Origin: Clostridium sp. BJN0013
GTDB taxonomy: Bacteria > Bacillota > Clostridia > Clostridiales > Clostridiaceae
Length of the DNA stretch: 64,000 nt
Direction: 5' to 3'
NCBI RefSeq assembly: GCF_040939125.1
Contig: NZ_CP162495.1
Coordinates: 3,410,001 to 3,474,000 of the forward strand
Shown here: positions 1 to 64,000 of the stretch, piece by piece
Layout: each line of letters starts with the position of its first letter
How positions within the stretch are numbered: the stretch's first letter is position 1
Notes under the pieces: generated by a model
Told to the model about the DNA's origin: nothing
What the model saw: only the letters and a program-made list of their open reading frames with translations
Databases searched by the model: none
Translations under genes and position numbers: made by a program

Positions 1-386
1 AATATTATACTGTCTGTAGGTTCCACTTCAATACAGAAGTCTATTAATTCCCTTTCATTGAATGTTTTGTTGAAAAGTTTTAAAAGTGCATAATAAGTGG
101 CGCAAAGATCTGCAGTACTGCTTGCAAACCCCTTTCCCTTTGGAATTTGAGAAGTTATAAGCATATCCATATTTTTTTCATAAACGTCATAATTCCATCT
201 TTTTAAAATATTGTTCATAAACTGCATGCTTTTTGGATAATTATATTTAAATACCGGACAATTACTTTCAAATAAAGTTACTCTGGTAAAGAAATTCACA
301 GGGCAAGATATTAATACATCTTTCCCTCTAAAATTTCCCTGTATCATTTCACCTATGCTGCCTGGATAACTGGCGGTAGCTTTCAT
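1..386 (-). CDS. GHMP-family kinase, PduX / L-threonine kinase-like (C-terminus beyond window)
   Basis: Only the first 128 codons are present; the rest lies beyond base 1. The N-terminus reads MKATASYPGSIGEMIQGN, typical of PduX-type GHMP kinases. The ATP-binding signature is visible as IPKGKGFASSTADLCA at about residues 84-99, and a VEPTDSIIF stretch follows near the cut. PduX phosphorylates L-threonine to the precursor of the aminopropanol linker of cobalamin. That agrees with cobD (threonine-phosphate decarboxylase) three genes upstream in the same operon. The ATG overlaps the cbiG stop codon (ATGA), so the two are translationally coupled. The family is secure from motif and context; the exact substrate is inferred. 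Confidence 0.8.
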   Translation of the reverse strand, partial: MKATASYPGSIGEMIQGNFRGKDVLISCPVNFFTRVTLFESNCPVFKYNYPKSMQFMNNILKRWNYDVYEKNMDMLITSQIPKGKGFASSTADLCATYYALLKLFNKTFNERELIDFCIEVEPTDSII

Positions 387-1429
387 AATTTTCCTCTTTT
401 CTTATCTATCCAAACATCATCAATTGTGACTTGTGAATTGTGCATTGTATCTACTCCTATACATAAAGTCATTCCTGATAAATTAAGTTTGCTAACCAAA
501 ATTTTACCCCCTGAAAGCTCAACACAAGGTTCACATACTGCTTTTACGCCAATATGATCCTCTACAAATTTACTCCCTTTATATTTATACTCAATGGATT
601 TTATATCTTCCCTGCTGAAAGTTTTAAACTGTGCCCCCAAAAATTTCCCCAATTCTATAATAGCCTTTTCTTCACTTTTAATGTTACAAGATGTAACTGT
701 TTTAACAGCTCTTTCATCTATATTGTATTCTTTAAGTTTTTCTCTTACTGTCTTTTGCATAGCTTCAATTGAATAATCTTTTCTGCAGCCAATTCCAATA
801 ATTACATTTTTTCTTATAAGCTTAAGCACGGCCATTTTGCCATAAGTATTAAAATAGTTTAATTTATTTGTTACATATACAACTCCACTGGCAGTTTGTA
901 AGTTGCCTCCATAGCCTTTTGGAGTATGAATAAGATTTTCCTCATCTTCAAAAACAATATTTTCACCATTTACCATAAGGGCTGAAATGCACTTTGCATC
1001 ATCCATATTATCTATTATAAGATTATTTTCCTTTGCAATAATATCTGGTGCTTTTAAATTCAAATTATCCGTTGCAGTGGTAATTATAGCCTCTGCATTC
1101 ATTATTTCAGCTATTTTTTCTGAAAATTCATTGGCACCGCCTAAATGCCCACTTAAAAGGCTTATGACATATTTGCCCAGTATATCCACTACAATAATGG
1201 CAGGATCTTCAGACTTACTTTTTATAAAAGGCGCAATAGTCCTAATTGCTATACCCGTAGAAGATACAAAAATTATGGCATCATAATTTTTCATAAGTTC
1301 CTCTACAAGTTTTACAATATTAAAATTTTTAATTTTGTTTTTAGAAAATATATGTATGGGAATGGAATCCCCTATCTTCTTGCCAATTATATCTCCATAT
1401 TTATTTAAACTAATTAGTGCCACATTCAT
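383..1429 (-). CDS. cbiG: Cobalt-precorrin-5A hydrolase CbiG
   Basis: 348 residues, the usual CbiG length. CbiG opens the delta-lactone of cobalt-precorrin-5A and releases acetaldehyde in the anaerobic (early cobalt) cobalamin pathway. The N-terminal half contains the conserved SSTGIAIRTIAPFIKSK and SLLSGHLGGANEF stretches. The C-terminal half has IIGIGCRKDYS and ends with the conserved VSKLNLSGMTLCIGV region. The ATG is preceded by AGGAGAT at good spacing. It lies between cobO and the PduX-like kinase in a minus-strand cobalamin operon. The other corrin-ring genes (cbiC, D, E and others) are not in the window. Confidence 0.93.
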   Translation of the reverse strand: MNVALISLNKYGDIIGKKIGDSIPIHIFSKNKIKNFNIVKLVEELMKNYDAIIFVSSTGIAIRTIAPFIKSKSEDPAIIVVDILGKYVISLLSGHLGGANEFSEKIAEIMNAEAIITTATDNLNLKAPDIIAKENNLIIDNMDDAKCISALMVNGENIVFEDEENLIHTPKGYGGNLQTASGVVYVTNKLNYFNTYGKMAVLKLIRKNVIIGIGCRKDYSIEAMQKTVREKLKEYNIDERAVKTVTSCNIKSEEKAIIELGKFLGAQFKTFSREDIKSIEYKYKGSKFVEDHIGVKAVCEPCVELSGGKILVSKLNLSGMTLCIGVDTMHNSQVTIDDVWIDKKRGKL

Positions 1430-1461
1430 ACTTAAGATCTCCTCTAAAAACCCCTTAATTT

Positions 1462-2001
1462 TTAATATTCTATGCCTTCTCTTGCTAGTATACCTTTATC
1501 CATATAGTGTTTTATATTTTTCATCTCTGTTACAAGATCTGCTTTTTGTAAAATTTCTTCCGGTACATCTCTTCCAGTCAATATAAGTTCCATATTATCT
1601 GGTTTGTTATCTATAAGCTTGATAATTTTTTCTACAGAAAGAAGTCCATTTGAAAGTATAGCCATGATTTCATCCATTATTAAAATATCACAGGTATTAT
1701 TTTGAAGAGTTTCCAAACAAAATTTATAAGCTTTTTCTACTTCTTTCCTTAATTCCTCTTTTTCACAATCATTTAACGTCCAAAAAAAGCCTTTTTTCTT
1801 TTCAAATCTATATATTTTAAAATTATTTTCCAGCTTTTTTGCACTTTCAATTTCACCTGTTCTAGATGTCTTAAGGAACTGAACCATACATACGCTATAA
1901 TTATTTCCTGCAGCTCTCAATGCCAATCCTAGAGCTGCTGTAGTCTTGCCCTTTCCATCCCCTGTATATATTTGGACAAAACCTTTTTTCAATTTACCCA
2001 T
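1462..2001 (-). CDS. cobO: Cob(I)yrinic acid a,c-diamide adenosyltransferase (CobA/CobO/BtuR type)
   Basis: 179 residues. It transfers the 5'-deoxyadenosyl group of ATP to the cobalt of reduced corrinoids. The family P-loop GDGKGKTTAALGLALRAAG is at residues 15-33, followed by VCMVQFLKT, ILIMDEIMAIL (Walker B-like) and ELILTGRDVPEEI. The C-terminus (KGILAREGIEY) matches the family ending. The ATG has an AAGGAGAT ribosome site. It sits between cobD and cbiG in the same transcription unit. The later function in adenosylcobalamin formation follows from the family. Confidence 0.95.
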   Translation of the reverse strand: MGKLKKGFVQIYTGDGKGKTTAALGLALRAAGNNYSVCMVQFLKTSRTGEIESAKKLENNFKIYRFEKKKGFFWTLNDCEKEELRKEVEKAYKFCLETLQNNTCDILIMDEIMAILSNGLLSVEKIIKLIDNKPDNMELILTGRDVPEEILQKADLVTEMKNIKHYMDKGILAREGIEY

Positions 2002-2057
2002 ATTTTATTCCATCTCCTTTTCAAATGGAAACTTTACTTGTATTGTTATATAAAAAT

Positions 2058-3131
2058 CTAGCATACAGGATAACTGTTTCTCTGAAAATGTCTTAAAACA
2101 GTTAACAATTTTTCATTAGAAATTCTATCTTTTATTGCAAGTCTTATAAAGTTTTTATCAAGTCCCTTAAAATTGCCAGCTTTTCTTATGATTATTCCTC
2201 TGTTTATACAATAATCATATACCTGCTGTTCATTTACATTTCTTATTTTACATAATACAAAGTTTGCATAGGTTGGAAATACCCTTTCTATAAAATATAA
2301 TTTTTTAAGTTCTTCTGTCATGAATTGTCTCTCCCTATTAATCAACACAACAGATTCACTAATATAATCTAAATCACTTAAACAATATTTGGCGGCTATT
2401 TCTGCAAAACAGTTAATATTCCATGGATTTTGTCTATTCTTTATTCCATCTACAATACTGCTGTTTTTAGTTATACCATATCCAAACCTTATACCCGGCA
2501 TGGCGAAAAATTTAGTCATTGCTTTTATTATAAAAATACTCTTATATTGTTCTATTTTATCCATAAAACTAAATTCAGTTTTTCCTGTAAACTCAATAAA
2601 GGTTTCATCTAAAATAATTGCCTTATCATTCTTTTCGCAAAAATCTAATATGGGTTGAAATTTTTTCTTGTCAATCACCCCTCCATTTGGATTATTGGGA
2701 TTTCCAATTATAATTGAATCTACTTCTACCATTTTATCCATTATATCATCATAATCAATTTCCATATTAGAAGACAAATAAGAAAATTTAATCTTGCAAT
2801 TCCATCTTTTTGCATCTATCTCATACTCTATGTAAGAAGGAACAATAACAAGTATACTTTTAAACAAACTTATAGATAGATCAATAAGTTCAGAGGCACC
2901 ATTGCCTAAAAGGATACTTGCATTTTCAAGTCCAATATATTTTTTTATATATTTTCTTAAATTCCTATATTGAATGTCAGGATAAACTGCCACATTTTCC
3001 AAGGCTTCTTTTATATTTTTCAAAAAAACTTTGGGAAGCCCAAGAGGATTAATATTAGAACTATAATCCAATAATTTTTTCCCTTTGAAAACTCCTTCAG
3101 TGTAAATATCCCCTCCATGAATCATCCTCAT
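2058..3131 (-). CDS. cobD: Threonine-phosphate decarboxylase (PLP enzyme, CobD)
   Basis: About 357 residues, class I/II aminotransferase fold. The start motif IHGGDIYTEG and YSSNINPLGLP are characteristic of CobD. It makes (R)-1-amino-2-propanol O-phosphate from threonine phosphate for the nucleotide loop of cobalamin. GNPNNPNGGVI and the PLP-lysine region IIKAMTKFFAMPGIRFGYG (about residues 202-220) are visible. Either the first ATG or the one two codons later (M3, at 3125) could be used; the GGGAG ribosome site is better spaced for the second. Its product step links to the PduX-like kinase downstream. The aminotransferase superfamily is certain, and CobD is strongly favoured by context. Confidence 0.88.
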   Translation of the reverse strand: MRMIHGGDIYTEGVFKGKKLLDYSSNINPLGLPKVFLKNIKEALENVAVYPDIQYRNLRKYIKKYIGLENASILLGNGASELIDLSISLFKSILVIVPSYIEYEIDAKRWNCKIKFSYLSSNMEIDYDDIMDKMVEVDSIIIGNPNNPNGGVIDKKKFQPILDFCEKNDKAIILDETFIEFTGKTEFSFMDKIEQYKSIFIIKAMTKFFAMPGIRFGYGITKNSSIVDGIKNRQNPWNINCFAEIAAKYCLSDLDYISESVVLINRERQFMTEELKKLYFIERVFPTYANFVLCKIRNVNEQQVYDYCINRGIIIRKAGNFKGLDKNFIRLAIKDRISNEKLLTVLRHFQRNSYPVC

Positions 3132-3157
3132 ATTCTCCCTTTAACTGTAGTTAATTA

Positions 3158-4126
3158 TCAAGTTCTTCTAATCCACTTTGCTGCATCCATTGCATGATAG
3201 GTTATTATTATATTCGCTCCTGCTCTTTTAATGGATGTAAGCGTCTCAAGTACTATAGATTTTTCATCTATATCTCCAAGAGCCACCGCCGCTTTAATCA
3301 TAGCAAATTCTCCACTTACACTATAGGCTGCTATTGTATTATCAAATTTATCTCTTGCCATTTTTATTATATCCAGATAGGACAAGGCCGGCTTTATCAT
3401 AATTATATCTGCTCCCTCATCAATATCCTCCTGAATTTCCAGCATGGCCTCTCTGCTATTTGCAGGATCCATCTGGTAGCTCTTTCTATCTCCAAATTCA
3501 GGACAAGAATCTGCAGCTTCCCTAAAAGGTCCATAAAAAGCAGAAGAATATTTGGCACTATAGGCCATAATACTTACATCCTTGTAATTATTCTCATCTA
3601 AAATGCTTCTGATTGCCCCTACCCTTCCATCCATCATATCAGAAGGTGCTACCATATCAGCTCCTGCCTGTGCATGGGAAAGTGCTATTTTAGCTATATA
3701 TTTTAATGTTTCATCATTATCTACATCATTATCTACTACTATGCCGCAGTGTCCATGACTTGTATATTCACACATACAAACATCTGTAATAACCCACATA
3801 TCCGGTGCAATTCTTTTTATTTCACGCACTGCTTTTTGAACTATACCTTCATCATCATAGGCTCCGCTGCCCAAATCATCTTTATAATTGGGAATTCCAA
3901 AAATCATTATTCCTTTAATCCCCGTTCTAATTATGTCATCCATTAATTCACAAAGCCTATCCACAGACCAGTGGAAATTTCCTGGCAGAGATCTTATTTC
4001 TTTCTTTATATTATTTCCTTCTACAACAAATAAAGGATAAATAAAATCTTCTTCATTCAATACTGTTTCTCTTACCATACTTCTTATTGCAGGATTTTTT
4101 CTAAGTCTTCTATATCTTCTAAACAT
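3158..4126 (-). CDS. hemB: Porphobilinogen synthase (delta-aminolevulinate dehydratase)
   Basis: 322 residues from the chosen ATG (MFRRYRRLRK). An in-frame ATG at 4141 lies inside the upstream gene and its ribosome site, whereas GGAGG sits eight bases before 4126. The enzyme condenses two 5-aminolevulinates to porphobilinogen. The zinc-type metal site is visible as DVCMCEYTSHGHCG. The two active-site lysine regions are MAYSAKYSSAFYGPF and IMIKPALSYLDI. It begins four bases after the stop of the UroD-like gene, so it is part of the operon and feeds uroporphyrinogen III to the corrin branch. Confidence 0.96.
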   Translation of the reverse strand: MFRRYRRLRKNPAIRSMVRETVLNEEDFIYPLFVVEGNNIKKEIRSLPGNFHWSVDRLCELMDDIIRTGIKGIMIFGIPNYKDDLGSGAYDDEGIVQKAVREIKRIAPDMWVITDVCMCEYTSHGHCGIVVDNDVDNDETLKYIAKIALSHAQAGADMVAPSDMMDGRVGAIRSILDENNYKDVSIMAYSAKYSSAFYGPFREAADSCPEFGDRKSYQMDPANSREAMLEIQEDIDEGADIIMIKPALSYLDIIKMARDKFDNTIAAYSVSGEFAMIKAAVALGDIDEKSIVLETLTSIKRAGANIIITYHAMDAAKWIRRT

Positions 4127-4130
4127 TTTC

Positions 4131-5018
4131 TCATCCTCCATAGTTATTATTTAAACTAAGTTTCCACACCACAGAATTTTCAACTATTTTATTAGTACAC
4201 TGCATACATTTATGACCTAATATCTTAACATCTTTTTCATCTAACAAACTACAAATAGCTTCTCCATATTTAATATGTTCTTTAATTTTTATAGGGCTTG
4301 AACTACAAAAGCCTAACTTTTCTAAAGGCAAAGATGTCCTTGCACAAAGATGCATTATAGAATTATCCATATAATCTTCTAAGGTCTTTATAAGATTATA
4401 GGTTAACTCTCCACTAAATTTTCTATAGATTTCAGGACCCAAAATATTTATATCACCGCTAGGATCTGAATAAGATATTATTCTAGCACCTTTTTCCAAA
4501 GCTTTAATAATATATTTTTTAATACTATTTTGTATAGTTAAAAGTGAATCATAAATAATATCACTTTGATTTTTTAATGCTTTATAAATACTCAAATTAT
4601 CTATTAACAAGGTTAATATAGTAAAAGGCCCTTCTACATTTAATACTACTGTATTTCCTCTTTTGCTTAATATTTCAATGCAATCTAATATTTCTTTTAT
4701 TCTACCCTTATCTATATCAAATTCAACAAGATTTGAAATCTCTTCAATTGTAGTGTATTTAAAGCCATCTATCAAAATTCCATTGCTGCATTCATCTAAT
4801 CTTACCTTGGAGCCAAAAGCTTCTGCTTCTACAGTTACAGAAAAAGGTACATAGCAAATACAGTTTTTATCAATTTGTTTTATCTTTTCAGAGACAGTTG
4901 CCATACAGTCTTTCTTAAAATGTGCATCTGCAAAATATATGCCAGTTCGTTTTAAGGCCTCTGCTGGAATCTGTTCCATACTTTCCCCTTTACATATTGA
5001 ATCAACATTAAAATTCAT
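4131..5018 (-). CDS. Uroporphyrinogen decarboxylase-fold protein, MtaA/CmuA methyltransferase-like
   Basis: About 295 residues. The sequence resembles the URO-D superfamily branch that includes MtaA/CmuA, which moves methyl groups between corrinoids and thiols. A YVPFSVTVEAEAFGS stretch, a VLNVEGPFTIL strand, and a HxC pair (MHLCARTSLP) with a later cysteine (GHKCMQCTN) recall the zinc ligands of MtaA-type enzymes. A GTG at 5046-5048 overlaps the upstream stop, but AGAGGA lies six bases before the ATG at 5018, which I prefer. It lies between the corrinoid-activator gene and hemB. A role in methyl-corrinoid chemistry or in tetrapyrrole synthesis is possible; the substrate cannot be read from sequence. 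Confidence 0.7.
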   Translation of the reverse strand: MNFNVDSICKGESMEQIPAEALKRTGIYFADAHFKKDCMATVSEKIKQIDKNCICYVPFSVTVEAEAFGSKVRLDECSNGILIDGFKYTTIEEISNLVEFDIDKGRIKEILDCIEILSKRGNTVVLNVEGPFTILTLLIDNLSIYKALKNQSDIIYDSLLTIQNSIKKYIIKALEKGARIISYSDPSGDINILGPEIYRKFSGELTYNLIKTLEDYMDNSIMHLCARTSLPLEKLGFCSSSPIKIKEHIKYGEAICSLLDEKDVKILGHKCMQCTNKIVENSVVWKLSLNNNYGG

Positions 5019-5044
5019 CATTTGTCCTCTCATTCCCCGAAGTT

Positions 5045-6994
5045 TCACTTGATTACAGGAATACTATCAAGAATATGTTTAATATGTGGAAATTCATCCT
5101 TGCTATGTGGAAAATTCATAGCATTATAAAATTCAGCTTCAAAATCTTTTTCCGCTGCAGATTCAACAAAATGCACATTTTTAGCCACTTCTTCAGCTTC
5201 AGCTCTTTTATCTGTATTTAAAAGAGTTATTTTAGCTCCTTCGCTTGCTGCATTTCCCACAACTACTACATCATTTAAATCACAATCTGGAAACAATCCT
5301 ATAACAAGAGCATTTTCTTTATTAATATAACTGCCAAAGGCACCTGCCAATATAATCCTTTCTACAGAGTCCACATTCCTTTTTTTCATGAGTATCTTTG
5401 CCCCTGCATATAATGCTGATTTGGCAAGCTGGACAGCTCTTACATCTTTTTGTGTTATGGAAATATCTTTTCCTATAGATGTGTGTTGTTCCCATACAAG
5501 GACATATTCCTTTCTTCCTTCTTCATCCCTGCGTATTCTAGGACATACTATGTTTTTATTAAATGTTCCGTCTCGTCCAATTATGCCGCTTTTATACATC
5601 TCTGCAACAGCATCAATTATTCCCGAACCACATATTCCTTTTGCTCCTCCCACTTTAGCTGTATTATTCCATTTATCTTCTCCAATCACCTTAAAATCAG
5701 GTTCTAAAGACAAAGGATTTATCTTTACTCTCTCAATGGCTCCTAGAACTGCCCTCATTCCATATTTAATTTGTGCTCCCTCAAGTGCAGGACCCGTTGC
5801 ACAGGAAGTGGAAAACAACTTCTCTCTATTTCCAAAATCTATTTCCCCATTTGTTCCAATATCAATTATCATAAGCAGCTTCTCTTGTTTGTAGGGTTCC
5901 TGAGAAATTAATACAGAGACATTATCTGAACCTACAAAACCACCTTCAATAGGCAGACTGTAAACATAAGCACTATCACATATATTTATACCTAATTCCC
6001 TTGCTTTAATATTCAGTCCCTGTGCTGTGACAGGTGAAAAGGGAGATTGTCCAAGATATTCAGGATTTATGTTTAAAGCTATATGATGCATAACAGTATT
6101 AAATACCAATACCATATCATAAATCTGATTCACACCTGCATTTACTGAAGCAGCCATTTCCTCTAATAGTTTATTTATCTCTTTAATAATTAAATTATGC
6201 ATTTCTTCAAGCCCATTTTTATTTATACTGCAATGGGAAATTCTTGATAGTACATCCTCTCCATATATAATCTGTGGATTCAAACTTGAGGCCTGCTTTA
6301 CCACTTCACCGGTAGATAAATCACATAAAGTAGCTGCAATAGTTGTGGTACCTATATCCACAGCAGCTCCATATACCTTCTCATTCAATCCTGACTCCAC
6401 AGATATAATTTCTTTATCCATCCACAATGTCACAGTTATTTTATACTTTTCTTTCCTCAATAATAAAGATAAAGTTTGCAGCACTTTATAATCAATAGAT
6501 ATATGTTTTTTTAGATTTCTGTATTTATGTAACAATGCATCTTTAACCCGGGTAAAATCATCTCTACAGTCCTCCAGTGTAGGTCTCTTTAATTCTATAT
6601 AATATTTTTTCACCCCAGGGTTTAGATGAAATGATTTTGATTGTGAAACTTCAAGAACTTTTTGCTTTCCCATCTTACTTTCCATAGGCACAGAAATCAC
6701 TATATCTCCAGTTATTTTAGTACAGCAAGCCAATCTAAAATTCTGTAATTGTTCTTCTTTTGTCAATATTTCTCTCTCTTTTTCTGTAATCAGTGAAACA
6801 TTACTGCCATTAGAATTGATTCCTTTCTCAAAAGATACCTTTTCCAGTTTAACTTTACATTTTCCACAAGTTCCATTCCCACCACAAGGTGATTCCAAAT
6901 TAATACCAAATTTTTGACAGGCCTCTAAAATAGTTTTTCCTGAACATATTTTACCTTTATGGCCTGTAGGTTGAAAAATAACATTTACCTGCAT
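5045..6994 (-). CDS. Ferredoxin-ASKHA protein, RamA-like reductive activator of corrinoid proteins
   Basis: About 649 residues. The N-terminus is a plant-type [2Fe-2S] domain with CGGNGTCGKCKVKL at about residues 37-50 and a further cysteine in RLACCTKI. The rest is the DUF4445/ASKHA ATPase found in RamA-type proteins: AAVDIGTTTIAATL, LMIIDIGTNGEIDFG, STSCATGPALEGAQI, GICGSGIIDAVAEM and ILAGAFGSYIN. Such proteins use ATP to lower the potential needed to reduce Co(II) corrinoids on methyltransferases. An in-frame GTG at 7003 is part of the ribosome site GAGGTG; the ATG six bases after it (6994) is the better start. It is the first gene of the corrinoid operon. Confidence 0.88.
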   Translation of the reverse strand: MQVNVIFQPTGHKGKICSGKTILEACQKFGINLESPCGGNGTCGKCKVKLEKVSFEKGINSNGSNVSLITEKEREILTKEEQLQNFRLACCTKITGDIVISVPMESKMGKQKVLEVSQSKSFHLNPGVKKYYIELKRPTLEDCRDDFTRVKDALLHKYRNLKKHISIDYKVLQTLSLLLRKEKYKITVTLWMDKEIISVESGLNEKVYGAAVDIGTTTIAATLCDLSTGEVVKQASSLNPQIIYGEDVLSRISHCSINKNGLEEMHNLIIKEINKLLEEMAASVNAGVNQIYDMVLVFNTVMHHIALNINPEYLGQSPFSPVTAQGLNIKARELGINICDSAYVYSLPIEGGFVGSDNVSVLISQEPYKQEKLLMIIDIGTNGEIDFGNREKLFSTSCATGPALEGAQIKYGMRAVLGAIERVKINPLSLEPDFKVIGEDKWNNTAKVGGAKGICGSGIIDAVAEMYKSGIIGRDGTFNKNIVCPRIRRDEEGRKEYVLVWEQHTSIGKDISITQKDVRAVQLAKSALYAGAKILMKKRNVDSVERIILAGAFGSYINKENALVIGLFPDCDLNDVVVVGNAASEGAKITLLNTDKRAEAEEVAKNVHFVESAAEKDFEAEFYNAMNFPHSKDEFPHIKHILDSIPVIK

Positions 6995-7134
6995 TAGTTC
7001 CACCTCTTTTAATTTAAAAGTTAAAGAATATGGTGATTCATTTTTTCTTATTATAACATAATTATTATAATTCTCCGTACAAAAGCTTAAGTCTTCTCAC
7101 TCAAACTATTAATTCCCCCCAAATATACAATATA

Positions 7135-7172
7135 TAAAATCTATAATTAAAATATAATTCGTGTTTGTCAAT
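7135..7172 (-). promoter_or_regulatory. Possible promoter for the corrinoid/hemB operon
   Basis: On the minus strand TTGACA (7166-7171) is followed after about 17 bases by AATTAT/TATAG-like sequence. It lies about 150 bases upstream of the ferredoxin-ASKHA gene. The 355-base intergenic region separates divergent genes and is otherwise very AT-rich. I see no B12-box or cobalamin riboswitch in it. Confidence 0.35.
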
Positions 7173-7357
7173 ATATGTATAAAATTGAACAACTGGAAAA
7201 TACATGTTATAATTCACTTAAAGTATCTATAATAATCTTTAAAAAGCATATCAAAAATAGATTTTTAATATATTGAAATTTTTTCACCTTAAAAAATTAT
7301 TAAATTTAATAAAAAGTCAAATAATATATATATATAAATATAAGGGGGACATATGCT

Positions 7358-10300
7358 ATGAAAATATTTTTTAAAAAAATCACTGCTGTTATGGTAATAT
7401 CTTTTGTGTTATTTTCTTCCTTCGGTATAGTATTTACCGACGAAACTGTTTATGCATCAGATACAAACATTACAGCCTGTAATGAAATAGGAAAAACCTA
7501 TTATGGATTTAAACTTACTTCAATTAAAGAAATACCAAAGATTAACTCTTCTGTTATGCTTTTTACTCATGTAAAAACAGGTGCAAAGCTTATGTATGTT
7601 AGTAATGAAGATATTCAAAGAGTCTTTGATATAAGTTTCCGTACGCCTACTTTAGATAATACTGGAGTAAATCACGTTATTGAGCATTCAGTTTTAGACG
7701 GCTCTAAAAATTATCCTGTTAAATCTCCATTTACAGAACTTCTAAAAAGTTCTTTAGGTTCATTTATTAATGCCATGACAAGCAGTGACTATACTACATA
7801 TCCTGTAGCAAGCACAAATGAAAAAGATCTTAAAAATTTAATGAGTGTATATTTAGATGGAGTATTTTATCCAAACTTTACTACTAATCCCACTATATTT
7901 AAACAAGAAGGCTGGAGATATGAACTTCCATCTACAGACTCTAATCTTTCAATTAACGGTGTAGTATATAATGAAATGAAAGGTAATTACTCAAATCCAG
8001 ATTATATTTTACATAACGCAAAAATGCAGTCACTTTTTCCTGATACTTCTTACAGGTGGGATGCAGGAGGAGCCCCTGCAGAAATTCCAAACCTTACAAT
8101 AGACCAATTAGTATCAACATACAAAAAAAATTATTCACCTTCCAACAGCTATATATATCTATATGGTAAATTAAATATATCAGAATATCTTGAATTTATT
8201 GACCAAAATTATTTAAGTAAATTTGACAAAGTTGAAGTAGATACCTCCATAAAATCACAGGAGCCTCTATCAAACATACCTGCAAAAACAGCTTATTACT
8301 CCATACCAGAAGATAGTGATACAAAAGATAAAACCTATCTTTCCTTGAATTTTGTTACAGGAACTATAGATAATAGAGAAGAAAATATAGCATTAAGCTT
8401 TTTAAGTTATCTGCTTATAGGTACAGATAATGCTCCACTAAAAAAAGCTCTTACAGATAAAGGCATTGCGGTAAATGTAACTTCTTCCTTTAATATGGAA
8501 GGTATTCAGCCTGTATTTTCCATTGATGCTTCTAATTCAAATGAATCTTCTAGTGAGATTTTTAAAGAAACCATTTTTAATACATTGCAGGATATTTATA
8601 AAAATGGATTTGATCAGGATTTTCTTAAATCCGCTCTAGCATCTTATGATATAAGCGCTAATTCTAAAGAACTTATACTACCTTCTCTAGGTGGAACAGG
8701 TCTTGTATTATCACAGACTGCATTAGCTACATGGATATATGATAAAGATCCTACTATGTATTTTGATACAGATGACATAATGGAAAAAATTAAAGAAACA
8801 GATGAAAATGAGTATTTTAAAAATCTGATTAACAAGTATTTTCTTTCAAACAATCATTATTCACTAGTTATGTTAAAACCTGAAGCAGGTCTTGAAAGTA
8901 CAAATTCCAAAGCTCTGGCAGAAAAACTTACAGCTTATAAAAATAACTTGGATGAAGCAACCATTAATTCTTTGGTAAAGGATACAGAAGATTTTACCTC
9001 ATGGCAAAAAAGTGAAGATTCTAAAGAAGCATCAGACACCTTGCCAAAACTTTCTTTAGATGACATTGAACTTGAACTTCCTAATTTAAGCTATAGAGTT
9101 GAAAATCAATCTGGTGTAAAAGTTCTCAGTCATGTTCAAAATTTAAATGGACTATCCACTTTGAATCTTTACTTTGATACATCCAAGGTTCCTCAAGATG
9201 AATTGCACTACTTAAGTTTATTATCCTCCTTACTTGGAAATGTAGACACCAAAAAACACACTTCCAAGGAACTTTCAAATGAAATGCTGGAAAGTGCAGG
9301 AGCACCTATAAGTTTTATTCCATCTGCAGTAACAAATAGTAAAAATCTTAATAACTATTCTCCTAAAATGATAGTATCCATACTAATACCAGAGGACAAT
9401 ATTGGTAAATCTCTGGATATAATTAAAGAGATTATAAATGAAAGTAGCTTTGAGAACAAAGAAAAAATAAAACAGACCATACAACAAAATAAATCGGCCC
9501 TTCAGTCAATTTTTACTTCTGGTTCTGGAAGTGCTGCACTTATGGCCATGAACTCCTATATGAGCGAAGGTGGAAAATATAATGAAGAGCTTTCCGGTCT
9601 GTCATATTACAAGTTTTTGCAGGATTTGGATAATAATTTTGACTCAAAATGGAACGACATCTATAAAAATTTAAATGATACCTATAAACTTGCCTTTAAT
9701 AGAAATGGACTTATAGCAAGCTGCAGTGGAAGTGACTCCTTCATCAAAAAATTTAAACCTGAATTAAACCGTATAAGTTCAGAAATTACAGCTAAGAATA
9801 TTCCAAAACAAAAGTATACTTTTGTCGAAACCAATAAAAATATAGCCTTTTCCTCTTCTGCCAAAGTACAAACAATATTACAGGGAGGAACTTTAAAAGG
9901 TACCAGCTATAGTTACAGTGGAAAAATGATGGTACTTCAGAATATATTAAATACAGAATATCTATGGAATGAATTAAGAACAACAGGAGGTGCCTATGGG
10001 GGGCAGATTTCCATTTCATCCGATGGAGAAGTTATTCTTGCATCTATAAGAGACCCCAATCTAAAAGAAACTTTACAGACCTTTAAAAATACAGCAAACT
10101 ATCTTAAAAATTTTGAAGCTTCAGATGATGAAATGACAAAATACATTATAGGAGCTATTAAGGAATTTGTAAATTTAAAAATTAGTGGACCTCTTGTGGA
10201 AAGTGCCCTTTGTGATTCAATATACCTTACAGGTTTTTCCTCAAACGATCTTTTGAAATATGAAAAAGAAGCTCTTTCAACCACACCGGAAGACATACGG

Positions 10301-10420
10301 GATTATGGAAATATGCTAGATAAAGTTTTAAATCAAGATATATATTTCTTAGAAGGTTCTAGTGACAAAATCCAGGAAAATAAAGAATTATTTAACGAAA
10401 TTGTAGATACAGGAAGATAA
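7358..10420 (+). CDS. Secreted M16C (presequence protease/insulinase-type) zinc metalloprotease
   Basis: 1020 residues, normal for the M16C family. A signal peptide is present (MKIFFKKITAVMVISFVLFS, with a cut likely after VYASD). The inverted zinc site is HVIEHSVLDGS (HxxEH, about residues 108-118), followed by KNYPVKSPFTELLKSSL and NAMTSSDYTTYPVAS. The distal glutamate region is VVYNEMKGNY. The C-terminal half contains the RTTGGAYGG substrate-clamp motif. The ATG follows an AAGGGGGA ribosome site. M16C relatives are often cytoplasmic or organellar, so the signal sequence predicts a role outside the membrane, degrading peptides. It is a monocistronic unit ending in a strong terminator. Confidence 0.92.
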   Translation: MKIFFKKITAVMVISFVLFSSFGIVFTDETVYASDTNITACNEIGKTYYGFKLTSIKEIPKINSSVMLFTHVKTGAKLMYVSNEDIQRVFDISFRTPTLDNTGVNHVIEHSVLDGSKNYPVKSPFTELLKSSLGSFINAMTSSDYTTYPVASTNEKDLKNLMSVYLDGVFYPNFTTNPTIFKQEGWRYELPSTDSNLSINGVVYNEMKGNYSNPDYILHNAKMQSLFPDTSYRWDAGGAPAEIPNLTIDQLVSTYKKNYSPSNSYIYLYGKLNISEYLEFIDQNYLSKFDKVEVDTSIKSQEPLSNIPAKTAYYSIPEDSDTKDKTYLSLNFVTGTIDNREENIALSFLSYLLIGTDNAPLKKALTDKGIAVNVTSSFNMEGIQPVFSIDASNSNESSSEIFKETIFNTLQDIYKNGFDQDFLKSALASYDISANSKELILPSLGGTGLVLSQTALATWIYDKDPTMYFDTDDIMEKIKETDENEYFKNLINKYFLSNNHYSLVMLKPEAGLESTNSKALAEKLTAYKNNLDEATINSLVKDTEDFTSWQKSEDSKEASDTLPKLSLDDIELELPNLSYRVENQSGVKVLSHVQNLNGLSTLNLYFDTSKVPQDELHYLSLLSSLLGNVDTKKHTSKELSNEMLESAGAPISFIPSAVTNSKNLNNYSPKMIVSILIPEDNIGKSLDIIKEIINESSFENKEKIKQTIQQNKSALQSIFTSGSGSAALMAMNSYMSEGGKYNEELSGLSYYKFLQDLDNNFDSKWNDIYKNLNDTYKLAFNRNGLIASCSGSDSFIKKFKPELNRISSEITAKNIPKQKYTFVETNKNIAFSSSAKVQTILQGGTLKGTSYSYSGKMMVLQNILNTEYLWNELRTTGGAYGGQISISSDGEVILASIRDPNLKETLQTFKNTANYLKNFEASDDEMTKYIIGAIKEFVNLKISGPLVESALCDSIYLTGFSSNDLLKYEKEALSTTPEDIRDYGNMLDKVLNQDIYFLEGSSDKIQENKELFNEIVDTGR

Positions 10421-10431
10421 AGATTAGCCAT

Positions 10432-10482
10432 TCCCTTAAAATAGGTTAAAGTATTTAACCATATTTTAAGGGATTTTTCTTT
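10432..10482 (+). terminator. Rho-independent terminator after the M16C protease
   Basis: TCCCTTAAAATAGGTTAAA pairs with TTTAACC...ATTTTAAGGGA and is followed by a T-rich run (TTTTTCTTTTT), twelve bases after the stop codon. Confidence 0.9.
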
Positions 10483-10539
10483 TTGATATATTTTTCTATG
10501 AATTACTACATTATCATTGTTGATATGATAATTTATTGG

Positions 10540-10568
10540 TTTACAAATTTAATACAGTAAATTATAAT
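10540..10568 (+). promoter_or_regulatory. SigmaA-type promoter for the amino-acid ABC transporter
   Basis: TTTACA at 10540-10545 and a perfect TATAAT at 10563-10568 are separated by 17 bases, about 40 bases upstream of the substrate-binding-protein ATG. Confidence 0.75.
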
Positions 10569-10610
10569 GTTTAGTGTAATTAAAATTCTACAAATAGGGG
10601 GATATATAAA

Positions 10611-11417
10611 ATGAAGAAAAAATTTGGAATTTTAACTATGGTAATATTCTTAATGGGAATATTGTTTACAGGATGTGGACAAACTCAAAAGTCAGATGAT
10701 ACATCCTGGGATGATATAAAGTCAAAAGGTAAATTTGTAGTAGGACTGGACGACAGCTTCCCTCCAATGGGATTTAGGGATGAAAAAGGTCAAATAGTAG
10801 GATTTGACATAGATATGGCAAAAGCAGTAGCAAAAAAACTGGGGGTTAAAGTTGAATTTAAACCCGTTGAATGGGATGGAGTAATACTTAGTTTGAATAA
10901 TAAAGATATAGATGTTATATGGAATGGTTTAACTATAACTGAAGAGAGACAAAAACAAATAGACTTTTCAAAGGTATATCTTCAAAATAAACAGATAATC
11001 GTAGTACAGAAGAATTCCAATATAAACAGTAAACAGGATCTATCAGGCAAGACAGTAGGACTACAAATGGGAAGCAGCAGTGAAAAAGCATTAAAAGCAG
11101 ATACTACCGTTTCTAATTCCTTAAAAGATCTTAGAAAATACTCAAACAATACAGAAGCACTTTTAGATTTAAGTCAAGGACGTACAGATGCAGTAGTAGT
11201 AGATGAGGTTGTAGGAAGGTACTACATAGAAAAGAAACCTGATCTATACAAAATACTGGATGATAACTTTGGAGTAGAAGATTATGGTGTAGGTATAAGA
11301 AAAACAGACACCAGTTTTAAGGAAAAATTAGATGAAGCCTTGGATGCTATAAAAAGTGATGGAACCGCAGATAAAATATCTCAAAAGTGGTTTGGTAAAA
11401 ATATAGTTACAAAATAA
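10611..11417 (+). CDS. Amino-acid ABC transporter substrate-binding lipoprotein
   Basis: 268 residues. A lipoprotein signal is present: MKKKFGILTMVIFLMGILFTGCGQ, with the lipobox cysteine at about residue 22. The bacterial solute-binding family 3 fold is shown by VVGLDDSFPPMGFRDEKGQI, VGFDIDMAKAVAKKLG, VWNGLTITEERQK and GKTVGLQMGSSSEKAL. The ligand is probably a polar amino acid (family knowledge); the exact substrate is not readable. It is followed 20 bases later by the permease gene. No ATP-binding subunit follows, which is unusual for this transporter type. Confidence 0.92.
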   Translation: MKKKFGILTMVIFLMGILFTGCGQTQKSDDTSWDDIKSKGKFVVGLDDSFPPMGFRDEKGQIVGFDIDMAKAVAKKLGVKVEFKPVEWDGVILSLNNKDIDVIWNGLTITEERQKQIDFSKVYLQNKQIIVVQKNSNINSKQDLSGKTVGLQMGSSSEKALKADTTVSNSLKDLRKYSNNTEALLDLSQGRTDAVVVDEVVGRYYIEKKPDLYKILDDNFGVEDYGVGIRKTDTSFKEKLDEALDAIKSDGTADKISQKWFGKNIVTK

Positions 11418-11437
11418 TTGATTAGGATGTGATTTGC

Positions 11438-12076
11438 GTGTCTGAACTTATGGACATTACAGGATTTATACTAAAGGGAAGCTTAATAACTATAGAATTG
11501 TTTTTTATAACTGCTATTTTTTCTATACCCCTTGGCGGTATAGTTGCTGTAGGAAAAATATCCAAGATTAAGCCTTTAAAAGTTATATTAAGTTTATATA
11601 CCTGGGCTTTTAGAGGGACTCCTTTGTTGTTACAACTATTTTTTACATACTTTGGTCTTCCTGTAATTGGCATAAGATTGTCACCATTAGCCGCTGCAAG
11701 TTTAGCCTTTACCATAAATTATGCTGCATATTTGGCGGAAATATTCCGGGCAGGCATTGAGTCCATAAATAGAGGCCAATTTGAGGCTGCAAAGGCTTTA
11801 GGAATGAATTATTATGAAACTATAACAAGAATAATCATTCCTCAAGCTATTAGAAATGTACTTCCTGCCGTGTGTAATGAAAGTATAAATTTAGTAAAAG
11901 ATTCAGCTTTAGTAGCTACTATTGGAGTTGGTGATCTTTTAAGGGCGGCAAAAGAGGTGGTAACCCGTGATTTTACAATTACTCCTTTTTTTATAGCTGC
12001 TGCTTTATATCTTCTTATAACTTCAGTTTTAGTTATTGGTTTTAGGCAGTTAGAAAAAAAATATTCAGTAAAATAA
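11438..12076 (+). CDS. Amino-acid ABC transporter permease (HisM/GlnP family)
   Basis: About 212 residues with several hydrophobic helices. The polar-amino-acid permease signatures are WAFRGTPLLLQLFFTYFGLP and the EAA loop GQFEAAKALGMNYYETITRIIIPQA. I place the start at the GTG at 11438 because AGGATGTGAT lies about ten bases before it; an earlier in-frame GTG at 11429 falls inside the ribosome site. It partners with the upstream lipoprotein. An ATPase must come from elsewhere in the genome. Confidence 0.9.
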   Translation: MSELMDITGFILKGSLITIELFFITAIFSIPLGGIVAVGKISKIKPLKVILSLYTWAFRGTPLLLQLFFTYFGLPVIGIRLSPLAAASLAFTINYAAYLAEIFRAGIESINRGQFEAAKALGMNYYETITRIIIPQAIRNVLPAVCNESINLVKDSALVATIGVGDLLRAAKEVVTRDFTITPFFIAAALYLLITSVLVIGFRQLEKKYSVK

Positions 12077-12123
12077 TTTTATTTATACTCATTATAGACT
12101 TTATATTAGAACTAAATTTTGAG

Positions 12124-12172
12124 AAGTCAAATTTTGCTATCTACTGCTAACAAAATTTGGCTTTTCTTTGTT
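12124..12172. terminator. Bidirectional terminator hairpin
   Basis: AAGTCAAATTTTG pairs with CAAAATTTGGCTT and is followed on the plus strand by TTCTTTG. It lies 50 bases after the permease stop and overlaps the 3' end of the small minus-strand gene at 12137-12259. Confidence 0.7.
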
Positions 12173-12259
12173 CTTATATATATTGTCATTTTCAAGACAT
12201 TCTTCTAGACACTCTTCTATTACTTCCATGGTTATTTTAAATTTTTTAGTATCCTTCAT
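12137..12259 (-). CDS. Small acidic protein of 40 residues, unknown function
   Basis: A short open frame begins MKDTKKFKITMEVIEECLEE, continues with charged residues and ends FVSSR. The ATG is preceded by a strong AAGGAGGGAT ribosome site at ideal spacing, which is the main evidence that it is real. Two cysteines sit four residues apart in a predicted amphipathic helix (EECLEECLE). Its 3' end overlaps the terminator hairpin. I do not recognise a family. The gene is isolated between the ABC permease and a degenerate copy of the dispersed repeat. Confidence 0.5.
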   Translation of the reverse strand: MKDTKKFKITMEVIEECLEECLENDNIYKNKEKPNFVSSR

Positions 12260-12348
12260 TTTATCCCTCCTTACTTATAACCTATGTTAATTCTTCTAAA
12301 ATCTTAACCTATTAAATTCTAAATCACTGCTTTGGAAAACGTATACAT

Positions 12349-12489
12349 GTTTCATCCAATGGCTACCTGCTAATCTCCAACTTCTCTAAAAGCATACGAT
12401 AAACACACCCTTTTATAAGTTCTTCTAAGTTCCAAAAGGAAAAGCATTGTTCACGAACAAACTCCATATAAAACTTTGAATTACTTGAT
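12349..12489 (-). repeat. Dispersed structured repeat, degenerate copy 1
   Basis: Read on the minus strand it starts ATCAAGTAATTCAAAG, continues TATGGAGTTTG...AATGCTTTTCC and GGAACTTAGAAGAACTTAT, and ends GGATGAAAC. These segments align in order with the better copies at 38690, 41772 and 54523. It is downstream of addA in the sense orientation. The remaining 220 bases up to addA are AT-rich with nothing else recognisable. Confidence 0.65.
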
Positions 12490-12710
12490 ATATTTACTCA
12501 AGAATTTACTTATATAATTAAGTACACTATAAATAACTATTAACTTAAATGAAACATTTTGGCTCTATAATAAAATTCACTTATTATACAGCCATAAAAA
12601 TTTGTATATATTAAAATCTTTTATATTTATATAATATTAAAAACAGATAAAAAGGTTACTAAAAATTGTACTTTAAGTCAAATTACTTTTCTAACTATAA
12701 TCTAATATCT

Positions 12711-15700
12711 TTAAGACAAGTCTAGTACACAGTCCTTAGAAAATAAATACAAATATTTGTTTTTAACTTTCTTATCTGTTAATTTTTCCAGTGCTCTTTG
12801 ATAATAATAGATTTGAACTTGGTATCTTTTTTTTATTAAATCTATATCTTCTACATAATCCGTTTTATAATCTACAAGTATTAATTCATTGTTTTCTTCA
12901 AAATAACAATCTATTATTCCCTGAATTAATACTTTCTCATCTTTATATATATGCTGTGGCAACTGCTTATATAATTCTGTACTCTCTACTTCCATATAAA
13001 ATGGAACTTCTCTATATACATTATTTGACCTTTTCATCCTTATTCCAACTTCAGAATTAAAAAATTTTAATATTTTATATATGGATATGGACTGGGCTTC
13101 TACTTCAGTTATAAATTCTCTAAATACTAGTTTATCTACTTGCTCTTTTATCTGTCCATAAGAACTAACTCTATCAATATCAATATGCTGCATAACTAGA
13201 TGCATAATAATTCCTCTTTCAGCCGGAGTAAGTCCCTTGCTCTCCTTTAAAAAAACTGGCTTTTTTAAATATATTGGCTCCATAAATTCTATACTATTTT
13301 CTGTATCCATTAACTTGAATCTCCTTTTTAACTCCGATACTGAAAATTTAGCAGCTATTTTAGAAGATTCTTCATATCTATAGGTCCAATTAAGTCTTCT
13401 ATTCACTTCATCTTGGTATAATTCTTCATGATGATTTAATTCTAAGCTTTTAATTTGATTTATTATATCCTCATCTATATTTTCATCAAATGTATTTTTA
13501 AAATTATCTTTACTGTATATAAATACTTTCCATTTAGAGTCATCTTCTACTATGGAAGTTAAATTATATTCAAAAGGACACATTTTTCTAATAAGTTCCC
13601 CACAAGGATGTCTTGCTACTGCAGGCCCTATCCAGTCTAAAAAATTCCTTGAATTTACAAGTGAATATTCCGGAAGTTTATCACCTTCACAGCAGGCAAC
13701 TTCACACCATTTTTGAAAAGTATTTTCAATATTATCTACCGTTCCTGTTATTATAAGTTTTTCTTTAGCTCTGGTAAAAGCTACATAAAGTATTCTCATC
13801 TCCTCAGAAAGAGTTTCCATTTTCAATTTTCTTTTTAATACCTGCTTAACAATAGTGGGATAGGAAATGTGCCTTTTAAAGTTTACATACTCTGGTCCAA
13901 GTCCTAATTCTTTATGAAATAATATATTTTTATTTATATCTGTCAAATTGAATCTCTTTCCTGCTCCAGAAAGTATTATTACAGGAAATTCCAGACCTTT
14001 ACTCTTATGTATACTCATTATTCTAACTACATTTTCATTTTCTCCAAGTATTTTTGCATTTCCCATATCAGTACTGCTGCTTTTAAGTTTACTTATAAAA
14101 TTTATAAAATTAAAGAGTCCTTTATAACTAATATTTTTGTACTGTTTAGCTCTTTCGAACAACATTCTTAAATTTGCCTGTCTTTGTATACCTCCAGGCA
14201 TAGCACCTACAAAGCCATAATAACCTGTTTCTATATAAAGATGCCATATAAATTCATCTATAGGCATATGTATTACTTTCTTTCTCCAAAGGCAAAGTTT
14301 ATTCAAAAATTCTTCCACCTTGTATTCCAATCTTTCATCTATATGCTCTAAAGAATATTTTAACTCCAGACTGTGTTCCTTTATGGCCTTTAGTATTTCA
14401 TAAAAAGATACATCTCTATTAACTATTCTTAAGTCTATAAGATCCTCTGGAGAAAATCCTCCTATAGGAGAACGAAGTACTGCTATAAAGGGAATATCCT
14501 GCAGTGGATTATCTATTATTTCAAGAAGAGATATTATAGTTTTTATTTCAATAGTCTGAAAATACCCTACAGAAGTATCTGCAAATACAGGTATTCCTGA
14601 ATTATTTAGTTCCTCTACAAACACAGGTGCCCAATTTTGTGTAGTACGCATCAATATCACTATATCTTTATACATTATAGACCTATAGCTATTGATTTCC
14701 TTGTCATATACTTTAAAGCCATACTGTTCTGATGACTGATTTACTAGTTCATTTATCTTTGATGCCACCAATCGTGCCTCCACGGAAATAGCATCTAGAA
14801 GCTCTTCCTCATTTTCATCCTTTTCTAATTTATTTTTACTTTCTTTCTTATCCACTATATGAAGTTCTACATACCCACCGCAATTTCCTTCATAAGGTTC
14901 ATAGCTTGCTGAACTCTTTAAACATTCTTCTTCACCATAATCAAGTTCTCCCACTTCTCTACACATTATTTGTTTAAATATATAATTTATGGCATCTATT
15001 ATTTCTTTTCTACTTCTGAAATTTTCAGACAACTTTATTTTTCTATTTTTACTACCCTCTTTCTCACTATAGCTATTGTATTTTTCTAAAAATAATTCTG
15101 GTCTTGCCTGTCTAAACCTATATATACTTTGTTTTACATCTCCTACCATGAATAAATTTGCGCGATTTTCTTTTCTGCTTATCATACTCATTATAAACTC
15201 TTGAACTTCATTACTATCTTGATATTCATCTATAAATATTTCTTCAAAATATTCCCTATATTCTAAAGCAGCTTCTGAGGGAATTATATCTCCATTTTTA
15301 TCTCTACTGGTTAATATTTGAAGACAAAAATGCTCTATATCATTAAAATCTATCATACCTCTTTCACTTTTTTTATCATGGTATTTTTTATAAAAATCCA
15401 TAACAAGGGAAACCAGAGATTTCATTAAAGGATATACTTCCCTCAAATTTTCACATATATTATCTGTACATGAAATTAGATCTTCTCTTATACTAATTAA
15501 TTTCTTTTTTACTTCATCTCTTGTATTCCTAGCTTTATCCTTATAGGATTTCAACAGAGGATCTGTTTTTTTAGAAGGAAGTTTATCAAAACTTAATTTA
15601 ATAAATTCATTTCTTATTTCATCCCAAGAAGCAATTTCTATGAATCTATCTATGTTTTCAATATCATTTTTAAATGGTTCTAAATAATATTCCAATCCTT

Positions 15701-16445
15701 CTATATTTTCAATTATACTCAGCATATTTTTCATCTTATTTTTACAACCTTTAAGTTCTACAGTTATACCATGCATCAGTACTTTAGCCCACTTAGTAGC
15801 TCCAAAATTAAAATCATTGCCTACATTGAAGTCTTTCAAGACATCCTGAAGCCATTTTTCAGGCCATGGGTTACCCTGGGAAAATTCATATAGAGAAAGT
15901 ATAGTATCTTGGAGCTTACTATCATTTTTCCCTCCATATCCATCCACAAGATTTAAGAATTCCAGATCTTCTTCCTCATACTTTTCCTCAAAAAGTTCTA
16001 AAATGGCATCCTGCTTTAATAGTTTAGATTCCGTGCCATCACATATTCTGAAATTAGGATCTAAATCTATTCTATGAAAGTTATTTTTTATAACCTTAAG
16101 ACAAAAAGAATGTATTGTCATTATATTAGATTGGTTTAATAAGGCAAGCTGTCTTTGAAGATTTTTAGAAGTACAATTTAACTCCAACAGTTTAGAAAGT
16201 GCCTCTCCCACTCTCTCCTTCATTTCAGAAGCCGCTGCATTCGTAAATGTAACCACCAATAATTTATCTATATCAACTTCTTCACTGTTATTTGTTATTT
16301 TCTGTAGTATTCTTTCTACTAATACCGCAGTTTTACCAGTTCCAGCTCCTGCTGCCACTAATAAGTTGCAGTTTGGGGTAAATATGGCACTTTTTTGAGT
16401 TTCCGTCCACCTTGTATTCACACTTATCACCTTATCCAATTCCAT
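12711..16445 (-). CDS. addA: ATP-dependent helicase/nuclease subunit A (AddA)
   Basis: About 1244 residues, the full AddA length. AddA is the helicase plus one nuclease of the Gram-positive AddAB complex, which processes double-strand ends for recombination. The Q-motif/Walker A region is TETQKSAIFTPNCNLLVAAG then AGTGKTAVLVERIL. The UvrD-type motif II is IDEYQDSN, with later motifs MVGDVKQSIYRFRQA, RIMSIHKSKGLEFPVI and LYVAFTRAKEKL. The C-terminal nuclease motif is ILVDYKTD. The ATG at 16445 is favoured over one four codons upstream because of AGGATGAT spacing. addB, normally adjacent, is not upstream; a diguanylate cyclase gene is. Confidence 0.95.
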   Translation of the reverse strand: MELDKVISVNTRWTETQKSAIFTPNCNLLVAAGAGTGKTAVLVERILQKITNNSEEVDIDKLLVVTFTNAAASEMKERVGEALSKLLELNCTSKNLQRQLALLNQSNIMTIHSFCLKVIKNNFHRIDLDPNFRICDGTESKLLKQDAILELFEEKYEEEDLEFLNLVDGYGGKNDSKLQDTILSLYEFSQGNPWPEKWLQDVLKDFNVGNDFNFGATKWAKVLMHGITVELKGCKNKMKNMLSIIENIEGLEYYLEPFKNDIENIDRFIEIASWDEIRNEFIKLSFDKLPSKKTDPLLKSYKDKARNTRDEVKKKLISIREDLISCTDNICENLREVYPLMKSLVSLVMDFYKKYHDKKSERGMIDFNDIEHFCLQILTSRDKNGDIIPSEAALEYREYFEEIFIDEYQDSNEVQEFIMSMISRKENRANLFMVGDVKQSIYRFRQARPELFLEKYNSYSEKEGSKNRKIKLSENFRSRKEIIDAINYIFKQIMCREVGELDYGEEECLKSSASYEPYEGNCGGYVELHIVDKKESKNKLEKDENEEELLDAISVEARLVASKINELVNQSSEQYGFKVYDKEINSYRSIMYKDIVILMRTTQNWAPVFVEELNNSGIPVFADTSVGYFQTIEIKTIISLLEIIDNPLQDIPFIAVLRSPIGGFSPEDLIDLRIVNRDVSFYEILKAIKEHSLELKYSLEHIDERLEYKVEEFLNKLCLWRKKVIHMPIDEFIWHLYIETGYYGFVGAMPGGIQRQANLRMLFERAKQYKNISYKGLFNFINFISKLKSSSTDMGNAKILGENENVVRIMSIHKSKGLEFPVIILSGAGKRFNLTDINKNILFHKELGLGPEYVNFKRHISYPTIVKQVLKRKLKMETLSEEMRILYVAFTRAKEKLIITGTVDNIENTFQKWCEVACCEGDKLPEYSLVNSRNFLDWIGPAVARHPCGELIRKMCPFEYNLTSIVEDDSKWKVFIYSKDNFKNTFDENIDEDIINQIKSLELNHHEELYQDEVNRRLNWTYRYEESSKIAAKFSVSELKRRFKLMDTENSIEFMEPIYLKKPVFLKESKGLTPAERGIIMHLVMQHIDIDRVSSYGQIKEQVDKLVFREFITEVEAQSISIYKILKFFNSEVGIRMKRSNNVYREVPFYMEVESTELYKQLPQHIYKDEKVLIQGIIDCYFEENNELILVDYKTDYVEDIDLIKKRYQVQIYYYQRALEKLTDKKVKNKYLYLFSKDCVLDLS

Positions 16446-16461
16446 AATTATTATCATCCTA

Positions 16462-17526
16462 TCAGCATACTACTTTATTTTTTCCCGTATTTTTTGCCTT
16501 GTACAAATTTACATCAGCCTTTCTTATCATGTCTTCAATACTTTCTGCATTATTAGAAGATATGCTTATTCCCATAGAAACTGTCACATGAGATGAATTC
16601 TCATTATATTCTATAAGTTCATCTTCTATACGCTTTCTTATTACAGTCATTCTGTTATAAACATCTAAAGTTCCTTTAATATCATACATATATATTATAA
16701 TTTCTTCTCCACCATACCTAGCTACTAGATCTTCCTTTCTAAGACTATTTTTTATTATACCACTTACAGTTTTAAGCACTACATCACCATACTGGTGGCC
16801 AAAATTATCATTAAATCTTTTAAAGTTATCTACATCCACCATTATAATAGCAAATCCACAGCCACAATTCTTTATTTTTTCTTTTATAACAGAAAAAAAG
16901 TAATTTCTAGTAAAAAGACCTGTTAAAAAATCTTTTTGAGAGTTTTCTTTTATCTTATTATAAAGTCTGTTATTTTCTATACATATGGCAATTTGGTTAC
17001 TAAGTGCCGTCAAAAGTTTAATATGATCTTCATTTAAGTAATTATATATTTTATGTTCCACTATAATTGCACCAAGAAGACTTTGTTTTAAATATATTGG
17101 CATGAATATTGAAGAATGGATTTGAATATTATCATCTTTACATATATTATCAAAAGAATTATTTAATTTAGTATCTAACTTGTGTACTACTTTACTGTTA
17201 TATTCATTTATACTGTAATGATGTTTAGTACTGCTTAAATTAGTACACTTTAATTTCAGCTTTCTATTTTCTAAAATATATACGGTAGAATAAGTTACTC
17301 CTAAAATTCCTATCATTATATCATGTATTTTAGAAACTATTTCCACACTGCCAAGACATTTATTTATATACTGACTTATCTCAACTATTAGAGACAACAT
17401 ATCTAGCTTCTTATCTAACTCTACAATTTTCATATTTTGTCTTTGTATAGTTTCTTCAGCCATTTTTTGATAACCTTCATAATCAAGCTTTAGTTGATTA
17501 TACTTCTCTAATAATGATGCTAACAT
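16462..17526 (-). CDS. GAF-GGDEF diguanylate cyclase
   Basis: 354 residues. A short N-terminal coiled coil (about residues 1-45) precedes a GAF-like sensory domain (about 45-190) and a GGDEF domain (about 195-354). The domain starts KDFLTGLFTRNYF. The active-site loop is RYGGEEIIIY, GGEEI rather than the usual GG(D/E)EF. Upstream, RKED at the expected distance is a complete inhibitory I-site (RxxD). It would make c-di-GMP from GTP if the isoleucine is tolerated. It ends 16 bases before the addA start, so the two are probably cotranscribed. Confidence 0.88.
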   Translation of the reverse strand: MLASLLEKYNQLKLDYEGYQKMAEETIQRQNMKIVELDKKLDMLSLIVEISQYINKCLGSVEIVSKIHDIMIGILGVTYSTVYILENRKLKLKCTNLSSTKHHYSINEYNSKVVHKLDTKLNNSFDNICKDDNIQIHSSIFMPIYLKQSLLGAIIVEHKIYNYLNEDHIKLLTALSNQIAICIENNRLYNKIKENSQKDFLTGLFTRNYFFSVIKEKIKNCGCGFAIIMVDVDNFKRFNDNFGHQYGDVVLKTVSGIIKNSLRKEDLVARYGGEEIIIYMYDIKGTLDVYNRMTVIRKRIEDELIEYNENSSHVTVSMGISISSNNAESIEDMIRKADVNLYKAKNTGKNKVVC

Positions 17527-17942
17527 AAAACTCTCCTCTATTTAAAACTATTGATAAATTAAACTATTGGATAATTAATATAGTCATAAAAATTATTATA
17601 TTCTATAATTATACTTATAAAAGTATCTATTCACAAGAAAATTTTTCCTTATAAGTATATATAATATTATCTAAATTATTCTTAATAATTTATACCACTT
17701 AAACAGCTTATTTAAAATAATATATAATAAAATTAAAATTTATATTACAATTATACCTCTTAATTTCACATTATACTACTTATAATGGATACCTAATAGA
17801 TTTTTTATATTAAATTAACAGAGTATTTACGACTTTATTCTCCAAAATTCTAGTAATTTCTACTTAAATCTTTATATTAAAGTTTATTGACAATACAACT
17901 ATAACCGAGTAAAAATCATAACATAATTTTATAAATAATTGA

Positions 17943-17990
17943 TTAAAAAAGAATTTACCAAATAAAAATATAGAATTATCTGGTAAATCA
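17943..17990 (-). terminator. Terminator downstream of thrC
   Basis: On the minus strand ATTTACCAGATAA pairs with the TTTGGTAAAT region and is followed by TCTTTTTT. It lies 25 bases after the thrC stop. The rest of the 490-base gap between the cyclase gene and thrC is AT-rich with no open frame or structure I can support. Confidence 0.75.
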
Positions 17991-18014
17991 AATATTATTT
18001 CATTATACAATCAA

Positions 18015-19505
18015 TTATAATAAAAATTTTCTAATTTCTTCCTTCATATCTTCTCTCTTACATACAGTATTATGAACAACTTTACTATCTTCCAATTTTC
18101 TTATAGGTGCTGGAATTTCAAGTGATGCAATTTTACTCATCACTTCCACAAGTTCCATATCTTCGTCGGCACTATACTTAGTGTCCAAAGCACTCATTAC
18201 AGATTTGGTGAACTTAAATGGACTTGCTGTTGAAACCACTATAGTCTTTGTATTATCACAGGTATCCCTTAAATAATTTTTATAAACAGAATATGCAACA
18301 GAAGTATGGGTATCCATAAGATAATGGTATGTATTAAAAGTATCTTTTATACACTGCAAAGTTTCTTCTTCACCCGCAAATCCCCCATAAAATATCCCTA
18401 ATTCATCTTTCATATTTTCACTAATTGTATACTTATTGTGTCCATTTAAATTTGTCATTAATTTATTTACAACTGAGGAATCCCTGCCACTTATATCATA
18501 TATAAGCCTCTCGAGATTACTGGATATAAGTATATCCATAGAAGGGGATATGGTTAAAATAAATTCTCTTTCTGCATCATAAGTTCCACTTTTAAAGAAA
18601 TCGTAAAGTACCTTATTTTCATTTGACGCACATATGAGTTTATTAATTGGAAGTCCCATATTTTTAGCATAATAAGCTGCAAGTATATTGCCAAAGTTTC
18701 CTGTAGGAACAGAAAAATTTATTTTATCTCCAAAGTCTATTTCTCCTCTTCTTAAAAGTTCCATATATCCATAAAAATAATAAACTATCTGAGGAACAAG
18801 CCTTCCAATATTTATAGAATTGGCAGAGGAAAACATATAGGAATTCTTATCTAGTTCTTCTTTTAATTCATGATCATTGAAAATTTTCTTTACTTCGCTT
18901 TGAGCATCATCAAAATTTCCTTTTATACCTATAACCTTTGTATTTTTTCCCTGCTGGGTAACCATCTGCTTTTTCTGAATCTTGCTTACTCCCTGTTCCG
19001 GGAAAAATACTACTATTTTAGTTCCCTCTATATTTGCAAACCCCTCCAAAGCAGCCTTTCCCGTATCTCCGGATGTAGCTGTAAGTATTACTATTTCTTT
19101 ATGTAGTTTCTGTTTTTTAGCAGCAGTCTTCATCAAATGTGGTAGAAGACATAGTGCCATATCCTTAAAAGCTAAAGTGGGGCCATGAAATAATTCCAGA
19201 CAAAATACATCCCCAACCTTTTCCAAAGAAACTATTTTCTCTGATTCAAATTTATTATCATAGGCTAAATCTATGCATTTTTCTAATTCTTCTTTACTAA
19301 AATCTGTAAAGAATTTTTCAATTATACACAAGGCCAATTCCTTGTAAGTCATATCCTTAAGTTTTTTTAATTCCTCTTCATCTATAAAAGGTATGGTATC
19401 TGGAACAAACAATCCCCCATCCTCTGATATTCCATTTAATATTGCGCTGGATGCAGTAAAATTTTTATTTAAACCTCTGGTACTAGTATAATAAATCTCC
19501 TTCAA
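18015..19505 (-). CDS. thrC: Threonine synthase
   Basis: 496 residues, the long (class I) threonine synthase type. The enzyme converts O-phosphohomoserine to threonine with PLP. The N-terminus YYTSTRGLNKNFTASSAILN and the PLP-lysine motif GPTLAFKDMALCLLP (about residue 112) are typical. SGDTGKAALEGF and VPTGNFGNILAAYYAKNMG are the phosphate and cofactor binding loops. The start is TTG behind GGAGGAGTGAT. It is monocistronic with its own terminator. I see no T-box in the short upstream region. Confidence 0.96.
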   Translation of the reverse strand: MKEIYYTSTRGLNKNFTASSAILNGISEDGGLFVPDTIPFIDEEELKKLKDMTYKELALCIIEKFFTDFSKEELEKCIDLAYDNKFESEKIVSLEKVGDVFCLELFHGPTLAFKDMALCLLPHLMKTAAKKQKLHKEIVILTATSGDTGKAALEGFANIEGTKIVVFFPEQGVSKIQKKQMVTQQGKNTKVIGIKGNFDDAQSEVKKIFNDHELKEELDKNSYMFSSANSINIGRLVPQIVYYFYGYMELLRRGEIDFGDKINFSVPTGNFGNILAAYYAKNMGLPINKLICASNENKVLYDFFKSGTYDAEREFILTISPSMDILISSNLERLIYDISGRDSSVVNKLMTNLNGHNKYTISENMKDELGIFYGGFAGEEETLQCIKDTFNTYHYLMDTHTSVAYSVYKNYLRDTCDNTKTIVVSTASPFKFTKSVMSALDTKYSADEDMELVEVMSKIASLEIPAPIRKLEDSKVVHNTVCKREDMKEEIRKFLL

Positions 19506-19645
19506 AATATATCACTCCTCCTAAAATTATAACACCATGTAATTAACACATATTAATATATATAATAACATATGATATATAACTTGAAAATTATAATCGA
19601 AATATATTCTTACTACTATGAGCAAACTTCATCTGAATTTCTGGA

Positions 19646-20821
19646 TCACTTAATAGTAATTACATGATTAATTAGAGCAATAAATAAGAAAGTCAGTCCT
19701 GATATACATACTCCCGTCCAGCCGTATAAATTCCAGCTATAAGTACCTATAAAAGAGCCCAATGCTCCCCCGATAAAATAAGCAACCATAAAAACCGTAT
19801 TCAATCTATTTCTGGCTTCTGGAGAAAGACTATGTACACGGGTTTGATTTGAAACCTGACCTGATTGGGTACCAAGATCTAATAATATTAATCCAATTAT
19901 AAGTCCTATAATCTTATGTCCAAATATAAAAAATATTACAAATCCTGCTGCAGCAAAAAAAATAGAAATACCTACAGTAAATTTAGTTCCTTTCTTATCA
20001 CTAAAACTACCTATAATAGGAGCAGCAATTACCCCAGATATACCAATTAAACTAAATAACCCTGCAGCTTTACTTCCCATATTATAATTGGGTGATTCTA
20101 AAAAAAATATAATAGTTGTCCAAAATATACTGAAAGCTCCAAACATCATAGCGCCACTTAGAGATGCCTCTCTAAGCAGGGGTTCTTTCTTAATTATATC
20201 CTTTAAAGAAATAAGTATATTTTTATAAGATTCCTTGGATAGGGGCTGACTTTTAGGTAAAAATTTAATTACTGCTACATATAAAATAATCATAAGTATA
20301 GTGGCAATATAATACATACTTCTCCATCCTAAAAAAGTTCCTATAAATCCACTTATAGTGCGAGCTAATAAAATACCTGCTAAAAGCCCGCTTAAAACAG
20401 TTCCTAAAACCCGCCCCCTTTCTTCAGGTGATGAAAGTTCTGCTGCAAAAGGCACTATAAGTTGAGGAATTACTGTTGTAAATCCAACTAAAAAACTACA
20501 GCCAATAAGAACCTTCGCATCTTTACAAGAAGCAAATAAAAGTAAAGATATTGCAGAAGCCAATAATAATTTTAAAATCATTCCTTTTCTTTCTATGATA
20601 TCACCCAAAGGTATTATAAAAAACATTCCCATTCCATAACCTATTTGAGTAAAAGTAGATACTAAACCTATATCCTTTGTAGGTACATTGAGGCTTCTAG
20701 ATAAATCTCCAAGCAAAGGCTGATTGTAATATAGATTTGCTACCGTTACTCCACAAATTATAGCCATAATCCAAACAAGTCTGGAATCTATACTCTTATG
20801 ATATATTTCTTTATGTTCCAT
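19646..20821 (-). CDS. MFS transporter (drug/sugar efflux type)
   Basis: About 391 residues with 12 predicted membrane helices. Family markers are YYNQPLLGDLSRSLNV near helix 1, the loop PLGDIIERKGMILK between helices 2 and 3, and SFSDKKGTKFTVGIS in the repeated position of the second half. The arrangement resembles YnfM/YdhP-like efflux carriers, but the substrate is unknown. The ATG at 20821 follows GGAGG at good spacing; an in-frame ATG at 20836 overlaps that site. It is divergent from the cold-shock gene. Confidence 0.85.
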   Translation of the reverse strand: MEHKEIYHKSIDSRLVWIMAIICGVTVANLYYNQPLLGDLSRSLNVPTKDIGLVSTFTQIGYGMGMFFIIPLGDIIERKGMILKLLLASAISLLLFASCKDAKVLIGCSFLVGFTTVIPQLIVPFAAELSSPEERGRVLGTVLSGLLAGILLARTISGFIGTFLGWRSMYYIATILMIILYVAVIKFLPKSQPLSKESYKNILISLKDIIKKEPLLREASLSGAMMFGAFSIFWTTIIFFLESPNYNMGSKAAGLFSLIGISGVIAAPIIGSFSDKKGTKFTVGISIFFAAAGFVIFFIFGHKIIGLIIGLILLDLGTQSGQVSNQTRVHSLSPEARNRLNTVFMVAYFIGGALGSFIGTYSWNLYGWTGVCISGLTFLFIALINHVITIK

Positions 20822-21041
20822 GATAAATTCCTCCATAAATGCTGATAAAATTTATTTCGATTATATCATAAATCTAATGTATAATGTTTTTACTAAATAC
20901 CAATAATAGAAATAAATACTTTAAAATATGTTGTTAATTTTATTTCTTTATGATATACTAATATAATCAATAATTAATAAACACCTATATACGAAATTAA
21001 GATATATCAATTATAAGTGTTTTATCTTAGGAGGATAATAA

Positions 21042-21245
21042 ATGAAAACAGGAACAGTAAAATGGTTTAACTCTGAGAAAGGATTTGGATTTATTGAAGT
21101 CCCAGGTGAAAATGATGTATTCGTACACTTCACTGCAATTCAGAGTAATGAGTCAAGAAAGAACTTAGAAGAAGGTCAGAAAGTTCAATTTGATGTTGAA
21201 GAAGGACCAAAGGGTCTTCAAGCTGCTAATGTTGTAAAATTATAA
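21042..21245 (+). CDS. Cold-shock protein (CspA family)
   Basis: 67 residues, one cold-shock domain. The RNA-binding motifs RNP1 (KGFGFI) and RNP2 (VFVHF) are intact within the [16 protein letters not shown] and [10 protein letters not shown] segments. It binds single-stranded nucleic acid and acts as an RNA chaperone. A strong AGGAGG site precedes the ATG. The 5' leader is up to 200 bases long, as is common for csp genes, but I cannot identify a defined thermosensor in it. Confidence 0.97.
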
Positions 21246-21296
21246 TATAATTTTATAGCATAATAAAACATCTTAACATAAATGAACGAATGTTTT

Positions 21297-21326
21297 AACC
21301 ACCTTTATTTTAAAAGGTGGTTTTTC
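21297..21326 (+). terminator. Terminator after the cold-shock gene
   Basis: AACCACCTTTA pairs with AAAGGTGGTT followed by TTTTCATTTTT. It can also serve the convergent sdaAA gene. Confidence 0.88.
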
Positions 21327-21350
21327 ATTTTTAGAAATAGCTTTTAATTC

Positions 21351-22229
21351 TTATATATTATTCCCTAGAACTTTTTCCTTCAATTTAAGCCCTGTATCTG
21401 TAACTGCAACCCCTCCAAGAGCCGTTTCCCTTAATTCACAGGGTAATTGCTTTCCCACTTTATACATGGCCAAAACAGTATTATCAAAAGGAATGTTACT
21501 GCAGACTCCTGCCATAACCATATCTGCTGTAGTTAACGCACTCACTGTTCCACCCACATTTCGCTTGGCACAGGGAATTTCTACAAGCCCTGCCACCGGG
21601 TCACATACTAAACCCATTATATTTTTTATTACTATAGCAGCAGCATCTAATGCTTGTTTGGGAGTACCCCCCATAATTTCAACTATTCCTGCCGCTGCCA
21701 TGGCTGCCGCAGAACCACATTCTGCCTGGCATCCACCTTCTGCCCCGGACATACTGGCATTTTTAGCTATTATTATACCTACTCCAGAAGCAGTAAACAA
21801 TCCCCTAATCATATCCTCATCTTTTTTATCTAGTATTTCTCCTGCAGTTATTATTGCTCCTGGGATTATCCCGCAGGAACCGGCTGTAGGTGCCGCCACA
21901 ACTTTCCCCATAGCAGCATTTACCTCTGAACAAGATAAAGCTCTTGCCATAGCCTTTACCATATACTTGCCTGTAAGAGTTTCTCCCCTTTCATAATATT
22001 TATTTAATTTATAGGCATCTCCTCCTGTAAGTCCACTTATAGATTTCATTTTATGAGTTAACCCATACTCTGCAGAATCTTTCATCACATAAAAATTTTT
22101 TGTCATGGCCTTAAAAACTTCTTCTCTACTTCTATTCTCTGATTTCATTTCTTCTCCAATTACATATTCCCATATTTTTATCTTCTTTTTACTGCATATA
22201 TCTATTAATTCACTGCCGGTATCAACCAT
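21351..22229 (-). CDS. sdaAA: L-serine dehydratase, iron-sulfur-dependent, alpha subunit
   Basis: About 292 residues. It is the catalytic subunit of the two-subunit Gram-positive enzyme that deaminates serine to pyruvate and ammonia with a [4Fe-4S] cluster. The cluster cysteines are in GSCGIIPGAI, GLVCDPVAGLVEIPCAKRN and nearby. The gly-rich GAEGGCQAECGSAAAM is conserved. The ATG at 22229 follows AGGAGGAGTAAT; an in-frame upstream ATG (22244) is within the ribosome site. It starts two bases after the sdaAB stop, so the subunits are coupled. Confidence 0.95.
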   Translation of the reverse strand: MVDTGSELIDICSKKKIKIWEYVIGEEMKSENRSREEVFKAMTKNFYVMKDSAEYGLTHKMKSISGLTGGDAYKLNKYYERGETLTGKYMVKAMARALSCSEVNAAMGKVVAAPTAGSCGIIPGAIITAGEILDKKDEDMIRGLFTASGVGIIIAKNASMSGAEGGCQAECGSAAAMAAAGIVEIMGGTPKQALDAAAIVIKNIMGLVCDPVAGLVEIPCAKRNVGGTVSALTTADMVMAGVCSNIPFDNTVLAMYKVGKQLPCELRETALGGVAVTDTGLKLKEKVLGNNI

Positions 22230-22230
22230 A

Positions 22231-22914
22231 TTACTCCTCCTCATTTACAGGATTTATAGCCCTTACCTTATATATATTAGGTATATTTTCTATTTCATCC
22301 ACTACATCTTGCACAATAAAATCATCCACTTCAAATACCATAACTGCTCTGGAGCCTTTTATACTTTTTCTATATACTTTCATAAAAGCTATATTTATTT
22401 TATGTATATAAAGTATTTCCGATACTCTGGCAACCATACCTGGCATATCTAAATGATTTATAAGTATAGTAGGATAAACTCCTGTAAATTCTATTTTATC
22501 CTTATCCACTTCATTTATTACTATATTACCCCCTCCTATAGAGGAGCCCATTATTTGTGATACTTCGCCATTTTTTTTAGTTATAATAAATTTAACTGTA
22601 TTTGGATGTACATCTCCTAAATCCTTTTCTATAAATTCTATGGAAATACCTCTTTTCTCTGCTATTTTCATAGAATTCTTTAAATTTTCATCCCATGGAC
22701 TCATACCTAATATTCCAGCAACTAGTGCTTTATCTGTACCGTGTCCTTTATAAATTTTGGCAAAAGAACCATGAAGTAAAAACTGAACTTTTGAAATGTT
22801 ACCTCCTGCAATAACTTCTGCAACTTTGGCCAATTTTGCCGCCCCTGCTGTATGAGAACTTGAAGGACCTATCATAATAGGTCCTAAAATATCAAAAACA
22901 CTATATTCCCTCAT
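22231..22914 (-). CDS. sdaAB: L-serine dehydratase, iron-sulfur-dependent, beta subunit
   Basis: 227 residues. The N-terminal SDH-beta domain begins REYSVFDILGPIMIGPSSSH with the conserved SSSHTAGA stretch. The C-terminal part (about residues 145-220) is an ACT domain that reads YPTILINHLDMPGMVARVSE. The beta subunit supports the serine site with the alpha subunit encoded directly downstream. The pair supplies pyruvate from serine. Confidence 0.95.
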   Translation of the reverse strand: MREYSVFDILGPIMIGPSSSHTAGAAKLAKVAEVIAGGNISKVQFLLHGSFAKIYKGHGTDKALVAGILGMSPWDENLKNSMKIAEKRGISIEFIEKDLGDVHPNTVKFIITKKNGEVSQIMGSSIGGGNIVINEVDKDKIEFTGVYPTILINHLDMPGMVARVSEILYIHKINIAFMKVYRKSIKGSRAVMVFEVDDFIVQDVVDEIENIPNIYKVRAINPVNEEE

Positions 22915-23000
22915 AATTTAAACCAACCCCTTCACTGGAAGCTTTATATTTAAAATTAGTATACTATATTAATTTACATAAAATAAGTCATATTATACTA

Positions 23001-23399
23001 TTAATTTGGTAAGGGCATTTTATCTATACACATACATTTTAAATGTTCCTTTATTTCTTCTATACTTTTACCTATACTGGCATCTACTACAGCTATTAGT
23101 GCTGATTCTACCAGTGCCCCATTTATTATTTGAACCTTAGATTGCATACTCTTATCTAAAAATTCAATTGCCATCTCCGCATTCATATATGCACTGCCTA
23201 AATCAAATAATATTAGCACTCCATCTTCACTATAAACCTTTTCTATAGCACTTTTTATCTTACATGCATCAGTACCAAGTCTGCCATCTTTTGTACCTCC
23301 AGCAGATGCTACATTACTATCTGGAGAAATTTGCTCAACCAGATTTTTTACTCCTCTAGCAATTTCACTACTATGGGATACGATTACAACGCCAACCAT
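23001..23399 (-). CDS. dhaM: PTS-dependent dihydroxyacetone kinase phosphotransferase subunit DhaM (EIIA-man fold)
   Basis: 132 residues, only the EIIA-mannose-type domain. VGVVIVSHSSEIARGVKNLV carries the phosphorylated histidine (His-9), and ASAGGTKDGRLGTDACKI and ILFDLGSAYMNAEMA are diagnostic DhaM segments. In the usual pathway it receives phosphate from HPr and passes it to ADP on DhaL. It has no HPr or EI domains fused, which is the Gram-positive form. It lies just downstream of dhaL. No dhaK is present. Confidence 0.92.
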   Translation of the reverse strand: MVGVVIVSHSSEIARGVKNLVEQISPDSNVASAGGTKDGRLGTDACKIKSAIEKVYSEDGVLILFDLGSAYMNAEMAIEFLDKSMQSKVQIINGALVESALIAVVDASIGKSIEEIKEHLKCMCIDKMPLPN

Positions 23400-23433
23400 T
23401 AAAATAACCTCCTAATAAATTTAGTTAACTAAA

Positions 23434-24087
23434 TTAACTCTTTTCTACTGCACATAGTTTTTTAACTCCTTCATAAACAGCATTCAATATAAGATAACTG
23501 GATGTAGCTCCAGGGTCTGGATACCCTATGCTTTTTTCTCCCAGATAACTGGCTTTTCCATTTTTACAAATTATACTTTCAGTGCTCTTTGCCCCTTTAA
23601 AAGCAGCATTTTTTACATTCTCAAGAGATTGTATACTATCTAATCCTTTACTTATAGAATATCTTAAAGAGTTCACCGCTGGTTCTATGGCATCTATCAT
23701 AGTCTTACCTCCAAGCCTTCCTCTCCCTCTCATTTTAATCCCAGATAAAGCTTGTTCAAGCATTTTTAAAAAATCATTTATATCCACAGTTTGTTTTCCC
23801 TCTACTGTCATACCTGCTCTTATAAAAGCAGTACCATAAAGAGAACCTGACGCTCCTCCTGTATTTGATACCAAAATCATGCCAACTTTTTTAAGAATAT
23901 ATCCCACATCGCTTAGATCCTTATCCCTTAGTTTTCTTATCACAGCCGTAAATCCCTTGTCCAAATTCAAGCCATGATCTCCATCTCCTATAGCTGCATC
24001 AAGTTCAGTTAAATAATCTACATTTTCATTTATCAATGTAGCCATTCTATTTATTATTCCTATTACCTGTACTCCATTTATGCTCAT
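23434..24087 (-). CDS. dhaL: Dihydroxyacetone kinase ADP-binding subunit DhaL
   Basis: About 217 residues. The DhaL nucleotide loop is AAIGDGDHGLNLDKGF, with ISNTGGASGSLYGTAF-like (VSNTGGASGSLYGTAFIRAG), GRGRLGGKTMIDAIEP and YPDPGATSSYLILNA also present. It holds ADP/ATP and phosphorylates dihydroxyacetone bound to DhaK. The ATG at 24087 follows AAGGAGAT; an upstream in-frame ATG (24132) has no ribosome site. It is the first gene of a dhaL-dhaM pair. The expected dhaK is not upstream, where a divergent gene starts. Confidence 0.92.
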   Translation of the reverse strand: MSINGVQVIGIINRMATLINENVDYLTELDAAIGDGDHGLNLDKGFTAVIRKLRDKDLSDVGYILKKVGMILVSNTGGASGSLYGTAFIRAGMTVEGKQTVDINDFLKMLEQALSGIKMRGRGRLGGKTMIDAIEPAVNSLRYSISKGLDSIQSLENVKNAAFKGAKSTESIICKNGKASYLGEKSIGYPDPGATSSYLILNAVYEGVKKLCAVEKS

Positions 24088-24375
24088 ATATATGTATCTC
24101 CTTCTACATTTATATTTTATATAAATAGCCATTTTTAGCAGCTACGTTATCGTTTACAGCTATACTATCTCACCATCATAATATCCTCTTTATATTTGTT
24201 ACATATAATATATAAGAAATATAAAAAATGTGCAATGTTTTATTCATAAAATAAAAAAATAATTTGGTACATTTATAATTACAGCTACATAATATAAATA
24301 GAAGTAAAAGTACGCCAACTATACTTTTTAAATACTTTTACTTATTATAATAAAGCTAACAGGAAGTGATTTCAA

Positions 24376-25692
24376 TTGTCCTATGGTGAAATAAATTACG
24401 GCTACAGAGGACTTATAACGGGCGTAAATGCAAAAATTCCTTTAAAAAATAATAAATTTGTAACTGCCATAAATTTTGATAACGCAGCTACTACTCCACC
24501 TTTTAACTATGTTTTAAAAAAAATAAATGATTTTTCACCATATTATTCCTCAATTCATAGAGGAACTGGTTTTAAATCTCAATTTTCCTCTGAAGCTTAT
24601 GAACTTTCAAGAAATACTATATGTAATTTTGTCCACTGCGACAGCAAAGAAAATACAGTGATTTATGTGAAAAATACTACAGAGGCTATAAATAAATTAT
24701 CCTACATTTTCAACGACTTATATAAGGATTCAATTATATTGACCACTCGAATGGAACATCATTCTAATGATTTGCCCTGGAGACATAAATTTAAAGTAGA
24801 TTATGTGGAATTGGACGAGCTTGGGAAATTAAATTTATCAGATTTAAAATATAAATTAAAAAAGCATAACGGTAAAATCAAACTAGTATGTATAGCAGGA
24901 GCTTCCAATGTAACAGGCTATAAAAATCCAATATATGAAATAGCAAAAATTGCCCACAGCTTTGGAGCAGAAATTCTTGTAGATGGTGCGCAAACTGTAG
25001 CTCATTATCCCATATATATGAATCGTCCATTAAAGGAAGAGTGTATTGACTATCTAGCTTTTTCTGCCCACAAAATGTATGCTCCTTTTGGCATAGGTGT
25101 ACTGATAGGCCCCAAAAAAACCTTTCAGAATAATATAGATCCAGAATACAGTGGAGGTGGTACAATAAAACTGGTAACAGATGATTATGTACTTTGGGCT
25201 GACCCTCCTGAAAAAAATGAAGCCGGAACTCCTAATGTAATAGGAGTAATAGCCCTCACAGCTGCAATAAAAGTATTAAATAAACTAGGTATGGATGCCA
25301 TAGATAATAAAGAAATGCAGCTTTATAATTATGCTTTAAACAAAATGATGAAACTTCCAGATATTATTTTTTATGGTGATATAAAGCCCAATTGTGATAA
25401 AGTTGCCATATTGCCTTTTAATATAAAAGGCATTCATCACGAAACCACTGCAAAGCTTCTTTCAAGCCTTAGTGGCATTGCAGTAAGAAGTGGATGTTTT
25501 TGTGCTCACCCCTATGTACAAAGACTTTTGAAACTTTCTCCGGATGAAATAAATTATTTTAAATATAACTATAATGATTTCCGTCCCGGTATGGTTAGAT
25601 TAAGTTTTGGATTATATAATACTTATAATGAGGTGGATATTTTAATTAATACCTTAAAAAAGATAATTAAAAACAAAAGTACTATAATATAA
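24376..25692 (+). CDS. Class V aminotransferase, cysteine desulfurase-like (SufS/CsdA-like)
   Basis: 438 residues. FDNAATTPPFNYVLKKI is the family start, and the PLP-binding lysine is in FSAHKMYAPFGIGVLIG. A C-terminal cysteine loop, VRSGCFCAHPYVQRLL, is where SufS-type enzymes hold the persulfide cysteine. The start is TTG behind AGGAAGTGAT. No sufU/iscU scaffold is nearby, so its role could be sulfur transfer to another acceptor or selenocysteine/isopenicillin-epimerase-like chemistry. It is followed by a terminator and then stands alone. Confidence 0.82.
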   Translation: MSYGEINYGYRGLITGVNAKIPLKNNKFVTAINFDNAATTPPFNYVLKKINDFSPYYSSIHRGTGFKSQFSSEAYELSRNTICNFVHCDSKENTVIYVKNTTEAINKLSYIFNDLYKDSIILTTRMEHHSNDLPWRHKFKVDYVELDELGKLNLSDLKYKLKKHNGKIKLVCIAGASNVTGYKNPIYEIAKIAHSFGAEILVDGAQTVAHYPIYMNRPLKEECIDYLAFSAHKMYAPFGIGVLIGPKKTFQNNIDPEYSGGGTIKLVTDDYVLWADPPEKNEAGTPNVIGVIALTAAIKVLNKLGMDAIDNKEMQLYNYALNKMMKLPDIIFYGDIKPNCDKVAILPFNIKGIHHETTAKLLSSLSGIAVRSGCFCAHPYVQRLLKLSPDEINYFKYNYNDFRPGMVRLSFGLYNTYNEVDILINTLKKIIKNKSTII

Positions 25693-25706
25693 TAAATTTG
25701 TCTTTA

Positions 25707-25752
25707 TAATACAACATATATTTCAACAGAATATGTTGTATTATAATTTTTT
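25707..25752. terminator. Bidirectional terminator hairpin
   Basis: ATAATACAACATAT and ATATGTTGTATTAT form a perfect 14-base stem followed by AATTTTTT. It separates convergent genes. Confidence 0.9.
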
Positions 25753-25825
25753 GCATTATTAAAAGATAATTAATGTGTAATTAAATTCACAAGTTCCATA
25801 GTATACCTTAGATCTTTAATACCTA

Positions 25826-26257
25826 TCATTTACCAGAAAGTCCTGCAGACAATATAAATAACATAATTATTGGAGTACTGTCACATATAATCCACCCTAA
25901 AAATATAAATATAAGGTTCATTTTACCATATCTTCTGTAAAAGTATAGTATAAGATTATATATAAAAAATAAATTGGTCATAATAAATATAAGTATTATC
26001 GGAATTGGGTTTGATATTCCATAAACTACTACAATATGGAGCATAAAAATTAATGCTAAAACAGTAGTTATTATGAAAAATATTTTAAGTCCGTCCCTAT
26101 TTTTAACTTTAAAAAATATATAATATCCATCATATATACATAGTGCCAGAGGAATCAAAGCAATAATTTCTAATTTATCCACATAAAAATATGCTGCAGT
26201 CAAAGCTGCTACAAAAAACAATATTTTAATATTAAAATTCAAACTTTTGTCATTCAT
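25826..26257 (-). CDS. Small integral membrane protein, unknown
   Basis: 143 residues with about four hydrophobic helices (around residues 8-25, 30-48, 58-85 and 95-140) and short charged loops such as KVKNRDGLK and YFYRRYGKMN. No family motif is recognised. The ATG has an AAGGGAT ribosome site. It is monocistronic and divergent from the TauE/SafE gene. Confidence 0.7.
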   Translation of the reverse strand: MNDKSLNFNIKILFFVAALTAAYFYVDKLEIIALIPLALCIYDGYYIFFKVKNRDGLKIFFIITTVLALIFMLHIVVVYGISNPIPIILIFIMTNLFFIYNLILYFYRRYGKMNLIFIFLGWIICDSTPIIMLFILSAGLSGK

Positions 26258-26380
26258 TATAAACTATCCCTTACCTCCATATATTTTTGATACTTTCATG
26301 TTTTTAAATATACCAAGTACATATTCCTTGTTATAATAATACTTGAAAAATAAAATTTATTCAACATAGGAGATGATATA

Positions 26381-27217
26381 TTGTCACTTTTAATATTACA
26401 GATTTTTATTATATCTATACTTGCAGGCATAGTTGGATCCATATTAGGCCTAGGTGGTGGAACTATAATTACTCCTGCTCTTACTATTTTGTTTGGTATA
26501 GATATAAAATACGCTATAGGTGCCAGCTTAATATCAGTAATCGCTACCTCCAGCGGTTCTGCTGTAGCCTACATAAGAGATAAATTAACCAATATAAGAA
26601 TTGGAATGTTTCTTGAAATAGCTACTACCCTAGGTGCTACAACAGGTGCTTTTCTGGGTGGAATTATAAATCCATATTATCTCTATTTTTTATTTGGTAT
26701 ACTTCTTCTATATTCTGCCTTTGCCATGTTTAAAAAAGGTAGGATGGAATCCACTGAAATTATTCAGGCTCACCCTCTTGCAGAAAAACTTAAACTAAAT
26801 GGACAATATCATGATAAATTTTTAAATGAGGATATATCATACAAAGTATCCGGAGTCCCTTCAGGATTTGGAGTAATGTATGGTGCTGGAATTATTTCAG
26901 GCCTCCTTGGAATTGGAAGTGGAAGTTTTAAAGTTATGGCTATGGATTTATTCATGAAATTACCTCTAAAAGTTTCCAGTGCCACCAGTAATTTTATGAT
27001 GGGTGTTACTGCCACTGCCAGTGCAGGAATATATCTTTCAAGAGGAGAAATTGACCCTAAAATTTCTGCTCCAGTTGCCCTTGGAGTTTTATTAGGTGCC
27101 ACAATAGGCGCTAGAATTATGGAAAATATGAAAAGCAAAACTATCAGAAAAATATTTGTGCCTTTTCTTATTTATATTTCAATACAAATGATATTAAAAG
27201 GATTAGGAGGTAAATGA
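26381..27217 (+). CDS. TauE/SafE (UPF0721) family anion exporter
   Basis: 278 residues and about eight membrane helices in two similar halves. The repeated glycine-rich motif is GSILGLGGGTIITPAL near residue 20 and SGLLGIGSGSFKVMAM near residue 175. The family exports sulfite, sulfoacetate and related organosulfur anions. The TTG start follows AGGAGATGAT. The next gene overlaps it by four bases and encodes a DUF1634 protein, a common partner. The substrate is unknown. Confidence 0.88.
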   Translation: MSLLILQIFIISILAGIVGSILGLGGGTIITPALTILFGIDIKYAIGASLISVIATSSGSAVAYIRDKLTNIRIGMFLEIATTLGATTGAFLGGIINPYYLYFLFGILLLYSAFAMFKKGRMESTEIIQAHPLAEKLKLNGQYHDKFLNEDISYKVSGVPSGFGVMYGAGIISGLLGIGSGSFKVMAMDLFMKLPLKVSSATSNFMMGVTATASAGIYLSRGEIDPKISAPVALGVLLGATIGARIMENMKSKTIRKIFVPFLIYISIQMILKGLGGK

Positions 27218-27585
27218 TGAAGGATCATACCAGTAATGAAAAAAATGTACATAATATAGAATTAATAATAGGAATATTTTTAAGAATAGGAATAATACTA
27301 AGTTCAATTATAATCCTTACAGGTCTTATAATGTTTTTGACATTAGGTTATACAGGATATTCACCAAATTATTATCCCACCTCTCCTTTGGAAATATTAA
27401 AAGACAGCATCTATTTAAAACCCTATGCCATTATAATGTTAGGGTTATTGTCCTTAATATTGATACCTATGCTGCGTGTGGCAATATCTATACTAGTATT
27501 TTTAAAAGAAAAAGACTTTTTATATGTAAAAATCACCACATTAGTACTTTTAATACTTATATTAAGTTTTTTTACAGCAAGATGA
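27214..27585 (+). CDS. DUF1634 membrane protein
   Basis: 123 residues with three membrane helices (about 20-45, 70-95 and 105-122). The central YYPTSPLEILKDSIYLKPYA segment followed by IMLGLLSLILIPMLRVAISI fits the DUF1634 family, whose genes usually follow TauE/SafE genes. The start overlaps the upstream stop (ATGA), implying coupled translation and a possible accessory role in export. Confidence 0.85.
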   Translation: MMKDHTSNEKNVHNIELIIGIFLRIGIILSSIIILTGLIMFLTLGYTGYSPNYYPTSPLEILKDSIYLKPYAIIMLGLLSLILIPMLRVAISILVFLKEKDFLYVKITTLVLLILILSFFTAR

Positions 27586-27608
27586 GTCAATTTATAGTTT
27601 TAAATGCT

Positions 27609-27640
27609 TATCCTCCAGCTAGAAAAGTTGGAGGATATCT
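27609..27640. terminator. Bidirectional hairpin between DUF1634 and pepD
   Basis: TATCCTCCA and TGGAGGATA form a stem around GCTAGAAAAGT, between convergent genes. The T-run is weak on both strands. Confidence 0.65.
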
Positions 27641-27646
27641 TAAAAT

Positions 27647-29107
27647 CTATTTAAGTTCTTTTAACACCTCTAATAAATACTTCCATATTCTCTGTGTAGA
27701 AGATATGCTTAAGTGTTCATCTGGACTATGAATATCCAAAATATTAGGTCCCATGGATATCATATCTAATTCATCATTAAATTTTTCTGAAAAAATTCCA
27801 CATTCAAGTCCCGCATGAATTGCACTTATTACTGGTTTTTTCCCAAATAATCTCTCATATACTCCTACCATAACCTCTCTTATTTTAGAATCATCTCTAT
27901 ATTTCCATTCTGGATAACTTGATTCAGCTACCACTTTAGCCTTTGTAAAATTTCCTATAGTCAATATGACACTAAATATATTATCTCTTAAACTTCTCAC
28001 AGAGCTCCTTATTGAACTTAGACACTCCACACTATTCTCCCTAGTTACAACTGTACCTAAATTTAGTGAGCTCTCTACAAGTCCTTCTATATCCATACTC
28101 ATACTTTGGACTCCATTAGGAATTAAATACATAAAATTAATTACATTTTCTGTAGTATCATTAGACATAACCTTTTCCGGTAATATATCTATAGATTGTA
28201 CTTCTATCTTCAAATCTGAATCTGAGGTTTTAAATTCATCTTTTAAAACTTTTTCTAACATTGTCACCTTATCTTTCACTATAGATTCGTATTTAGAACA
28301 TAATACTATAATAGCTTCTGAATCAGAAGCTATAACATTATGTTTAGTTCCTCCCTCTATCTTATATATTTTAAAATCTGTATCCTCCTTCAGGTTTTTG
28401 AGTACACGTGCCATAATCTTATTTGCATTTGCCCTACCCTTGTGTATTTCTGCACCAGAATGGCCACCTTTTAAACCTTTAATTTTTATTGAAAAAACTT
28501 TATCACTTTTATCTGGATTATCCCAGTTTATGGGAATACTTGCTTTAGCTGAACATCCCCCAGCACAACTTACAAGTAATACCCCTTCTTCCTCTGAATC
28601 TATATTTATAAGAATTTTTCCTTTTATATTTTGGGGATCTAATGCTACAGCTCCATTCATACCAGTTTCTTCAGAGGTAGTAACCAATAATTCCATTGGA
28701 GGATGAGGTATATTCTTAGAAGCTAAAATAGCAAGCCCCATTGCAACCGCTATACCATCATCTCCTCCAAGAGTGGTACCTGTAGCATATATCATGTCAT
28801 CTACTACCTTTAACTTTAGTGGATCCTTAGTAAAATCATGCTCTACTCCTGAATTTTTTTCACATACCATATCCATATGTCCCTGTAGTATTACACCTGG
28901 ACTATTTTCAAATCCTTCAGTCCCTTTTTTCCTTATGACTACATTTAATTCTTTATCCTGTATAGCTTCTAAATTATACTGTTTTGCAAAAGAAACTAAA
29001 TAATCACTTATTTCTTTTTCATTTCCTGATTCTCTGGGTATGCTGCTAATTTCCTCAAAGTATTTGAATACTTCAATTGGTTCAATATCCTGTAATACTC
29101 CACTCAT
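27647..29107 (-). CDS. pepD: Aminoacyl-histidine dipeptidase / beta-Ala-His dipeptidase (M20)
   Basis: About 486 residues. The M20C family signature is present: ISSIPRESGNEKEISDYL, the metal ligands in VILQGHMDMVCEKN, TLGGDDGIAVAMGLA, TSEETGMNGAVALD and the terminal H in DIHSPDEHLSI. It hydrolyses Xaa-His or other small dipeptides with zinc in the cytoplasm. The ATG at 29107 is preferred because AAAGGA lies eight bases before it. It is monocistronic; two copies of the dispersed repeat lie just upstream. Confidence 0.94.
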   Translation of the reverse strand: MSGVLQDIEPIEVFKYFEEISSIPRESGNEKEISDYLVSFAKQYNLEAIQDKELNVVIRKKGTEGFENSPGVILQGHMDMVCEKNSGVEHDFTKDPLKLKVVDDMIYATGTTLGGDDGIAVAMGLAILASKNIPHPPMELLVTTSEETGMNGAVALDPQNIKGKILINIDSEEEGVLLVSCAGGCSAKASIPINWDNPDKSDKVFSIKIKGLKGGHSGAEIHKGRANANKIMARVLKNLKEDTDFKIYKIEGGTKHNVIASDSEAIIVLCSKYESIVKDKVTMLEKVLKDEFKTSDSDLKIEVQSIDILPEKVMSNDTTENVINFMYLIPNGVQSMSMDIEGLVESSLNLGTVVTRENSVECLSSIRSSVRSLRDNIFSVILTIGNFTKAKVVAESSYPEWKYRDDSKIREVMVGVYERLFGKKPVISAIHAGLECGIFSEKFNDELDMISMGPNILDIHSPDEHLSISSTQRIWKYLLEVLKELK

Positions 29108-29147
29108 ATTAATCATCCTTTCCTAGGGTAATAATAATTTTATTAAG

Positions 29148-29275
29148 TTTTCCTTAAATTCAAATAAAGGTTTTTTCCATTTAAACCTCAGAAGAATTTA
29201 TCCTTAGACACAACATCGCTTACCTCTACTTTAAAGAAAATGGAGGTTATTGCACTGGTAACCTTAGGATAAAAT
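29148..29275 (+). repeat. Dispersed structured repeat, copy 2a
   Basis: It aligns with the better copies from TTCCATTTAAACCTCAGAAG through ATTTATCC to the terminal CCTTAGGATAAAAT. The 5' hairpin is shortened. The TTATCC/GGATAA closing stem is kept, and the internal hairpin is CCTC/GAGG here. It lies just upstream of pepD, in the opposite orientation to that gene. Confidence 0.65.
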
Positions 29276-29355
29276 TGAAACATACAACAATATACTTAAT
29301 AAAGTATACTTACATTATACCACTTAAAGAAAACCATTTTATAGTTATATAGCAT

Positions 29356-29455
29356 ATCAAGTAATTTTTAGGTCCAGGTGGAGTTTACTCATTAAGAATG
29401 CCTTTTTCCATCTAGCCTTAGAAAAACTTATAAAGAGGTGTTCTTTAGATAAATC
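29356..29455 (+). repeat. Dispersed structured repeat, partial copy 2b
   Basis: It starts ATCAAGTAATTTTTAGGTCC and has AGGTGGAGTTTACTC...CCATCTAGCCTTAGAAAAACTTAT, a clear match to the 5' half of the family. The 3' branched domain is replaced or eroded. It follows copy 2a by 80 bases in the same orientation. Confidence 0.7.
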
Positions 29456-29565
29456 CTTAATTGGAGCATTTGACATAAAATATAAATATATCTAAAATAT
29501 AATTGTATAATATATGAAAAAACAATTTAAAATATCCAAACACTTTATTTAAATGAGGTATACAA

Positions 29566-30444
29566 ATGAAAATGTCTAAAACCATAATAGCAGATTTATC
29601 TTTATTATTTGCAGCCATGTTATGGGGAGGAGGCTATACTGCCACTAAAAATGCTTTAAATAATATAACTCCTTTTTATATGATGGCTATAAGATTTATT
29701 TGTGCCGGAATTTTAATTTCGGCTATATTTTTTAAAATAATTATAAAAACATCTATAGAAGATATTGTTCGTGGTTTTGTAATAGGCATATTTTTATTTT
29801 TAGCCTTTGCCGCCCAAACTATAGGGCTTAATTATACTACTGCAAGCAAACAATCTTTTTTAACTTCAGTTTATGTAATTATACTTCCATTTATATACTG
29901 GAGAGTATTCAAGACAAAACCAAAATTAAATGCCTTAGTTTCTGCAATAGTTTCTCTTATAGGAATATTTATTCTAAGCTTAAAACCTGGCATGCATTTA
30001 GATATGAATATTGGTGACTGGCTTACCCTTTTAAGTGCAGTATTATTTGCATCCCATATAATTTCCATAGCCTGTTTTGCTAGAAAATCAAATCCTATAA
30101 TACTATCTGTATTGCAGATGTTTTCGGCTGGCATTCTTTCCATTATATTTGCCGGTATATTCGAGCCTAATTTGAGTCAAATACCAAAAAATGCCTTATT
30201 CTCGCTTTTATATTTGATAGTTTTCAGTACCATGATAGCTTTTTTAATTCAAAATATAGCTCAAAAATATACTAATCCTAATCATGTAGGTATACTATTA
30301 TCTCTTGAATCTGTATTTGGTGCTATTTTTTCAATAATATTTTTAAAAGAAGTATTTACTTTAAATATGATGTTGGGATCAAGTATAATATTTTTATCTG
30401 TAATAATTGCAGAAATGGATTTTAATATATCTGTAAATAAATAA
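29566..30444 (+). CDS. EamA/DMT family transporter
   Basis: 292 residues with ten predicted membrane helices in two EamA repeats (about residues 8-140 and 150-285). The first repeat has LLFAAMLWGGGYTATKNALN, and the second has DWLTLLSAVLFASHIISIAC and ESVFGAIFSIIFLKE, the typical EamA ends. It is a drug/metabolite carrier with unknown substrate. It is monocistronic; a degenerate copy of the dispersed repeat and then a perfect palindrome lie in its 3' region. Confidence 0.88.
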   Translation: MKMSKTIIADLSLLFAAMLWGGGYTATKNALNNITPFYMMAIRFICAGILISAIFFKIIIKTSIEDIVRGFVIGIFLFLAFAAQTIGLNYTTASKQSFLTSVYVIILPFIYWRVFKTKPKLNALVSAIVSLIGIFILSLKPGMHLDMNIGDWLTLLSAVLFASHIISIACFARKSNPIILSVLQMFSAGILSIIFAGIFEPNLSQIPKNALFSLLYLIVFSTMIAFLIQNIAQKYTNPNHVGILLSLESVFGAIFSIIFLKEVFTLNMMLGSSIIFLSVIIAEMDFNISVNK

Positions 30445-30476
30445 TAGTATTATACCATCTTAAGCATATTTTCCTA

Positions 30477-30600
30477 AATGATTCTTAGATTAAAGTGAAA
30501 TTTTCTCATAAGGAATGATTTTCTTAGAAGAACTTATTTAGGCGCGTAACAACTCCTATACCTCACTTTGATTTTGTATCTGAAGATATGTTAATTTTAT
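30477..30600 (+). repeat. Dispersed structured repeat, degenerate copy 3
   Basis: AAATGATTCTTAGATTAAAG, CTCATAAGGAATGATTTTC and TTAGAAGAACTTATTTAGG follow the family consensus in order, with drift in the 3' half. It is 32 bases after the stop of the EamA gene, in the sense orientation and ahead of the palindrome at 30641. Confidence 0.5.
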
Positions 30601-30640
30601 TTTTATCTACAAAACTAATCTCAACAGATTTTTACTTGTA

Positions 30641-30676
30641 TTTATGTTCCAATTTATATATAAATTGGAACATAAA
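30641..30676. terminator. Perfect 36-bp palindrome, probable terminator
   Basis: TTTATGTTCCAATTTATA is followed directly by its exact reverse complement and then ACTTTTTA. It is the only strong hairpin downstream of the EamA gene. A protein-binding operator is an alternative. Confidence 0.6.
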
Positions 30677-30719
30677 CTTTTTACCCGAATTTTTATAAAT
30701 TTTATCTACTATATCAAAT

Positions 30720-30776
30720 TACACAAATTTCACATTACTATGTCATATCATAGTCATAATCCTTAATTATAATTTG
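30720..30776 (+). promoter_or_regulatory. Conserved promoter/operator block of secreted-protein gene A
   Basis: TTACACAAATTTCACATTAC, TATCATAGTCATAAT and TTAATTATAATTT match blocks at the same distance upstream of genes at 35934 and 39611 and of the remnant at 33050. ACACA/TCACAT repeats spaced about 11 bases are compatible with an OmpR-family regulator; TATAAT is the likely -10. Confidence 0.6.
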
Positions 30777-30853
30777 TATTGAAAAGAAACTTAAATAAAA
30801 GAAAGACTTAAAAAACATTACTGTATAATAAAAAATTTTAGGAGGTATTAGAA

Positions 30854-31270
30854 ATGTTAAAAACAAGATACAAATTACTTTCAGCTTTAGTACTTGCAGC
30901 ACCACTGCTAGTAAATACAGGGGTTGCTACAACGGTACAAGCATCTTCTGTTAATAATGCAAAGGCCAGTATAGTTTACAAATCTTATTATTCTTTTGAA
31001 AACTTTGAAACTAAATTAGATGGATTAGTAGCATCAGGAACTATAAGTCCAAGTCAGGAAAATATAATATTGAACCTATATTATAATAATAAAATAACAA
31101 CCAGAGAAACTTTTAAGGCTCAATTAGATGCTTTAGTTGCAGCAGGAACTATAACACAAAATCAAGCAGTGTCTATATTAAATGCATTTAGTGGTTGGGG
31201 GCCTAGTTGGCAAATACCGGCACATAATAATCAGACTCATAATATAAAACCACATAATCCCTCTAAATAA
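30854..31270 (+). CDS. Small secreted helical-repeat protein A (DUF2680-like)
   Basis: 138 residues. A signal peptide (about residues 1-30, ending TTVQAS) is followed by two similar segments of about 30 residues: ENFETKLDGLVASGTISPSQ and ETFKAQLDALVAAGTITQNQ, each with L-D-x-L-V-x-x-G-T-I-[ST]. The pattern resembles DUF2680 proteins of clostridia. The tail (SGWGPSWQIPAHNNQTHNIK) is rich in aromatic residues, His and Asn. It is nearly identical to the gene at 35934. An AGGAGG site precedes the ATG. Function is unknown; it is presumably exported and controlled by the neighbouring response regulator. Confidence 0.85.
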   Translation: MLKTRYKLLSALVLAAPLLVNTGVATTVQASSVNNAKASIVYKSYYSFENFETKLDGLVASGTISPSQENIILNLYYNNKITTRETFKAQLDALVAAGTITQNQAVSILNAFSGWGPSWQIPAHNNQTHNIKPHNPSK

Positions 31271-31336
31271 AGTTTATTAAATTTAAAAAATTTTAAGTAA
31301 ATATATAAACTTTAGTCAAAGGAAAATTATGCTTTT

Positions 31337-31376
31337 AGTTAAAAATGCACTTTATGAATAGGTGCATTTTTAACTC
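31337..31376. terminator. Terminator after secreted-protein gene A
   Basis: AGTTAAAAATGCAC and GTGCATTTTTAACT form a perfect 14-base stem 65 bases after the stop codon. Confidence 0.88.
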
Positions 31377-31690
31377 TAATAATTCTTTATCTTTTTTGAT
31401 CTCTAATCTTTCTTTAATTGACGTGACATCTTGACCACATTCTCAGTATTTTTTTGCCTGTAAATTTACCAATAATTTATTCATTTCTTAGTTTGTAACT
31501 TTATAACTTTTGTATTCTTGTACTATCCCAACCATTGTATCAATTTTATTTTTATATTCCTAGTCTAACGCTTTAATATTATCATATTTTAAAATTTCAA
31601 TCTTAGTTTGTAAATCCTTTAATTGTTTTTTGATTTTTCTAGTATATTAATACCAAATGCCAAACCAGCTATTTTTATAACTCCCTTCAC
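31375..31690 (-). pseudogene. Degenerate coiled-coil protein gene
   Basis: On the minus strand a start-like MKGVIKIAGLAFGINILEKS frame, after a one-base shift, continues as KKQLKDLQTKIEILKYDN, YKNKIDTMVGIVQEYKSYK, MNKLLVNLQAKK and TSIKERLEIKKDKELLELK. Several single stop codons (TAG, TAA, TGA) interrupt it. The heptad pattern and unbroken frame between the stops suggest a decayed coiled-coil protein. No family is recognised. Confidence 0.5.
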
Positions 31691-31991
31691 GTTTCACACC
31701 AAGTCAAATAAAGTGTTGTTTAAAAGAAGAAAAAAGAATCAAATTGGGAAAGGAATTGTAAAGAACGATTAAAATTATTATCTTCTTTGCTATAATAACA
31801 AATGACAAAAATAACTGCATATTCCGTATATATAATAAAAGAAGCAATTAACCTAACCAAAATGATATTTCCCAAAATACAAATGCGTATTAACATACGC
31901 ATCTTGTGAATAAAATATCAGCACGCTGATAACTAACAATTTTAGTGTTTAACAAAAAACTTTTGAACACCTAGCTATTAATGATTTTGTC

Positions 31992-32678
31992 TTAAGTATC
32001 TTTAGGGTTAAAAACCAACTTATATCCATATCCATATACCGTTTCTATAGTTAATTTACTTAATTTTTTCCTGAGTCTTCTTATTGTATCATCTATAACT
32101 CTATCAGAACCAAAATAGTTAATACCCCAAACATTTGTCAAAATTTGTTCTCTTAAAATCAAACTATTCTTATTTTCAGCAAGATAGCTTAATAATTTAA
32201 ATTCCTTATTAGTAAGTCTGAGTTCTTCACCTTTAAATAAAACCATTCTTTGTTTTTTATTAATGAAATATTCTCCAATTTGTATGTTTAAATTTTGTGT
32301 TTCATTATCAGTACCATAAATTTTTGCCATAAGGTTATTGATTCGTATAATTAACTCCCTGGGTAAAAATGGTTTTGGTAAATAGTCATCACTGCCAAGT
32401 TCCAACCCCACCACTCTATCAAATTCCTCATTTCTTGCGGACATAAATATAACAGGTGTATTTTTGTTATTTTGTTTTATACATTTAATTAATTCATATC
32501 CATTTATATCCGGAAGCATTATATCTAGTATCCAAAGATCTGGCATGTCTTTTATCCTGTTTTTCGCACAACTTCCATCAGAAAAGGTAGTTACATCATA
32601 GCCCTCATTTTTAATATATTTTTCAAGTAAAATATTTAAATTATATTCATCTTCAACTAAATATATTTTTTTAGCCAA
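31992..32678 (-). CDS. OmpR-family response regulator, copy 1 (no adjacent kinase)
   Basis: About 228 residues. The receiver domain (1-120) has the acidic pair in YLVEDEYN, phosphoacceptor Asp in LWILDIMLPDINGYE, FMSARN and the lysine in LPKPF. A winged-helix DNA-binding domain follows (about 125-225), with LTNKEFKLLSYLAENKN and DDTIRRLRKKL. I place the start at TTG 32678, six bases after GAGGTG; the GTG at 32687 is inside that site. It is nearly identical to the regulator at 36647. No histidine kinase follows, only a short relic. Confidence 0.93.
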   Translation of the reverse strand: MAKKIYLVEDEYNLNILLEKYIKNEGYDVTTFSDGSCAKNRIKDMPDLWILDIMLPDINGYELIKCIKQNNKNTPVIFMSARNEEFDRVVGLELGSDDYLPKPFLPRELIIRINNLMAKIYGTDNETQNLNIQIGEYFINKKQRMVLFKGEELRLTNKEFKLLSYLAENKNSLILREQILTNVWGINYFGSDRVIDDTIRRLRKKLSKLTIETVYGYGYKLVFNPKDT

Positions 32679-32860
32679 CTCTATCACCTCAACTTAAATC
32701 AGCATTATAGTTGAGTAAAATTCTAAGGTCTTTATTTTAATAAATTCATAAGATTTATAAAAAGTAATTTTTATTATTAAAATGTACAACTAGAATTTCT
32801 ATATATTCAAATTTTTTACATTACGACAATCACGTGATTAATGATTGTATGGTCATCTAT

Positions 32861-32900
32861 AAAAAGTTAGAGAGAAACCTTTGACTTCTCTCCGATTTTT
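32861..32900 (-). terminator. Hairpin between secreted-protein remnant and response regulator 1
   Basis: On the minus strand GGAGAGAAGTC and GGTTTCTCTCTAAC form a stem followed by TTTTTA. It corresponds in position to the terminator at 36422 between gene B and regulator 2. Confidence 0.6.
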
Positions 32901-32925
32901 CATAAAATATCATTTATCGAGATAC

Positions 32926-33050
32926 TTATTTAGATACTTTGGTATTATTACTGCTATCACATACATGTACAGTTATGACAATCTTTGTATTTACTAACAG
33001 TGGTGATGCAAGTATTAAAGCTGAAATAATTTGCATTTCATTTTTAATAT
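32926..33050 (-). pseudogene. 5' remnant of a secreted-protein gene (relative of gene at 39036-39611)
   Basis: About 125 bases match the first 40 codons of gene C, including the signal-peptide region and the CDSSNNTKVS segment. The position of the ATG now reads ATA and the rest of the gene is missing. Its promoter block (33060-33150) is still nearly identical to that of gene C. It occupies the same place ahead of regulator 1 as gene B does ahead of regulator 2. Confidence 0.8.
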
Positions 33051-33059
33051 TTTTGATCC

Positions 33060-33155
33060 CTCTTAAATTTTTTATTGTTATTTAATATTATAACTAAAAA
33101 TTATAGTTATAGTATCAAATAGTAATGTGAACTTTATGTGATCTATAAATCAAGA
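33060..33155 (-). promoter_or_regulatory. Conserved promoter/operator block of the remnant at 32926-33050
   Basis: On the minus strand ATCACATAAAGTTCACAT, CTATTTGATACTATAAC and TTTTTAGTTATAATAT are almost base for base those upstream of gene C. TCACAT occurs twice, 11 bases apart. Confidence 0.6.
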
Positions 33156-33182
33156 ACATAGTTTCTATCTATATATAATAAT

Positions 33183-33400
33183 TCATTCTCTTGTAAATAT
33201 ATCTTTTACAGTTGCAAGGTATAGCCAGCCTTCATGTGTACCAATATAACTGATGTCAGTCACCCACACAGAATTTGGACTTTTAACTTTAAAACCTTGA
33301 TTTAAAAGATTTTCAGCTACCGGAAGTTTATAAGCGGAGTATGTAGTTGCCTTGAATTTTCTTTTCCTTTAAATCTTTACAAAGAAGATATACCAATGTG
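33183..33400 (-). pseudogene. IS3-family (IS150-like) transposase fragment
   Basis: On the minus strand an open stretch of about 58 codons reads KFKATTYSAYKLPVAENLLN, QGFKVKSPNSVWVTDISYI and GTHEGWLYLATVKDIFTRE and then stops. WVTDISYI carries the first aspartate of the DDE site. Upstream coding sequence is frameshifted and the rest of the integrase core is missing. No intact terminal inverted repeats are evident. Confidence 0.85.
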
Positions 33401-33616
33401 ATGCCATGCGTTTTATTAAAAAACTTAAAGTATTGGATACAATAAAATCTACAATTGATACATTAAAACTTAGAAATATAATTATCAATCGTTTAAATTT
33501 TCCTGTAAATACTTACTATAATAAAATAATGAAATATGAAAGATTTCTAAAAGCATGCCCTAGAATAATGATTGTAAATTTAGAAATTATAAATCAAAAT
33601 ATTAGAGGTGTAGTAA

Positions 33617-33724
33617 ATGATAAAATCTATAAAATCAAAATTGCATTTAAAAATATATTCTAAAATTGATCTTAATAAGGGTACTAAAAATTATATTAAA
33701 AAGATAGAAAAAATATATACCTAA
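33617..33724 (+). CDS. Small cationic peptide of 35 residues, unknown
   Basis: The frame MIKSIKSKLHLKIYSKIDL... has 11 lysines and no cysteine or acidic cluster, and ends KKIEKIYT. The ATG follows GAGGTG by six bases, a better ribosome site than the overlapping longer frame at 33406-33663 has. It ends 36 bases before yidC and is probably cotranscribed. The position recalls rpmH/rnpA ahead of yidC in ordinary genomes, but the sequence is not L34. It could be a membrane-active peptide or a relic. Confidence 0.45.
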   Translation: MIKSIKSKLHLKIYSKIDLNKGTKNYIKKIEKIYT

Positions 33725-33760
33725 TAACAATATTAGAAAAGATAAGAAAGGATAACTATT

Positions 33761-34426
33761 ATGTTTGATTTTATTGCATATCCTACAGGGCATATTTTAA
33801 GGTTCATGTATGAAGTATTATCATTTAAAAATTACGGAATTGCCATTATTCTGTTGACAGTTATTATAAGAACATTACTGCTTCCACTATATATAAAGCA
33901 GTATAGATCAACCTCAAAAATTAGCGAAATTCAGCCGAAAATAAAAAAGATTCAGGAAAAATATAAAAATGATAGTGAAAAGTTAAATCAGCATATGATT
34001 GAACTGTATAAGGAAAATAACATAAATCCGGCAGAAGGATGTCTTCCACTATTACTACAAATACCTATTTTATTTTCTCTTTATTACGTTGTATCCCAGC
34101 CTCTAAAATATATGTTTGAAATAAATTCATCCATAATTGACAAATTATTCAATACTATACCTCATAACATGATTACTATAAAGAATATGCTTAATACATC
34201 TGAAAATAAAATGCAAGATTCTATTCAGAAAAATATGCTTTTATTATCGCCAATCATGACTGGATTTATTTCATTTCAGGTACCTGCAGGCATGGGACTT
34301 TACTGGATAATAAGCAATATATATCAAATATTTCAGCAGATGTTTATGAACAAATTTATTATAAAAAAAGAGCCAAATTTAAATGTAAAATATAATAATA
34401 AAGTTAAAAGGAGGACTTTTTTATGA
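33761..34426 (+). CDS. yidC: YidC/Oxa1-family membrane protein insertase (accessory paralogue)
   Basis: 221 residues with about five hydrophobic segments. The conserved first helix contains the essential arginine (LTVIIRTLLLPLYIKQYRST). The cytoplasmic loop KISEIQPKIKKIQEKYKND and the NPAEGCLPLLLQIPILFSLY segment are typical. Helix VPAGMGLYWIISNIYQIFQQ ends the core, followed by a basic tail. It lies outside the rnpA locus next to a decayed radical-SAM gene, so it is likely a specialised second insertase. Confidence 0.9.
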   Translation: MFDFIAYPTGHILRFMYEVLSFKNYGIAIILLTVIIRTLLLPLYIKQYRSTSKISEIQPKIKKIQEKYKNDSEKLNQHMIELYKENNINPAEGCLPLLLQIPILFSLYYVVSQPLKYMFEINSSIIDKLFNTIPHNMITIKNMLNTSENKMQDSIQKNMLLLSPIMTGFISFQVPAGMGLYWIISNIYQIFQQMFMNKFIIKKEPNLNVKYNNKVKRRTFL

Positions 34427-34760
34427 AATTTGATTTAGACAATTCTAAAAGAAAATTAAAAGAAACCGCAATAAGAACCGGCTTTCAAATAATTAATAAA
34501 AATCCAGAAAAAGATGTAAATAAATTATTTGAGCTTGCTGAAAAGACAAGTAGAGATGAATTCACAAAGAGCAAAATTATAAGTATAAAAAAATACTACA
34601 ATGAAATGCCATCAGTAAAAGAATATATCGAAAATATATTAAAAAATACAAATTGGTGCTTCAGTGGCGGTATCAAATAAGAATATAAAAACTGTTACTT
34701 CAGATGAGTTTATAGATATGTCAGTTGAAAATGGGACGAATATGTCCGACGGTTAAAAGA
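34423..34760 (+). pseudogene. Radical-SAM protein, truncated and frameshifted
   Basis: The first 85 codons (MKFDLDNSKRKLKETAIRTG ... KSKIISIKKYYNEMPSVKEY) look like the helical N-terminal segment that precedes the core of a family of clostridial radical-SAM proteins. The frame then stops. In a shifted frame GASVAVSNKNIKTVTSDEF and IDMSVENGTN resembles the C-terminal part of the same family. The CxxxCxxC core is absent, so an internal deletion is likely. The start overlaps the yidC stop. Family assignment comes from remembered sequence patterns and is tentative. Confidence 0.55.
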
Positions 34761-34801
34761 GTATCCAACTTCAATTTAAAAAAAGGTACTACAGAAAGTG
34801 A

Positions 34802-35071
34802 AAGAACAGTATATTTAATAGAATATTTCAAAGAAATTCAGAATCCTTGAAAAAACTTCTTAAAAATCTCTTTGATGGGCTAACTAAATTAATTGAAAAG
34901 TATATATTAAATAATTTTATAAATCATGAAGAACTAAAGACATATTCTTCAATTTCATTATCTAAGTTGATATTGGGTACACTTTTTAGAACATCCGTTC
35001 AAATGATGTTAAGTGATGAAAAAAAAGATTACATGAATACACTGTCTACATTAAAATTAATACTTATTTAA
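34802..35071 (+). pseudogene. C-terminal part of a TetR-like regulator
   Basis: After a stop codon an open frame reads FNRIFQRNSESLKKLLKNLF, GLTKLIEKYILNN and SKLILGTLFRTSVQMMLSDE, ending NTLSTLKLILI. This looks like the ligand-binding half of a TetR-type regulator. No helix-turn-helix domain precedes it. A TTG at 34847 could start a 74-residue remnant but has no good ribosome site. Confidence 0.5.
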
Positions 35072-35132
35072 AATCAATCTTAGGTGCAGATTTGTTTTTG
35101 ACATAAAAGAAATGAATTTGTAGAAAAATAGA

Positions 35133-35363
35133 AGATCTTATTACTCTTTTGCAAATTTTAAATCTAAACTAGATGCTTTAGTTGCATCAGGGACTATAAC
35201 ACAAAGTCAAGCAGTGTCTATACTAAATACATTTAGTGGTTGGGGTTCTAGTTGGAAAATACCAGCTCCATCTAAAGACTCACATAATAACAAAAAAATA
35301 CTTGATAAGACAAACAATACTACTTCGTCATCTAATGTAGCTGGACAAAATAATGTTCATTAA
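35133..35363 (+). pseudogene. 3' remnant of a secreted-protein gene
   Basis: RSYYSFANFKSKLDALVASG, TITQSQAVSILNTFSGWGSS and WKIPAPSKDSHNN match the second repeat and tail of genes A and B. The signal peptide and first repeat are missing and no start codon is present. The tail extends differently, ending SSSNVAGQNNVH. Between 35370 and 35890 I see only a hairpin terminator (35467-35487) and no gene. Confidence 0.8.
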
Positions 35364-35466
35364 ACAAATTAAAAATTGATTACATTTATAAAACAATACC
35401 ACATCGGCAAAAATAAGATATTGTTGTGTTAAAAATTAAAGTATTTCTTAAATTGTAAATGAGCTG

Positions 35467-35500
35467 TTGCATAATTAAATTATGCAATAATTCATTTTTT
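35467..35500 (+). terminator. Hairpin after the secreted-protein remnant
   Basis: TTGCATAAT and ATTATGCAA form a perfect stem with a three-base loop, followed by TAATTCATTTTTT. Confidence 0.7.
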
Positions 35501-35807
35501 ATATAAATTCAGAAATAGAAGAAGATTACTATCAGATATCAGTCAATATTTTGGTGTATTTTTCTTTATTGAATTTATTCAGTTGTATGTTGGCTACTTC
35601 ACAGAGGCAAGGAAGCTTCTTGATCCAACCTTAATTTTAGTATAAAAGAGTTGGAGAGCTACACATAAATTACGAATTACAGATAAAATATTTATAAATT
35701 AAAAATACTTACTTAAATCATAAGTGAAAAATTAAATAAACATTTTTATTCTTTTGTAAACTTACTCCAGATACAAGAATGCAAGTTTTTACGGGTTGAA
35801 CTATAAA

Positions 35808-35866
35808 TTACACAAACTTCACATAACTATTTGATACTATGCCCACAATCATTAGTTATAATTTTT
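35808..35866 (+). promoter_or_regulatory. Conserved promoter/operator block of secreted-protein gene B
   Basis: TTACACAAACTTCACATAAC, TATTTGATACTATGC and ATTAGTTATAATTT match the blocks upstream of genes A and C. The match stands out because the flanking sequence differs between the loci. Confidence 0.65.
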
Positions 35867-35933
35867 TAAAAGAAACAATTAAATAAAACAATTCATCACA
35901 TATTATGTGGTAAAAAATTAGGAGGTATTAGAA

Positions 35934-36350
35934 ATGTTAAAAATGAAATACAAATTACTTTCAGCTTTAATACTTGCAGCGCCCCTACTAGTAAATACAG
36001 GGATTGCTACAACGGTACAAGCATCTTCTGTTAATAATGCAAAGACCAGTATAGTTTATAAATCTTATTATTCTTTTGAAAACTTTGAAACTAAATTAGA
36101 TGGATTAGTAACATCAGGAACTATAAGTCCAAGCCAGGAAAATATAATATTGAACCTATATTATAATAATAAAATAACAACCAGAGAAACTTTTAAGGCT
36201 CAATTAGATGCTTTAGTTGCAGCAGGAACTATAACACAAAATCAAGCAGTGTCTATATTAAATGCATTTAGTGGTTGGGGGCCTAGTTGGCAAATACCGG
36301 CACATAATAATCAGACTCATAATATAAAACCACATAATCCCTCTAAATAA
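35934..36350 (+). CDS. Small secreted helical-repeat protein B (near-identical to A)
   Basis: 138 residues that differ from gene A at only about five positions (for example MLKMKYKL for MLKTRYKL and LVTSG for LVASG). The signal peptide, two L-D-x-L-V repeats and tail are the same. The 3' flank is identical to that of gene A for about 50 bases and then diverges, which marks a recent duplication boundary. It is followed by a terminator and then the response regulator and kinase on the same strand. Confidence 0.87.
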   Translation: MLKMKYKLLSALILAAPLLVNTGIATTVQASSVNNAKTSIVYKSYYSFENFETKLDGLVTSGTISPSQENIILNLYYNNKITTRETFKAQLDALVAAGTITQNQAVSILNAFSGWGPSWQIPAHNNQTHNIKPHNPSK

Positions 36351-36421
36351 AGTTTATTAAATTTAAAAAATTTTAAGTAAATATATAAACTTTAGTCAAA
36401 TAATATTTTGTTAAATATAAC

Positions 36422-36478
36422 ACATAAAAAATTAGGGGGAAGTTAATAAAAAAACTTTTCTCTAATTTTTATGTATAA
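36422..36478 (+). terminator. Terminator after secreted-protein gene B
   Basis: ACATAAAAAATTAG and CTAATTTTTATGT form a long stem around a variable loop. Confidence 0.75.
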
Positions 36479-36606
36479 CCATATAATTCTAATTATGTGA
36501 TTAATCCTACGTAAAAAAATTTGAGTATAGAGGAATATCTGTATGGTTTAATAAAAGTCACCTATTATAAGTATTATGAACCTATTAGAATAAAAGCCTT
36601 AGAATT

Positions 36607-36640
36607 TTGCTCAACTATAATACTAATTTAAGTTGAGGTG
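36607..36640 (+). promoter_or_regulatory. Promoter and inverted repeat ahead of response regulator 2
   Basis: CTCAACTATAATACTAA contains a TATAAT -10, and CTCAACT is repeated inverted as AAGTTGAG just before the ribosome site. The same arrangement is conserved ahead of regulator 1 (about 32685-32720, minus strand). Confidence 0.5.
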
Positions 36641-36646
36641 ATGGAA

Positions 36647-37333
36647 TTGTCTAAAAAGATATATTTGGTTGAGGATGAATATAACTTAAACATTTTACTT
36701 GAGAAGTACCTTAAAAATGAGGGCTATGATGTAACTACTTTTTCTGATGGAAGTTGTGCGAAAAACAGGATAAAAGATATGCCAGATCTTTGGATACTAG
36801 ATATAATGCTTCCAGATATAAATGGATATGCATTAATTAAATGCATAAAACAAAACAACAAAAATACACCTGTTATATTTATATCCGCAAGAAATGAAGA
36901 ATTTGACAGAGTGGTGGGGTTGGAGCTCGGCAGTGATGATTATTTACCAAAACCATTTTTGCCCAGGGAATTAGTTATACGGACCAATAACCTTATTGCA
37001 AAAATTTATGGTACTGATAATGAAACACAAAATTTAAACATACAAATTGGAGAATATTTCATTAACAAGAAACAAAGAATAGTTTTATTCAAAGGCAAAG
37101 AACTCAGACTCACCAATAAAGAATTTGAATTATTAAGCTATCTTGCTGAAAATAAGAATAGTTTGATCTTAAGAGAACAAATTTTGACAAATATTTGGGG
37201 TAATAACTATTTTGGTTCTAACCGGGTAGTAGATGATACTATAAGAAGGCTTAGAAAAAAAGTAGATAAGTTAACCATAGAGACAATATACGGATATGGT
37301 TATAAATTGGTTAGCAGCCATGAAAATATTTAA
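36647..37333 (+). CDS. OmpR-family response regulator, copy 2
   Basis: About 228 residues. The receiver has YLVEDEYN, phosphoacceptor Asp in LWILDIMLPDINGYA, the conserved lysine in LPKPF, and a winged-helix domain with LTNKEFELLSYLAENKN. The TTG at 36647 follows GAGGTG by six bases; a GTG at 36638 is part of that site. It overlaps the start region of the histidine kinase, so the pair is coupled. It is over 90% identical by eye to the regulator at 31992. Its likely targets are the secreted-protein genes around it. Confidence 0.94.
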   Translation: MSKKIYLVEDEYNLNILLEKYLKNEGYDVTTFSDGSCAKNRIKDMPDLWILDIMLPDINGYALIKCIKQNNKNTPVIFISARNEEFDRVVGLELGSDDYLPKPFLPRELVIRTNNLIAKIYGTDNETQNLNIQIGEYFINKKQRIVLFKGKELRLTNKEFELLSYLAENKNSLILREQILTNIWGNNYFGSNRVVDDTIRRLRKKVDKLTIETIYGYGYKLVSSHENI

Positions 37334-38687
37334 GGCAGAATCATTAATGATTAGAATATGGGTAGTATTTACAATCGTAACTCTTACAATAATTTGCTGC
37401 ATTTCATTTCTATATTTAGTGACTTTTAGAGTTTTTGATGAAAATGCTAAGATTGAAGATTTAAAAACGGCTCATGAAATATTATTAAAAAATAATATTT
37501 TAAATCAACCCTTAAAGTTTGATAAATTAAGAAATCTCACTAACATGCAAAATTTGATTGTTGATATAGATAAAAATAAAGTAATAATGATAGATGTACA
37601 TTTCCCTCATGATAAATCACATTTACCAGAAGACTATAGAAAAAATGAAGAAAAAAAATGGTTAGCAGGCTTTATTAAATATATAGAAAAAGATGAGAAA
37701 CAGTTTAAAAAATACCATAATAATGTTAAATTCCTTTTTATAATAAGTCCAATAAAAAGTCAAAATTCCGAAAAAGCATATTTGATCACCTATATGCCAT
37801 ATTTTTTAGATAAAAGTATACTTTATAAAGCTACCCTTACAGGTATTATATTTATCTTTATAGCTTTTTTTACTTCAAAACTTGTTGCAGGATACATCTC
37901 AAAACCACTTAAAGAATTAGAAGATTATACTAAGAAAATAGCTAATAAACATTGGGGAGAGCCAATTAAAATAAGAAGTAATGATGAAATTGGAAGCCTT
38001 GCAAATTCTATGAATGTGATGCAAAAAAAATTAAAGTATGCTGAAGAAAGTGAAAAGCTATTTTTTCAAAGTATATCCCATGATTTAAAAACACCAGTTA
38101 TGGTTATCATGAGTCATGCTGAAGCAATCATAGAAGGTATGTATATAGATTCTGTTGAAAAAACAGCTGAAATAATAAAAGATGAAGCTATAAGTCTTGA
38201 AGAAAAAATCAAACAAATATTATATTTAAATACCCTAGACTATATGTTAGAAAATAATACAGAAAATAAAAATATGAATTTAGAAGATGTTCTTAACAAA
38301 ATAATACACAGGTTTGAAACATTTAACAACAACATTAAATGGGATCTAAATATTAAAAAAAGTATCATTTGGGGCAATAGAGAAAAAGTAATAATTTCTA
38401 TAAAAAATATACTAGACAATGCACTAAGATATGCAAAAACTACTATAAAAATAACGCTAAAAGAGGAAAATAATTTTGCTGTTCTTGAAATTTATAACGA
38501 TGGAAATACTATTAGAAATAGTGATATAGAACGCATATTTGATAGCATGTACAAAGATAAAAAAGGGAATTTCGGTCTTGGACTTGCTATATCAAAGAAA
38601 ATAATTAACTTTTACAGAGGAGACATTAAAGCAGTAAATAGATCAAACGGTGTAAGCTTTATAATTAAATATCCAAATTTATGCTAA
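37320..38687 (+). CDS. Sensor histidine kinase
   Basis: About 455 residues. The N-terminal helix (VVFTIVTLTIICCISFLYLV), an extracytoplasmic sensor loop of about 130 residues, and a second helix (about 170-190) precede a HAMP domain (YISKPLKELEDYTKKIANKH). HisKA has ISHDLKTPVMVIMSHAEAI. The HATPase_c domain shows NILDNALRYAKT and GLGLAISKKI. Starts at 37296, 37320 and 37344 are possible; 37320 avoids the deepest overlap with the regulator. It is the only kinase for two regulator copies in this island. Confidence 0.93.
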   Translation: MKIFKAESLMIRIWVVFTIVTLTIICCISFLYLVTFRVFDENAKIEDLKTAHEILLKNNILNQPLKFDKLRNLTNMQNLIVDIDKNKVIMIDVHFPHDKSHLPEDYRKNEEKKWLAGFIKYIEKDEKQFKKYHNNVKFLFIISPIKSQNSEKAYLITYMPYFLDKSILYKATLTGIIFIFIAFFTSKLVAGYISKPLKELEDYTKKIANKHWGEPIKIRSNDEIGSLANSMNVMQKKLKYAEESEKLFFQSISHDLKTPVMVIMSHAEAIIEGMYIDSVEKTAEIIKDEAISLEEKIKQILYLNTLDYMLENNTENKNMNLEDVLNKIIHRFETFNNNIKWDLNIKKSIIWGNREKVIISIKNILDNALRYAKTTIKITLKEENNFAVLEIYNDGNTIRNSDIERIFDSMYKDKKGNFGLGLAISKKIINFYRGDIKAVNRSNGVSFIIKYPNLC

Positions 38688-38689
38688 AC

Positions 38690-38838
38690 ATCAAGTGATT
38701 CTTGGGTTCAGGTAGAGCTTATGAGAAATGCTCTTCTCCATCTGAACGTTAGAAAAACTTATCCATGCGCGTTATCTGTGCTTATCTCCCACTTTGAAAA
38801 AAATGAGAGTATTAGCTAATTACCGCGTTCGGATAAAT
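38690..38838 (+). repeat. Dispersed structured repeat, copy 4 (well preserved)
   Basis: It begins ATCAAGTGATTCTTGGGTTC and ends GTTCGGATAAAT. A 5' hairpin pairs GTTCAG with CTGAAC. The 3' domain is closed by TTATCC (38759-38764) and GGATAA (38831-38836), extended by GCG/CGC, and contains an inner CTC/GAG hairpin. It begins two bases after the kinase stop codon and ends at the terminator at 38837, so it lies in the 3' untranslated region. Confidence 0.85.
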
Positions 38839-38888
38839 TGTAGGCATATATTTATCTTTATTCAAATACATGTCTACAATATTTTTTA
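38837..38888 (+). terminator. Terminator of the regulator-kinase operon
   Basis: ATTGTAGGCATATATTT pairs with AAATACATGTCTACAAT with few mismatches, followed by ATTTTTTA. The dispersed repeat separates it from the kinase gene. Confidence 0.75.
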
Positions 38889-39035
38889 TAGTTCAACAAA
38901 ACTATAGACATTATCAATATAGTCTTAAAATATAGTTTAGTTATAGTTATAGATTGGTTAATCATTAAAATCCGCTAAATTCCATCTAAAACTTCCTAGG
39001 TTGTCCAAACTATTTAGATACATTAAGAGATACAT

Positions 39036-39611
39036 TTATTTTGAATGCTTGTATCCTGAACAATTATTGGATGACCCACTATTGTGTCCTGAATTATTAG
39101 ATGCAGAATCATTATTTTTAAAATTATTAGATACATGTTTGTCATTTTTTGAATTATTATCTAATGTTGGTGACGGTATTTCAAAAGTAGGCTGCCAGAT
39201 AGTAAATAAATTTAATATAGATACTGCTTGACTCTGTGTCATAGTTCCCACTGCAACTAAAGCATCTAATTGAGCTTCAAAAGTTTCAAGCGTGATTTTA
39301 CCGTCATAATATAAATTTAATATTATTGTCTCCTGAGCTTGCGTTATAGTTCCTGCTGTTGCTAAAGTATCTAATTTAGCTTTAAAGTTTTCGAAAGAAA
39401 CATATGATTTATAAATTATATTTGAGCTATTATGTTTAAAAGCATTTTCGTCAAATATATTAGACGAACCTGTATTACGGAATACTACATTAGATACTTT
39501 GGTATTATTACTGCTGTCACATGCATGTACTGTTGTGGCAATCCCTGTATTTACTAGTAGTGGCGCTGCAAGCACTAAAGCTGAAAGTAATTTGTATTTC
39601 ATTTTTAACAT
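39036..39611 (-). CDS. Small secreted helical-repeat protein C (longer paralogue)
   Basis: 191 residues. The signal peptide matches A and B (LSALVLAAPLLVNTGIATTV), then a 40-residue insert with one cysteine and many Asn/Ser follows, then two repeats (ENFKAKLDTLATAGTITQAQ, ETFEAQLDALVAVGTMTQSQ). The tail is extended, rich in N, S, H and K, and ends NNCSGYKHSK. It is on the opposite strand to gene B. The ATG follows AAAGGGGACC. Probably exported; function unknown. Confidence 0.85.
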   Translation of the reverse strand: MLKMKYKLLSALVLAAPLLVNTGIATTVHACDSSNNTKVSNVVFRNTGSSNIFDENAFKHNSSNIIYKSYVSFENFKAKLDTLATAGTITQAQETIILNLYYDGKITLETFEAQLDALVAVGTMTQSQAVSILNLFTIWQPTFEIPSPTLDNNSKNDKHVSNNFKNNDSASNNSGHNSGSSNNCSGYKHSK

Positions 39612-39651
39612 TTTTGGTCCCCTTTAAATTTTTATTGATATTTGTTACTAT

Positions 39652-39718
39652 TTGATATTATAACTAAAAATTATAGTTATAGTATCAAATAGCAATGTGA
39701 ACTTTATGTGATTTATAA
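39652..39718 (-). promoter_or_regulatory. Conserved promoter/operator block of secreted-protein gene C
   Basis: On the minus strand ATCACATAAAGTTCACATTG, TATTTGATACTATAAC and TTTTTAGTTATAATATC. TCACAT occurs twice with an 11-base period, the pattern usual for OmpR-type binding. TTGATACTATAACTA and TTAGTTATAATATCAA also form an inverted repeat over the promoter. Confidence 0.65.
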
Positions 39719-39724
39719 AGAAGT

Positions 39725-39952
39725 TTTGGAGCCACTTATTGTAAATGTGCTTCCAAAAAGGAAACCTATCTTGGCTACAAGCTGCACATGCTGACTACAT
39801 TAAATGGATTTATAACCGATTTTGTTCTTACTCCTGCCAATATAGATGGCCGTGATGGCATTTGGTTAATTAATCCAAGTATATTTTATGCCAGGGATAC
39901 TCTGAATATTTTTGTTACTATAATATTCCTGATGGCTAAAATTTTTATTTAG
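39725..39952 (+). pseudogene. IS982-family-like transposase fragment
   Basis: An open stretch of 75 codons reads FGATYCKCASKKETYLGYKL, HMLTTLNGFITDFVLTPANI and DGRDGIW. The YLGYKLH and ITDFVLTPANIDGRD pattern is typical of IS982-type DDE transposases. The N-terminal half is absent, and after DGRDGIW the sequence diverges. It marks the right edge of the island. Confidence 0.75.
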
Positions 39953-39966
39953 CACAACAGGTTAAC

Positions 39967-40323
39967 TTATTCACTTTTTCCTTTATCTTTTCTTATTTTA
40001 CTAATTATTTCAGGTACTAATTCTATAAACTTGTCAATATTGGCCTTATTCTTTATAGGGAGCATTTTAACTGTATCATCTTTTATTACAAGTACAGCAT
40101 CCGGAGTTATCTTTGCACCTGCACCAAGTCCTGAACCTACCCCTTCTTGCTTGTTTCCAGAATCAGAACCTTCTCCTCCTCCAGTTCCACATCCAAAGGT
40201 CACAGTTATAAATGGTACTAAAATAATACCTTCTACATTTATAGGTTTACCTACAACAGTTTCTGTTTTAAAAAAATTTTCTAATTTTGAGAATAATACT
40301 TCTGCATTTTCTTTGATATCCAC
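39967..40323 (-). CDS. gerW: Sporulation/germination protein GerW (YtfJ family)
   Basis: 118 residues. The YtfJ family pattern is complete: VVGKPINVEGIILVPFITVT, a glycine-rich GCGTGGGEGSDSG segment, GVGSGLGAGAKITPDAVLVI, and a lysine-rich end. GerW is needed for spore resistance and germination in Bacillus. The start is GTG behind GGAGGAGAGG. It lies directly downstream of the DUF2953 (ytfI) gene, the conserved pairing. Confidence 0.93.
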   Translation of the reverse strand: MDIKENAEVLFSKLENFFKTETVVGKPINVEGIILVPFITVTFGCGTGGGEGSDSGNKQEGVGSGLGAGAKITPDAVLVIKDDTVKMLPIKNKANIDKFIELVPEIISKIRKDKGKSE

Positions 40324-40347
40324 GATAATTACCTCTCCTCCATTAAT

Positions 40348-41034
40348 TTATTTTATTTCATCTGCACTTTTAAATTTACTTTTTCTCATCTTTGATTTTC
40401 TTTTAAATTTTACTTTTAATTTAATTATTATATTTTCACATGCATTACATACAAGGAATTTAAGTATTAAAATAATTAAAAGTATGATTCTTGTTTTTCC
40501 ACTAATCTTTACTTTTAAATTAAAAACTTTATTGAGAAAGTCAGGATTTAATTTTATGGAATGTGAAGGTAAAAGTAAAGAAATAGCTCCTACAAATCCA
40601 CTTAGTATTCCTGTTATGTAAGGATCTTTAAATCCATAACTTCCTTCTATTTTCATATATTTAGGTTTAATTATGGAGATAAATTTAACTAAATAATCTT
40701 TATGTTTATGAACTATTTTAATTGTATCTGCTACGTTAAAGGATATACCTCCCATATCATATTTTATCTTATCTTTATTGCGTTTATCACGTTTAAAATC
40801 TGTTTTTAATTTCTTTTTATAAAATAATATTTTTATGAAAATTTCTATATTTTCATTAGTACCTTTTCCTATTATGGAAATGATATTCAAAAATGTACTT
40901 ATTCTTATATCATAGTCTATTTTATGTTCTATATAAATTAATTGAACTTTATACTTTATATTATTAAATATTATAGCCATAAAAAAAATCATAAGGAGCA
41001 ATATTATAATTCCTATTATTTTAAGAAAAACCAA
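40348..41034 (-). CDS. DUF2953 (YtfI-like) membrane-anchored protein
   Basis: 228 residues. An N-terminal membrane helix (IIGIIILLLMIFFMAIIF) is followed by a soluble region. The family core is the FYKKKLKTDFKRDKR stretch and KYMKIEGSYGFKDPYITGIL, with a second hydrophobic segment (IILLIILILKFLVC) near the C-terminus. It is cotranscribed with gerW as in Bacillus ytfI-ytfJ. TTG start. Molecular role unknown, associated with sporulation by context. Confidence 0.85.
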   Translation of the reverse strand: MVFLKIIGIIILLLMIFFMAIIFNNIKYKVQLIYIEHKIDYDIRISTFLNIISIIGKGTNENIEIFIKILFYKKKLKTDFKRDKRNKDKIKYDMGGISFNVADTIKIVHKHKDYLVKFISIIKPKYMKIEGSYGFKDPYITGILSGFVGAISLLLPSHSIKLNPDFLNKVFNLKVKISGKTRIILLIILILKFLVCNACENIIIKLKVKFKRKSKMRKSKFKSADEIK

Positions 41035-41208
41035 ATCAAATATCCCCTCCCTAATTTAATACAATTTGATCTTTTCATCCTTACTTTCTATTTTAAAACT
41101 AAACAAGTTTATATGGCAATAACTCTTAAAAAAATATTTAAATATATATATTTTTGATATAGTTTCTGCTAAACTTTATATAAAGTTTACTTTATAGGGG
41201 GGTAAATT

Positions 41209-41787
41209 GTGCTTTTCTTTTTATATTTATCAGGAATATTAAGTATTTTATTAGGCTCATTGTTATTTAGAAGACAAAACAGAAAATTAAAAAATAAAAA
41301 ATTTAACAAAAAACAACTGTTAGAATATTGGATAAAAAGAATGTTTGTAAATATAATTGTAATGTGCATATTGTGTATATTTTTATTAGTTATTGTTCCA
41401 CTTTTAATATGGCTTATATCCCCTAAAGAAGTAGGTATTATGGACAAGATCACTGAAACTAAAAATTTATCTCCAATTTCAGCTTCTAATAAGAATTATA
41501 CAAAACAAATAATAAAAAATAATATTAAAATTTACACTGTAAATATAGGAAATGCTAAAGAGCCAAATCTTATAGATTTTGAAAAGGATTCTGTAGAAAT
41601 AGTATCTACTAAAAAAGAAAGTCCTAAATACGAAAAAATAGCTAGATATAAAATGACAAAACTAAAAGGTGATAACATAATATCATCTGCTGTAAATGAT
41701 ATATATGCTAATATATACACTCAATATGATGAAGGAAAATTTATAGAAAATAAAGTGAAAATATTTATACCATCAAGTGGCTCTTAG
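41209..41787 (+). CDS. Membrane-anchored protein of unknown function, end formed by the dispersed repeat
   Basis: 192 residues. Two hydrophobic helices (about 2-18 and 45-70) flank a basic loop (RRQNRKLKNKKFNKKQ). An external domain of about 120 residues follows, with no recognised family. GTG start behind AGGGGGG. The dispersed repeat begins at 41772 inside the frame: the last residues SSGS and the TAG stop are supplied by the repeat. The natural C-terminus may therefore have been longer. Confidence 0.75.
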   Translation: MLFFLYLSGILSILLGSLLFRRQNRKLKNKKFNKKQLLEYWIKRMFVNIIVMCILCIFLLVIVPLLIWLISPKEVGIMDKITETKNLSPISASNKNYTKQIIKNNIKIYTVNIGNAKEPNLIDFEKDSVEIVSTKKESPKYEKIARYKMTKLKGDNIISSAVNDIYANIYTQYDEGKFIENKVKIFIPSSGS

Positions 41788-41927
41788 CTTCAGGTGGAGT
41801 TTGCTTATAAGAAATGCTTTTCTCCATCTGCTGAACCTTAGAAGAACTTATCCGAGCACGTAGCAGTGCTTATCTTCCACTTTGGAGAGGCTGGGAGTAT
41901 TTGCTAATTACCGTATTCGGATAAAAT
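41772..41927 (+). repeat. Dispersed structured repeat, copy 5 (well preserved)
   Basis: It begins ATCAAGTGGCTCTTAGCTTC and ends TATTCGGATAAAAT. The 5' hairpin pairs TTCAGGTGGAG with CTCCATCTG. The 3' domain is closed by TTATCC/GGATAA, extended by ACG/CGT where copy 4 has GCG/CGC (a compensatory change), with TAGCA/TGCTA and CTTCCA/TGGGAG inside. Confidence 0.88.
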
Positions 41928-41984
41928 ATTACAGCATTTGTATATTAAAGTCATTATAACATATAAACTTCAAGGAGGTACTAA

Positions 41985-42293
41985 ATGTTCAATTACTATG
42001 GGTTTATTATAGGATTATTTATGTTACTTTTAACAGGTATTGGTCATATTGTCGTAATAAAGGGTGAATATCATTTAGGAGCACGCATATGGCCTATATT
42101 TCTGATTATAAGCATCAGCAGCATACTGCTTTCTACCATAGTAGAAAATAATATACTATCTGCATTCTTGGGAATTTTAGGATTCACTTTCCTTTGGGGA
42201 ATACTAGAGTTATTCAAACAGAAAAGAAGAGTTGAAAAAGGTTGGTTTCCTAAAAAAATAATAAAAACATATTTTAAAAGATTCAGAGGTTAA
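41985..42293 (+). CDS. DUF4491 family membrane protein
   Basis: 102 residues with three membrane helices. FNYYGFIIGLFMLLLTGIGH, IVVIKGEYHLGARIWPIFLI and GFTFLWGILELFKQKRRVEK followed by GWFPKK are the conserved segments of the family. A GGAGG site precedes the ATG. It ends three bases before the next gene, so the two are cotranscribed. Function unknown. Confidence 0.85.
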   Translation: MFNYYGFIIGLFMLLLTGIGHIVVIKGEYHLGARIWPIFLIISISSILLSTIVENNILSAFLGILGFTFLWGILELFKQKRRVEKGWFPKKIIKTYFKRFRG

Positions 42294-42295
42294 AC

Positions 42296-43081
42296 ATGAA
42301 CAAACACTTTTTTATAAAACTAATAGGGTTATTGGCAGTAGTTATATCCTTACTTTTAATTTTTATATATAGAAATTATATATTAAAAAATGAAATAACC
42401 TATATCTATAAATACAGTCAAATTCAAATTCCCTTGAATAATAAAACTAAATTAAATAATAATGACACAAAAAATATTTCCATAAAAGACGAAACTAATA
42501 ATAGTATTTATGCCTATGTATTTCTAAGTGTTGATGGTAAAACCCTCATAATAAATCCTCCTATAGATGGATTTCATGAAAATAGCAAAATTTGTATTGA
42601 AATAAATAAAGATAAAACATTATATTTTAAAGTAAAAGAACATCCTCCCATTAAAGTATCTAAATTTATAGGAGAACCTAAATATGGCGATATAGTAGGA
42701 ACTACTGATAAATTTATGGGGTACAAGTACGATCATCTGGGAATATATATAGGCAATAACAAAGTTATTCACTATTGCAGCAGTACAGGTAATGCCATAG
42801 ACGCTAAAATACAAGAAACAAACATGGAGCCCTATTTTAGAAAGGGAAATTACTTTATTTTAAATATAGAAAACACTGTGCCATTTAACTCTCGAGAAAC
42901 TGTAAGAAGGGCAAAGACAAGATTGGGAGAAAAAAATTATAATTTACTACAAAATAATTGTGAGCATTTTGTTATATGGTGTAAAACAAATAATTCAGAA
43001 TGCTTCCAGCTAGAAAATTTATCTGAAAAAGAAATGGTTCAAATAAAAATATTTACATCACTAGGTATAAATTTACAATAA
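42296..43081 (+). CDS. LRAT/NlpC-P60-fold protein, membrane-anchored
   Basis: 261 residues. An N-terminal membrane helix (about 6-26) and an extracytoplasmic region are followed by an LRAT-like domain at about residues 125-250. The family catalytic residues are visible: His in YDHLGIYIGNNKVIHY and Cys in LLQNNCEHFVIWC. LRAT enzymes transfer or cleave acyl groups; bacterial members are mostly uncharacterised. It is coupled to the DUF4491 gene. The substrate may be a lipid or a wall acyl group (inference). Confidence 0.8.
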   Translation: MNKHFFIKLIGLLAVVISLLLIFIYRNYILKNEITYIYKYSQIQIPLNNKTKLNNNDTKNISIKDETNNSIYAYVFLSVDGKTLIINPPIDGFHENSKICIEINKDKTLYFKVKEHPPIKVSKFIGEPKYGDIVGTTDKFMGYKYDHLGIYIGNNKVIHYCSSTGNAIDAKIQETNMEPYFRKGNYFILNIENTVPFNSRETVRRAKTRLGEKNYNLLQNNCEHFVIWCKTNNSECFQLENLSEKEMVQIKIFTSLGINLQ

Positions 43082-43083
43082 AA

Positions 43084-43122
43084 GGTTGAGAGTTATGGAA
43101 AAATATTTTCCACAACTCTTAG
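43084..43122. terminator. Hairpin between convergent LRAT and CotF-like genes
   Basis: GAGAGTTATGGAAAAA and TTTTCCACAACTCTT form a long stem between the two stop codons; T-runs are modest. Confidence 0.6.
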
Positions 43123-43153
43123 TTAAATCACCGCTTTAAACTTAATACACCTT

Positions 43154-43648
43154 TTATTGAATTGTATACAGTCCTTTGCTTTCCATATACTTATAAATGG
43201 ATTCTCCATGCTTTTGTTCTTCCTTTTGTATATGATTTAATACATCCCTGACATTTGTATCTTTAAATTCAAATATGGAAGTATCATATGTACCTGAAAT
43301 ATACTTTTCTGTCATAAGCATATCCTTGCACATATCCGCATCAGAAACCTGATTACCTGCTGGTAAAGAAGAACTAGAAGAATTATTCATACTTGAATTC
43401 ACATTAGTTGTACTTTGTTTGTTATTTGTATCAGGCACCTGACCCTGTAAAAGGCTGTTAATGCTGTTTAAATGTTCCTGCTCAATTGAAGCATTATTTA
43501 AAAATAGCTGTTTTAACTGAGAATCCCTTGCCTGATTAGCGTAATTTGTATACTTCTGTATACATACAGCTTCATGGCTTTTCTGATCTTCTAATAATGA
43601 CCTTTCCTTATTACTTAAACTTACCGAATTAGCTAAATTCATTGACAT
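43154..43648 (-). CDS. CotF-like spore coat protein
   Basis: About 164 residues. SLLEDQKSHEAVCIQKYTNY begins the CotF helical domain, and TEKYISGTYDTSIFEFKDTN and HIQKEEQKHGESIYKYMESK end it. A Ser/Asn-rich linker (residues about 80-105) interrupts the domain. The coat families with this four-helix fold coat spores of clostridia. The ATG at 43648 follows TTGGAGGTG; an in-frame TTG at 43663 lies inside that site. An intrinsic terminator stands in its 5' leader. Confidence 0.85.
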   Translation of the reverse strand: MSMNLANSVSLSNKERSLLEDQKSHEAVCIQKYTNYANQARDSQLKQLFLNNASIEQEHLNSINSLLQGQVPDTNNKQSTTNVNSSMNNSSSSSLPAGNQVSDADMCKDMLMTEKYISGTYDTSIFEFKDTNVRDVLNHIQKEEQKHGESIYKYMESKGLYTIQ

Positions 43649-43696
43649 AAAAAACACCTCCAAAATTATTATGTATCCCCATTAATAAATTTATAC

Positions 43697-43733
43697 AAAA
43701 AAAACTTCAAATAAAATATATTTTCATTTGAAG
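43697..43733 (-). terminator. Intrinsic terminator in the CotF-like leader
   Basis: On the minus strand CTTCAAAT and ATTTGAAG enclose AAAATATATTTT and are followed by eight T. It stands 49 bases before the CotF-like ATG with no minus-strand gene upstream of it, so it ends a short RNA or attenuates the coat-gene transcript. Confidence 0.75.
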
Positions 43734-43872
43734 CCATACTAGTTACTTAATCGTATAATATATAGAAAGATTTATGTAAACTCCCGGTAAATAATAAATA
43801 TATAAATTGGAGGGTACACAAATTATATAGTGAAAAACATTTATGGGAGTTTACACAAACTTATTTATTAAA
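43697..43872 (-). ncRNA. Candidate small RNA or attenuator leader
   Basis: A TATAAT at about 43878-43883 on the minus strand would start a transcript of about 175 bases. It begins with a perfect 11-base stem, TGTAAACTCCC (43845-43855) with GGGAGTTTACA (43775-43785), flanked by further ATAAAT/ATTTA pairing around a loop of about 59 bases, and ends in the terminator at 43697. No known riboswitch class is recognised. Confidence 0.45.
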
Positions 43873-44040
43873 TTAGTCATTATAATATATTCATTAACAT
43901 GATTATATCATTAAACCAATATATTTAAAACCTCTATATTAATAAATTTTTCAAGATATATCTTTGAAATAATTTACGTTAACACAATTTACAGCTTTGA
44001 ATATATTATCATTGTAGAGAGAATATACGAGGTGAAAATA

Positions 44041-44253
44041 TTGTATTCAAGATTTATTCCCTATGTAAATCCCCAGTTTATGCGTAATTCTAATCTTCCT
44101 CCTTCTTCGGGTAGAAGGCTTGCAAGAGCATACGTTCCTATGCAGCCTTATATAGGCCTACTTCCTTTAAATATTGCATTAAAAAAAGGTACTATATTCC
44201 CAAACCTTGTTATGCCTTACCCTGAAAATGAAGATTGTGTAGGAGGAAAATAA
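44041..44253 (+). CDS. cotJA: Spore coat-associated protein CotJA
   Basis: About 70 residues. RFIPYVNPQF, RLARAYVPMQPYIGLLPLNI and KKGTIFPNLVMPYPE are the CotJA pattern. I place the start at TTG 44041, six bases after GAGGTG; a GTG at 44032 lies inside that site. It is the first gene of cotJA-cotJB-cotJC, whose product lies in the inner coat of spores. Confidence 0.93.
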   Translation: MYSRFIPYVNPQFMRNSNLPPSSGRRLARAYVPMQPYIGLLPLNIALKKGTIFPNLVMPYPENEDCVGGK

Positions 44254-44255
44254 AT

Positions 44256-44510
44256 ATGGATAACCGCGAAAATTTACTGAATAAAATTCGTCAATTGGAA
44301 TTTGCTACACTAGATTTAAGTATATTTTTAGATAACTTTCCCGATAACAAAAAAGCATTATCAGACTTCAATACATTCTCAAAACAGCTTATGAAACTTA
44401 TAAGAGAATATGAACTAAACTTTGGTGCTCTATTTAATTTTGGCTTCTCCCAAAGTCAGTACCCCTGGACATGGGTAAATGAACCCTGGCCTTGGGAATC
44501 TGACATGTAG
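44256..44510 (+). CDS. cotJB: Spore coat protein CotJB
   Basis: 84 residues from the ATG after AGGAGG. LNKIRQLEFATLDLSIFLDN and YPWTWVNEPWPWE are diagnostic of CotJB. It begins two bases after the cotJA stop. A frame opening further upstream within cotJA has no ribosome site. Confidence 0.93.
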   Translation: MDNRENLLNKIRQLEFATLDLSIFLDNFPDNKKALSDFNTFSKQLMKLIREYELNFGALFNFGFSQSQYPWTWVNEPWPWESDM

Positions 44511-44522
44511 GAGGTAGTATAT

Positions 44523-45095
44523 ATGTGGATTTATGAAAAAAAATTACAACATCCTGTAAATATTAGATGTAAAGACCTTCAAATGGCAAAATATCTGGTT
44601 GCCCAATACGGAGGTCCCGATGGGGAATTAAGTGCCGGTATTAGATACTTGAATCAACGTTATACTATGCCTACCGGTAAAACCCAAGGACTACTTACAG
44701 ATATAGGTACTGAGGAATTAGCCCATGTTGAAATTATAGCTACAATGATATATCAACTATTAAAAGATGCTACTATAGATGAAATTAAAGAAGCAGGACT
44801 AGCTTCCCACTATACCCAGCATGGTAAAGCTACTTTTCCTGTAGATGCCAATGGCGTTCCATGGACAGCTGCATATATTCAAGCTTCAGGAGATCCTATA
44901 ACAGATCTTCATGAAGATATGGCCGCTGAACAAAAAGCCAGGACAACTTATGAACATCTAATAAAGTTAACAGACGATGCCGACATAATAGATGTTTTGA
45001 AATTTCTATGGGCAAGAGAAATTGTCCATTTTCAACGTTTTGGAGAAGCTCTTGTACAAATACAGGACTTCATGGATACTAAAAAATGCTTTTAA
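44523..45095 (+). CDS. cotJC: Spore coat protein CotJC (manganese catalase family)
   Basis: 190 residues. Conserved glutamates and histidines of the dinuclear manganese ferritin-like site occur in TDIGTEELAHVEIIATMIYQ, DLHEDMAAEQKARTTYEHL and WAREIVHFQRFGEAL. YGGPDGELSAGIRYLNQRYT is the family N-terminus. It probably protects the spore coat against peroxide and is the last gene of the cotJ operon. Confidence 0.95.
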   Translation: MWIYEKKLQHPVNIRCKDLQMAKYLVAQYGGPDGELSAGIRYLNQRYTMPTGKTQGLLTDIGTEELAHVEIIATMIYQLLKDATIDEIKEAGLASHYTQHGKATFPVDANGVPWTAAYIQASGDPITDLHEDMAAEQKARTTYEHLIKLTDDADIIDVLKFLWAREIVHFQRFGEALVQIQDFMDTKKCF

Positions 45096-45110
45096 TAATG
45101 ATTGATAATT

Positions 45111-45168
45111 AACAAATTGAGAGTTAAGGATTACAAATAAGTATTTCTTTAACTCTTAACTTGTTATT
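45111..45168. terminator. Terminator after cotJC
   Basis: AACAAATTGAGAGTTAAGGA pairs with TCTTTAACTCTTAACTTGTT with one or two bulges, between convergent genes. Confidence 0.7.
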
Positions 45169-45202
45169 TGAGGACTATTATTTTTTAGGAGTACTTGATA
45201 TT

Positions 45203-46078
45203 CTACCCTCCTATAAATTGTCCTCCATTTATATGTATAATTTCACCTGTAACATAAGAAGATTCCGGTGAAGCAAGAAATACATAAGCTGGTGCTATTT
45301 CCACTGGCTGTGCAGGTCTTTTTATAGGACTATTGGAACCAAACTTACCTACTTTTTCAGCACTAAAGGATGACGGAATAAGAGAAGTCCATACTGGTCC
45401 CGGTGCTACTGCATTTACCCTTATATTTCTGCCTATCAAAGATAAAGCCATAGAACGGGTGAAAGACACTATGGCACCTTTTGTGCAGGAATAATCTAAA
45501 AGTGTTTCATTACCACTATAAGCAGTTATAGATGAGGTATTAATTATAGAACTTCCAGGATTAAGATATGGCAATGCAGCCCTGGTAAGATAAAACATAC
45601 TAAATATATTAGTTTTAAAAGTCCTTTCCAGCTGTTCATTTGTTATATCTTCAATACTATTTTGGGTAAATTGTACTCCAGCATTATTTACTAATATATC
45701 TATCTTATTAAACTTATCCATGGTATTTTTAACTGCAGTACTGCAAAAATTATCATCTGAAATATCCCCTGGTAATAACAAACACTGTCTCCCATTTTTT
45801 TCAACAATTTCTTTTGTGTATTTGGCATCATCATGTTCGTCATAATAAATTATTGCCACATTGCACCCTTCCTTTGCAAAAGCTACAGCAACTGCCCTTC
45901 CTATACCGCTGTCTCCTCCCGTAATTAATGCGACCTTGTCTTTTAACCTATTGTTTCCATTGTAATTTGGATCTTCAAATACAGGTCTGGGATTCATTTG
46001 AGATTCTATACCCGGATGTCTATTTTGTATCTGTTCAGGAACAGCTTTAGGAAAGTTTAAGTAAAATTCATTATTCAT
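45203..46078 (-). CDS. SDR-family oxidoreductase (YdaD/GsiB-type general stress dehydrogenase)
   Basis: 291 residues, the extended-N-terminus SDR type. The cofactor motif is ALITGGDSGIGRAVAVAFAK, with ILVNNAGVQF and the catalytic S-Y-K set in TSSITAYSGNETLLDYSCTKGA. The C-terminus GGQFIGG is typical. NAD(P)-dependent, substrate unknown; such proteins in Bacillus are general stress or sporulation proteins. Strong AGGAGG site. Monocistronic. Confidence 0.9.
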   Translation of the reverse strand: MNNEFYLNFPKAVPEQIQNRHPGIESQMNPRPVFEDPNYNGNNRLKDKVALITGGDSGIGRAVAVAFAKEGCNVAIIYYDEHDDAKYTKEIVEKNGRQCLLLPGDISDDNFCSTAVKNTMDKFNKIDILVNNAGVQFTQNSIEDITNEQLERTFKTNIFSMFYLTRAALPYLNPGSSIINTSSITAYSGNETLLDYSCTKGAIVSFTRSMALSLIGRNIRVNAVAPGPVWTSLIPSSFSAEKVGKFGSNSPIKRPAQPVEIAPAYVFLASPESSYVTGEIIHINGGQFIGG

Positions 46079-46166
46079 ATTTTATAAATCCTCCTATACT
46101 ATTTTAAAATCAATTAACAATAGTATTGGTAGATATAAAAATTATAATTCATAAAATATAATAAAT

Positions 46167-46194
46167 TAAAAAAGAGCAGGTTAAACCTTACTCT
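46167..46194 (-). terminator. Terminator of the tRNA-Leu gene
   Basis: On the minus strand AGAGTAAGG and CCTGCTCT form a stem followed by TTTTTTAA, 31 bases after the CCA end. Confidence 0.75.
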
Positions 46195-46224
46195 ACTATT
46201 AGAAACTACTTAAATCATTTATTT

Positions 46225-46310
46225 TGGTGCGAAGGATGGGACTTGAACCCACACGATGTTACTCGCTACCCCCTCAAAGTAGTGCGTCTGCCTATTCCGC
46301 CACCTTCGCA
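46225..46310 (-). tRNA. tRNA-Leu (anticodon GAG), CCA encoded
   Basis: Acceptor stem TGCGAAG/CTTCGCA with encoded CCA. D arm GGCGGAATAGGCAGACGC, anticodon stem CTACT/GGTAG with loop TTGAGGG, long variable arm (GCGAGTAACATCGT) and T arm GGGTTCAAGTCCC. The long variable arm and GAG anticodon identify leucine. Confidence 0.95.
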
Positions 46311-46442
46311 TTCTTCACATTATTTACATTCTTAAAATAATAAAAGTATTATTTAATTCATACAACTTCAAACATACCATATCTCCCAGCCTAACATTAC
46401 AATAGTATTATAATCACTTTTCATAGGGCTGTCAACTAAGAT

Positions 46443-47021
46443 TTAATAATGTATAATTGTTAAATTACTCATTAAGGGGTCTTTATATAAAAATTTGTAA
46501 ATCCTATAATTTACCTCAACCCTTTTAATATATTTATCTGTTTCCTTAAACGGTATGTAATCAAGATTTTTTCCATCTGTTGAATGCTCCGAATTACTTA
46601 ACCACTTTTGTACATTTCCTCTCCCCCCATTATATGCTGCCAGTACAAGCTTCATATCATTGTTAAATTCTGCCTTCAAGTCATTTAAGTACCAACATCC
46701 CATTTTAATATTAAATTCCGGATCATATAGCATGTCTTCATTAAAATCAATTATATTCATTTTTTCTGCTGCCCATTTAGCTGTATCTGGAGTTATCTGC
46801 ATGAGACCTATGGCATCTTTATTTGATTTTACATATCTTTTAAAATTACTCTCTGTTTTAATTACAGCAATTACAAAATAAACATCCAGATTATACTCTT
46901 TAGAATACTTTACTATATAATCTGAATATTTTAAAGGAAAATAATATTTTACCACACTTTTTGCACTGAATATTGCCATTATTATTAATAGTACTACTAC
47001 TATTTTCATTTTAGATTTCAA
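46443..47021 (-). CDS. Lytic transglycosylase (SLT domain), membrane-anchored
   Basis: 192 residues. An N-terminal helix (VVVLLIIMAIFSAKSVVKYY) is followed by the SLT/goose-lysozyme domain: VIAVIKTESNFKRYVKSNKD with the catalytic glutamate, AIGLMQITPDTAKWAAEKM and LAAYNGGRGNVQKWL. It cuts glycan strands of peptidoglycan. TTG start with AAGG upstream. It is downstream of coaE and polA on the same strand. Confidence 0.93.
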   Translation of the reverse strand: MKSKMKIVVVLLIIMAIFSAKSVVKYYFPLKYSDYIVKYSKEYNLDVYFVIAVIKTESNFKRYVKSNKDAIGLMQITPDTAKWAAEKMNIIDFNEDMLYDPEFNIKMGCWYLNDLKAEFNNDMKLVLAAYNGGRGNVQKWLSNSEHSTDGKNLDYIPFKETDKYIKRVEVNYRIYKFLYKDPLMSNLTIIHY

Positions 47022-47065
47022 TGTTATTTATGCCTTAAATATTGTATTTTAAGGCACTCCACCCC

Positions 47066-47665
47066 CTACAATTTCATAGTTATCTTATTTAATATTTCTT
47101 TTAACTGTTTTTTGGTTTCATCTAAGGTATTTGAGTTATCCAATACAAAATCAGCATATTTTCTCTTTTCTTCTAAAGACATTTGAGAATTTATTCTATC
47201 AATTATCTGATTTTTTGTCAATTGATCTCTCTCTTTTACTCTAAATATTTGAGTTTTTTTATTTACCCACACCAGTATAATTATATCTATATATTTATAA
47301 AATCCGCTTTCTATAAGAGTTGCCCCATCTATTACACAGATCTTATCTCCCTTTTTATATAACTCATCTATTTTTTCAAATATTTCTTTTTTAATAAAAG
47401 GCATTATTATATCTTCATATATATTTTTTTTATCCTTATTTGAAAATATATAATCTCCAAATTCTCTTCTTTTTAGCTTTCCCGAATCATCAATAAATTT
47501 CTCTCCAAAAGTAGACTTTATTCTATCCGTTATTACAATATATTTTTCCATTACACCTCTAGCTATAATATCAGCATCTATTATAGCTAGACCCTGTTCC
47601 CGCAATATATTAGAAACAGTACTCTTTCCACTTCCTATACCTCCAGTAAGTCCTATTTTAATCAT
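47066..47665 (-). CDS. coaE: Dephospho-CoA kinase
   Basis: 199 residues. The P-loop is GLTGGIGSGKSTVSNIL, then IIDADIIARGVMEKY and the EDIIMPFIKKEIFE and CVIDGATLIESGFYKYIDI segments. It phosphorylates the 3'-hydroxyl of dephospho-CoA with ATP. It lies 24 bases after polA, the usual clostridial order polA-coaE-SLT. Confidence 0.97.
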   Translation of the reverse strand: MIKIGLTGGIGSGKSTVSNILREQGLAIIDADIIARGVMEKYIVITDRIKSTFGEKFIDDSGKLKRREFGDYIFSNKDKKNIYEDIIMPFIKKEIFEKIDELYKKGDKICVIDGATLIESGFYKYIDIIILVWVNKKTQIFRVKERDQLTKNQIIDRINSQMSLEEKRKYADFVLDNSNTLDETKKQLKEILNKITMKL

Positions 47666-47689
47666 ATCTTCCCCTCACCCTTAACTATT

Positions 47690-50332
47690 TTATTTAACCT
47701 GATACCAATTATCTCCTATACTTATATCCACTTCAAGAGGAACTTTTAGATTAAACACATTTTCCATTTCCCATTTTACGATGTCCTTTACATTCTTTAA
47801 TTCATCTTTATACACATTTAAAACCAGTTCATCGTGAACTTGAAGTATTATTTTACTTTTAAAATTATTCTCTTCCAACCTATTATAAACATTTACCATG
47901 GCTATTTTTATAATATCCGCTGCACTTCCTTGAATAGGGGTATTCATGGCAAATCTTTCCCCTAGAGCTTTCACTATTTTATTAGAAGATTTTATTTCTG
48001 GTATAAATCTTCTTCTATTTAGAATTGTGGTAACATAAAAATCCCTTTCAGCCTGATTTACTATATTATTCATATATAGCTTTACCTTAGGATATTTCTC
48101 AAAATAAGCATCTATATAAGATTTTGCTTCCCTTCTTGATATATTTAAATTTCTGGCCAAACTAAAATCCCCAATACCGTATACTATGCCGAAATTTACA
48201 GCCTTTGCATTGCTTCTCTGTGTAGGTGTAACTTCCTCTAAAGGCACATTAAACACCTCTGATGCAGTTTTAGTATGAATATCACTATGATTTATAAATG
48301 CATTTATTAAATTTTCATCTTCTGATATATGAGCCAGTACCCTAAGTTCTATTTGTGAATAATCTGCAGAAAGTATAACACAATCTTTATTATCCGGTAT
48401 AAATATTTTTCTTATTTCTTTTCCCATCTCATATTTTATAGGTATATTTTGAAGATTAGGCTCGGTGCTTGAAAGTCTTCCTGTAGTAGTTACAGTTTGA
48501 TTAAAATTTGAATGAATTTTACCATCTTGCTCTATTACTCCTTTTAATCCTTCAATATACGTAGAATATAATTTAGTAAGTTGTCTATAATAAACTATTT
48601 TTTCAATTACAGGATGTTTACCATGTAATCTTTCCAACACATCTGCGTTAGTGGAATATCCCGTCTTAGTCTTTTTTATAACAGGTAAATCCAACTTTTC
48701 AAATAATATTTTACCAAGCTGCTTTGGAGAATTTATATTAAATTCTTCCTCAGAGAGAAAATATATTTCCTTTTGTATCCTATCTATTTCTATTTTAAAT
48801 TTTTCCTCCATCTCAGTTAACTTATTCTTATCTACCTTAAATCCTTCACATTCCATAGATGCCAGTACAAAAGTAAGTGGCTGTTCTACTTCATACAACA
48901 GTTTATCCATAGAAGAATCTGATATTTTCTCTTTTAAAATAGAGTATAATCTGTTAAACAACAAGGTTTCTTTTATAAAACAATCTTCCATTTCCTTAGA
49001 GATTTCTATACCCAGATACTCCTTAATAATATCTGGTAGTTCATAGTTGGTTCTAGCCGGATCCATTAAATAAGCTGCTATCTTTATATCAAATTCTATG
49101 CCTAAAAGCTTTATTCCTATTTTATGCAATATACTGCAAGGTACTTTTACATCATAACTCACTTTACTTAAGCTAGGATTTTCAAACAACATTTTAGCTG
49201 TTTCCACTGTTTTAATTTTATTTTCATCATATATTTTTTTTATGTGTATTTCAAAATTTTTTTCTCCTATATTTACAAATATTTCATCTATATAGTTTTT
49301 AGAATAACTATTTTCATTTATAACTTTAAAATTAATGTAAAGCAAATTATCTCTTGCATCATTAGACTGTAAAGAATCTATAAAATTATGAAATTTATTT
49401 AAATTATCTATAATATCACATTCTACTTGAAAGCTTTCCACTTCTATTTTATCCTGTTCCTCCACTTTAGGTATTTTATCTATTAAGGATTTAAACTGAA
49501 GTTTTTCAAATAATTTTCTTAAGCCTTCAGCATTATACTGTTCTTTGGATTCAATAGATTGTAAATCCATTTCTATAGGAACATCTGTGACAATAGTAGC
49601 AAGTTTTTTACTAAATACAGCCTGTTTCATATAATTTTTTAAATTTTCTTGAACTTTTTTTCCTTTAATGTTATCTATATTCTGAAGTACGTTTTCTATG
49701 CTTTTATACTCTTTTATCAACTTAAGGGCAGTTTTCTCTCCTATACCAGGCACTCCTGGTATATTATCTGAAGCATCTCCCATAAGCCCTTTTACATCTA
49801 TAAATTCTGTGGGAGTTATTCCATAATTATCTATAATGCTATTTCTATCGTATATTTCCTTTTGTGTTATACCTTTTTTGGTTATGACAATCTTTACTGA
49901 ATCTGTAGCCAGCTGGAGGGCATCCCTATCTCCTGTAACTATATATACTTCCATCCCTTTCTTTTCTGCAAAAACAGATAATGTCCCCATAAGATCATCT
50001 GCTTCAAATCCATCTATTTCAAAAATACTTATGGATAAAAGCTCCAATATTTGCTTAAGTATAGGAAACTGCTCTGACAGTTCAGGGGGCATTCTTTTTC
50101 TTCCTGCTTTATATTCACTATATTTATCATGTCTAAAGGTAGGTGCACTTCTATCAAAAGTACATACTATATGACTGGGCTCAATTTCCTTTTTCATTTT
50201 TAACAGCATATTTACAAATCCATAAATTGCATTTGTATGAATTCCCTCTGAATTAGTTAAATCAGGCAGTGCATAAAAAGCTCTATTCATTAAACTATGT
50301 CCATCCAATATCAATAATTTTTCCTGAGACAT
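47690..50332 (-). CDS. polA: DNA polymerase I
   Basis: 880 residues. The N-terminal 5'-3' exonuclease domain (1-290) has LLILDGHSLMNRAFYAL, GFEADDLMGTL and KGLMGDASDNIPGVPGIGEK. The middle region lacks the proofreading DxE exonuclease motif, as in other Gram-positive Pol I enzymes. The polymerase has ADYSQIELRVLAHISED (motif A), RSNAKAVNFGIVYGIGDF (motif B) and QVHDELVLNV (motif C). It fills gaps in repair and replication. Confidence 0.97.
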   Translation of the reverse strand: MSQEKLLILDGHSLMNRAFYALPDLTNSEGIHTNAIYGFVNMLLKMKKEIEPSHIVCTFDRSAPTFRHDKYSEYKAGRKRMPPELSEQFPILKQILELLSISIFEIDGFEADDLMGTLSVFAEKKGMEVYIVTGDRDALQLATDSVKIVITKKGITQKEIYDRNSIIDNYGITPTEFIDVKGLMGDASDNIPGVPGIGEKTALKLIKEYKSIENVLQNIDNIKGKKVQENLKNYMKQAVFSKKLATIVTDVPIEMDLQSIESKEQYNAEGLRKLFEKLQFKSLIDKIPKVEEQDKIEVESFQVECDIIDNLNKFHNFIDSLQSNDARDNLLYINFKVINENSYSKNYIDEIFVNIGEKNFEIHIKKIYDENKIKTVETAKMLFENPSLSKVSYDVKVPCSILHKIGIKLLGIEFDIKIAAYLMDPARTNYELPDIIKEYLGIEISKEMEDCFIKETLLFNRLYSILKEKISDSSMDKLLYEVEQPLTFVLASMECEGFKVDKNKLTEMEEKFKIEIDRIQKEIYFLSEEEFNINSPKQLGKILFEKLDLPVIKKTKTGYSTNADVLERLHGKHPVIEKIVYYRQLTKLYSTYIEGLKGVIEQDGKIHSNFNQTVTTTGRLSSTEPNLQNIPIKYEMGKEIRKIFIPDNKDCVILSADYSQIELRVLAHISEDENLINAFINHSDIHTKTASEVFNVPLEEVTPTQRSNAKAVNFGIVYGIGDFSLARNLNISRREAKSYIDAYFEKYPKVKLYMNNIVNQAERDFYVTTILNRRRFIPEIKSSNKIVKALGERFAMNTPIQGSAADIIKIAMVNVYNRLEENNFKSKIILQVHDELVLNVYKDELKNVKDIVKWEMENVFNLKVPLEVDISIGDNWYQVK

Positions 50333-50410
50333 AAAATTACCTCCAAAATTCTACTTAAGTATCTAAAAATTAAATTTTTCTAACTTCTCTATTATAACAT
50401 CTTACTATAT

Positions 50411-51607
50411 TTACTCTCTACTGTTATTTTTCCCCAATGTACTATTCGGGATTTGTAAAATTTCAAACAGTTTTCTATAATTTATATCTGTTTGAATACC
50501 ACTTTTATGCCAGTGATTTTTACATCCACAATAATCAAGAATAACACATTGAGGTACCAAATTCAAATTTCTTGCCTTTAATCCTCCTTCTATTAAATTC
50601 AACACACAGGCAATACCTACAATACCTACATCTCCATATCTTATATGTTTTTTATTAGAAAAAGCATTACTTTCATGAGGAACTATATAAACTTTAAAAT
50701 TATACTTTTTCCCTATTCTATCCAACATATTAACTTTACAGTTTTCAGAGCAGTTCATACATACAAAACCTTCATCTGATTTTTTTCTTCTGCATACTCC
50801 ATAAGGTTTTAAACACATACATGCAGGAAGAAGCACTTTTTTATCATTTGTTTTTAAGAATGTCTTTCTAAAAGCCTTATTTAAAATTTCTGCTCCCACC
50901 ATATTGAGATGATATTCAACTTCTCTTCGCCCACAAAAAATATTATCTTCTCTTGTTCCATAAAACTTATATTCATTGTTTAAAAAACTTTTTACATTCA
51001 AAGTATACCTTCCGAGACTTTCCATAGATTCTTTCTCGAACCAATCTGCTATTTCAACAATAAGTTTACCTGCATTAAGTACATATTCCTTATTATTATG
51101 CTTAAAAAATGAATTCCATATCTCCATTCTTCTAACTTGAAATTTAAATTCTCCTGTAGATTTAAGCCATATTATCAATTTTTGAAAGTCACTTTCTATA
51201 TATACTGTATTATAAATCCTATCTTTATGAATCTCTCTGTTTAAAAGATATCTATATGCCATTTTTCCTCTTATGTTATCTATACACTTTTTAAAAATCC
51301 AGGAGCGTTGTCTCATAATTGAAAGTAAAGATAAAGTTTTACAAGGTATTTTAGGTAAATCTAAAGATTTTTCTGAATACACATTCCACAAAACTCCTAT
51401 GATCAAGACTTCTAGTTGATATTCTTCCCTACTTCTCAATTGTTCTATATTAAAATCTATAATATATGCCCTAAAATCGTCTATTATATTATTTGCTTTA
51501 ATTTTGATTTTTTGTAACACCTGTTCTGAAAAATCAGGTATAAATTTATAATACTCATCAGAATCTTTTAATTTATCTCTAAGATTATAAGTTATATAAT
51601 TTTTCAT
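50411..51607 (-). CDS. DUF116 family cysteine-rich protein
   Basis: 398 residues. The DUF116 core in the C-terminal half has LLPACMCLKPYGVCRRKK, GFVCMNCSENCKVNML, VYIVPHESNAF and DVGIVGIACVLNLIEGGLKA with QCVILDYCGCKNHW. The cysteine pattern suggests a metal or iron-sulfur site. No function is established. The N-terminal 200 residues are helical and less conserved. It has its own ribosome site; the dispersed repeat copy 6 lies upstream. Confidence 0.85.
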   Translation of the reverse strand: MKNYITYNLRDKLKDSDEYYKFIPDFSEQVLQKIKIKANNIIDDFRAYIIDFNIEQLRSREEYQLEVLIIGVLWNVYSEKSLDLPKIPCKTLSLLSIMRQRSWIFKKCIDNIRGKMAYRYLLNREIHKDRIYNTVYIESDFQKLIIWLKSTGEFKFQVRRMEIWNSFFKHNNKEYVLNAGKLIVEIADWFEKESMESLGRYTLNVKSFLNNEYKFYGTREDNIFCGRREVEYHLNMVGAEILNKAFRKTFLKTNDKKVLLPACMCLKPYGVCRRKKSDEGFVCMNCSENCKVNMLDRIGKKYNFKVYIVPHESNAFSNKKHIRYGDVGIVGIACVLNLIEGGLKARNLNLVPQCVILDYCGCKNHWHKSGIQTDINYRKLFEILQIPNSTLGKNNSRE

Positions 51608-51696
51608 ATATTTTCTCTCCTAATTGTGATTAACACACATTTTTACTAGAATTGATAACAATAGTTTTTACTTTTATAATTATTTCATTACTTTTT

Positions 51697-51796
51697 ATTT
51701 ATCCAAACACAACAATTAGCTAATATTTCCATATTCTTCACAGTGGGAGAAAAGCATTCTCATAAGTAAACTCCACCTTAACCTAAGAATCACTTT
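51697..51796 (-). repeat. Dispersed structured repeat, copy 6 with internal deletion
   Basis: Minus strand: AAGTGATTCTTAGG...GGTGGAGTTTACTTATGAGA and ATGCTTTTCTCC join directly to CACTGTGAAG...TATTAGCTAATTG and end GTTTGGATAAAT. Compared with copies 4, 5 and 7, about 55 bases between the two CTCC segments are missing. Confidence 0.75.
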
Positions 51797-51891
51797 ATTT
51801 TACATAATGATCCACATGATCATTTTAAACCCAATATATCCATCAATTTAATAAGGATATATTATAAAAATGCTGTTAAAATAACAACTAT

Positions 51892-52018
51892 AAAACAAGC
51901 CTAAACTTCCAAAACTGGAATGAAGTGCGGGGGATAACAATATTTGAGGTGAATCTTTTTATTAAAAAGTAGGACAATCCCTCTCCGAACCTGTCAACTA
52001 ACCTCGTAGGCTAATTAG
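51892..52018 (+). promoter_or_regulatory. c-di-AMP (ydaO/yuaA) riboswitch
   Basis: The ydaO-type core is visible: GCGGGGGATAACAAT, GAGGTGAAT, AGGACAATCCCTCTCCGAAC and CTGTCAACTAACCTCGTAGG. It directly precedes the ribosome site (AGGGAGGA) of a cell-wall hydrolase gene, the usual target class. c-di-AMP binding is expected to turn the gene off. Confidence 0.9.
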
Positions 52019-52033
52019 GGAGGATATCTATTT

Positions 52034-52795
52034 ATGAATTTCAAAAAAATCAGAACACTACTATTTGCATTAACTTTTTCTATGTTGTCTTTTACACAGG
52101 TATATGCTGCTAATTATACAGTAAAGTCAGGAGATTCTCTATTTAAAATAAGTATACTATTTAAAACCGACGTAGACACCATTATAAAAAATAATAATCT
52201 AAAAGGCAGCGAGATATATCCAAATCAAGTTTTATATGTGGATTCTAAAACATATACTGTAAAACCTTCAGATACCCTTTATTTAATAGCAAAAAAATAC
52301 GGCATATCTCTTAGCACACTAATTGCGGCTAACAGCAATGTGGACAAGTATATTTATCCAAGTGAAGTATTAAACATACCTGCAGGCCGAATTTTTAAAA
52401 GTACAAGCTCCTTAGATCCTATAGTACCCTACAGTGAAAGTGACTTAGATTTACTGGCCAGATTGGTAACTGCTGAAGCTGAAGGAGAAGTTTACAAGGC
52501 CAAAGTAGCTGTAGCTGCTGTAGTATTAAACAGAGTTCAAAGTTCAAAATTTCCATCTACTATAAAAGATGTAATATATGAAGTATCGGGAGGTTATTAT
52601 CAATTTACTCCTGTATATAATGGCTGGATAAACAAGTCCGCTTCCGAAGATTCAAAAAATGCTGCTTATGAAGCACTCTATGGTTCCGATCCAACAAATG
52701 GTGCATTATATTACTTTGATGATAGTACAACAAATACCTGGCTCTGGTCAAAACCCATTGCTTTAAGAGTTGGTAAAATGGTATTTGTATATTAG
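52034..52795 (+). CDS. LysM (two) and SleB-like cell wall hydrolase
   Basis: 253 residues. A signal peptide (about 1-25, ending VYA) is followed by two LysM repeats: YTVKSGDSLFKISILFKTDV and YTVKPSDTLYLIAKKYGIS. The C-terminal domain (about 140-253) is the SleB/CwlJ hydrolase: LLARLVTAEAEGEVYKAKVA, VAAVVLNRVQSSKFPSTIKD and GALYYFDDSTT. It cuts peptidoglycan, possibly during growth or germination. It is controlled by the upstream c-di-AMP riboswitch. Confidence 0.95.
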   Translation: MNFKKIRTLLFALTFSMLSFTQVYAANYTVKSGDSLFKISILFKTDVDTIIKNNNLKGSEIYPNQVLYVDSKTYTVKPSDTLYLIAKKYGISLSTLIAANSNVDKYIYPSEVLNIPAGRIFKSTSSLDPIVPYSESDLDLLARLVTAEAEGEVYKAKVAVAAVVLNRVQSSKFPSTIKDVIYEVSGGYYQFTPVYNGWINKSASEDSKNAAYEALYGSDPTNGALYYFDDSTTNTWLWSKPIALRVGKMVFVY

Positions 52796-52836
52796 TATGA
52801 ATTTGATTACATAAGTTCAATTAATTTTTAAAAATT

Positions 52837-52886
52837 AAGGCATGAGTAAAACTATAGTTTAATTTACTCACGCCTTATATATTTTT
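52837..52886. terminator. Bidirectional terminator
   Basis: AAGGCATGAGTAAA pairs with TTTACTCACGCCTT, followed by ATATATTTTT; it serves the hydrolase and the convergent metI. Confidence 0.88.
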
Positions 52887-53541
52887 ATCTATTAAGTTTT
52901 TTATATATTATATCTCCAATAGTTTGAAGCAGTTGGACAATTATTACAAGTATTATTACTGTATATACCATTATGTCAGTCTGGAATCTGTAGTATCCGT
53001 AATTTACCGCTACATTTCCAAGTCCACCTCCCCCTACTGTACCTGCCATAGCAGAATATCCTACTACACTTATAACTGTAAGTGTTATTCCAAGTACTAT
53101 AGATGGAAGAGCTTCTTTTAGCATAACTTTAAATATTATCTGAGTATTACTTGCCCCAAAAGATTTAGATGCCTCTATTACTCCAGGATCCACTTCTTTA
53201 AAAGAGGATTCAATTACCCTTGCTGCAAAAGGTGCTGCAGCTATAGTAAGTGGAACTATCGCTGCTGTAGTACCTATAGCTTTTCCCACTATAAACTTTG
53301 TAAAAGGAAAGATGGCTATCATAAGTATTATAAATGGAAAGGATCTAAGCAAATTTACCACTACATCTAAAACTTTATAAACTGCTTTATTAGGTCTAAG
53401 CCCCCCTGGCTGCGTTATTATTAATAAAACTGCAGGTATAAACCCTATAATTACGGCAAATACTGTAGAAACTATTACCATATAAAATGTTTCTCCTACA
53501 GCAGGAAATAGTACCTGCTTAAATATTTCACTAAAACTCAT
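52885..53541 (-). CDS. metI: Methionine ABC transporter permease MetI
   Basis: 218 residues with five predicted helices. FSEIFKQVLFPAVGETFYMV and NLLRSFPFIILMIAIFPFTK are characteristic. The cytoplasmic EAA loop is VDPGVIEASKSFGASNTQII, and YSAMAGTVGGGGLGNVAVNY is the MetI signature. It starts one base after metN. The methionine-binding lipoprotein MetQ is not in the window. Confidence 0.95.
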   Translation of the reverse strand: MSFSEIFKQVLFPAVGETFYMVIVSTVFAVIIGFIPAVLLIITQPGGLRPNKAVYKVLDVVVNLLRSFPFIILMIAIFPFTKFIVGKAIGTTAAIVPLTIAAAPFAARVIESSFKEVDPGVIEASKSFGASNTQIIFKVMLKEALPSIVLGITLTVISVVGYSAMAGTVGGGGLGNVAVNYGYYRFQTDIMVYTVIILVIIVQLLQTIGDIIYKKLNR

Positions 53542-53542
53542 A

Positions 53543-54499
53543 CTATTCCACCTCCCATGTTACATTTTTTGAAGAAAGATAATTACATATTTGTTCCTTA
53601 TCTTCTTGGTTTATATTTATCACTAGGCTTCCCAGTACATTATCTCGAAATCTCTCAAGTTTTCCCCATACTATGGAAAATTTTATATTTAAATCTATAG
53701 CCATAGAAGTTATTAAATTATCCTGACTTATTTCCTTTGGGAAAAATATTCTTATGTTCATTCCTTTTTCCGGCAATAAATTTTCACTTCCCAACAATTT
53801 TTTCAAATATTCGCCTGGCCTTAGGAATACTTCTTCCACATCTCCTTCTACCTTTATCTCCCCGCTGTCAATAATTGCCACCTTGTTACATATTTCTTTT
53901 ATCACTTCCATTTGATGTGTTACTACTACTATGGTTAGTTCAAATTCCTTATTTATTTTCTTTAAGAGTTCAAGTATAGATTTGGTAGTATTAGGATCTA
54001 AGGCTGAAGTAGCTTCATCGCAGAGTAATATACTGGGATTTAAAGCAAGTGCTCTTGCAATAGCCACTCTTTGTTTTTGCCCTCCACTTAATTGCCTTGG
54101 CATGCTCTCGGCCTTATCCTCAAGTGCTACTAATTTTAATAATTCCCCTACTCTAGCTTTTATTTTCTTTTTATCATATCCCCATACCTCCAGAGGAAGT
54201 GATATATTATCATATACACTTTTCCTATTTAGTAAATTGAAATTTTGAAATATCATACCTAAATTTTTCCTAAAAACTCTTATTTCTTTTCCTTTTAAAT
54301 CTTTTACCTCTTTGTCCATTATCTTTATACTTCCAGTATCATAGGTTTCAAGGCCATTTAAACATCTGAGCAGTGTAGATTTCCCCGCTCCGCTCTGTCC
54401 TACTATTCCAAATATTTCACCTTTTTTTATATTAAGGTTTATATTTTTAATTACAACTTTATTATCAAAACTCTTACCAACATTATTAATATTTATCAA
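53543..54499 (-). CDS. metN: Methionine ABC transporter ATP-binding protein MetN
   Basis: 318 residues. Walker A VGQSGAGKSTLLRCLNGLE, signature LSGGQKQRVAIARAL and Walker B ILLCDEATSALDP are complete. A C-terminal NIL domain (about 250-318) that senses methionine is present. The start is TTG behind GGAGGGAAGGTGA. It is preceded by a SAM-I riboswitch, with a dispersed repeat copy inserted between them. Confidence 0.95.
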   Translation of the reverse strand: MININNVGKSFDNKVVIKNINLNIKKGEIFGIVGQSGAGKSTLLRCLNGLETYDTGSIKIMDKEVKDLKGKEIRVFRKNLGMIFQNFNLLNRKSVYDNISLPLEVWGYDKKKIKARVGELLKLVALEDKAESMPRQLSGGQKQRVAIARALALNPSILLCDEATSALDPNTTKSILELLKKINKEFELTIVVVTHQMEVIKEICNKVAIIDSGEIKVEGDVEEVFLRPGEYLKKLLGSENLLPEKGMNIRIFFPKEISQDNLITSMAIDLNIKFSIVWGKLERFRDNVLGSLVININQEDKEQICNYLSSKNVTWEVE

Positions 54500-54522
54500 T
54501 AATATTCACCTTCCCTCCATAA

Positions 54523-54675
54523 ATCAAGTAATTCAGAGGTTCAATTGGAGTTTGCTATAGAAAAATGCTTTTCTCCATCTGAACCTTAGAATAACTTATC
54601 CAGACGCATAGCAGTACTTATCTCCCACTTTGAAAAGGATGGGAGTATTAGCTAATTCCAGCGTTGGGATAAAAT
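54523..54675 (+). repeat. Dispersed structured repeat, copy 7, in the metN leader
   Basis: It begins ATCAAGTAATTCAGAGGTTC and ends GTTGGGATAAAAT. The 5' hairpin pairs GGTTCAATTGGAG with CTCCATCTGAACC. Inside the 3' domain CTCCCA/TGGGAG is a perfect stem and ACGC/GCGT extends the TTATCC/GGATAA closing stem. It lies antisense in the metN leader, two bases from the metN ribosome site. Confidence 0.87.
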
Positions 54676-54687
54676 TATACAGCACTA

Positions 54688-54713
54688 AAAAATCTGAGGA
54701 AAACCTCAGATTT
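54688..54713 (-). terminator. Regulated terminator of the SAM-I riboswitch
   Basis: On the minus strand AAATCTGAGG and CCTCAGATTT form a perfect ten-base stem followed by TTTTAG. It is 17 bases after the aptamer. Confidence 0.9.
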
Positions 54714-54728
54714 AACATCCATAACATT

Positions 54729-54828
54729 TCTCTCATCTTTCAGCCTTCGCTGCAGGACTTGGCACCATTATACAACGTATTGGTTGCCGGGCTTCAATGG
54801 GCCTGTTCCCTCCACCTCTCTTGATAAG
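54729..54828 (-). promoter_or_regulatory. SAM-I (S-box) riboswitch controlling metNI
   Basis: Minus strand: CTTATCAAGAGAGGTGGAGG, GAACAGGCCC...GAAGCCCGGCAACC, GGTGCCAAGTCCTGCAG and GCGAAGGCTGAAAGATGAGAG. All S-box conserved blocks are present. SAM binding is expected to favour the terminator at 54688 and reduce methionine uptake. Confidence 0.97.
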
Positions 54829-54931
54829 TTCAAGATTCATATTCAATTTACGGATTTAATTATATCAATTTAATCCCATAATGTCAATGGTTACATTGTA
54901 CATATCCCAGCTAAAAGATGACGGAGGAATT

Positions 54932-56752
54932 TCACAGCTTCAACTTAAATTGCAATGATTGTTTCATCATTTCGAGTCCTTCCACATCAATTTTATCATA
55001 TATTTTTATAGTTCTTAAAAATTCATCATAAGCCAGATTCATATATCCATTTTTATAATACAATTTTGCAAGATACAAAAGTACATTGTCATCTTCAATT
55101 AAATTTAACAGCTGAAGTCCTTTCTCAAATTCATCAAAATAATTTATTTTTAATAATATAGCCAACAAATTAAATATAGCTTCTGAAAATTCTGTGGAAG
55201 ATTCTTTATCTTCAGCCAGAGGTGTACACTTCTTTTCTTCAAGTAAATCCTCAAATTTCATATATACTAAATACTTTCTATCGTTATGAATACCTTTGGA
55301 ATTATCAACTAATAGATTTTTAGTTGAAATATTATTTCCAAATGTAATGCAAAGCATACTATAATAAAAAGCTTTATCGATAAAATCATATTCTGTAATC
55401 TTCTGAAATGATTCATAAGCCTCATTAAACTTTTTCTGATAAAATAAACAAACTCCTTTATAATAGTATATTTTAGATGTATAATAATTATCTTTACACA
55501 CTTTCTCCGCTTTTTCAGCATAATCATAGGATATACCAAATCTATTTTGGCTGTAAAATACATCCGATAAAAACAAATACACCTCTTCATCTGTATTTAC
55601 GTCAAGATAGCTGTCAAGCTTGGATTTCATTTCACCTATAGAAAATTTTTTAATGCCCATTATTTGGGGAAATTTAGAAAATGCTTTAATATATTTAGGA
55701 TTTACTTTTAATGTTTTATCACAATAATATAAAGCCTTATCATAATCTCTAAGATCAAAGTATACATTGCATAGTGTATAATAAGTTCTATAAGATCCTA
55801 CTCCAATTAATTCTCTTATTTCGATTGGAGATTCACCCATTTCAATACATTTATTAAGTGAGTTTATGGCTTCTAAATATTTGCCCTGACCTACTAAAGT
55901 ATTTCCTCTCATAAATTCTAATTCCGTAAAATTAGGGTAATATTCTAATCCTTTATTAATAAATTTATACTCTTCTTCAAAATTTCTCAATATTTGATTG
56001 CAAGATACCAGTCTTAATATAAGCTTAGAACTGAACCCCTCCTGAGGGACGAAATTTTCATAACTTCTCATATAATACTTTAATGCCTTTTCATACTGTG
56101 CCATAGCATAGTATTCATTTCCCATATTAAATAACATAAAAGAGCTATCAGGTTTTTTATCCAGTTCTTTTTGTATTAAATCCATATTCCTATTTCTCTT
56201 GTTTTTAGCATCTATAACTTCATTTAAATATCCATAATGATAAAATCTTACATTTCCAATTTTTACTGCCTGTGGATTATTCATATGCTTTGGTGAAGGT
56301 ATTATCTGTTCATGTATATTACCTACAAATTTATATCCCTCTTTATTTCTTATAAGTCTTATATTTAAATTCATGGTAACATCATTATGGATAGGCCTTT
56401 TTCCAGAATAACTCAAGGTCTGTAGAAAGTATACATTGGTGTTATTATCTTCATTATTAATTAGTCCAAGTAGTTTGTCCGTATCTTCTTTTTCGAACTC
56501 ATCATCTGCATCCATTATAAGAATCCATTTCTTGGTGGCTTTCTCCAGAGAACAATTTCTAGCATTGCTAAAGCTTCCATCCCATTTATAATAAAAAATT
56601 CTGGCACCATATTTTTTTGCAATTTGCACTGTAGAATCTGTAGAGCCTGTATCTACAATTATAATTTCATCTACAAAATGTTTCACACTTTCAAGACATC
56701 TATCCAGTACATTTTCTTCGTTTTTAACTATCATGCATAAACTTAAGGACAC
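54932..56752 (-). CDS. Family 2 glycosyltransferase with TPR repeats (SunS-like)
   Basis: 606 residues. The N-terminal GT-A domain begins SLCMIVKNEENVLDRCLESV, with DEIIIVDTGSTDST and the DxD-like metal site in WILIMDADDEFEKED. The rest (about 200-600) is a TPR array, for example YEKALKYYMRSYENF and YDKALYYCDKTLKVNPKYI. SunS-type enzymes glycosylate peptides or proteins in the cytoplasm. GTG start behind AGGAGG. It is followed upstream in the operon by two repeat/coat-like proteins, likely substrates. Confidence 0.88.
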   Translation of the reverse strand: MSLSLCMIVKNEENVLDRCLESVKHFVDEIIIVDTGSTDSTVQIAKKYGARIFYYKWDGSFSNARNCSLEKATKKWILIMDADDEFEKEDTDKLLGLINNEDNNTNVYFLQTLSYSGKRPIHNDVTMNLNIRLIRNKEGYKFVGNIHEQIIPSPKHMNNPQAVKIGNVRFYHYGYLNEVIDAKNKRNRNMDLIQKELDKKPDSSFMLFNMGNEYYAMAQYEKALKYYMRSYENFVPQEGFSSKLILRLVSCNQILRNFEEEYKFINKGLEYYPNFTELEFMRGNTLVGQGKYLEAINSLNKCIEMGESPIEIRELIGVGSYRTYYTLCNVYFDLRDYDKALYYCDKTLKVNPKYIKAFSKFPQIMGIKKFSIGEMKSKLDSYLDVNTDEEVYLFLSDVFYSQNRFGISYDYAEKAEKVCKDNYYTSKIYYYKGVCLFYQKKFNEAYESFQKITEYDFIDKAFYYSMLCITFGNNISTKNLLVDNSKGIHNDRKYLVYMKFEDLLEEKKCTPLAEDKESSTEFSEAIFNLLAILLKINYFDEFEKGLQLLNLIEDDNVLLYLAKLYYKNGYMNLAYDEFLRTIKIYDKIDVEGLEMMKQSLQFKLKL

Positions 56753-56778
56753 ATCATAACCTCCTAACAGTACTAATT

Positions 56779-56804
56779 ATGATGCTGTCAAAAACAGCAT
56801 CATA
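56779..56804 (-). other. Intercistronic hairpin
   Basis: TTATGATGCTGT and ACAGCATCATAA form a 12-base stem with a five-base loop between the repeat-protein stop and the glycosyltransferase start. There is no T-run, so it may stabilise or reduce the distal mRNA. Confidence 0.5.
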
Positions 56805-56808
56805 AATA

Positions 56809-57534
56809 CTAAACACTTGCATTATAATATGCTTCAAAATTAGCGGTATTGTCTCCCGTATCATAATACAGTCTTGTATATTGCATATAATACTCCGTAA
56901 CTAAAACTGTAGCAGTGCTTGTACCTAAAGTAACAAATCCTGCACCATCATTAATAAAATACTCTGAACTACTAGTTGGAGAAATTTGAAGTGCCACTGT
57001 AATGGTATTTGTATTGTCATTATTTCTAATATAATATGAATACATCTTTTGTTGTGAAGTATCCTCCTGTAGTACTGAGCCTTCACCTATACCTGTATTT
57101 ACGATAATATTATCTGTAGTAAACAAAACTCCACTAGTTATTGAACTTATGTTTCCAGCTACTGTCACCGTATTTCCTATATCTACTGTACCTGCTACTG
57201 TCACCGTATTTCCTATATCTACTGTTCCTGTTACTGTCACTGTATTTCCTACATCCACCGTCCCTGCTACTGTCACTGTATTTCCTACATCCACCGTCCC
57301 TGCTACTGTCACTGTATTTCCTACATCCACCGTCCCTGCTACTGTCACTGTATTCCCTATATCCACCGTTCCTGTTACTGTCACTGTATTCCCTACATCC
57401 ACTATCCCTGTCATCATTAAGTTTCCTGAATTATCCATTTGTAGTGCTTCAATCTGGTTTGTGCTGATATTATATGCATACATTTGAGTTTTCAATTGCT
57501 CTGTCACTCTATTAAATACTAAATTATTGGGCAT
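56809..57534 (-). CDS. Repeat protein with DUF6385-like C-terminus
   Basis: About 241 residues. Seven copies of a 12-residue repeat, V-D-[VI]-G-N-T-V-T-V-[AT]-G-T, fill about residues 45-130. The C-terminal 100 residues end with YYMQYTRLYYDTGDNTANFE, a DUF6385-like pattern. The repeats contain four Thr per unit and no Cys, good O-glycosylation sites for the neighbouring glycosyltransferase (inference). The ATG at 57534 follows GGAG. It may be exported or a spore surface protein; no signal peptide is present. Confidence 0.72.
   Translation of the reverse strand: MPNNLVFNRVTEQLKTQMYAYNISTNQIEALQMDNSGNLMMTGIVDVGNTVTVTGTVDIGNTVTVAGTVDVGNTVTVAGTVDVGNTVTVAGTVDVGNTVTVTGTVDIGNTVTVAGTVDIGNTVTVAGNISSITSGVLFTTDNIIVNTGIGEGSVLQEDTSQQKMYSYYIRNNDNTNTITVALQISPTSSSEYFINDGAGFVTLGTSTATVLVTEYYMQYTRLYYDTGDNTANFEAYYNASV
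57150..57415 (-). repeat. In-frame 36-bp tandem repeat
   Basis: About seven units of 36 bp (ATTTCCTACATCCACCG... on the plus strand), each encoding the 12-residue repeat of the protein at 56809-57534. Several central units are identical, so recent expansion or contraction is likely. Confidence 0.9.
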
Positions 57535-57637
57535 AACCTTCATCTCCATTTTACTATTAGAATATATTTAAAATGTTCTAAACCTAATAATTATAGTATT
57601 CCTTATTTTAGTAATTGTGATTTTATATTAAGTATAT

Positions 57638-58483
57638 TTACTTATACACCTGATATATAAATCTTAGTTTCACACAACCATACTTTGAACAATTGAATCT
57701 TACCCTATAATATTTTGCATAATATTTGGCTATGAGAACCTCAGACTTATTAACATTGACTTCTATTTTCACATCTTCAATCCAATTACACAAGTCGGAA
57801 CTTACCTCAACAGCAGCTTCAATATCATTATTTCCAACATTATCAACAAAAAATGTTCCCTGAATAATACGTTCCACATTTATTGGAGGAGAATATTTTA
57901 CACTGTAGAATTCTAAATCCCAACATTTTTCTATTACATCTAAAATTCCCTGAAAATTATTATGACTTAATTGTGATATGTGAATTTCCAATTTAGGAAT
58001 AAATTCATAATCGTAAATAAAGTTAGAAATAAAACTTCCCATAACTTTCTTTTTCTCACCAGATTTTATAATTATCCCTTTATTTTTCACATAATCCCTA
58101 TTCCATTCATAGAATAACGAAGTTATATCTATGCGGAGTAACCCTTTAAATTTTCTATTTACCTCAAATCTAACTTGTCTGTTATAATATTTAGGCTGAT
58201 TTTTGAATGTAGTATATTCATTAAACTCTTCTTCAAGAGGCTGTATATAAAAAGTCTCTCTAGAATGTACTGCATCAATTCCACTTAAATATATACATAG
58301 GTAAACAAAATTTACAATTAGATTTTTAGGTATATCATCTATATTAAAATACATATAACTTCTATAAATATTTTCTCCATCAAAGCCAACCTTTAAAATA
58401 TTATCTTTTATATTATTTTGGGGTTGAAAATCTGTTATAGTAAGACTTTTCATACATATACTCTGTATTTTTTCATGCTCCAT
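57638..58483 (-). CDS. DNRLRE-domain/DUF6385-like protein
   Basis: About 281 residues. The first half (residues about 10-160) resembles a DNRLRE beta-sandwich domain: YRSYMYFNIDDIPKNLIVNF, TFYIQPLEEEFNEYTTFKNQ and RIDITSLFYEWNRDYVKNKG. The C-terminal part (AKYYAKYYRVRFNCSKYG) resembles the DUF6385-like end of the adjacent repeat protein. The ATG at 58483 follows GGGGAGGTG. No signal peptide is evident. Probably a surface or spore structural protein; the domain call rests on pattern and not on a search. Confidence 0.68.
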   Translation of the reverse strand: MEHEKIQSICMKSLTITDFQPQNNIKDNILKVGFDGENIYRSYMYFNIDDIPKNLIVNFVYLCIYLSGIDAVHSRETFYIQPLEEEFNEYTTFKNQPKYYNRQVRFEVNRKFKGLLRIDITSLFYEWNRDYVKNKGIIIKSGEKKKVMGSFISNFIYDYEFIPKLEIHISQLSHNNFQGILDVIEKCWDLEFYSVKYSPPINVERIIQGTFFVDNVGNNDIEAAVEVSSDLCNWIEDVKIEVNVNKSEVLIAKYYAKYYRVRFNCSKYGCVKLRFIYQVYK

Positions 58484-58556
58484 ATTTAATTTCACCTCCC
58501 CTATACTATATTAGAATATGTATGAAATGAAAAAATTCTTTTATAAATATAAATTT

Positions 58557-59408
58557 TTATATTTTATCCTTATAACATATTCCAACTGTTCCTGGACCGG
58601 AATATACCCCAACTATAGGACTTATTTGACCTATCATATGTATATCTTCCACATTAGGCAATTGTGAAACCATATCATAAATTCTATCTGCATCTTCTCT
58701 GGCATTACCATGTACTATATATACCTCACATGGACTTTTATCCGAAAAATATTTACCCATATCTACCATTCTATTTAAAGAACGTTTTCTTCCCCTAACC
58801 TTGTCATAAGTACAGCAAACACCATAATTATCATCAAAATAAACAATAGGCTTTATATCTAACATTTCTCCAATAGTACCAGATATTTTTCCTATACGAC
58901 CACCCTTTCTAGCATATTCCAAAGTACCAAAAACAAAAAAGAAATGCATTTTACTTTTTATTTTTGGTATATTATCTACAATTTGCTGAAAATTTTTCCC
59001 TTGTTCAATGAGTTTGCCACACTCTTTTAAAATAATTCCTTCCCCTACAGATGTTGATTTTGAATCATATATATGCGTGATCAAATTTTTATGTTTTTCG
59101 CTTACTATTTTCAAAGCATTATATGTACCTGAAAGTCCACTTGAAATAACTATGGCAATTACGTGAGTATAATTTTCTTCCTCAAGCTTTTTATAAATTC
59201 TTTCCATATCCTCCATTGATGGCAAAGAAGATTTAGGAATTTCAACTTTCATATTATCGTATACTTCCTTTGGAGTAATTTCAATTTTATCTATATATTC
59301 TCTATCTTTATATATAATTCTAAAGGACAGAATATTTATATTATATTTAGTTATAGTTTCTTCATCTATATCACAGGCTGAATCCGTCAATAATGCAATT
59401 TTTTCCAT
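58557..59408 (-). CDS. DegV family fatty-acid-binding protein
   Basis: 283 residues. The N-terminus is IALLTDSACDIDEETITKYN, with IPKSSLPSMEDMERIYKKLE, VIAIVISSGLSGTYNAL and SKSTSVGEGIILKECGKLI of DegV. The C-terminus YSGPGTVGICYKDKI is conserved. DegV/FakB-type proteins bind a fatty acid for the FakA kinase. Good GGAGG site. Monocistronic, upstream of the repeat-protein genes. Confidence 0.94.
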   Translation of the reverse strand: MEKIALLTDSACDIDEETITKYNINILSFRIIYKDREYIDKIEITPKEVYDNMKVEIPKSSLPSMEDMERIYKKLEEENYTHVIAIVISSGLSGTYNALKIVSEKHKNLITHIYDSKSTSVGEGIILKECGKLIEQGKNFQQIVDNIPKIKSKMHFFFVFGTLEYARKGGRIGKISGTIGEMLDIKPIVYFDDNYGVCCTYDKVRGRKRSLNRMVDMGKYFSDKSPCEVYIVHGNAREDADRIYDMVSQLPNVEDIHMIGQISPIVGVYSGPGTVGICYKDKI

Positions 59409-59579
59409 AAAAATGCCTCCATATATTTCTATTTATTTAGATTATAATATATCACAAAATATTATTAAAACTATATTAACAGAATTTTGTATTACTTTTT
59501 AAGCTTATTTTAAGCTTTGTTTATGAAAATATATTTAAATGGTAAAAATATAATTCTAGAAAAGGAGATTTAATAAAAT

Positions 59580-61217
59580 ATGATAAAAATATTTTTTAGA
59601 AAAAATCTACTTAAAATCGGTCTAATTCTTTTAATATTATTATCTGCATTTTTATGTATTTATAATATAAAAAATTACTCAACCAACACTAATACATACC
59701 ATGGCAGATTGGAACAATTCAATTCAAACAATGGACAGAGAATGCAAAGGGATAATAATCAAAAAACAAAAGCGGGAAACAATTCAAATACACCTGATCA
59801 GAAAGCTGGCAAAAACTTTTCATCAAATAATAACAGTGTACCCGGTAATAACACTCAAATTCCCGGAGGAGGAAATCAAAGAGGCGAACTCATGGCCTCA
59901 AATGACAAATATGCCCCACTACTCACTTTATATTTAATAATATTTTTTACACTATGTATTATAGCATTTTATTTTTTTGCCTATAAAAATTTAAAAATAC
60001 ATAGTAATAGTACAAAAATATTAATTTTTTCACTACTTTGCGTAGGCTTGTTTTTAAGAATTTCATTATCCACAGTTATGGAAGGATACGGTGGAGATAT
60101 AAGTTTGTTTAAAAGTTGGGCTTCCTCTGCTGCAAACAGTTTATCTCAGTTTTATGTAAATTCTAAATCAGCTGACTATCCTCCACTATATATTTATGTA
60201 CTATTTTTAATTGGTAAATTAGCAAAAATAAGTTCAATAACTCCTTACTATACATTACTTTTAAAATTGCCTTCTATAATAGCAGACATTGTAACAGCTT
60301 ATATAATATATAAATTGGCTAAAAAGTATTTTTCTTTAGAAATGGGTATTCTTTTAAGTGCTTTTTATATTTTTAGTCCAGCTATTTTTATAAATTCATC
60401 CCTTTGGGGACAGGTAGATTCTTTTTTCACTCTTTTTTTAGTTCTGTCTTTATTCTTTTTGTCAGAAGGGAAATTTGTTTTTTCATCTATACTTTTTACC
60501 TCTTTAGTACTTATGAAACCCCAGGGAATTATATTTTTTCCTGTACTCTTATTTGAACTTATAGCCAGGAAAAATTTAAAGACCCTTATTAAATGTGCAG
60601 CTTCATGTATTGTGACTTCTTTAGTTATTATACTCCCATTTTCCTTTAATCAAAATGCACTGTGGATTTTTAAATTATATAAAAATACCATATCAGAATA
60701 CCCTTACGCTTCTGTAAATGCTTTTAATTTTTTTAATTTACTTGGCGGAAATTATAAAGAAAGTTCCACTACATTTTTTATATTCAGTTATAAAATTTGG
60801 GGAATAATTGCAATTATAGCAATTGCAGCTTTTTCCTGGTATATTTATATTAAAAGTAAAAACAAAATATTTTCCTTTTCCTGTGCACTTGTTCAAATTT
60901 CAGGAGTTTTTACTTTTTCTACCGGAATGCATGAAAGATACTTATTTCCTGCTGCAGCACTATCCATCTTATCTTTTATATATTTAAAAGATAAAAGGCT
61001 GCTAATACTACTGGCAGGATACACCCTTACAATCTACAGTAATATTTATTCTATACTTTTTGGAGGCTTTGGAAATACTACTTCACATACTTTAGTAAGT
61101 GATGGAACTTGCATATTGAACATAATTCTATTTGCATATCTTGTAAAAATATTGCTTGATATAGTACTTAAGAAGAAAGAATTTAATCCTGAATCTTTTG
61201 ATATAAAATTCTATTAA
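59580..61217 (+). CDS. Gpi18-like integral membrane glycosyltransferase
   Basis: 545 residues. After a first helix (LKIGLILLILLSAFLCIYNI) comes an Asn/Gln/Gly-rich extracytoplasmic segment (about residues 40-105), then about ten membrane helices. The conserved loop ADYPPLYIYVLFLIGKLA and the aspartate in GGDISLFKSWASSAANSL fit GT39/Gpi18-type mannosyltransferases that use lipid-linked sugars. FSTGMHERYLFPAAALSIL is a further match. Acceptor unknown. AAGGAG site. It is monocistronic with a strong terminator. Confidence 0.82.
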   Translation: MIKIFFRKNLLKIGLILLILLSAFLCIYNIKNYSTNTNTYHGRLEQFNSNNGQRMQRDNNQKTKAGNNSNTPDQKAGKNFSSNNNSVPGNNTQIPGGGNQRGELMASNDKYAPLLTLYLIIFFTLCIIAFYFFAYKNLKIHSNSTKILIFSLLCVGLFLRISLSTVMEGYGGDISLFKSWASSAANSLSQFYVNSKSADYPPLYIYVLFLIGKLAKISSITPYYTLLLKLPSIIADIVTAYIIYKLAKKYFSLEMGILLSAFYIFSPAIFINSSLWGQVDSFFTLFLVLSLFFLSEGKFVFSSILFTSLVLMKPQGIIFFPVLLFELIARKNLKTLIKCAASCIVTSLVIILPFSFNQNALWIFKLYKNTISEYPYASVNAFNFFNLLGGNYKESSTTFFIFSYKIWGIIAIIAIAAFSWYIYIKSKNKIFSFSCALVQISGVFTFSTGMHERYLFPAAALSILSFIYLKDKRLLILLAGYTLTIYSNIYSILFGGFGNTTSHTLVSDGTCILNIILFAYLVKILLDIVLKKKEFNPESFDIKFY

Positions 61218-61221
61218 TCCA

Positions 61222-61264
61222 AAAGAGATGTTTCAGAACAAACTCTGGAACATCTCTTTTTTTA
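61222..61264. terminator. Bidirectional terminator after the membrane glycosyltransferase
   Basis: AAAGAGATGTT and AACATCTCTTT form a perfect 11-base stem followed by TTTT, between convergent genes. Confidence 0.92.
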
Positions 61265-61266
61265 CA

Positions 61267-62382
61267 TTAAAATAAGCTTTCTGGTGCTCTATACTCAAGT
61301 TTTAAACTATCTGCCACTGCTTTATAAGTCACAAACCCTTTATATACATTGAGACCTTTTAAAAGAGCCTTATCATCTTTCATTGCTTTCTCTGCTCCTT
61401 TGTTAGCTATATCCTCCAAATAAGGAAGAGTAGAACTAGTAAGTGCATAGGTAGATGTTCTCGATACAGCTCCAGGCATATTAGATACAGAATAATGAAT
61501 TACTCCATATTTTTCGTAGCATGGATTATCGTGAGTGGTAGCCCTATCTATAGTTTCCACAGATCCTCCCTGGTCAATAGCTACATCAACTATTACAGAT
61601 CCTTTTTTCATTGTTTTAACCATTTCCTCTTTAACAATTTTAGGTGCTTTTGAACCTATTACCAATACTGCCCCCACTAATAGATCTGCTTTCTTGACCA
61701 TCTCAGCCACATTAAATTCATTACAAACTAATGTAGACAATCTACCGTTAAATATGTCATCTACATAGGCTAATCTATCCTTATTTATATCAAGTATTGT
61801 AACCTTTGCACCAAGTCCTAGAGCCATTTTAGCAGCATTTGTTCCCACACCGCCTGCTCCAATAATTACAACTTCTCCAGGCAGTACTCCCGGAACTCCT
61901 CCAAGTAATATACCGGCTCCTCCATTATATTCTTGAAGCAGGTTTGCTCCTATCTGTATAGACATTTTTCCTGCTACCTCACTCATAGGAGTAAGTAATG
62001 GAAGACTTCCATTATCAAGCTGTACTGTCTCATAGGCTATAGATATAATTTTCTTTTTAATTAGTAATTCTGTAAGAGGTACATTGGCAGCAAGATGAAG
62101 ATAGGTGAATAAAATTTGATTTTCTCTAAAAAGTTCATATTCTTCTTCTATGGGTTCTTTTACTTTCACTATTATATCTGATTCTTTAAATATTTCTACA
62201 TTTGTATCTATTATTTTACCACCTACATCCTGGTACTCTCTATCCTCTATTCCACTTCCAATTCCAGCAGATTTCTCTATTAACACCTGGTGTCCGCCTT
62301 TTACTAAAGCATGTACTCCTGCTGGTGTTATAGCTACTCTGTTTTCATTATTTTTTAATTCTTTAGGCACTCCTATAATCAC
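61267..62382 (-). CDS. ald: Alanine dehydrogenase
   Basis: 371 residues. IGVPKELKNNENRVAITPAG and the ENQILFTYLHLAANVPLTE segment are diagnostic. The NAD-binding GAGGVGTNAAKMALGLGAKV and catalytic VDVAIDQGGSVETI segments are intact. It interconverts alanine and pyruvate with NAD. GTG start behind GGGGGAG. It begins 16 bases after the Lrp-type regulator, its probable controller. Confidence 0.96.
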   Translation of the reverse strand: MIIGVPKELKNNENRVAITPAGVHALVKGGHQVLIEKSAGIGSGIEDREYQDVGGKIIDTNVEIFKESDIIVKVKEPIEEEYELFRENQILFTYLHLAANVPLTELLIKKKIISIAYETVQLDNGSLPLLTPMSEVAGKMSIQIGANLLQEYNGGAGILLGGVPGVLPGEVVIIGAGGVGTNAAKMALGLGAKVTILDINKDRLAYVDDIFNGRLSTLVCNEFNVAEMVKKADLLVGAVLVIGSKAPKIVKEEMVKTMKKGSVIVDVAIDQGGSVETIDRATTHDNPCYEKYGVIHYSVSNMPGAVSRTSTYALTSSTLPYLEDIANKGAEKAMKDDKALLKGLNVYKGFVTYKAVADSLKLEYRAPESLF

Positions 62383-62398
62383 TATATACTCCCCCTAA

Positions 62399-62854
62399 TT
62401 ATTTAATTTGCTCAGGTATTATTGAATGGTTATTTTTAATTGTAGAAAGTGTAACTATTGTCTTAGTCTTTTGAACTCCTTTAATACACTTTATTTTATT
62501 TAAAACTTTTTCAAGGGTTTCTGTATTTTCAGTAATAATTTTCAATGCATAATCAAACTCACCCGCTAAATAATGACATTCAACAATTTCATTTTCAACC
62601 TGGATGATCTCTATAAATTTATCAATAAATGTTGGGTTTTCAAGACTTACAAACATTATAACCATGAGATTCTTATTAAATTTTTTATTGTTGATAATTA
62701 TTGTATATTTTTCAATTAAGCTTGAAGCATCTAATTTTTTCAACCTGTCACTTACTGCAGGTATTGACAGATTAATCTTGCTGCTCATTTCCGAAATAGA
62801 AATTCTAGCATTTTCTTGCAGCAATTTTAGTATTTTAATATCAATATTGTCCAC
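62399..62854 (-). CDS. Lrp/AsnC family transcriptional regulator
   Basis: 151 residues. The N-terminal HTH has DIKILKLLQENARISISEMS and VSDRLKKLDASSLIEKY. The C-terminal RAM/AsnC domain (about 65-145) contains CHYLAGEFDYALKIITENTE. It probably regulates the adjacent alanine dehydrogenase gene in response to amino acids. GTG start after GAGGGTGAC. Confidence 0.92.
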   Translation of the reverse strand: MDNIDIKILKLLQENARISISEMSSKINLSIPAVSDRLKKLDASSLIEKYTIIINNKKFNKNLMVIMFVSLENPTFIDKFIEIIQVENEIVECHYLAGEFDYALKIITENTETLEKVLNKIKCIKGVQKTKTIVTLSTIKNNHSIIPEQIK

Positions 62855-62935
62855 ACCGTCACCCTCTTAAATTTATTAAGCAAATTATAATACATATATT
62901 AAAAAAATTAAATATATTTTATATAATTACATAAA

Positions 62936-62969
62936 AAATAAGGTTAAAAATTTTTTAACCTTATTTTAT
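62936..62969 (-). terminator. Terminator of hemL
   Basis: AAATAAGGTTAAAAA and TTTTTAACCTTATTT form a long stem; on the minus strand a T-run follows. It lies 60 bases after the hemL stop. Confidence 0.82.
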
Positions 62970-63031
62970 TAATCAATGTATATAAAATTATACCTTCAAA
63001 TTAAATATTTTAAGTATTTCTAAATAAAAGC

Positions 63032-64000
63032 TTAAAAAGTATTAACTGCCTGTAAGAATTTATCAATGTGTTCTTCTGTATGTTTCACATTTAAAAATAT
63101 AGCTTCAAACTGGGAAGGTGCTATATAAATACCTTGCTCAAGCATATGCTGAAAAAATTTAGCAAAAACACTGGTATCACATTTTCTGGCATCCCTATAG
63201 TTTTTAACTTCTGAGTCATTTGTAAAAAATATGGAAAACATGGCTCCACATCTATTTATTACCATAGGTATGTTTTTATCCTTTGATATTTGTTTTATAC
63301 CTTTGTCTAATTTTTTACCCAGCTTTTCAAGCTTAACATAATAATCAGGATTTTCATTCAGCTTCTTCAAAGTTGCAAGCCCAGCAGCCATTACAATTGG
63401 ATTACCTGACATGGTTCCAGCTTGATACACAGGTCCTAATGGAGAAAGTTTTTCCATTATATCTTTTCTTCCACCGTAGGCACCACAAGGCAGTCCTCCC
63501 CCCATAATTTTTGCAATGGTAGTAATATCAGGTTTTATTCCATATAAACTTTGAGCACCTTTATAGGCAACTCTAAATCCACTCATTATCTCATCAAAAA
63601 TAAGTAGACTTCCATATTCATCACAAAGTTTTCTCAATCCTTTTAAAAAATCTATTTTTCCTGGAATTACTCCCATATTTCCTGCTACAGGCTCTACTAT
63701 AATAGCTGCAATATCCTCACCATACTCTTGAAAAATATTTTCTACATTTTCAAGATCATTATATTCAGCTATAATGGTATTTTTTATACTATCTTCAGGA
63801 ACTCCTGCACTTCCCGGGATTCCTTCTGTCATAACACCTGAGCCTGCTTCTACAAGAAAATCATCAAAATGGCCATGATAACAACCTGCAAATTTTATTA
63901 TCTTATTTCTCTTTGTATATCCTCTGGCAAGTCTTACTGCACTCATAGTAGCTTCAGTACCTGAATTAACCATCCTAATCATTTCCATATTGTCTATAGT
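63032..64000 (-). CDS. hemL: Glutamate-1-semialdehyde 2,1-aminomutase (N-terminus beyond window)
   Basis: The last 323 codons are present and the N-terminal third lies past base 64000. The frame continues to the edge (TIDN before [20 protein letters not shown]). The GSA-aminomutase core is present: [39 protein letters not shown] and the PLP lysine in [18 protein letters not shown]. The enzyme makes 5-aminolevulinate, the substrate of HemB at 3158. About 59 kb separate it from hemB here, so the haem/corrinoid genes are split. Confidence 0.96.

Follow-up and report, generated by a model that had tools for sequence, protein, structure and literature searches.

REPINs are short, intergenic, hairpin-forming and non-autonomous repeats, and bcr1 of the Bacillus cereus group is said, in a 2004 paper, to be about 155 bp long with TTTAT at each end. 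Among transposons of single-stranded DNA, IS608 has a two-guide scheme, and its TnpA reads hairpins that carry an extrahelical base. In Haloquadratum, palindrome-associated transposable elements (PATEs) are described as lacking inverted repeats, as bearing palindromes close to their ends that relate to IS605-type transposons, and as keeping a short target at their side; additional bases are reported in the empty strain, as are strain-specific insertions even where tnpA is broken, and strain-specific IS605-type insertions where all the IS200-type genes of a strain are pseudogenes (PMC3119063). In bacteria, the title of the 2004 paper cited in PMC6542083 presents bcr1 as specific to the B. cereus group, and group A IStrons are described as inserting downstream of TTGAT, ATTAT or TTTAT (PMC4227781).

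The repeat considered here is a short, gene-less and strongly folding piece of DNA in Clostridium sp. BJN0013, scattered, mainly intergenic and usually beside TTTAT. The copy under study starts at position 38690 of the window, the whole stretch of 64,000 nt that was analysed, within a single-contig host genome of 4.10 Mb (G000; other genomes and loci are cited by G and L numbers). No publication describing it in Clostridium was found among the titles and abstract openings of the open-licence literature. From its ends, its fold and its filled and empty sites, we think it probable that the repeat is a non-autonomous, PATE-like transposable element of single-stranded DNA, of the IS200/IS605 (Y1 HUH) type.

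Copies, anatomy and ends of the repeat

A blastn search of the host genome with the 38690 copy returned at least 40 copies, itself included (40 of 259 candidates were scored), and a covariance model, R1, was built on 30 copies, all from this genome. All eight dispersed copies that the first-pass annotation had listed in the window were recovered by R1 at E 9.5e-6 or better (Table 1). Three of these, 38690, 41772 and 54523, belong to the training set and match by construction, and the other five are independent. The three are intact (153-168 bits, 148-154 nt); the remaining five are truncated or decayed (37-73 bits). Over the whole genome R1 gave at least 150 matches, every one aligned over the full model, with 150 of 3095 first-look candidates scored. 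The 304 kb containing the window hold 25 copies or fragments at E 1e-4, which extrapolates to perhaps 340 genome-wide. Copies occur in both orientations and in unrelated gene contexts: 24 of the 25 have less than one quarter of their length inside ORFs of at least 80 codons, such ORFs making up 83% of the stretch, and the gene-end arrangements around them (8, 7, 5 and 5) reveal no preferred context. Of two copies previously placed in 3' untranslated regions, the one at 30473 does lie 28 nt past a stop codon, and the one at 29356 lies instead 87 nt upstream of a start codon; the 38690 copy is 2 nt downstream of a stop codon.

Table 1. Features of the 38690 copy and the other copies in the window (positions of the window; R1, covariance model)
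Feature	Position	Strand	Basis or remark
Complete element of ~150-nt type; ATCAAG...TTCGG in the orientation first described; transposon orientation is the - strand, CCGAAC...CACTTGAT	38690..38832	+	162 bits (R1 training copy, match 38690-38837); 39 other copies scored; ends placed from 134 distinct complete copies
5' domain, one long imperfect hairpin: outer stem AAGT...ACTT, inner stem TTCAG/CTGAA	38693..38760	+	right-end domain in transposon orientation
TTATCC, internal guide-like arm; pairs with GGATAA (38831-38836) at the target junction	38759..38764	+	phylum alignment
Inner hairpin CTCCCA...TGAGAG	38786..38809	+	bulged T on - strand in the Clostridium consensus form CTCCCAT(CTT..)AAGTGGGAG, as in the IS605 left-end hairpin
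Five-base target position TTTAT (ATAAA on +)	38833..38837	-	letters of other sites, 134 complete copies
Decayed copy	12351..12489	-	67 bits (R1)
Decayed copy, shortened 5' hairpin	29142..29273	+	67 bits (R1)
Decayed copy, 3' half nearly lost	29356..29478	+	73 bits (R1)
Strongly decayed copy	30473..30613	+	37 bits (R1)
Complete 150-type copy	41772..41925	+	R1; same site in G003 and G004 has a 200-type copy
Internally deleted copy	51698..51798	-	R1; both close relatives empty, keeping one ATAAA-like pentamer
Complete copy, including ATAAA target 54669-54673	54523..54673	+	R1; both close relatives empty, ATAAA alone there

The order of motifs first reported is correct. In the 150-type layout a long 5' hairpin is followed by a 3' domain closed by TTATCC/GGATAA, within which lies a CTCCCA/TGGGAG hairpin. 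There is also a 200-type: 32 of the at least 150 host matches listed measure 196-206 nt, and among 20 long copies fetched, 18 (200-206 nt) have the 5' domain enlarged by a complete additional arm, about 50 nt long and forming a hairpin of its own, and 2 (173 and 176 nt) have part of such an arm. Records of C. ljungdahlii and C. ragsdalei, as well as genomes further away, have a third type of about 134 nt (ATAAACAG... or ATCAACAG...). Clostridium sp. OS1-26 has versions that exceed the 200-type in length, at 218-219 nt (L133 1698-1915, L135 6092-6310), and these suggest additional modular arms.

The ends were read from 134 distinct complete copies, a copy being counted complete if its alignment came to within 3 positions of the profile ends. 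Exactly ATAAA stands at the target junction (TTTAT on the other strand) in 122 of them, and exactly ATCAA at the opposite end, likewise in 122. Beyond either junction nothing is conserved, the flanks being merely AT-rich, and the complete copies contain no terminal inverted repeats. In the 3' motif that had been taken as the end of the repeat, the last five letters, ATAAA, are target and not element at most readable sites. On the strand that begins with TTTAT, the element lies 3' of that pentamer and ends in TTGAT (TTTAT^CCG...CTTGAT^).

Several neighbours of the copies in the window deserve mention in their own right. The copy at 54523-54673 is flanked on one side by a SAM riboswitch (54730-54830, -) and on the other by the beginning of a gene for a MetN-like ABC ATPase (53543-54499, -), which scores under the curated MetN cut-off; a perfect TTGACA-17-TATAAT match lies upstream, at 54887-54859, and two close relatives are without the copy at this riboswitch leader. 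The internally deleted copy at 51698 precedes a c-di-AMP riboswitch (51888-52027) by about 90 nt, and a LysM/cell-wall-hydrolase gene follows the riboswitch (region 51698-52795). The first 16 bases of the 41772 copy supply the last codons and the stop of an ORF of 192 codons without Pfam match (41209-41787). Elsewhere, a tandem repeat of 36-bp period (57119-57446) lies inside an ORF with a DUF6385 domain (56809-57549, -), and the region 30700-39720 is duplicated and inverted, with 800-nt arms (31977-32776 and 36549-37348) that are 89% complementary and include two response-regulator genes, and with a small ORF in several copies (30854-31270, 35934-36350, part at 39036-39611). The repeat supplies the missing annotation for many intergenic regions, one riboswitch leader among them.

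Filled sites, empty sites and spread

Whether the repeat moves was read from collinear stretches of two relatives, G003 and G004, compared with the host. Both flanks were located in another genome for 36 of 53 copies; for 20 of these the counterpart is empty, 14 are occupied in every genome where they were located, and 2 are intermediate. The 20 come down to 18 distinct sites, and at 8 of them the empty form consists of the two flanks with ATAAA or a one-base variant between them. At 3 of the 18, other letters stand in at least one relative (GAAGA; AGTTA, at 38690 itself; ATCAA in G004 with ATAGA in G000), and of the remaining 7, two are not cleanly alignable and five were not read letter by letter. 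Three further clean empty sites belong to the window copies 54523 and 51697 and to a G078/G097 pair from another genus. In all, ATAAA or a one-base variant is found at 11 of 21 distinct empty sites, other letters at 3, and no clear reading at 7. Filled sites read ATCAAG...CGG-ATAAA (in full, ATCAAGTG...CGGATAAA), and from this comparison it follows that the element adjoins a pre-existing ATAAA and brings its own ATCAA. For 38690, where both empty relatives read AGTTA, the target is assigned from the other sites.

Single sites can also differ in the type of copy that they hold. At 41772 the host has a 150-type copy and both relatives a 200-type copy; at G000:3540634 the host has the 200-type and G004 the 150-type, with G003 empty. 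Where one site holds two types, the copies are not nearest relatives of one another. Given 859 intergenic TTTAT/ATAAA sites per 304 kb, it is not improbable that a site is used more than once. The first-pass annotation had left open a mobile element or a structured RNA; the evidence favours the former over a genic RNA, since there are many precise-ended empty sites, target-specific insertion, both orientations, unrelated contexts and near-identical copies at non-orthologous places. There is in addition a weak orientation bias: the TTTAT-first strand is on the lagging-strand template in 89, 88 or 92 of the 150 scored matches (p 0.027, 0.041 and 0.007), the figure depending on the terminus assumed, and the GC skew of the fetched loci flips sign near 2.0 Mb. 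This direction, towards the lagging-strand template, is known for IS608 and ISDra2 (PMC6006769).

R1 finds the repeat at E 1e-4 in 11 of 13 genomes of the genus, in two of these just once; besides the host with its at least 150 matches, G003 has 128, G004 148, G006 117 and G009 131. With 15 or 10 candidates scored per genome, relatives were found in 67 of 194 genomes drawn from the family (19 of 46 Clostridiaceae genera) and in 16 of 299 drawn from the phylum, the host's own included (12 of 215 genera). An exact 23-mer occurs in 46 stretches of named genomes, all Clostridium or Clostridiaceae. Species of different names can have almost the same copy at places that are not orthologous, as in C. 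peptidivorans L112 and Clostridium sp. BSD9I1 L116 (97.4% identical) or C. ljungdahlii L130 and C. muellerianum L134 (96.7%), and such identity, up to 97%, suggests recent horizontal movement. In records of phages, plasmids and viral contigs, searched partly by exact-pattern scans only, the repeat was not found. So far as the cited accounts go, TTTAT-flanked repeats of unexplained mobility have been described for one Bacillus group; here such a repeat is traced by structure through those 19 Clostridiaceae genera and 12 genera of the phylum draw.

A mobile element need not be moved by a transposase of the Y1 kind. A site-specific recombinase, or a DDE transposase making a 5-bp duplication whose left copy has drifted to ATCAA, would account for the similar pentamers at the two junctions, which are ATCAA on the left and ATAAA on the right in Clostridium (TTGAT on the right and TTTAT on the left of the TTTAT-first strand) and TTTAT at both ends in the members of G240, G473 and G078. 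It would account as well for the ATAAA on both sides of the window copy 51697 and of one G004 copy, and it agrees with the TTTAT motifs and the "site-specific recombination-like mechanism" described for bcr elements (PMC6542083) and with the several carriers that have no Y1_Tnp. However, the left pentamer is exactly ATCAA in 122 of the 134 complete Clostridium copies and ATAAA in only 2, while the other junction is ATAAA, so that ATCAA must be taken as encoded by the element. The marks of a classical DDE MITE, terminal inverted repeats and a target duplication, are both absent from the repeat, and a diverged member has a hairpin in common with IS605. We hold movement by such another enzyme to be unlikely, and movement by an IS200/IS605-type transposase to be more probable.

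Likeness to IS605, candidate enzymes and fold

The left end of a multi-copy IS605-type element in G002, whose TnpA is related to the solved ISHp608 TnpA (E 6e-25), contains CTCCTATCTTCTATAAGTGGGAG. The G240 member of the repeat has, at the corresponding place and on the same strand, CTCCCATCTTCTATAAGTGGGAG, which folds with one bulged T as the IS605 end does; the two agree at 24 of 25 bases, a score attained by 0 of 300 shuffles. The 38690 copy shows a weak likeness to three IS605 left ends: against these, 3, 6 and 34 of 300 shuffles do as well. The left end of a G204 IS605 with a TnpA of similar sequence gave no clear match to any of six members, and that of the host's IS200 gave no match. 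The right hairpin of the repeat has no T bulge, and IS605 right ends align with its left hairpin, not its right one. When 1.83 Mb of fetched DNA was scanned with a hairpin pattern, drawn after the likeness had been seen and allowed up to 2 mismatches, only 6 matches fell outside the repeat: five in IS605 left-end sequence (L214, L221, L229, L233 and L236) and one in what resembles a diverged member. The targets of the IS605s that bear the hairpin are different (TTAAC/TTGAC, with TTCAC as right end). IS608 finds its target through base pairs and is open to re-programming (PMC5934647), which would explain how one TnpA might move elements with another target. As a separate observation, an IS605-type tnpA in G379 (L294), with an IS608-like left hairpin judged by eye, adjoins what appears to be a diverged remnant of the repeat.

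Neither a cognate autonomous element nor a cognate transposase was found among the genomes examined, and the copy-rich carriers G004, G006, G015, G473, G301 and G324 gave no Y1_Tnp match; the enzyme could have been lost, be supplied transiently or be of another kind. Three candidate partners were considered and set aside. The host's IS200 copies insert after T runs and have ends that differ from those of the repeat; of the TnpB loci L046 and L047, the copy near L046 is outside the region shared with L047; and for a broken tnpA between two copies (L043), the homologue L042 has no copy in its fetched flanks. The host's IS200-type set (L031-L041) comprises nine nearly identical full-length copies and two truncated ones after T-rich runs, some of them following terminator-like hairpins (by eye) and two with an in-frame TAG.

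A chromosomal relative of the Y1 transposases could be the mover instead, which would make the repeat a REP/REPIN-like element mobilised by a RAYT. A hairpin-rich fold and mostly intergenic copies would be in keeping with this, a RAYT-like gene, P0001, directly adjoins a copy in G005 (its best NCBIfam model is REP_Tyr_transpos, at 71.4 bits under the 80-bit cut-off), and in G078 a copy lies about 0.1 kb upstream of another such gene. Yet G000, G003, G004 and G006, with at least 150, 128, 148 and 117 repeat matches, have no P0001 match at E 1e-15. Moreover, the repeat stands at only 2 of 30 RAYT loci examined, on one side only, the G078 locus being empty in G097, and 6 of the 30 have instead, within 330 nt, an exact CCCCAGGGG palindrome that is perhaps their own REP. 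Mobilisation by a RAYT is accordingly improbable. RAYT-like genes as such match in 97 of 194 family genomes, and 5 of the 30 loci read (L237-L266) hold a frame starting MASV(V/I)NSF.

The fold itself is conserved by compensatory changes. A covariation first proposed from one G:C pair that is A:T in a neighbouring copy holds on larger samples, 95 Clostridium copies and 30 sequences from across the phylum, although the structures tested were derived from the very sequences tested. The Clostridium set took 95 of the 106 150-type copies (142-158 nt) among the 134 distinct complete ones, leaving out 28 of the 200-type; 25 of 53 pairs and 101 cells changed on both sides were found, against 42 +/- 6 cells in shuffles (0 of 500 as many), and slid controls gave 35-73 cells, the paired share of cells being 37-55% in them and 90% in the structure itself. 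The phylum alignment, A3 (30 sequences hand-picked from those fetched, 29 distinct rows), gave 18 of 49 pairs and 86 cells against 26.4 shuffled (0 of 500), with 5-26 in slid controls. In that alignment the six TTATCC/GGATAA pairs (columns 79-84 with 157-162) are nearly invariant while the stems inside covary.

Within Clostridium, G-C pairs have decayed to G-U in 121 cases and to A-C in 139 (37 against 72 in the 5' domain, 84 against 67 in the 3' domain), and since the two routes are about equal, nothing overall indicates that single copies are maintained as RNAs. The simplest reading would be that the fold is maintained among source elements and decays neutrally after insertion. Compared with shuffled sequence, the + strand of 38690 has a far better fold as RNA (z -4.0), and a better one is also found for the - strand as DNA (z -3.7). 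The impression that the repeat belongs to no named family is borne out, inasmuch as no Rfam family matches at its gathering score; the best sub-threshold match over the 38690 copy is mir-248, at 22.7 bits against a 90-bit cut-off, and such Rfam matches as there were are unrelated or due to chance. The view that duplication has spread a structured RNA (cis-regulatory or small) which is retained for its function as RNA could draw on the compensatory changes across the phylum, the + strand fold, the slight excess of G-U in the 3' domain alone and the copies just past stop codons, but presence and absence at precise sites, a gene context without preference among 25 copies, wobble decay that shows no overall strand preference and in the 5' domain points to the other strand, the lack of an Rfam match and the comparable fold of the - strand leave it very little likelihood.

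Proposed mechanism and comparison with known systems

The preferred reading, a single-strand element of IS200/IS605 type without genes of its own, can be put as a scheme. In transposon orientation the element would run from TTTAT^CCGA through a left domain with the T-bulged hairpin, then GGATAAGT, then a right hairpin domain, to (CA)CTTGAT^. A TnpA supplied in trans would bind the folded single strand, and the internal GGATAA would pair with TTATCC, made up of the target and the first bases of the element, and in doing so select TTTAT. The same central stretch overlaps the AAGT predicted to pair with ACTT ahead of the right cleavage site. The enzyme would presumably cut 3' of TTTAT and 3' of TTGAT, excise the element precisely and reinsert it 3' of another TTTAT. 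This proposes a specific, testable enzyme class and guide; if it is right, the question of mobility becomes one for a binding and cleavage assay, and the natural compensatory variants become material for learning how single-strand transposases read hairpins and guides.

A wider idea, which we offer tentatively and would not put on the same footing, is that the repeat belongs to a phylum-wide superfamily of "self-guided" mini-transposons, each with its own TnpA-type hairpin and a central guide that aligns both ends and dictates TTTAT, movable by any resident or visiting TnpA with the right taste in hairpins, and with bcr1 as another branch. If true, one guide for both ends would be a simpler architecture than the two guides of IS608, and the kinship would explain the so far unexplained mobility of bcr1.

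Set against the known systems, the repeat resembles group A IStrons and ISDra2-like IS605 elements in what is described of their insertion, 3' of TTGAT, ATTAT or TTTAT (PMC4227781). Those elements, unlike the repeat, contain transposon genes (with a group I intron added in IStrons), and the 3' ends of group A IStrons are TCAG where the repeat has TTGAT. With the REPINs of RAYTs, as they are described, it has in common that it is short, intergenic, hairpin-forming and non-autonomous (PMC3116915); length, ends and target are different, and the repeat is abundant in genomes without a detectable P0001-like RAYT. The group A repeats bcr1-bcr3 of the B. cereus group are, by their descriptions, alike in being short (BCRs, 100-400 bp), in many chromosomal copies, MITE-like and of unexplained mobility, and in having a TTTAT motif (PMC6542083, PMC3446304); the bcr1 habit of TTTAT at the ends was found here on the left, with TTGAT on the right, in Clostridium, and on both sides in the three genomes named above. 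Going by these descriptions, bcr1 is the nearest named bacterial repeat.

PATEs share with IS200/IS605 and with the repeat the absence of inverted repeats, the near-terminal palindromes and a retained short target, as described (PMC3119063). Of the features that characterise a PATE, those found here are the lack of terminal inverted repeats and of a target duplication, a precise empty site, and insertion 3' of a short fixed target. Unlike the PATEs, the repeat is bacterial (Bacillota), has a compact fold of 134-200 nt with compensatory conservation over many genera and has a single central arm that pairs with the target stem, and its left hairpin alone is recognisably IS605-like, clearly so in some members only. 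By description, then, PATEs and bcr1 appear to be the closest named kinds of repeat.
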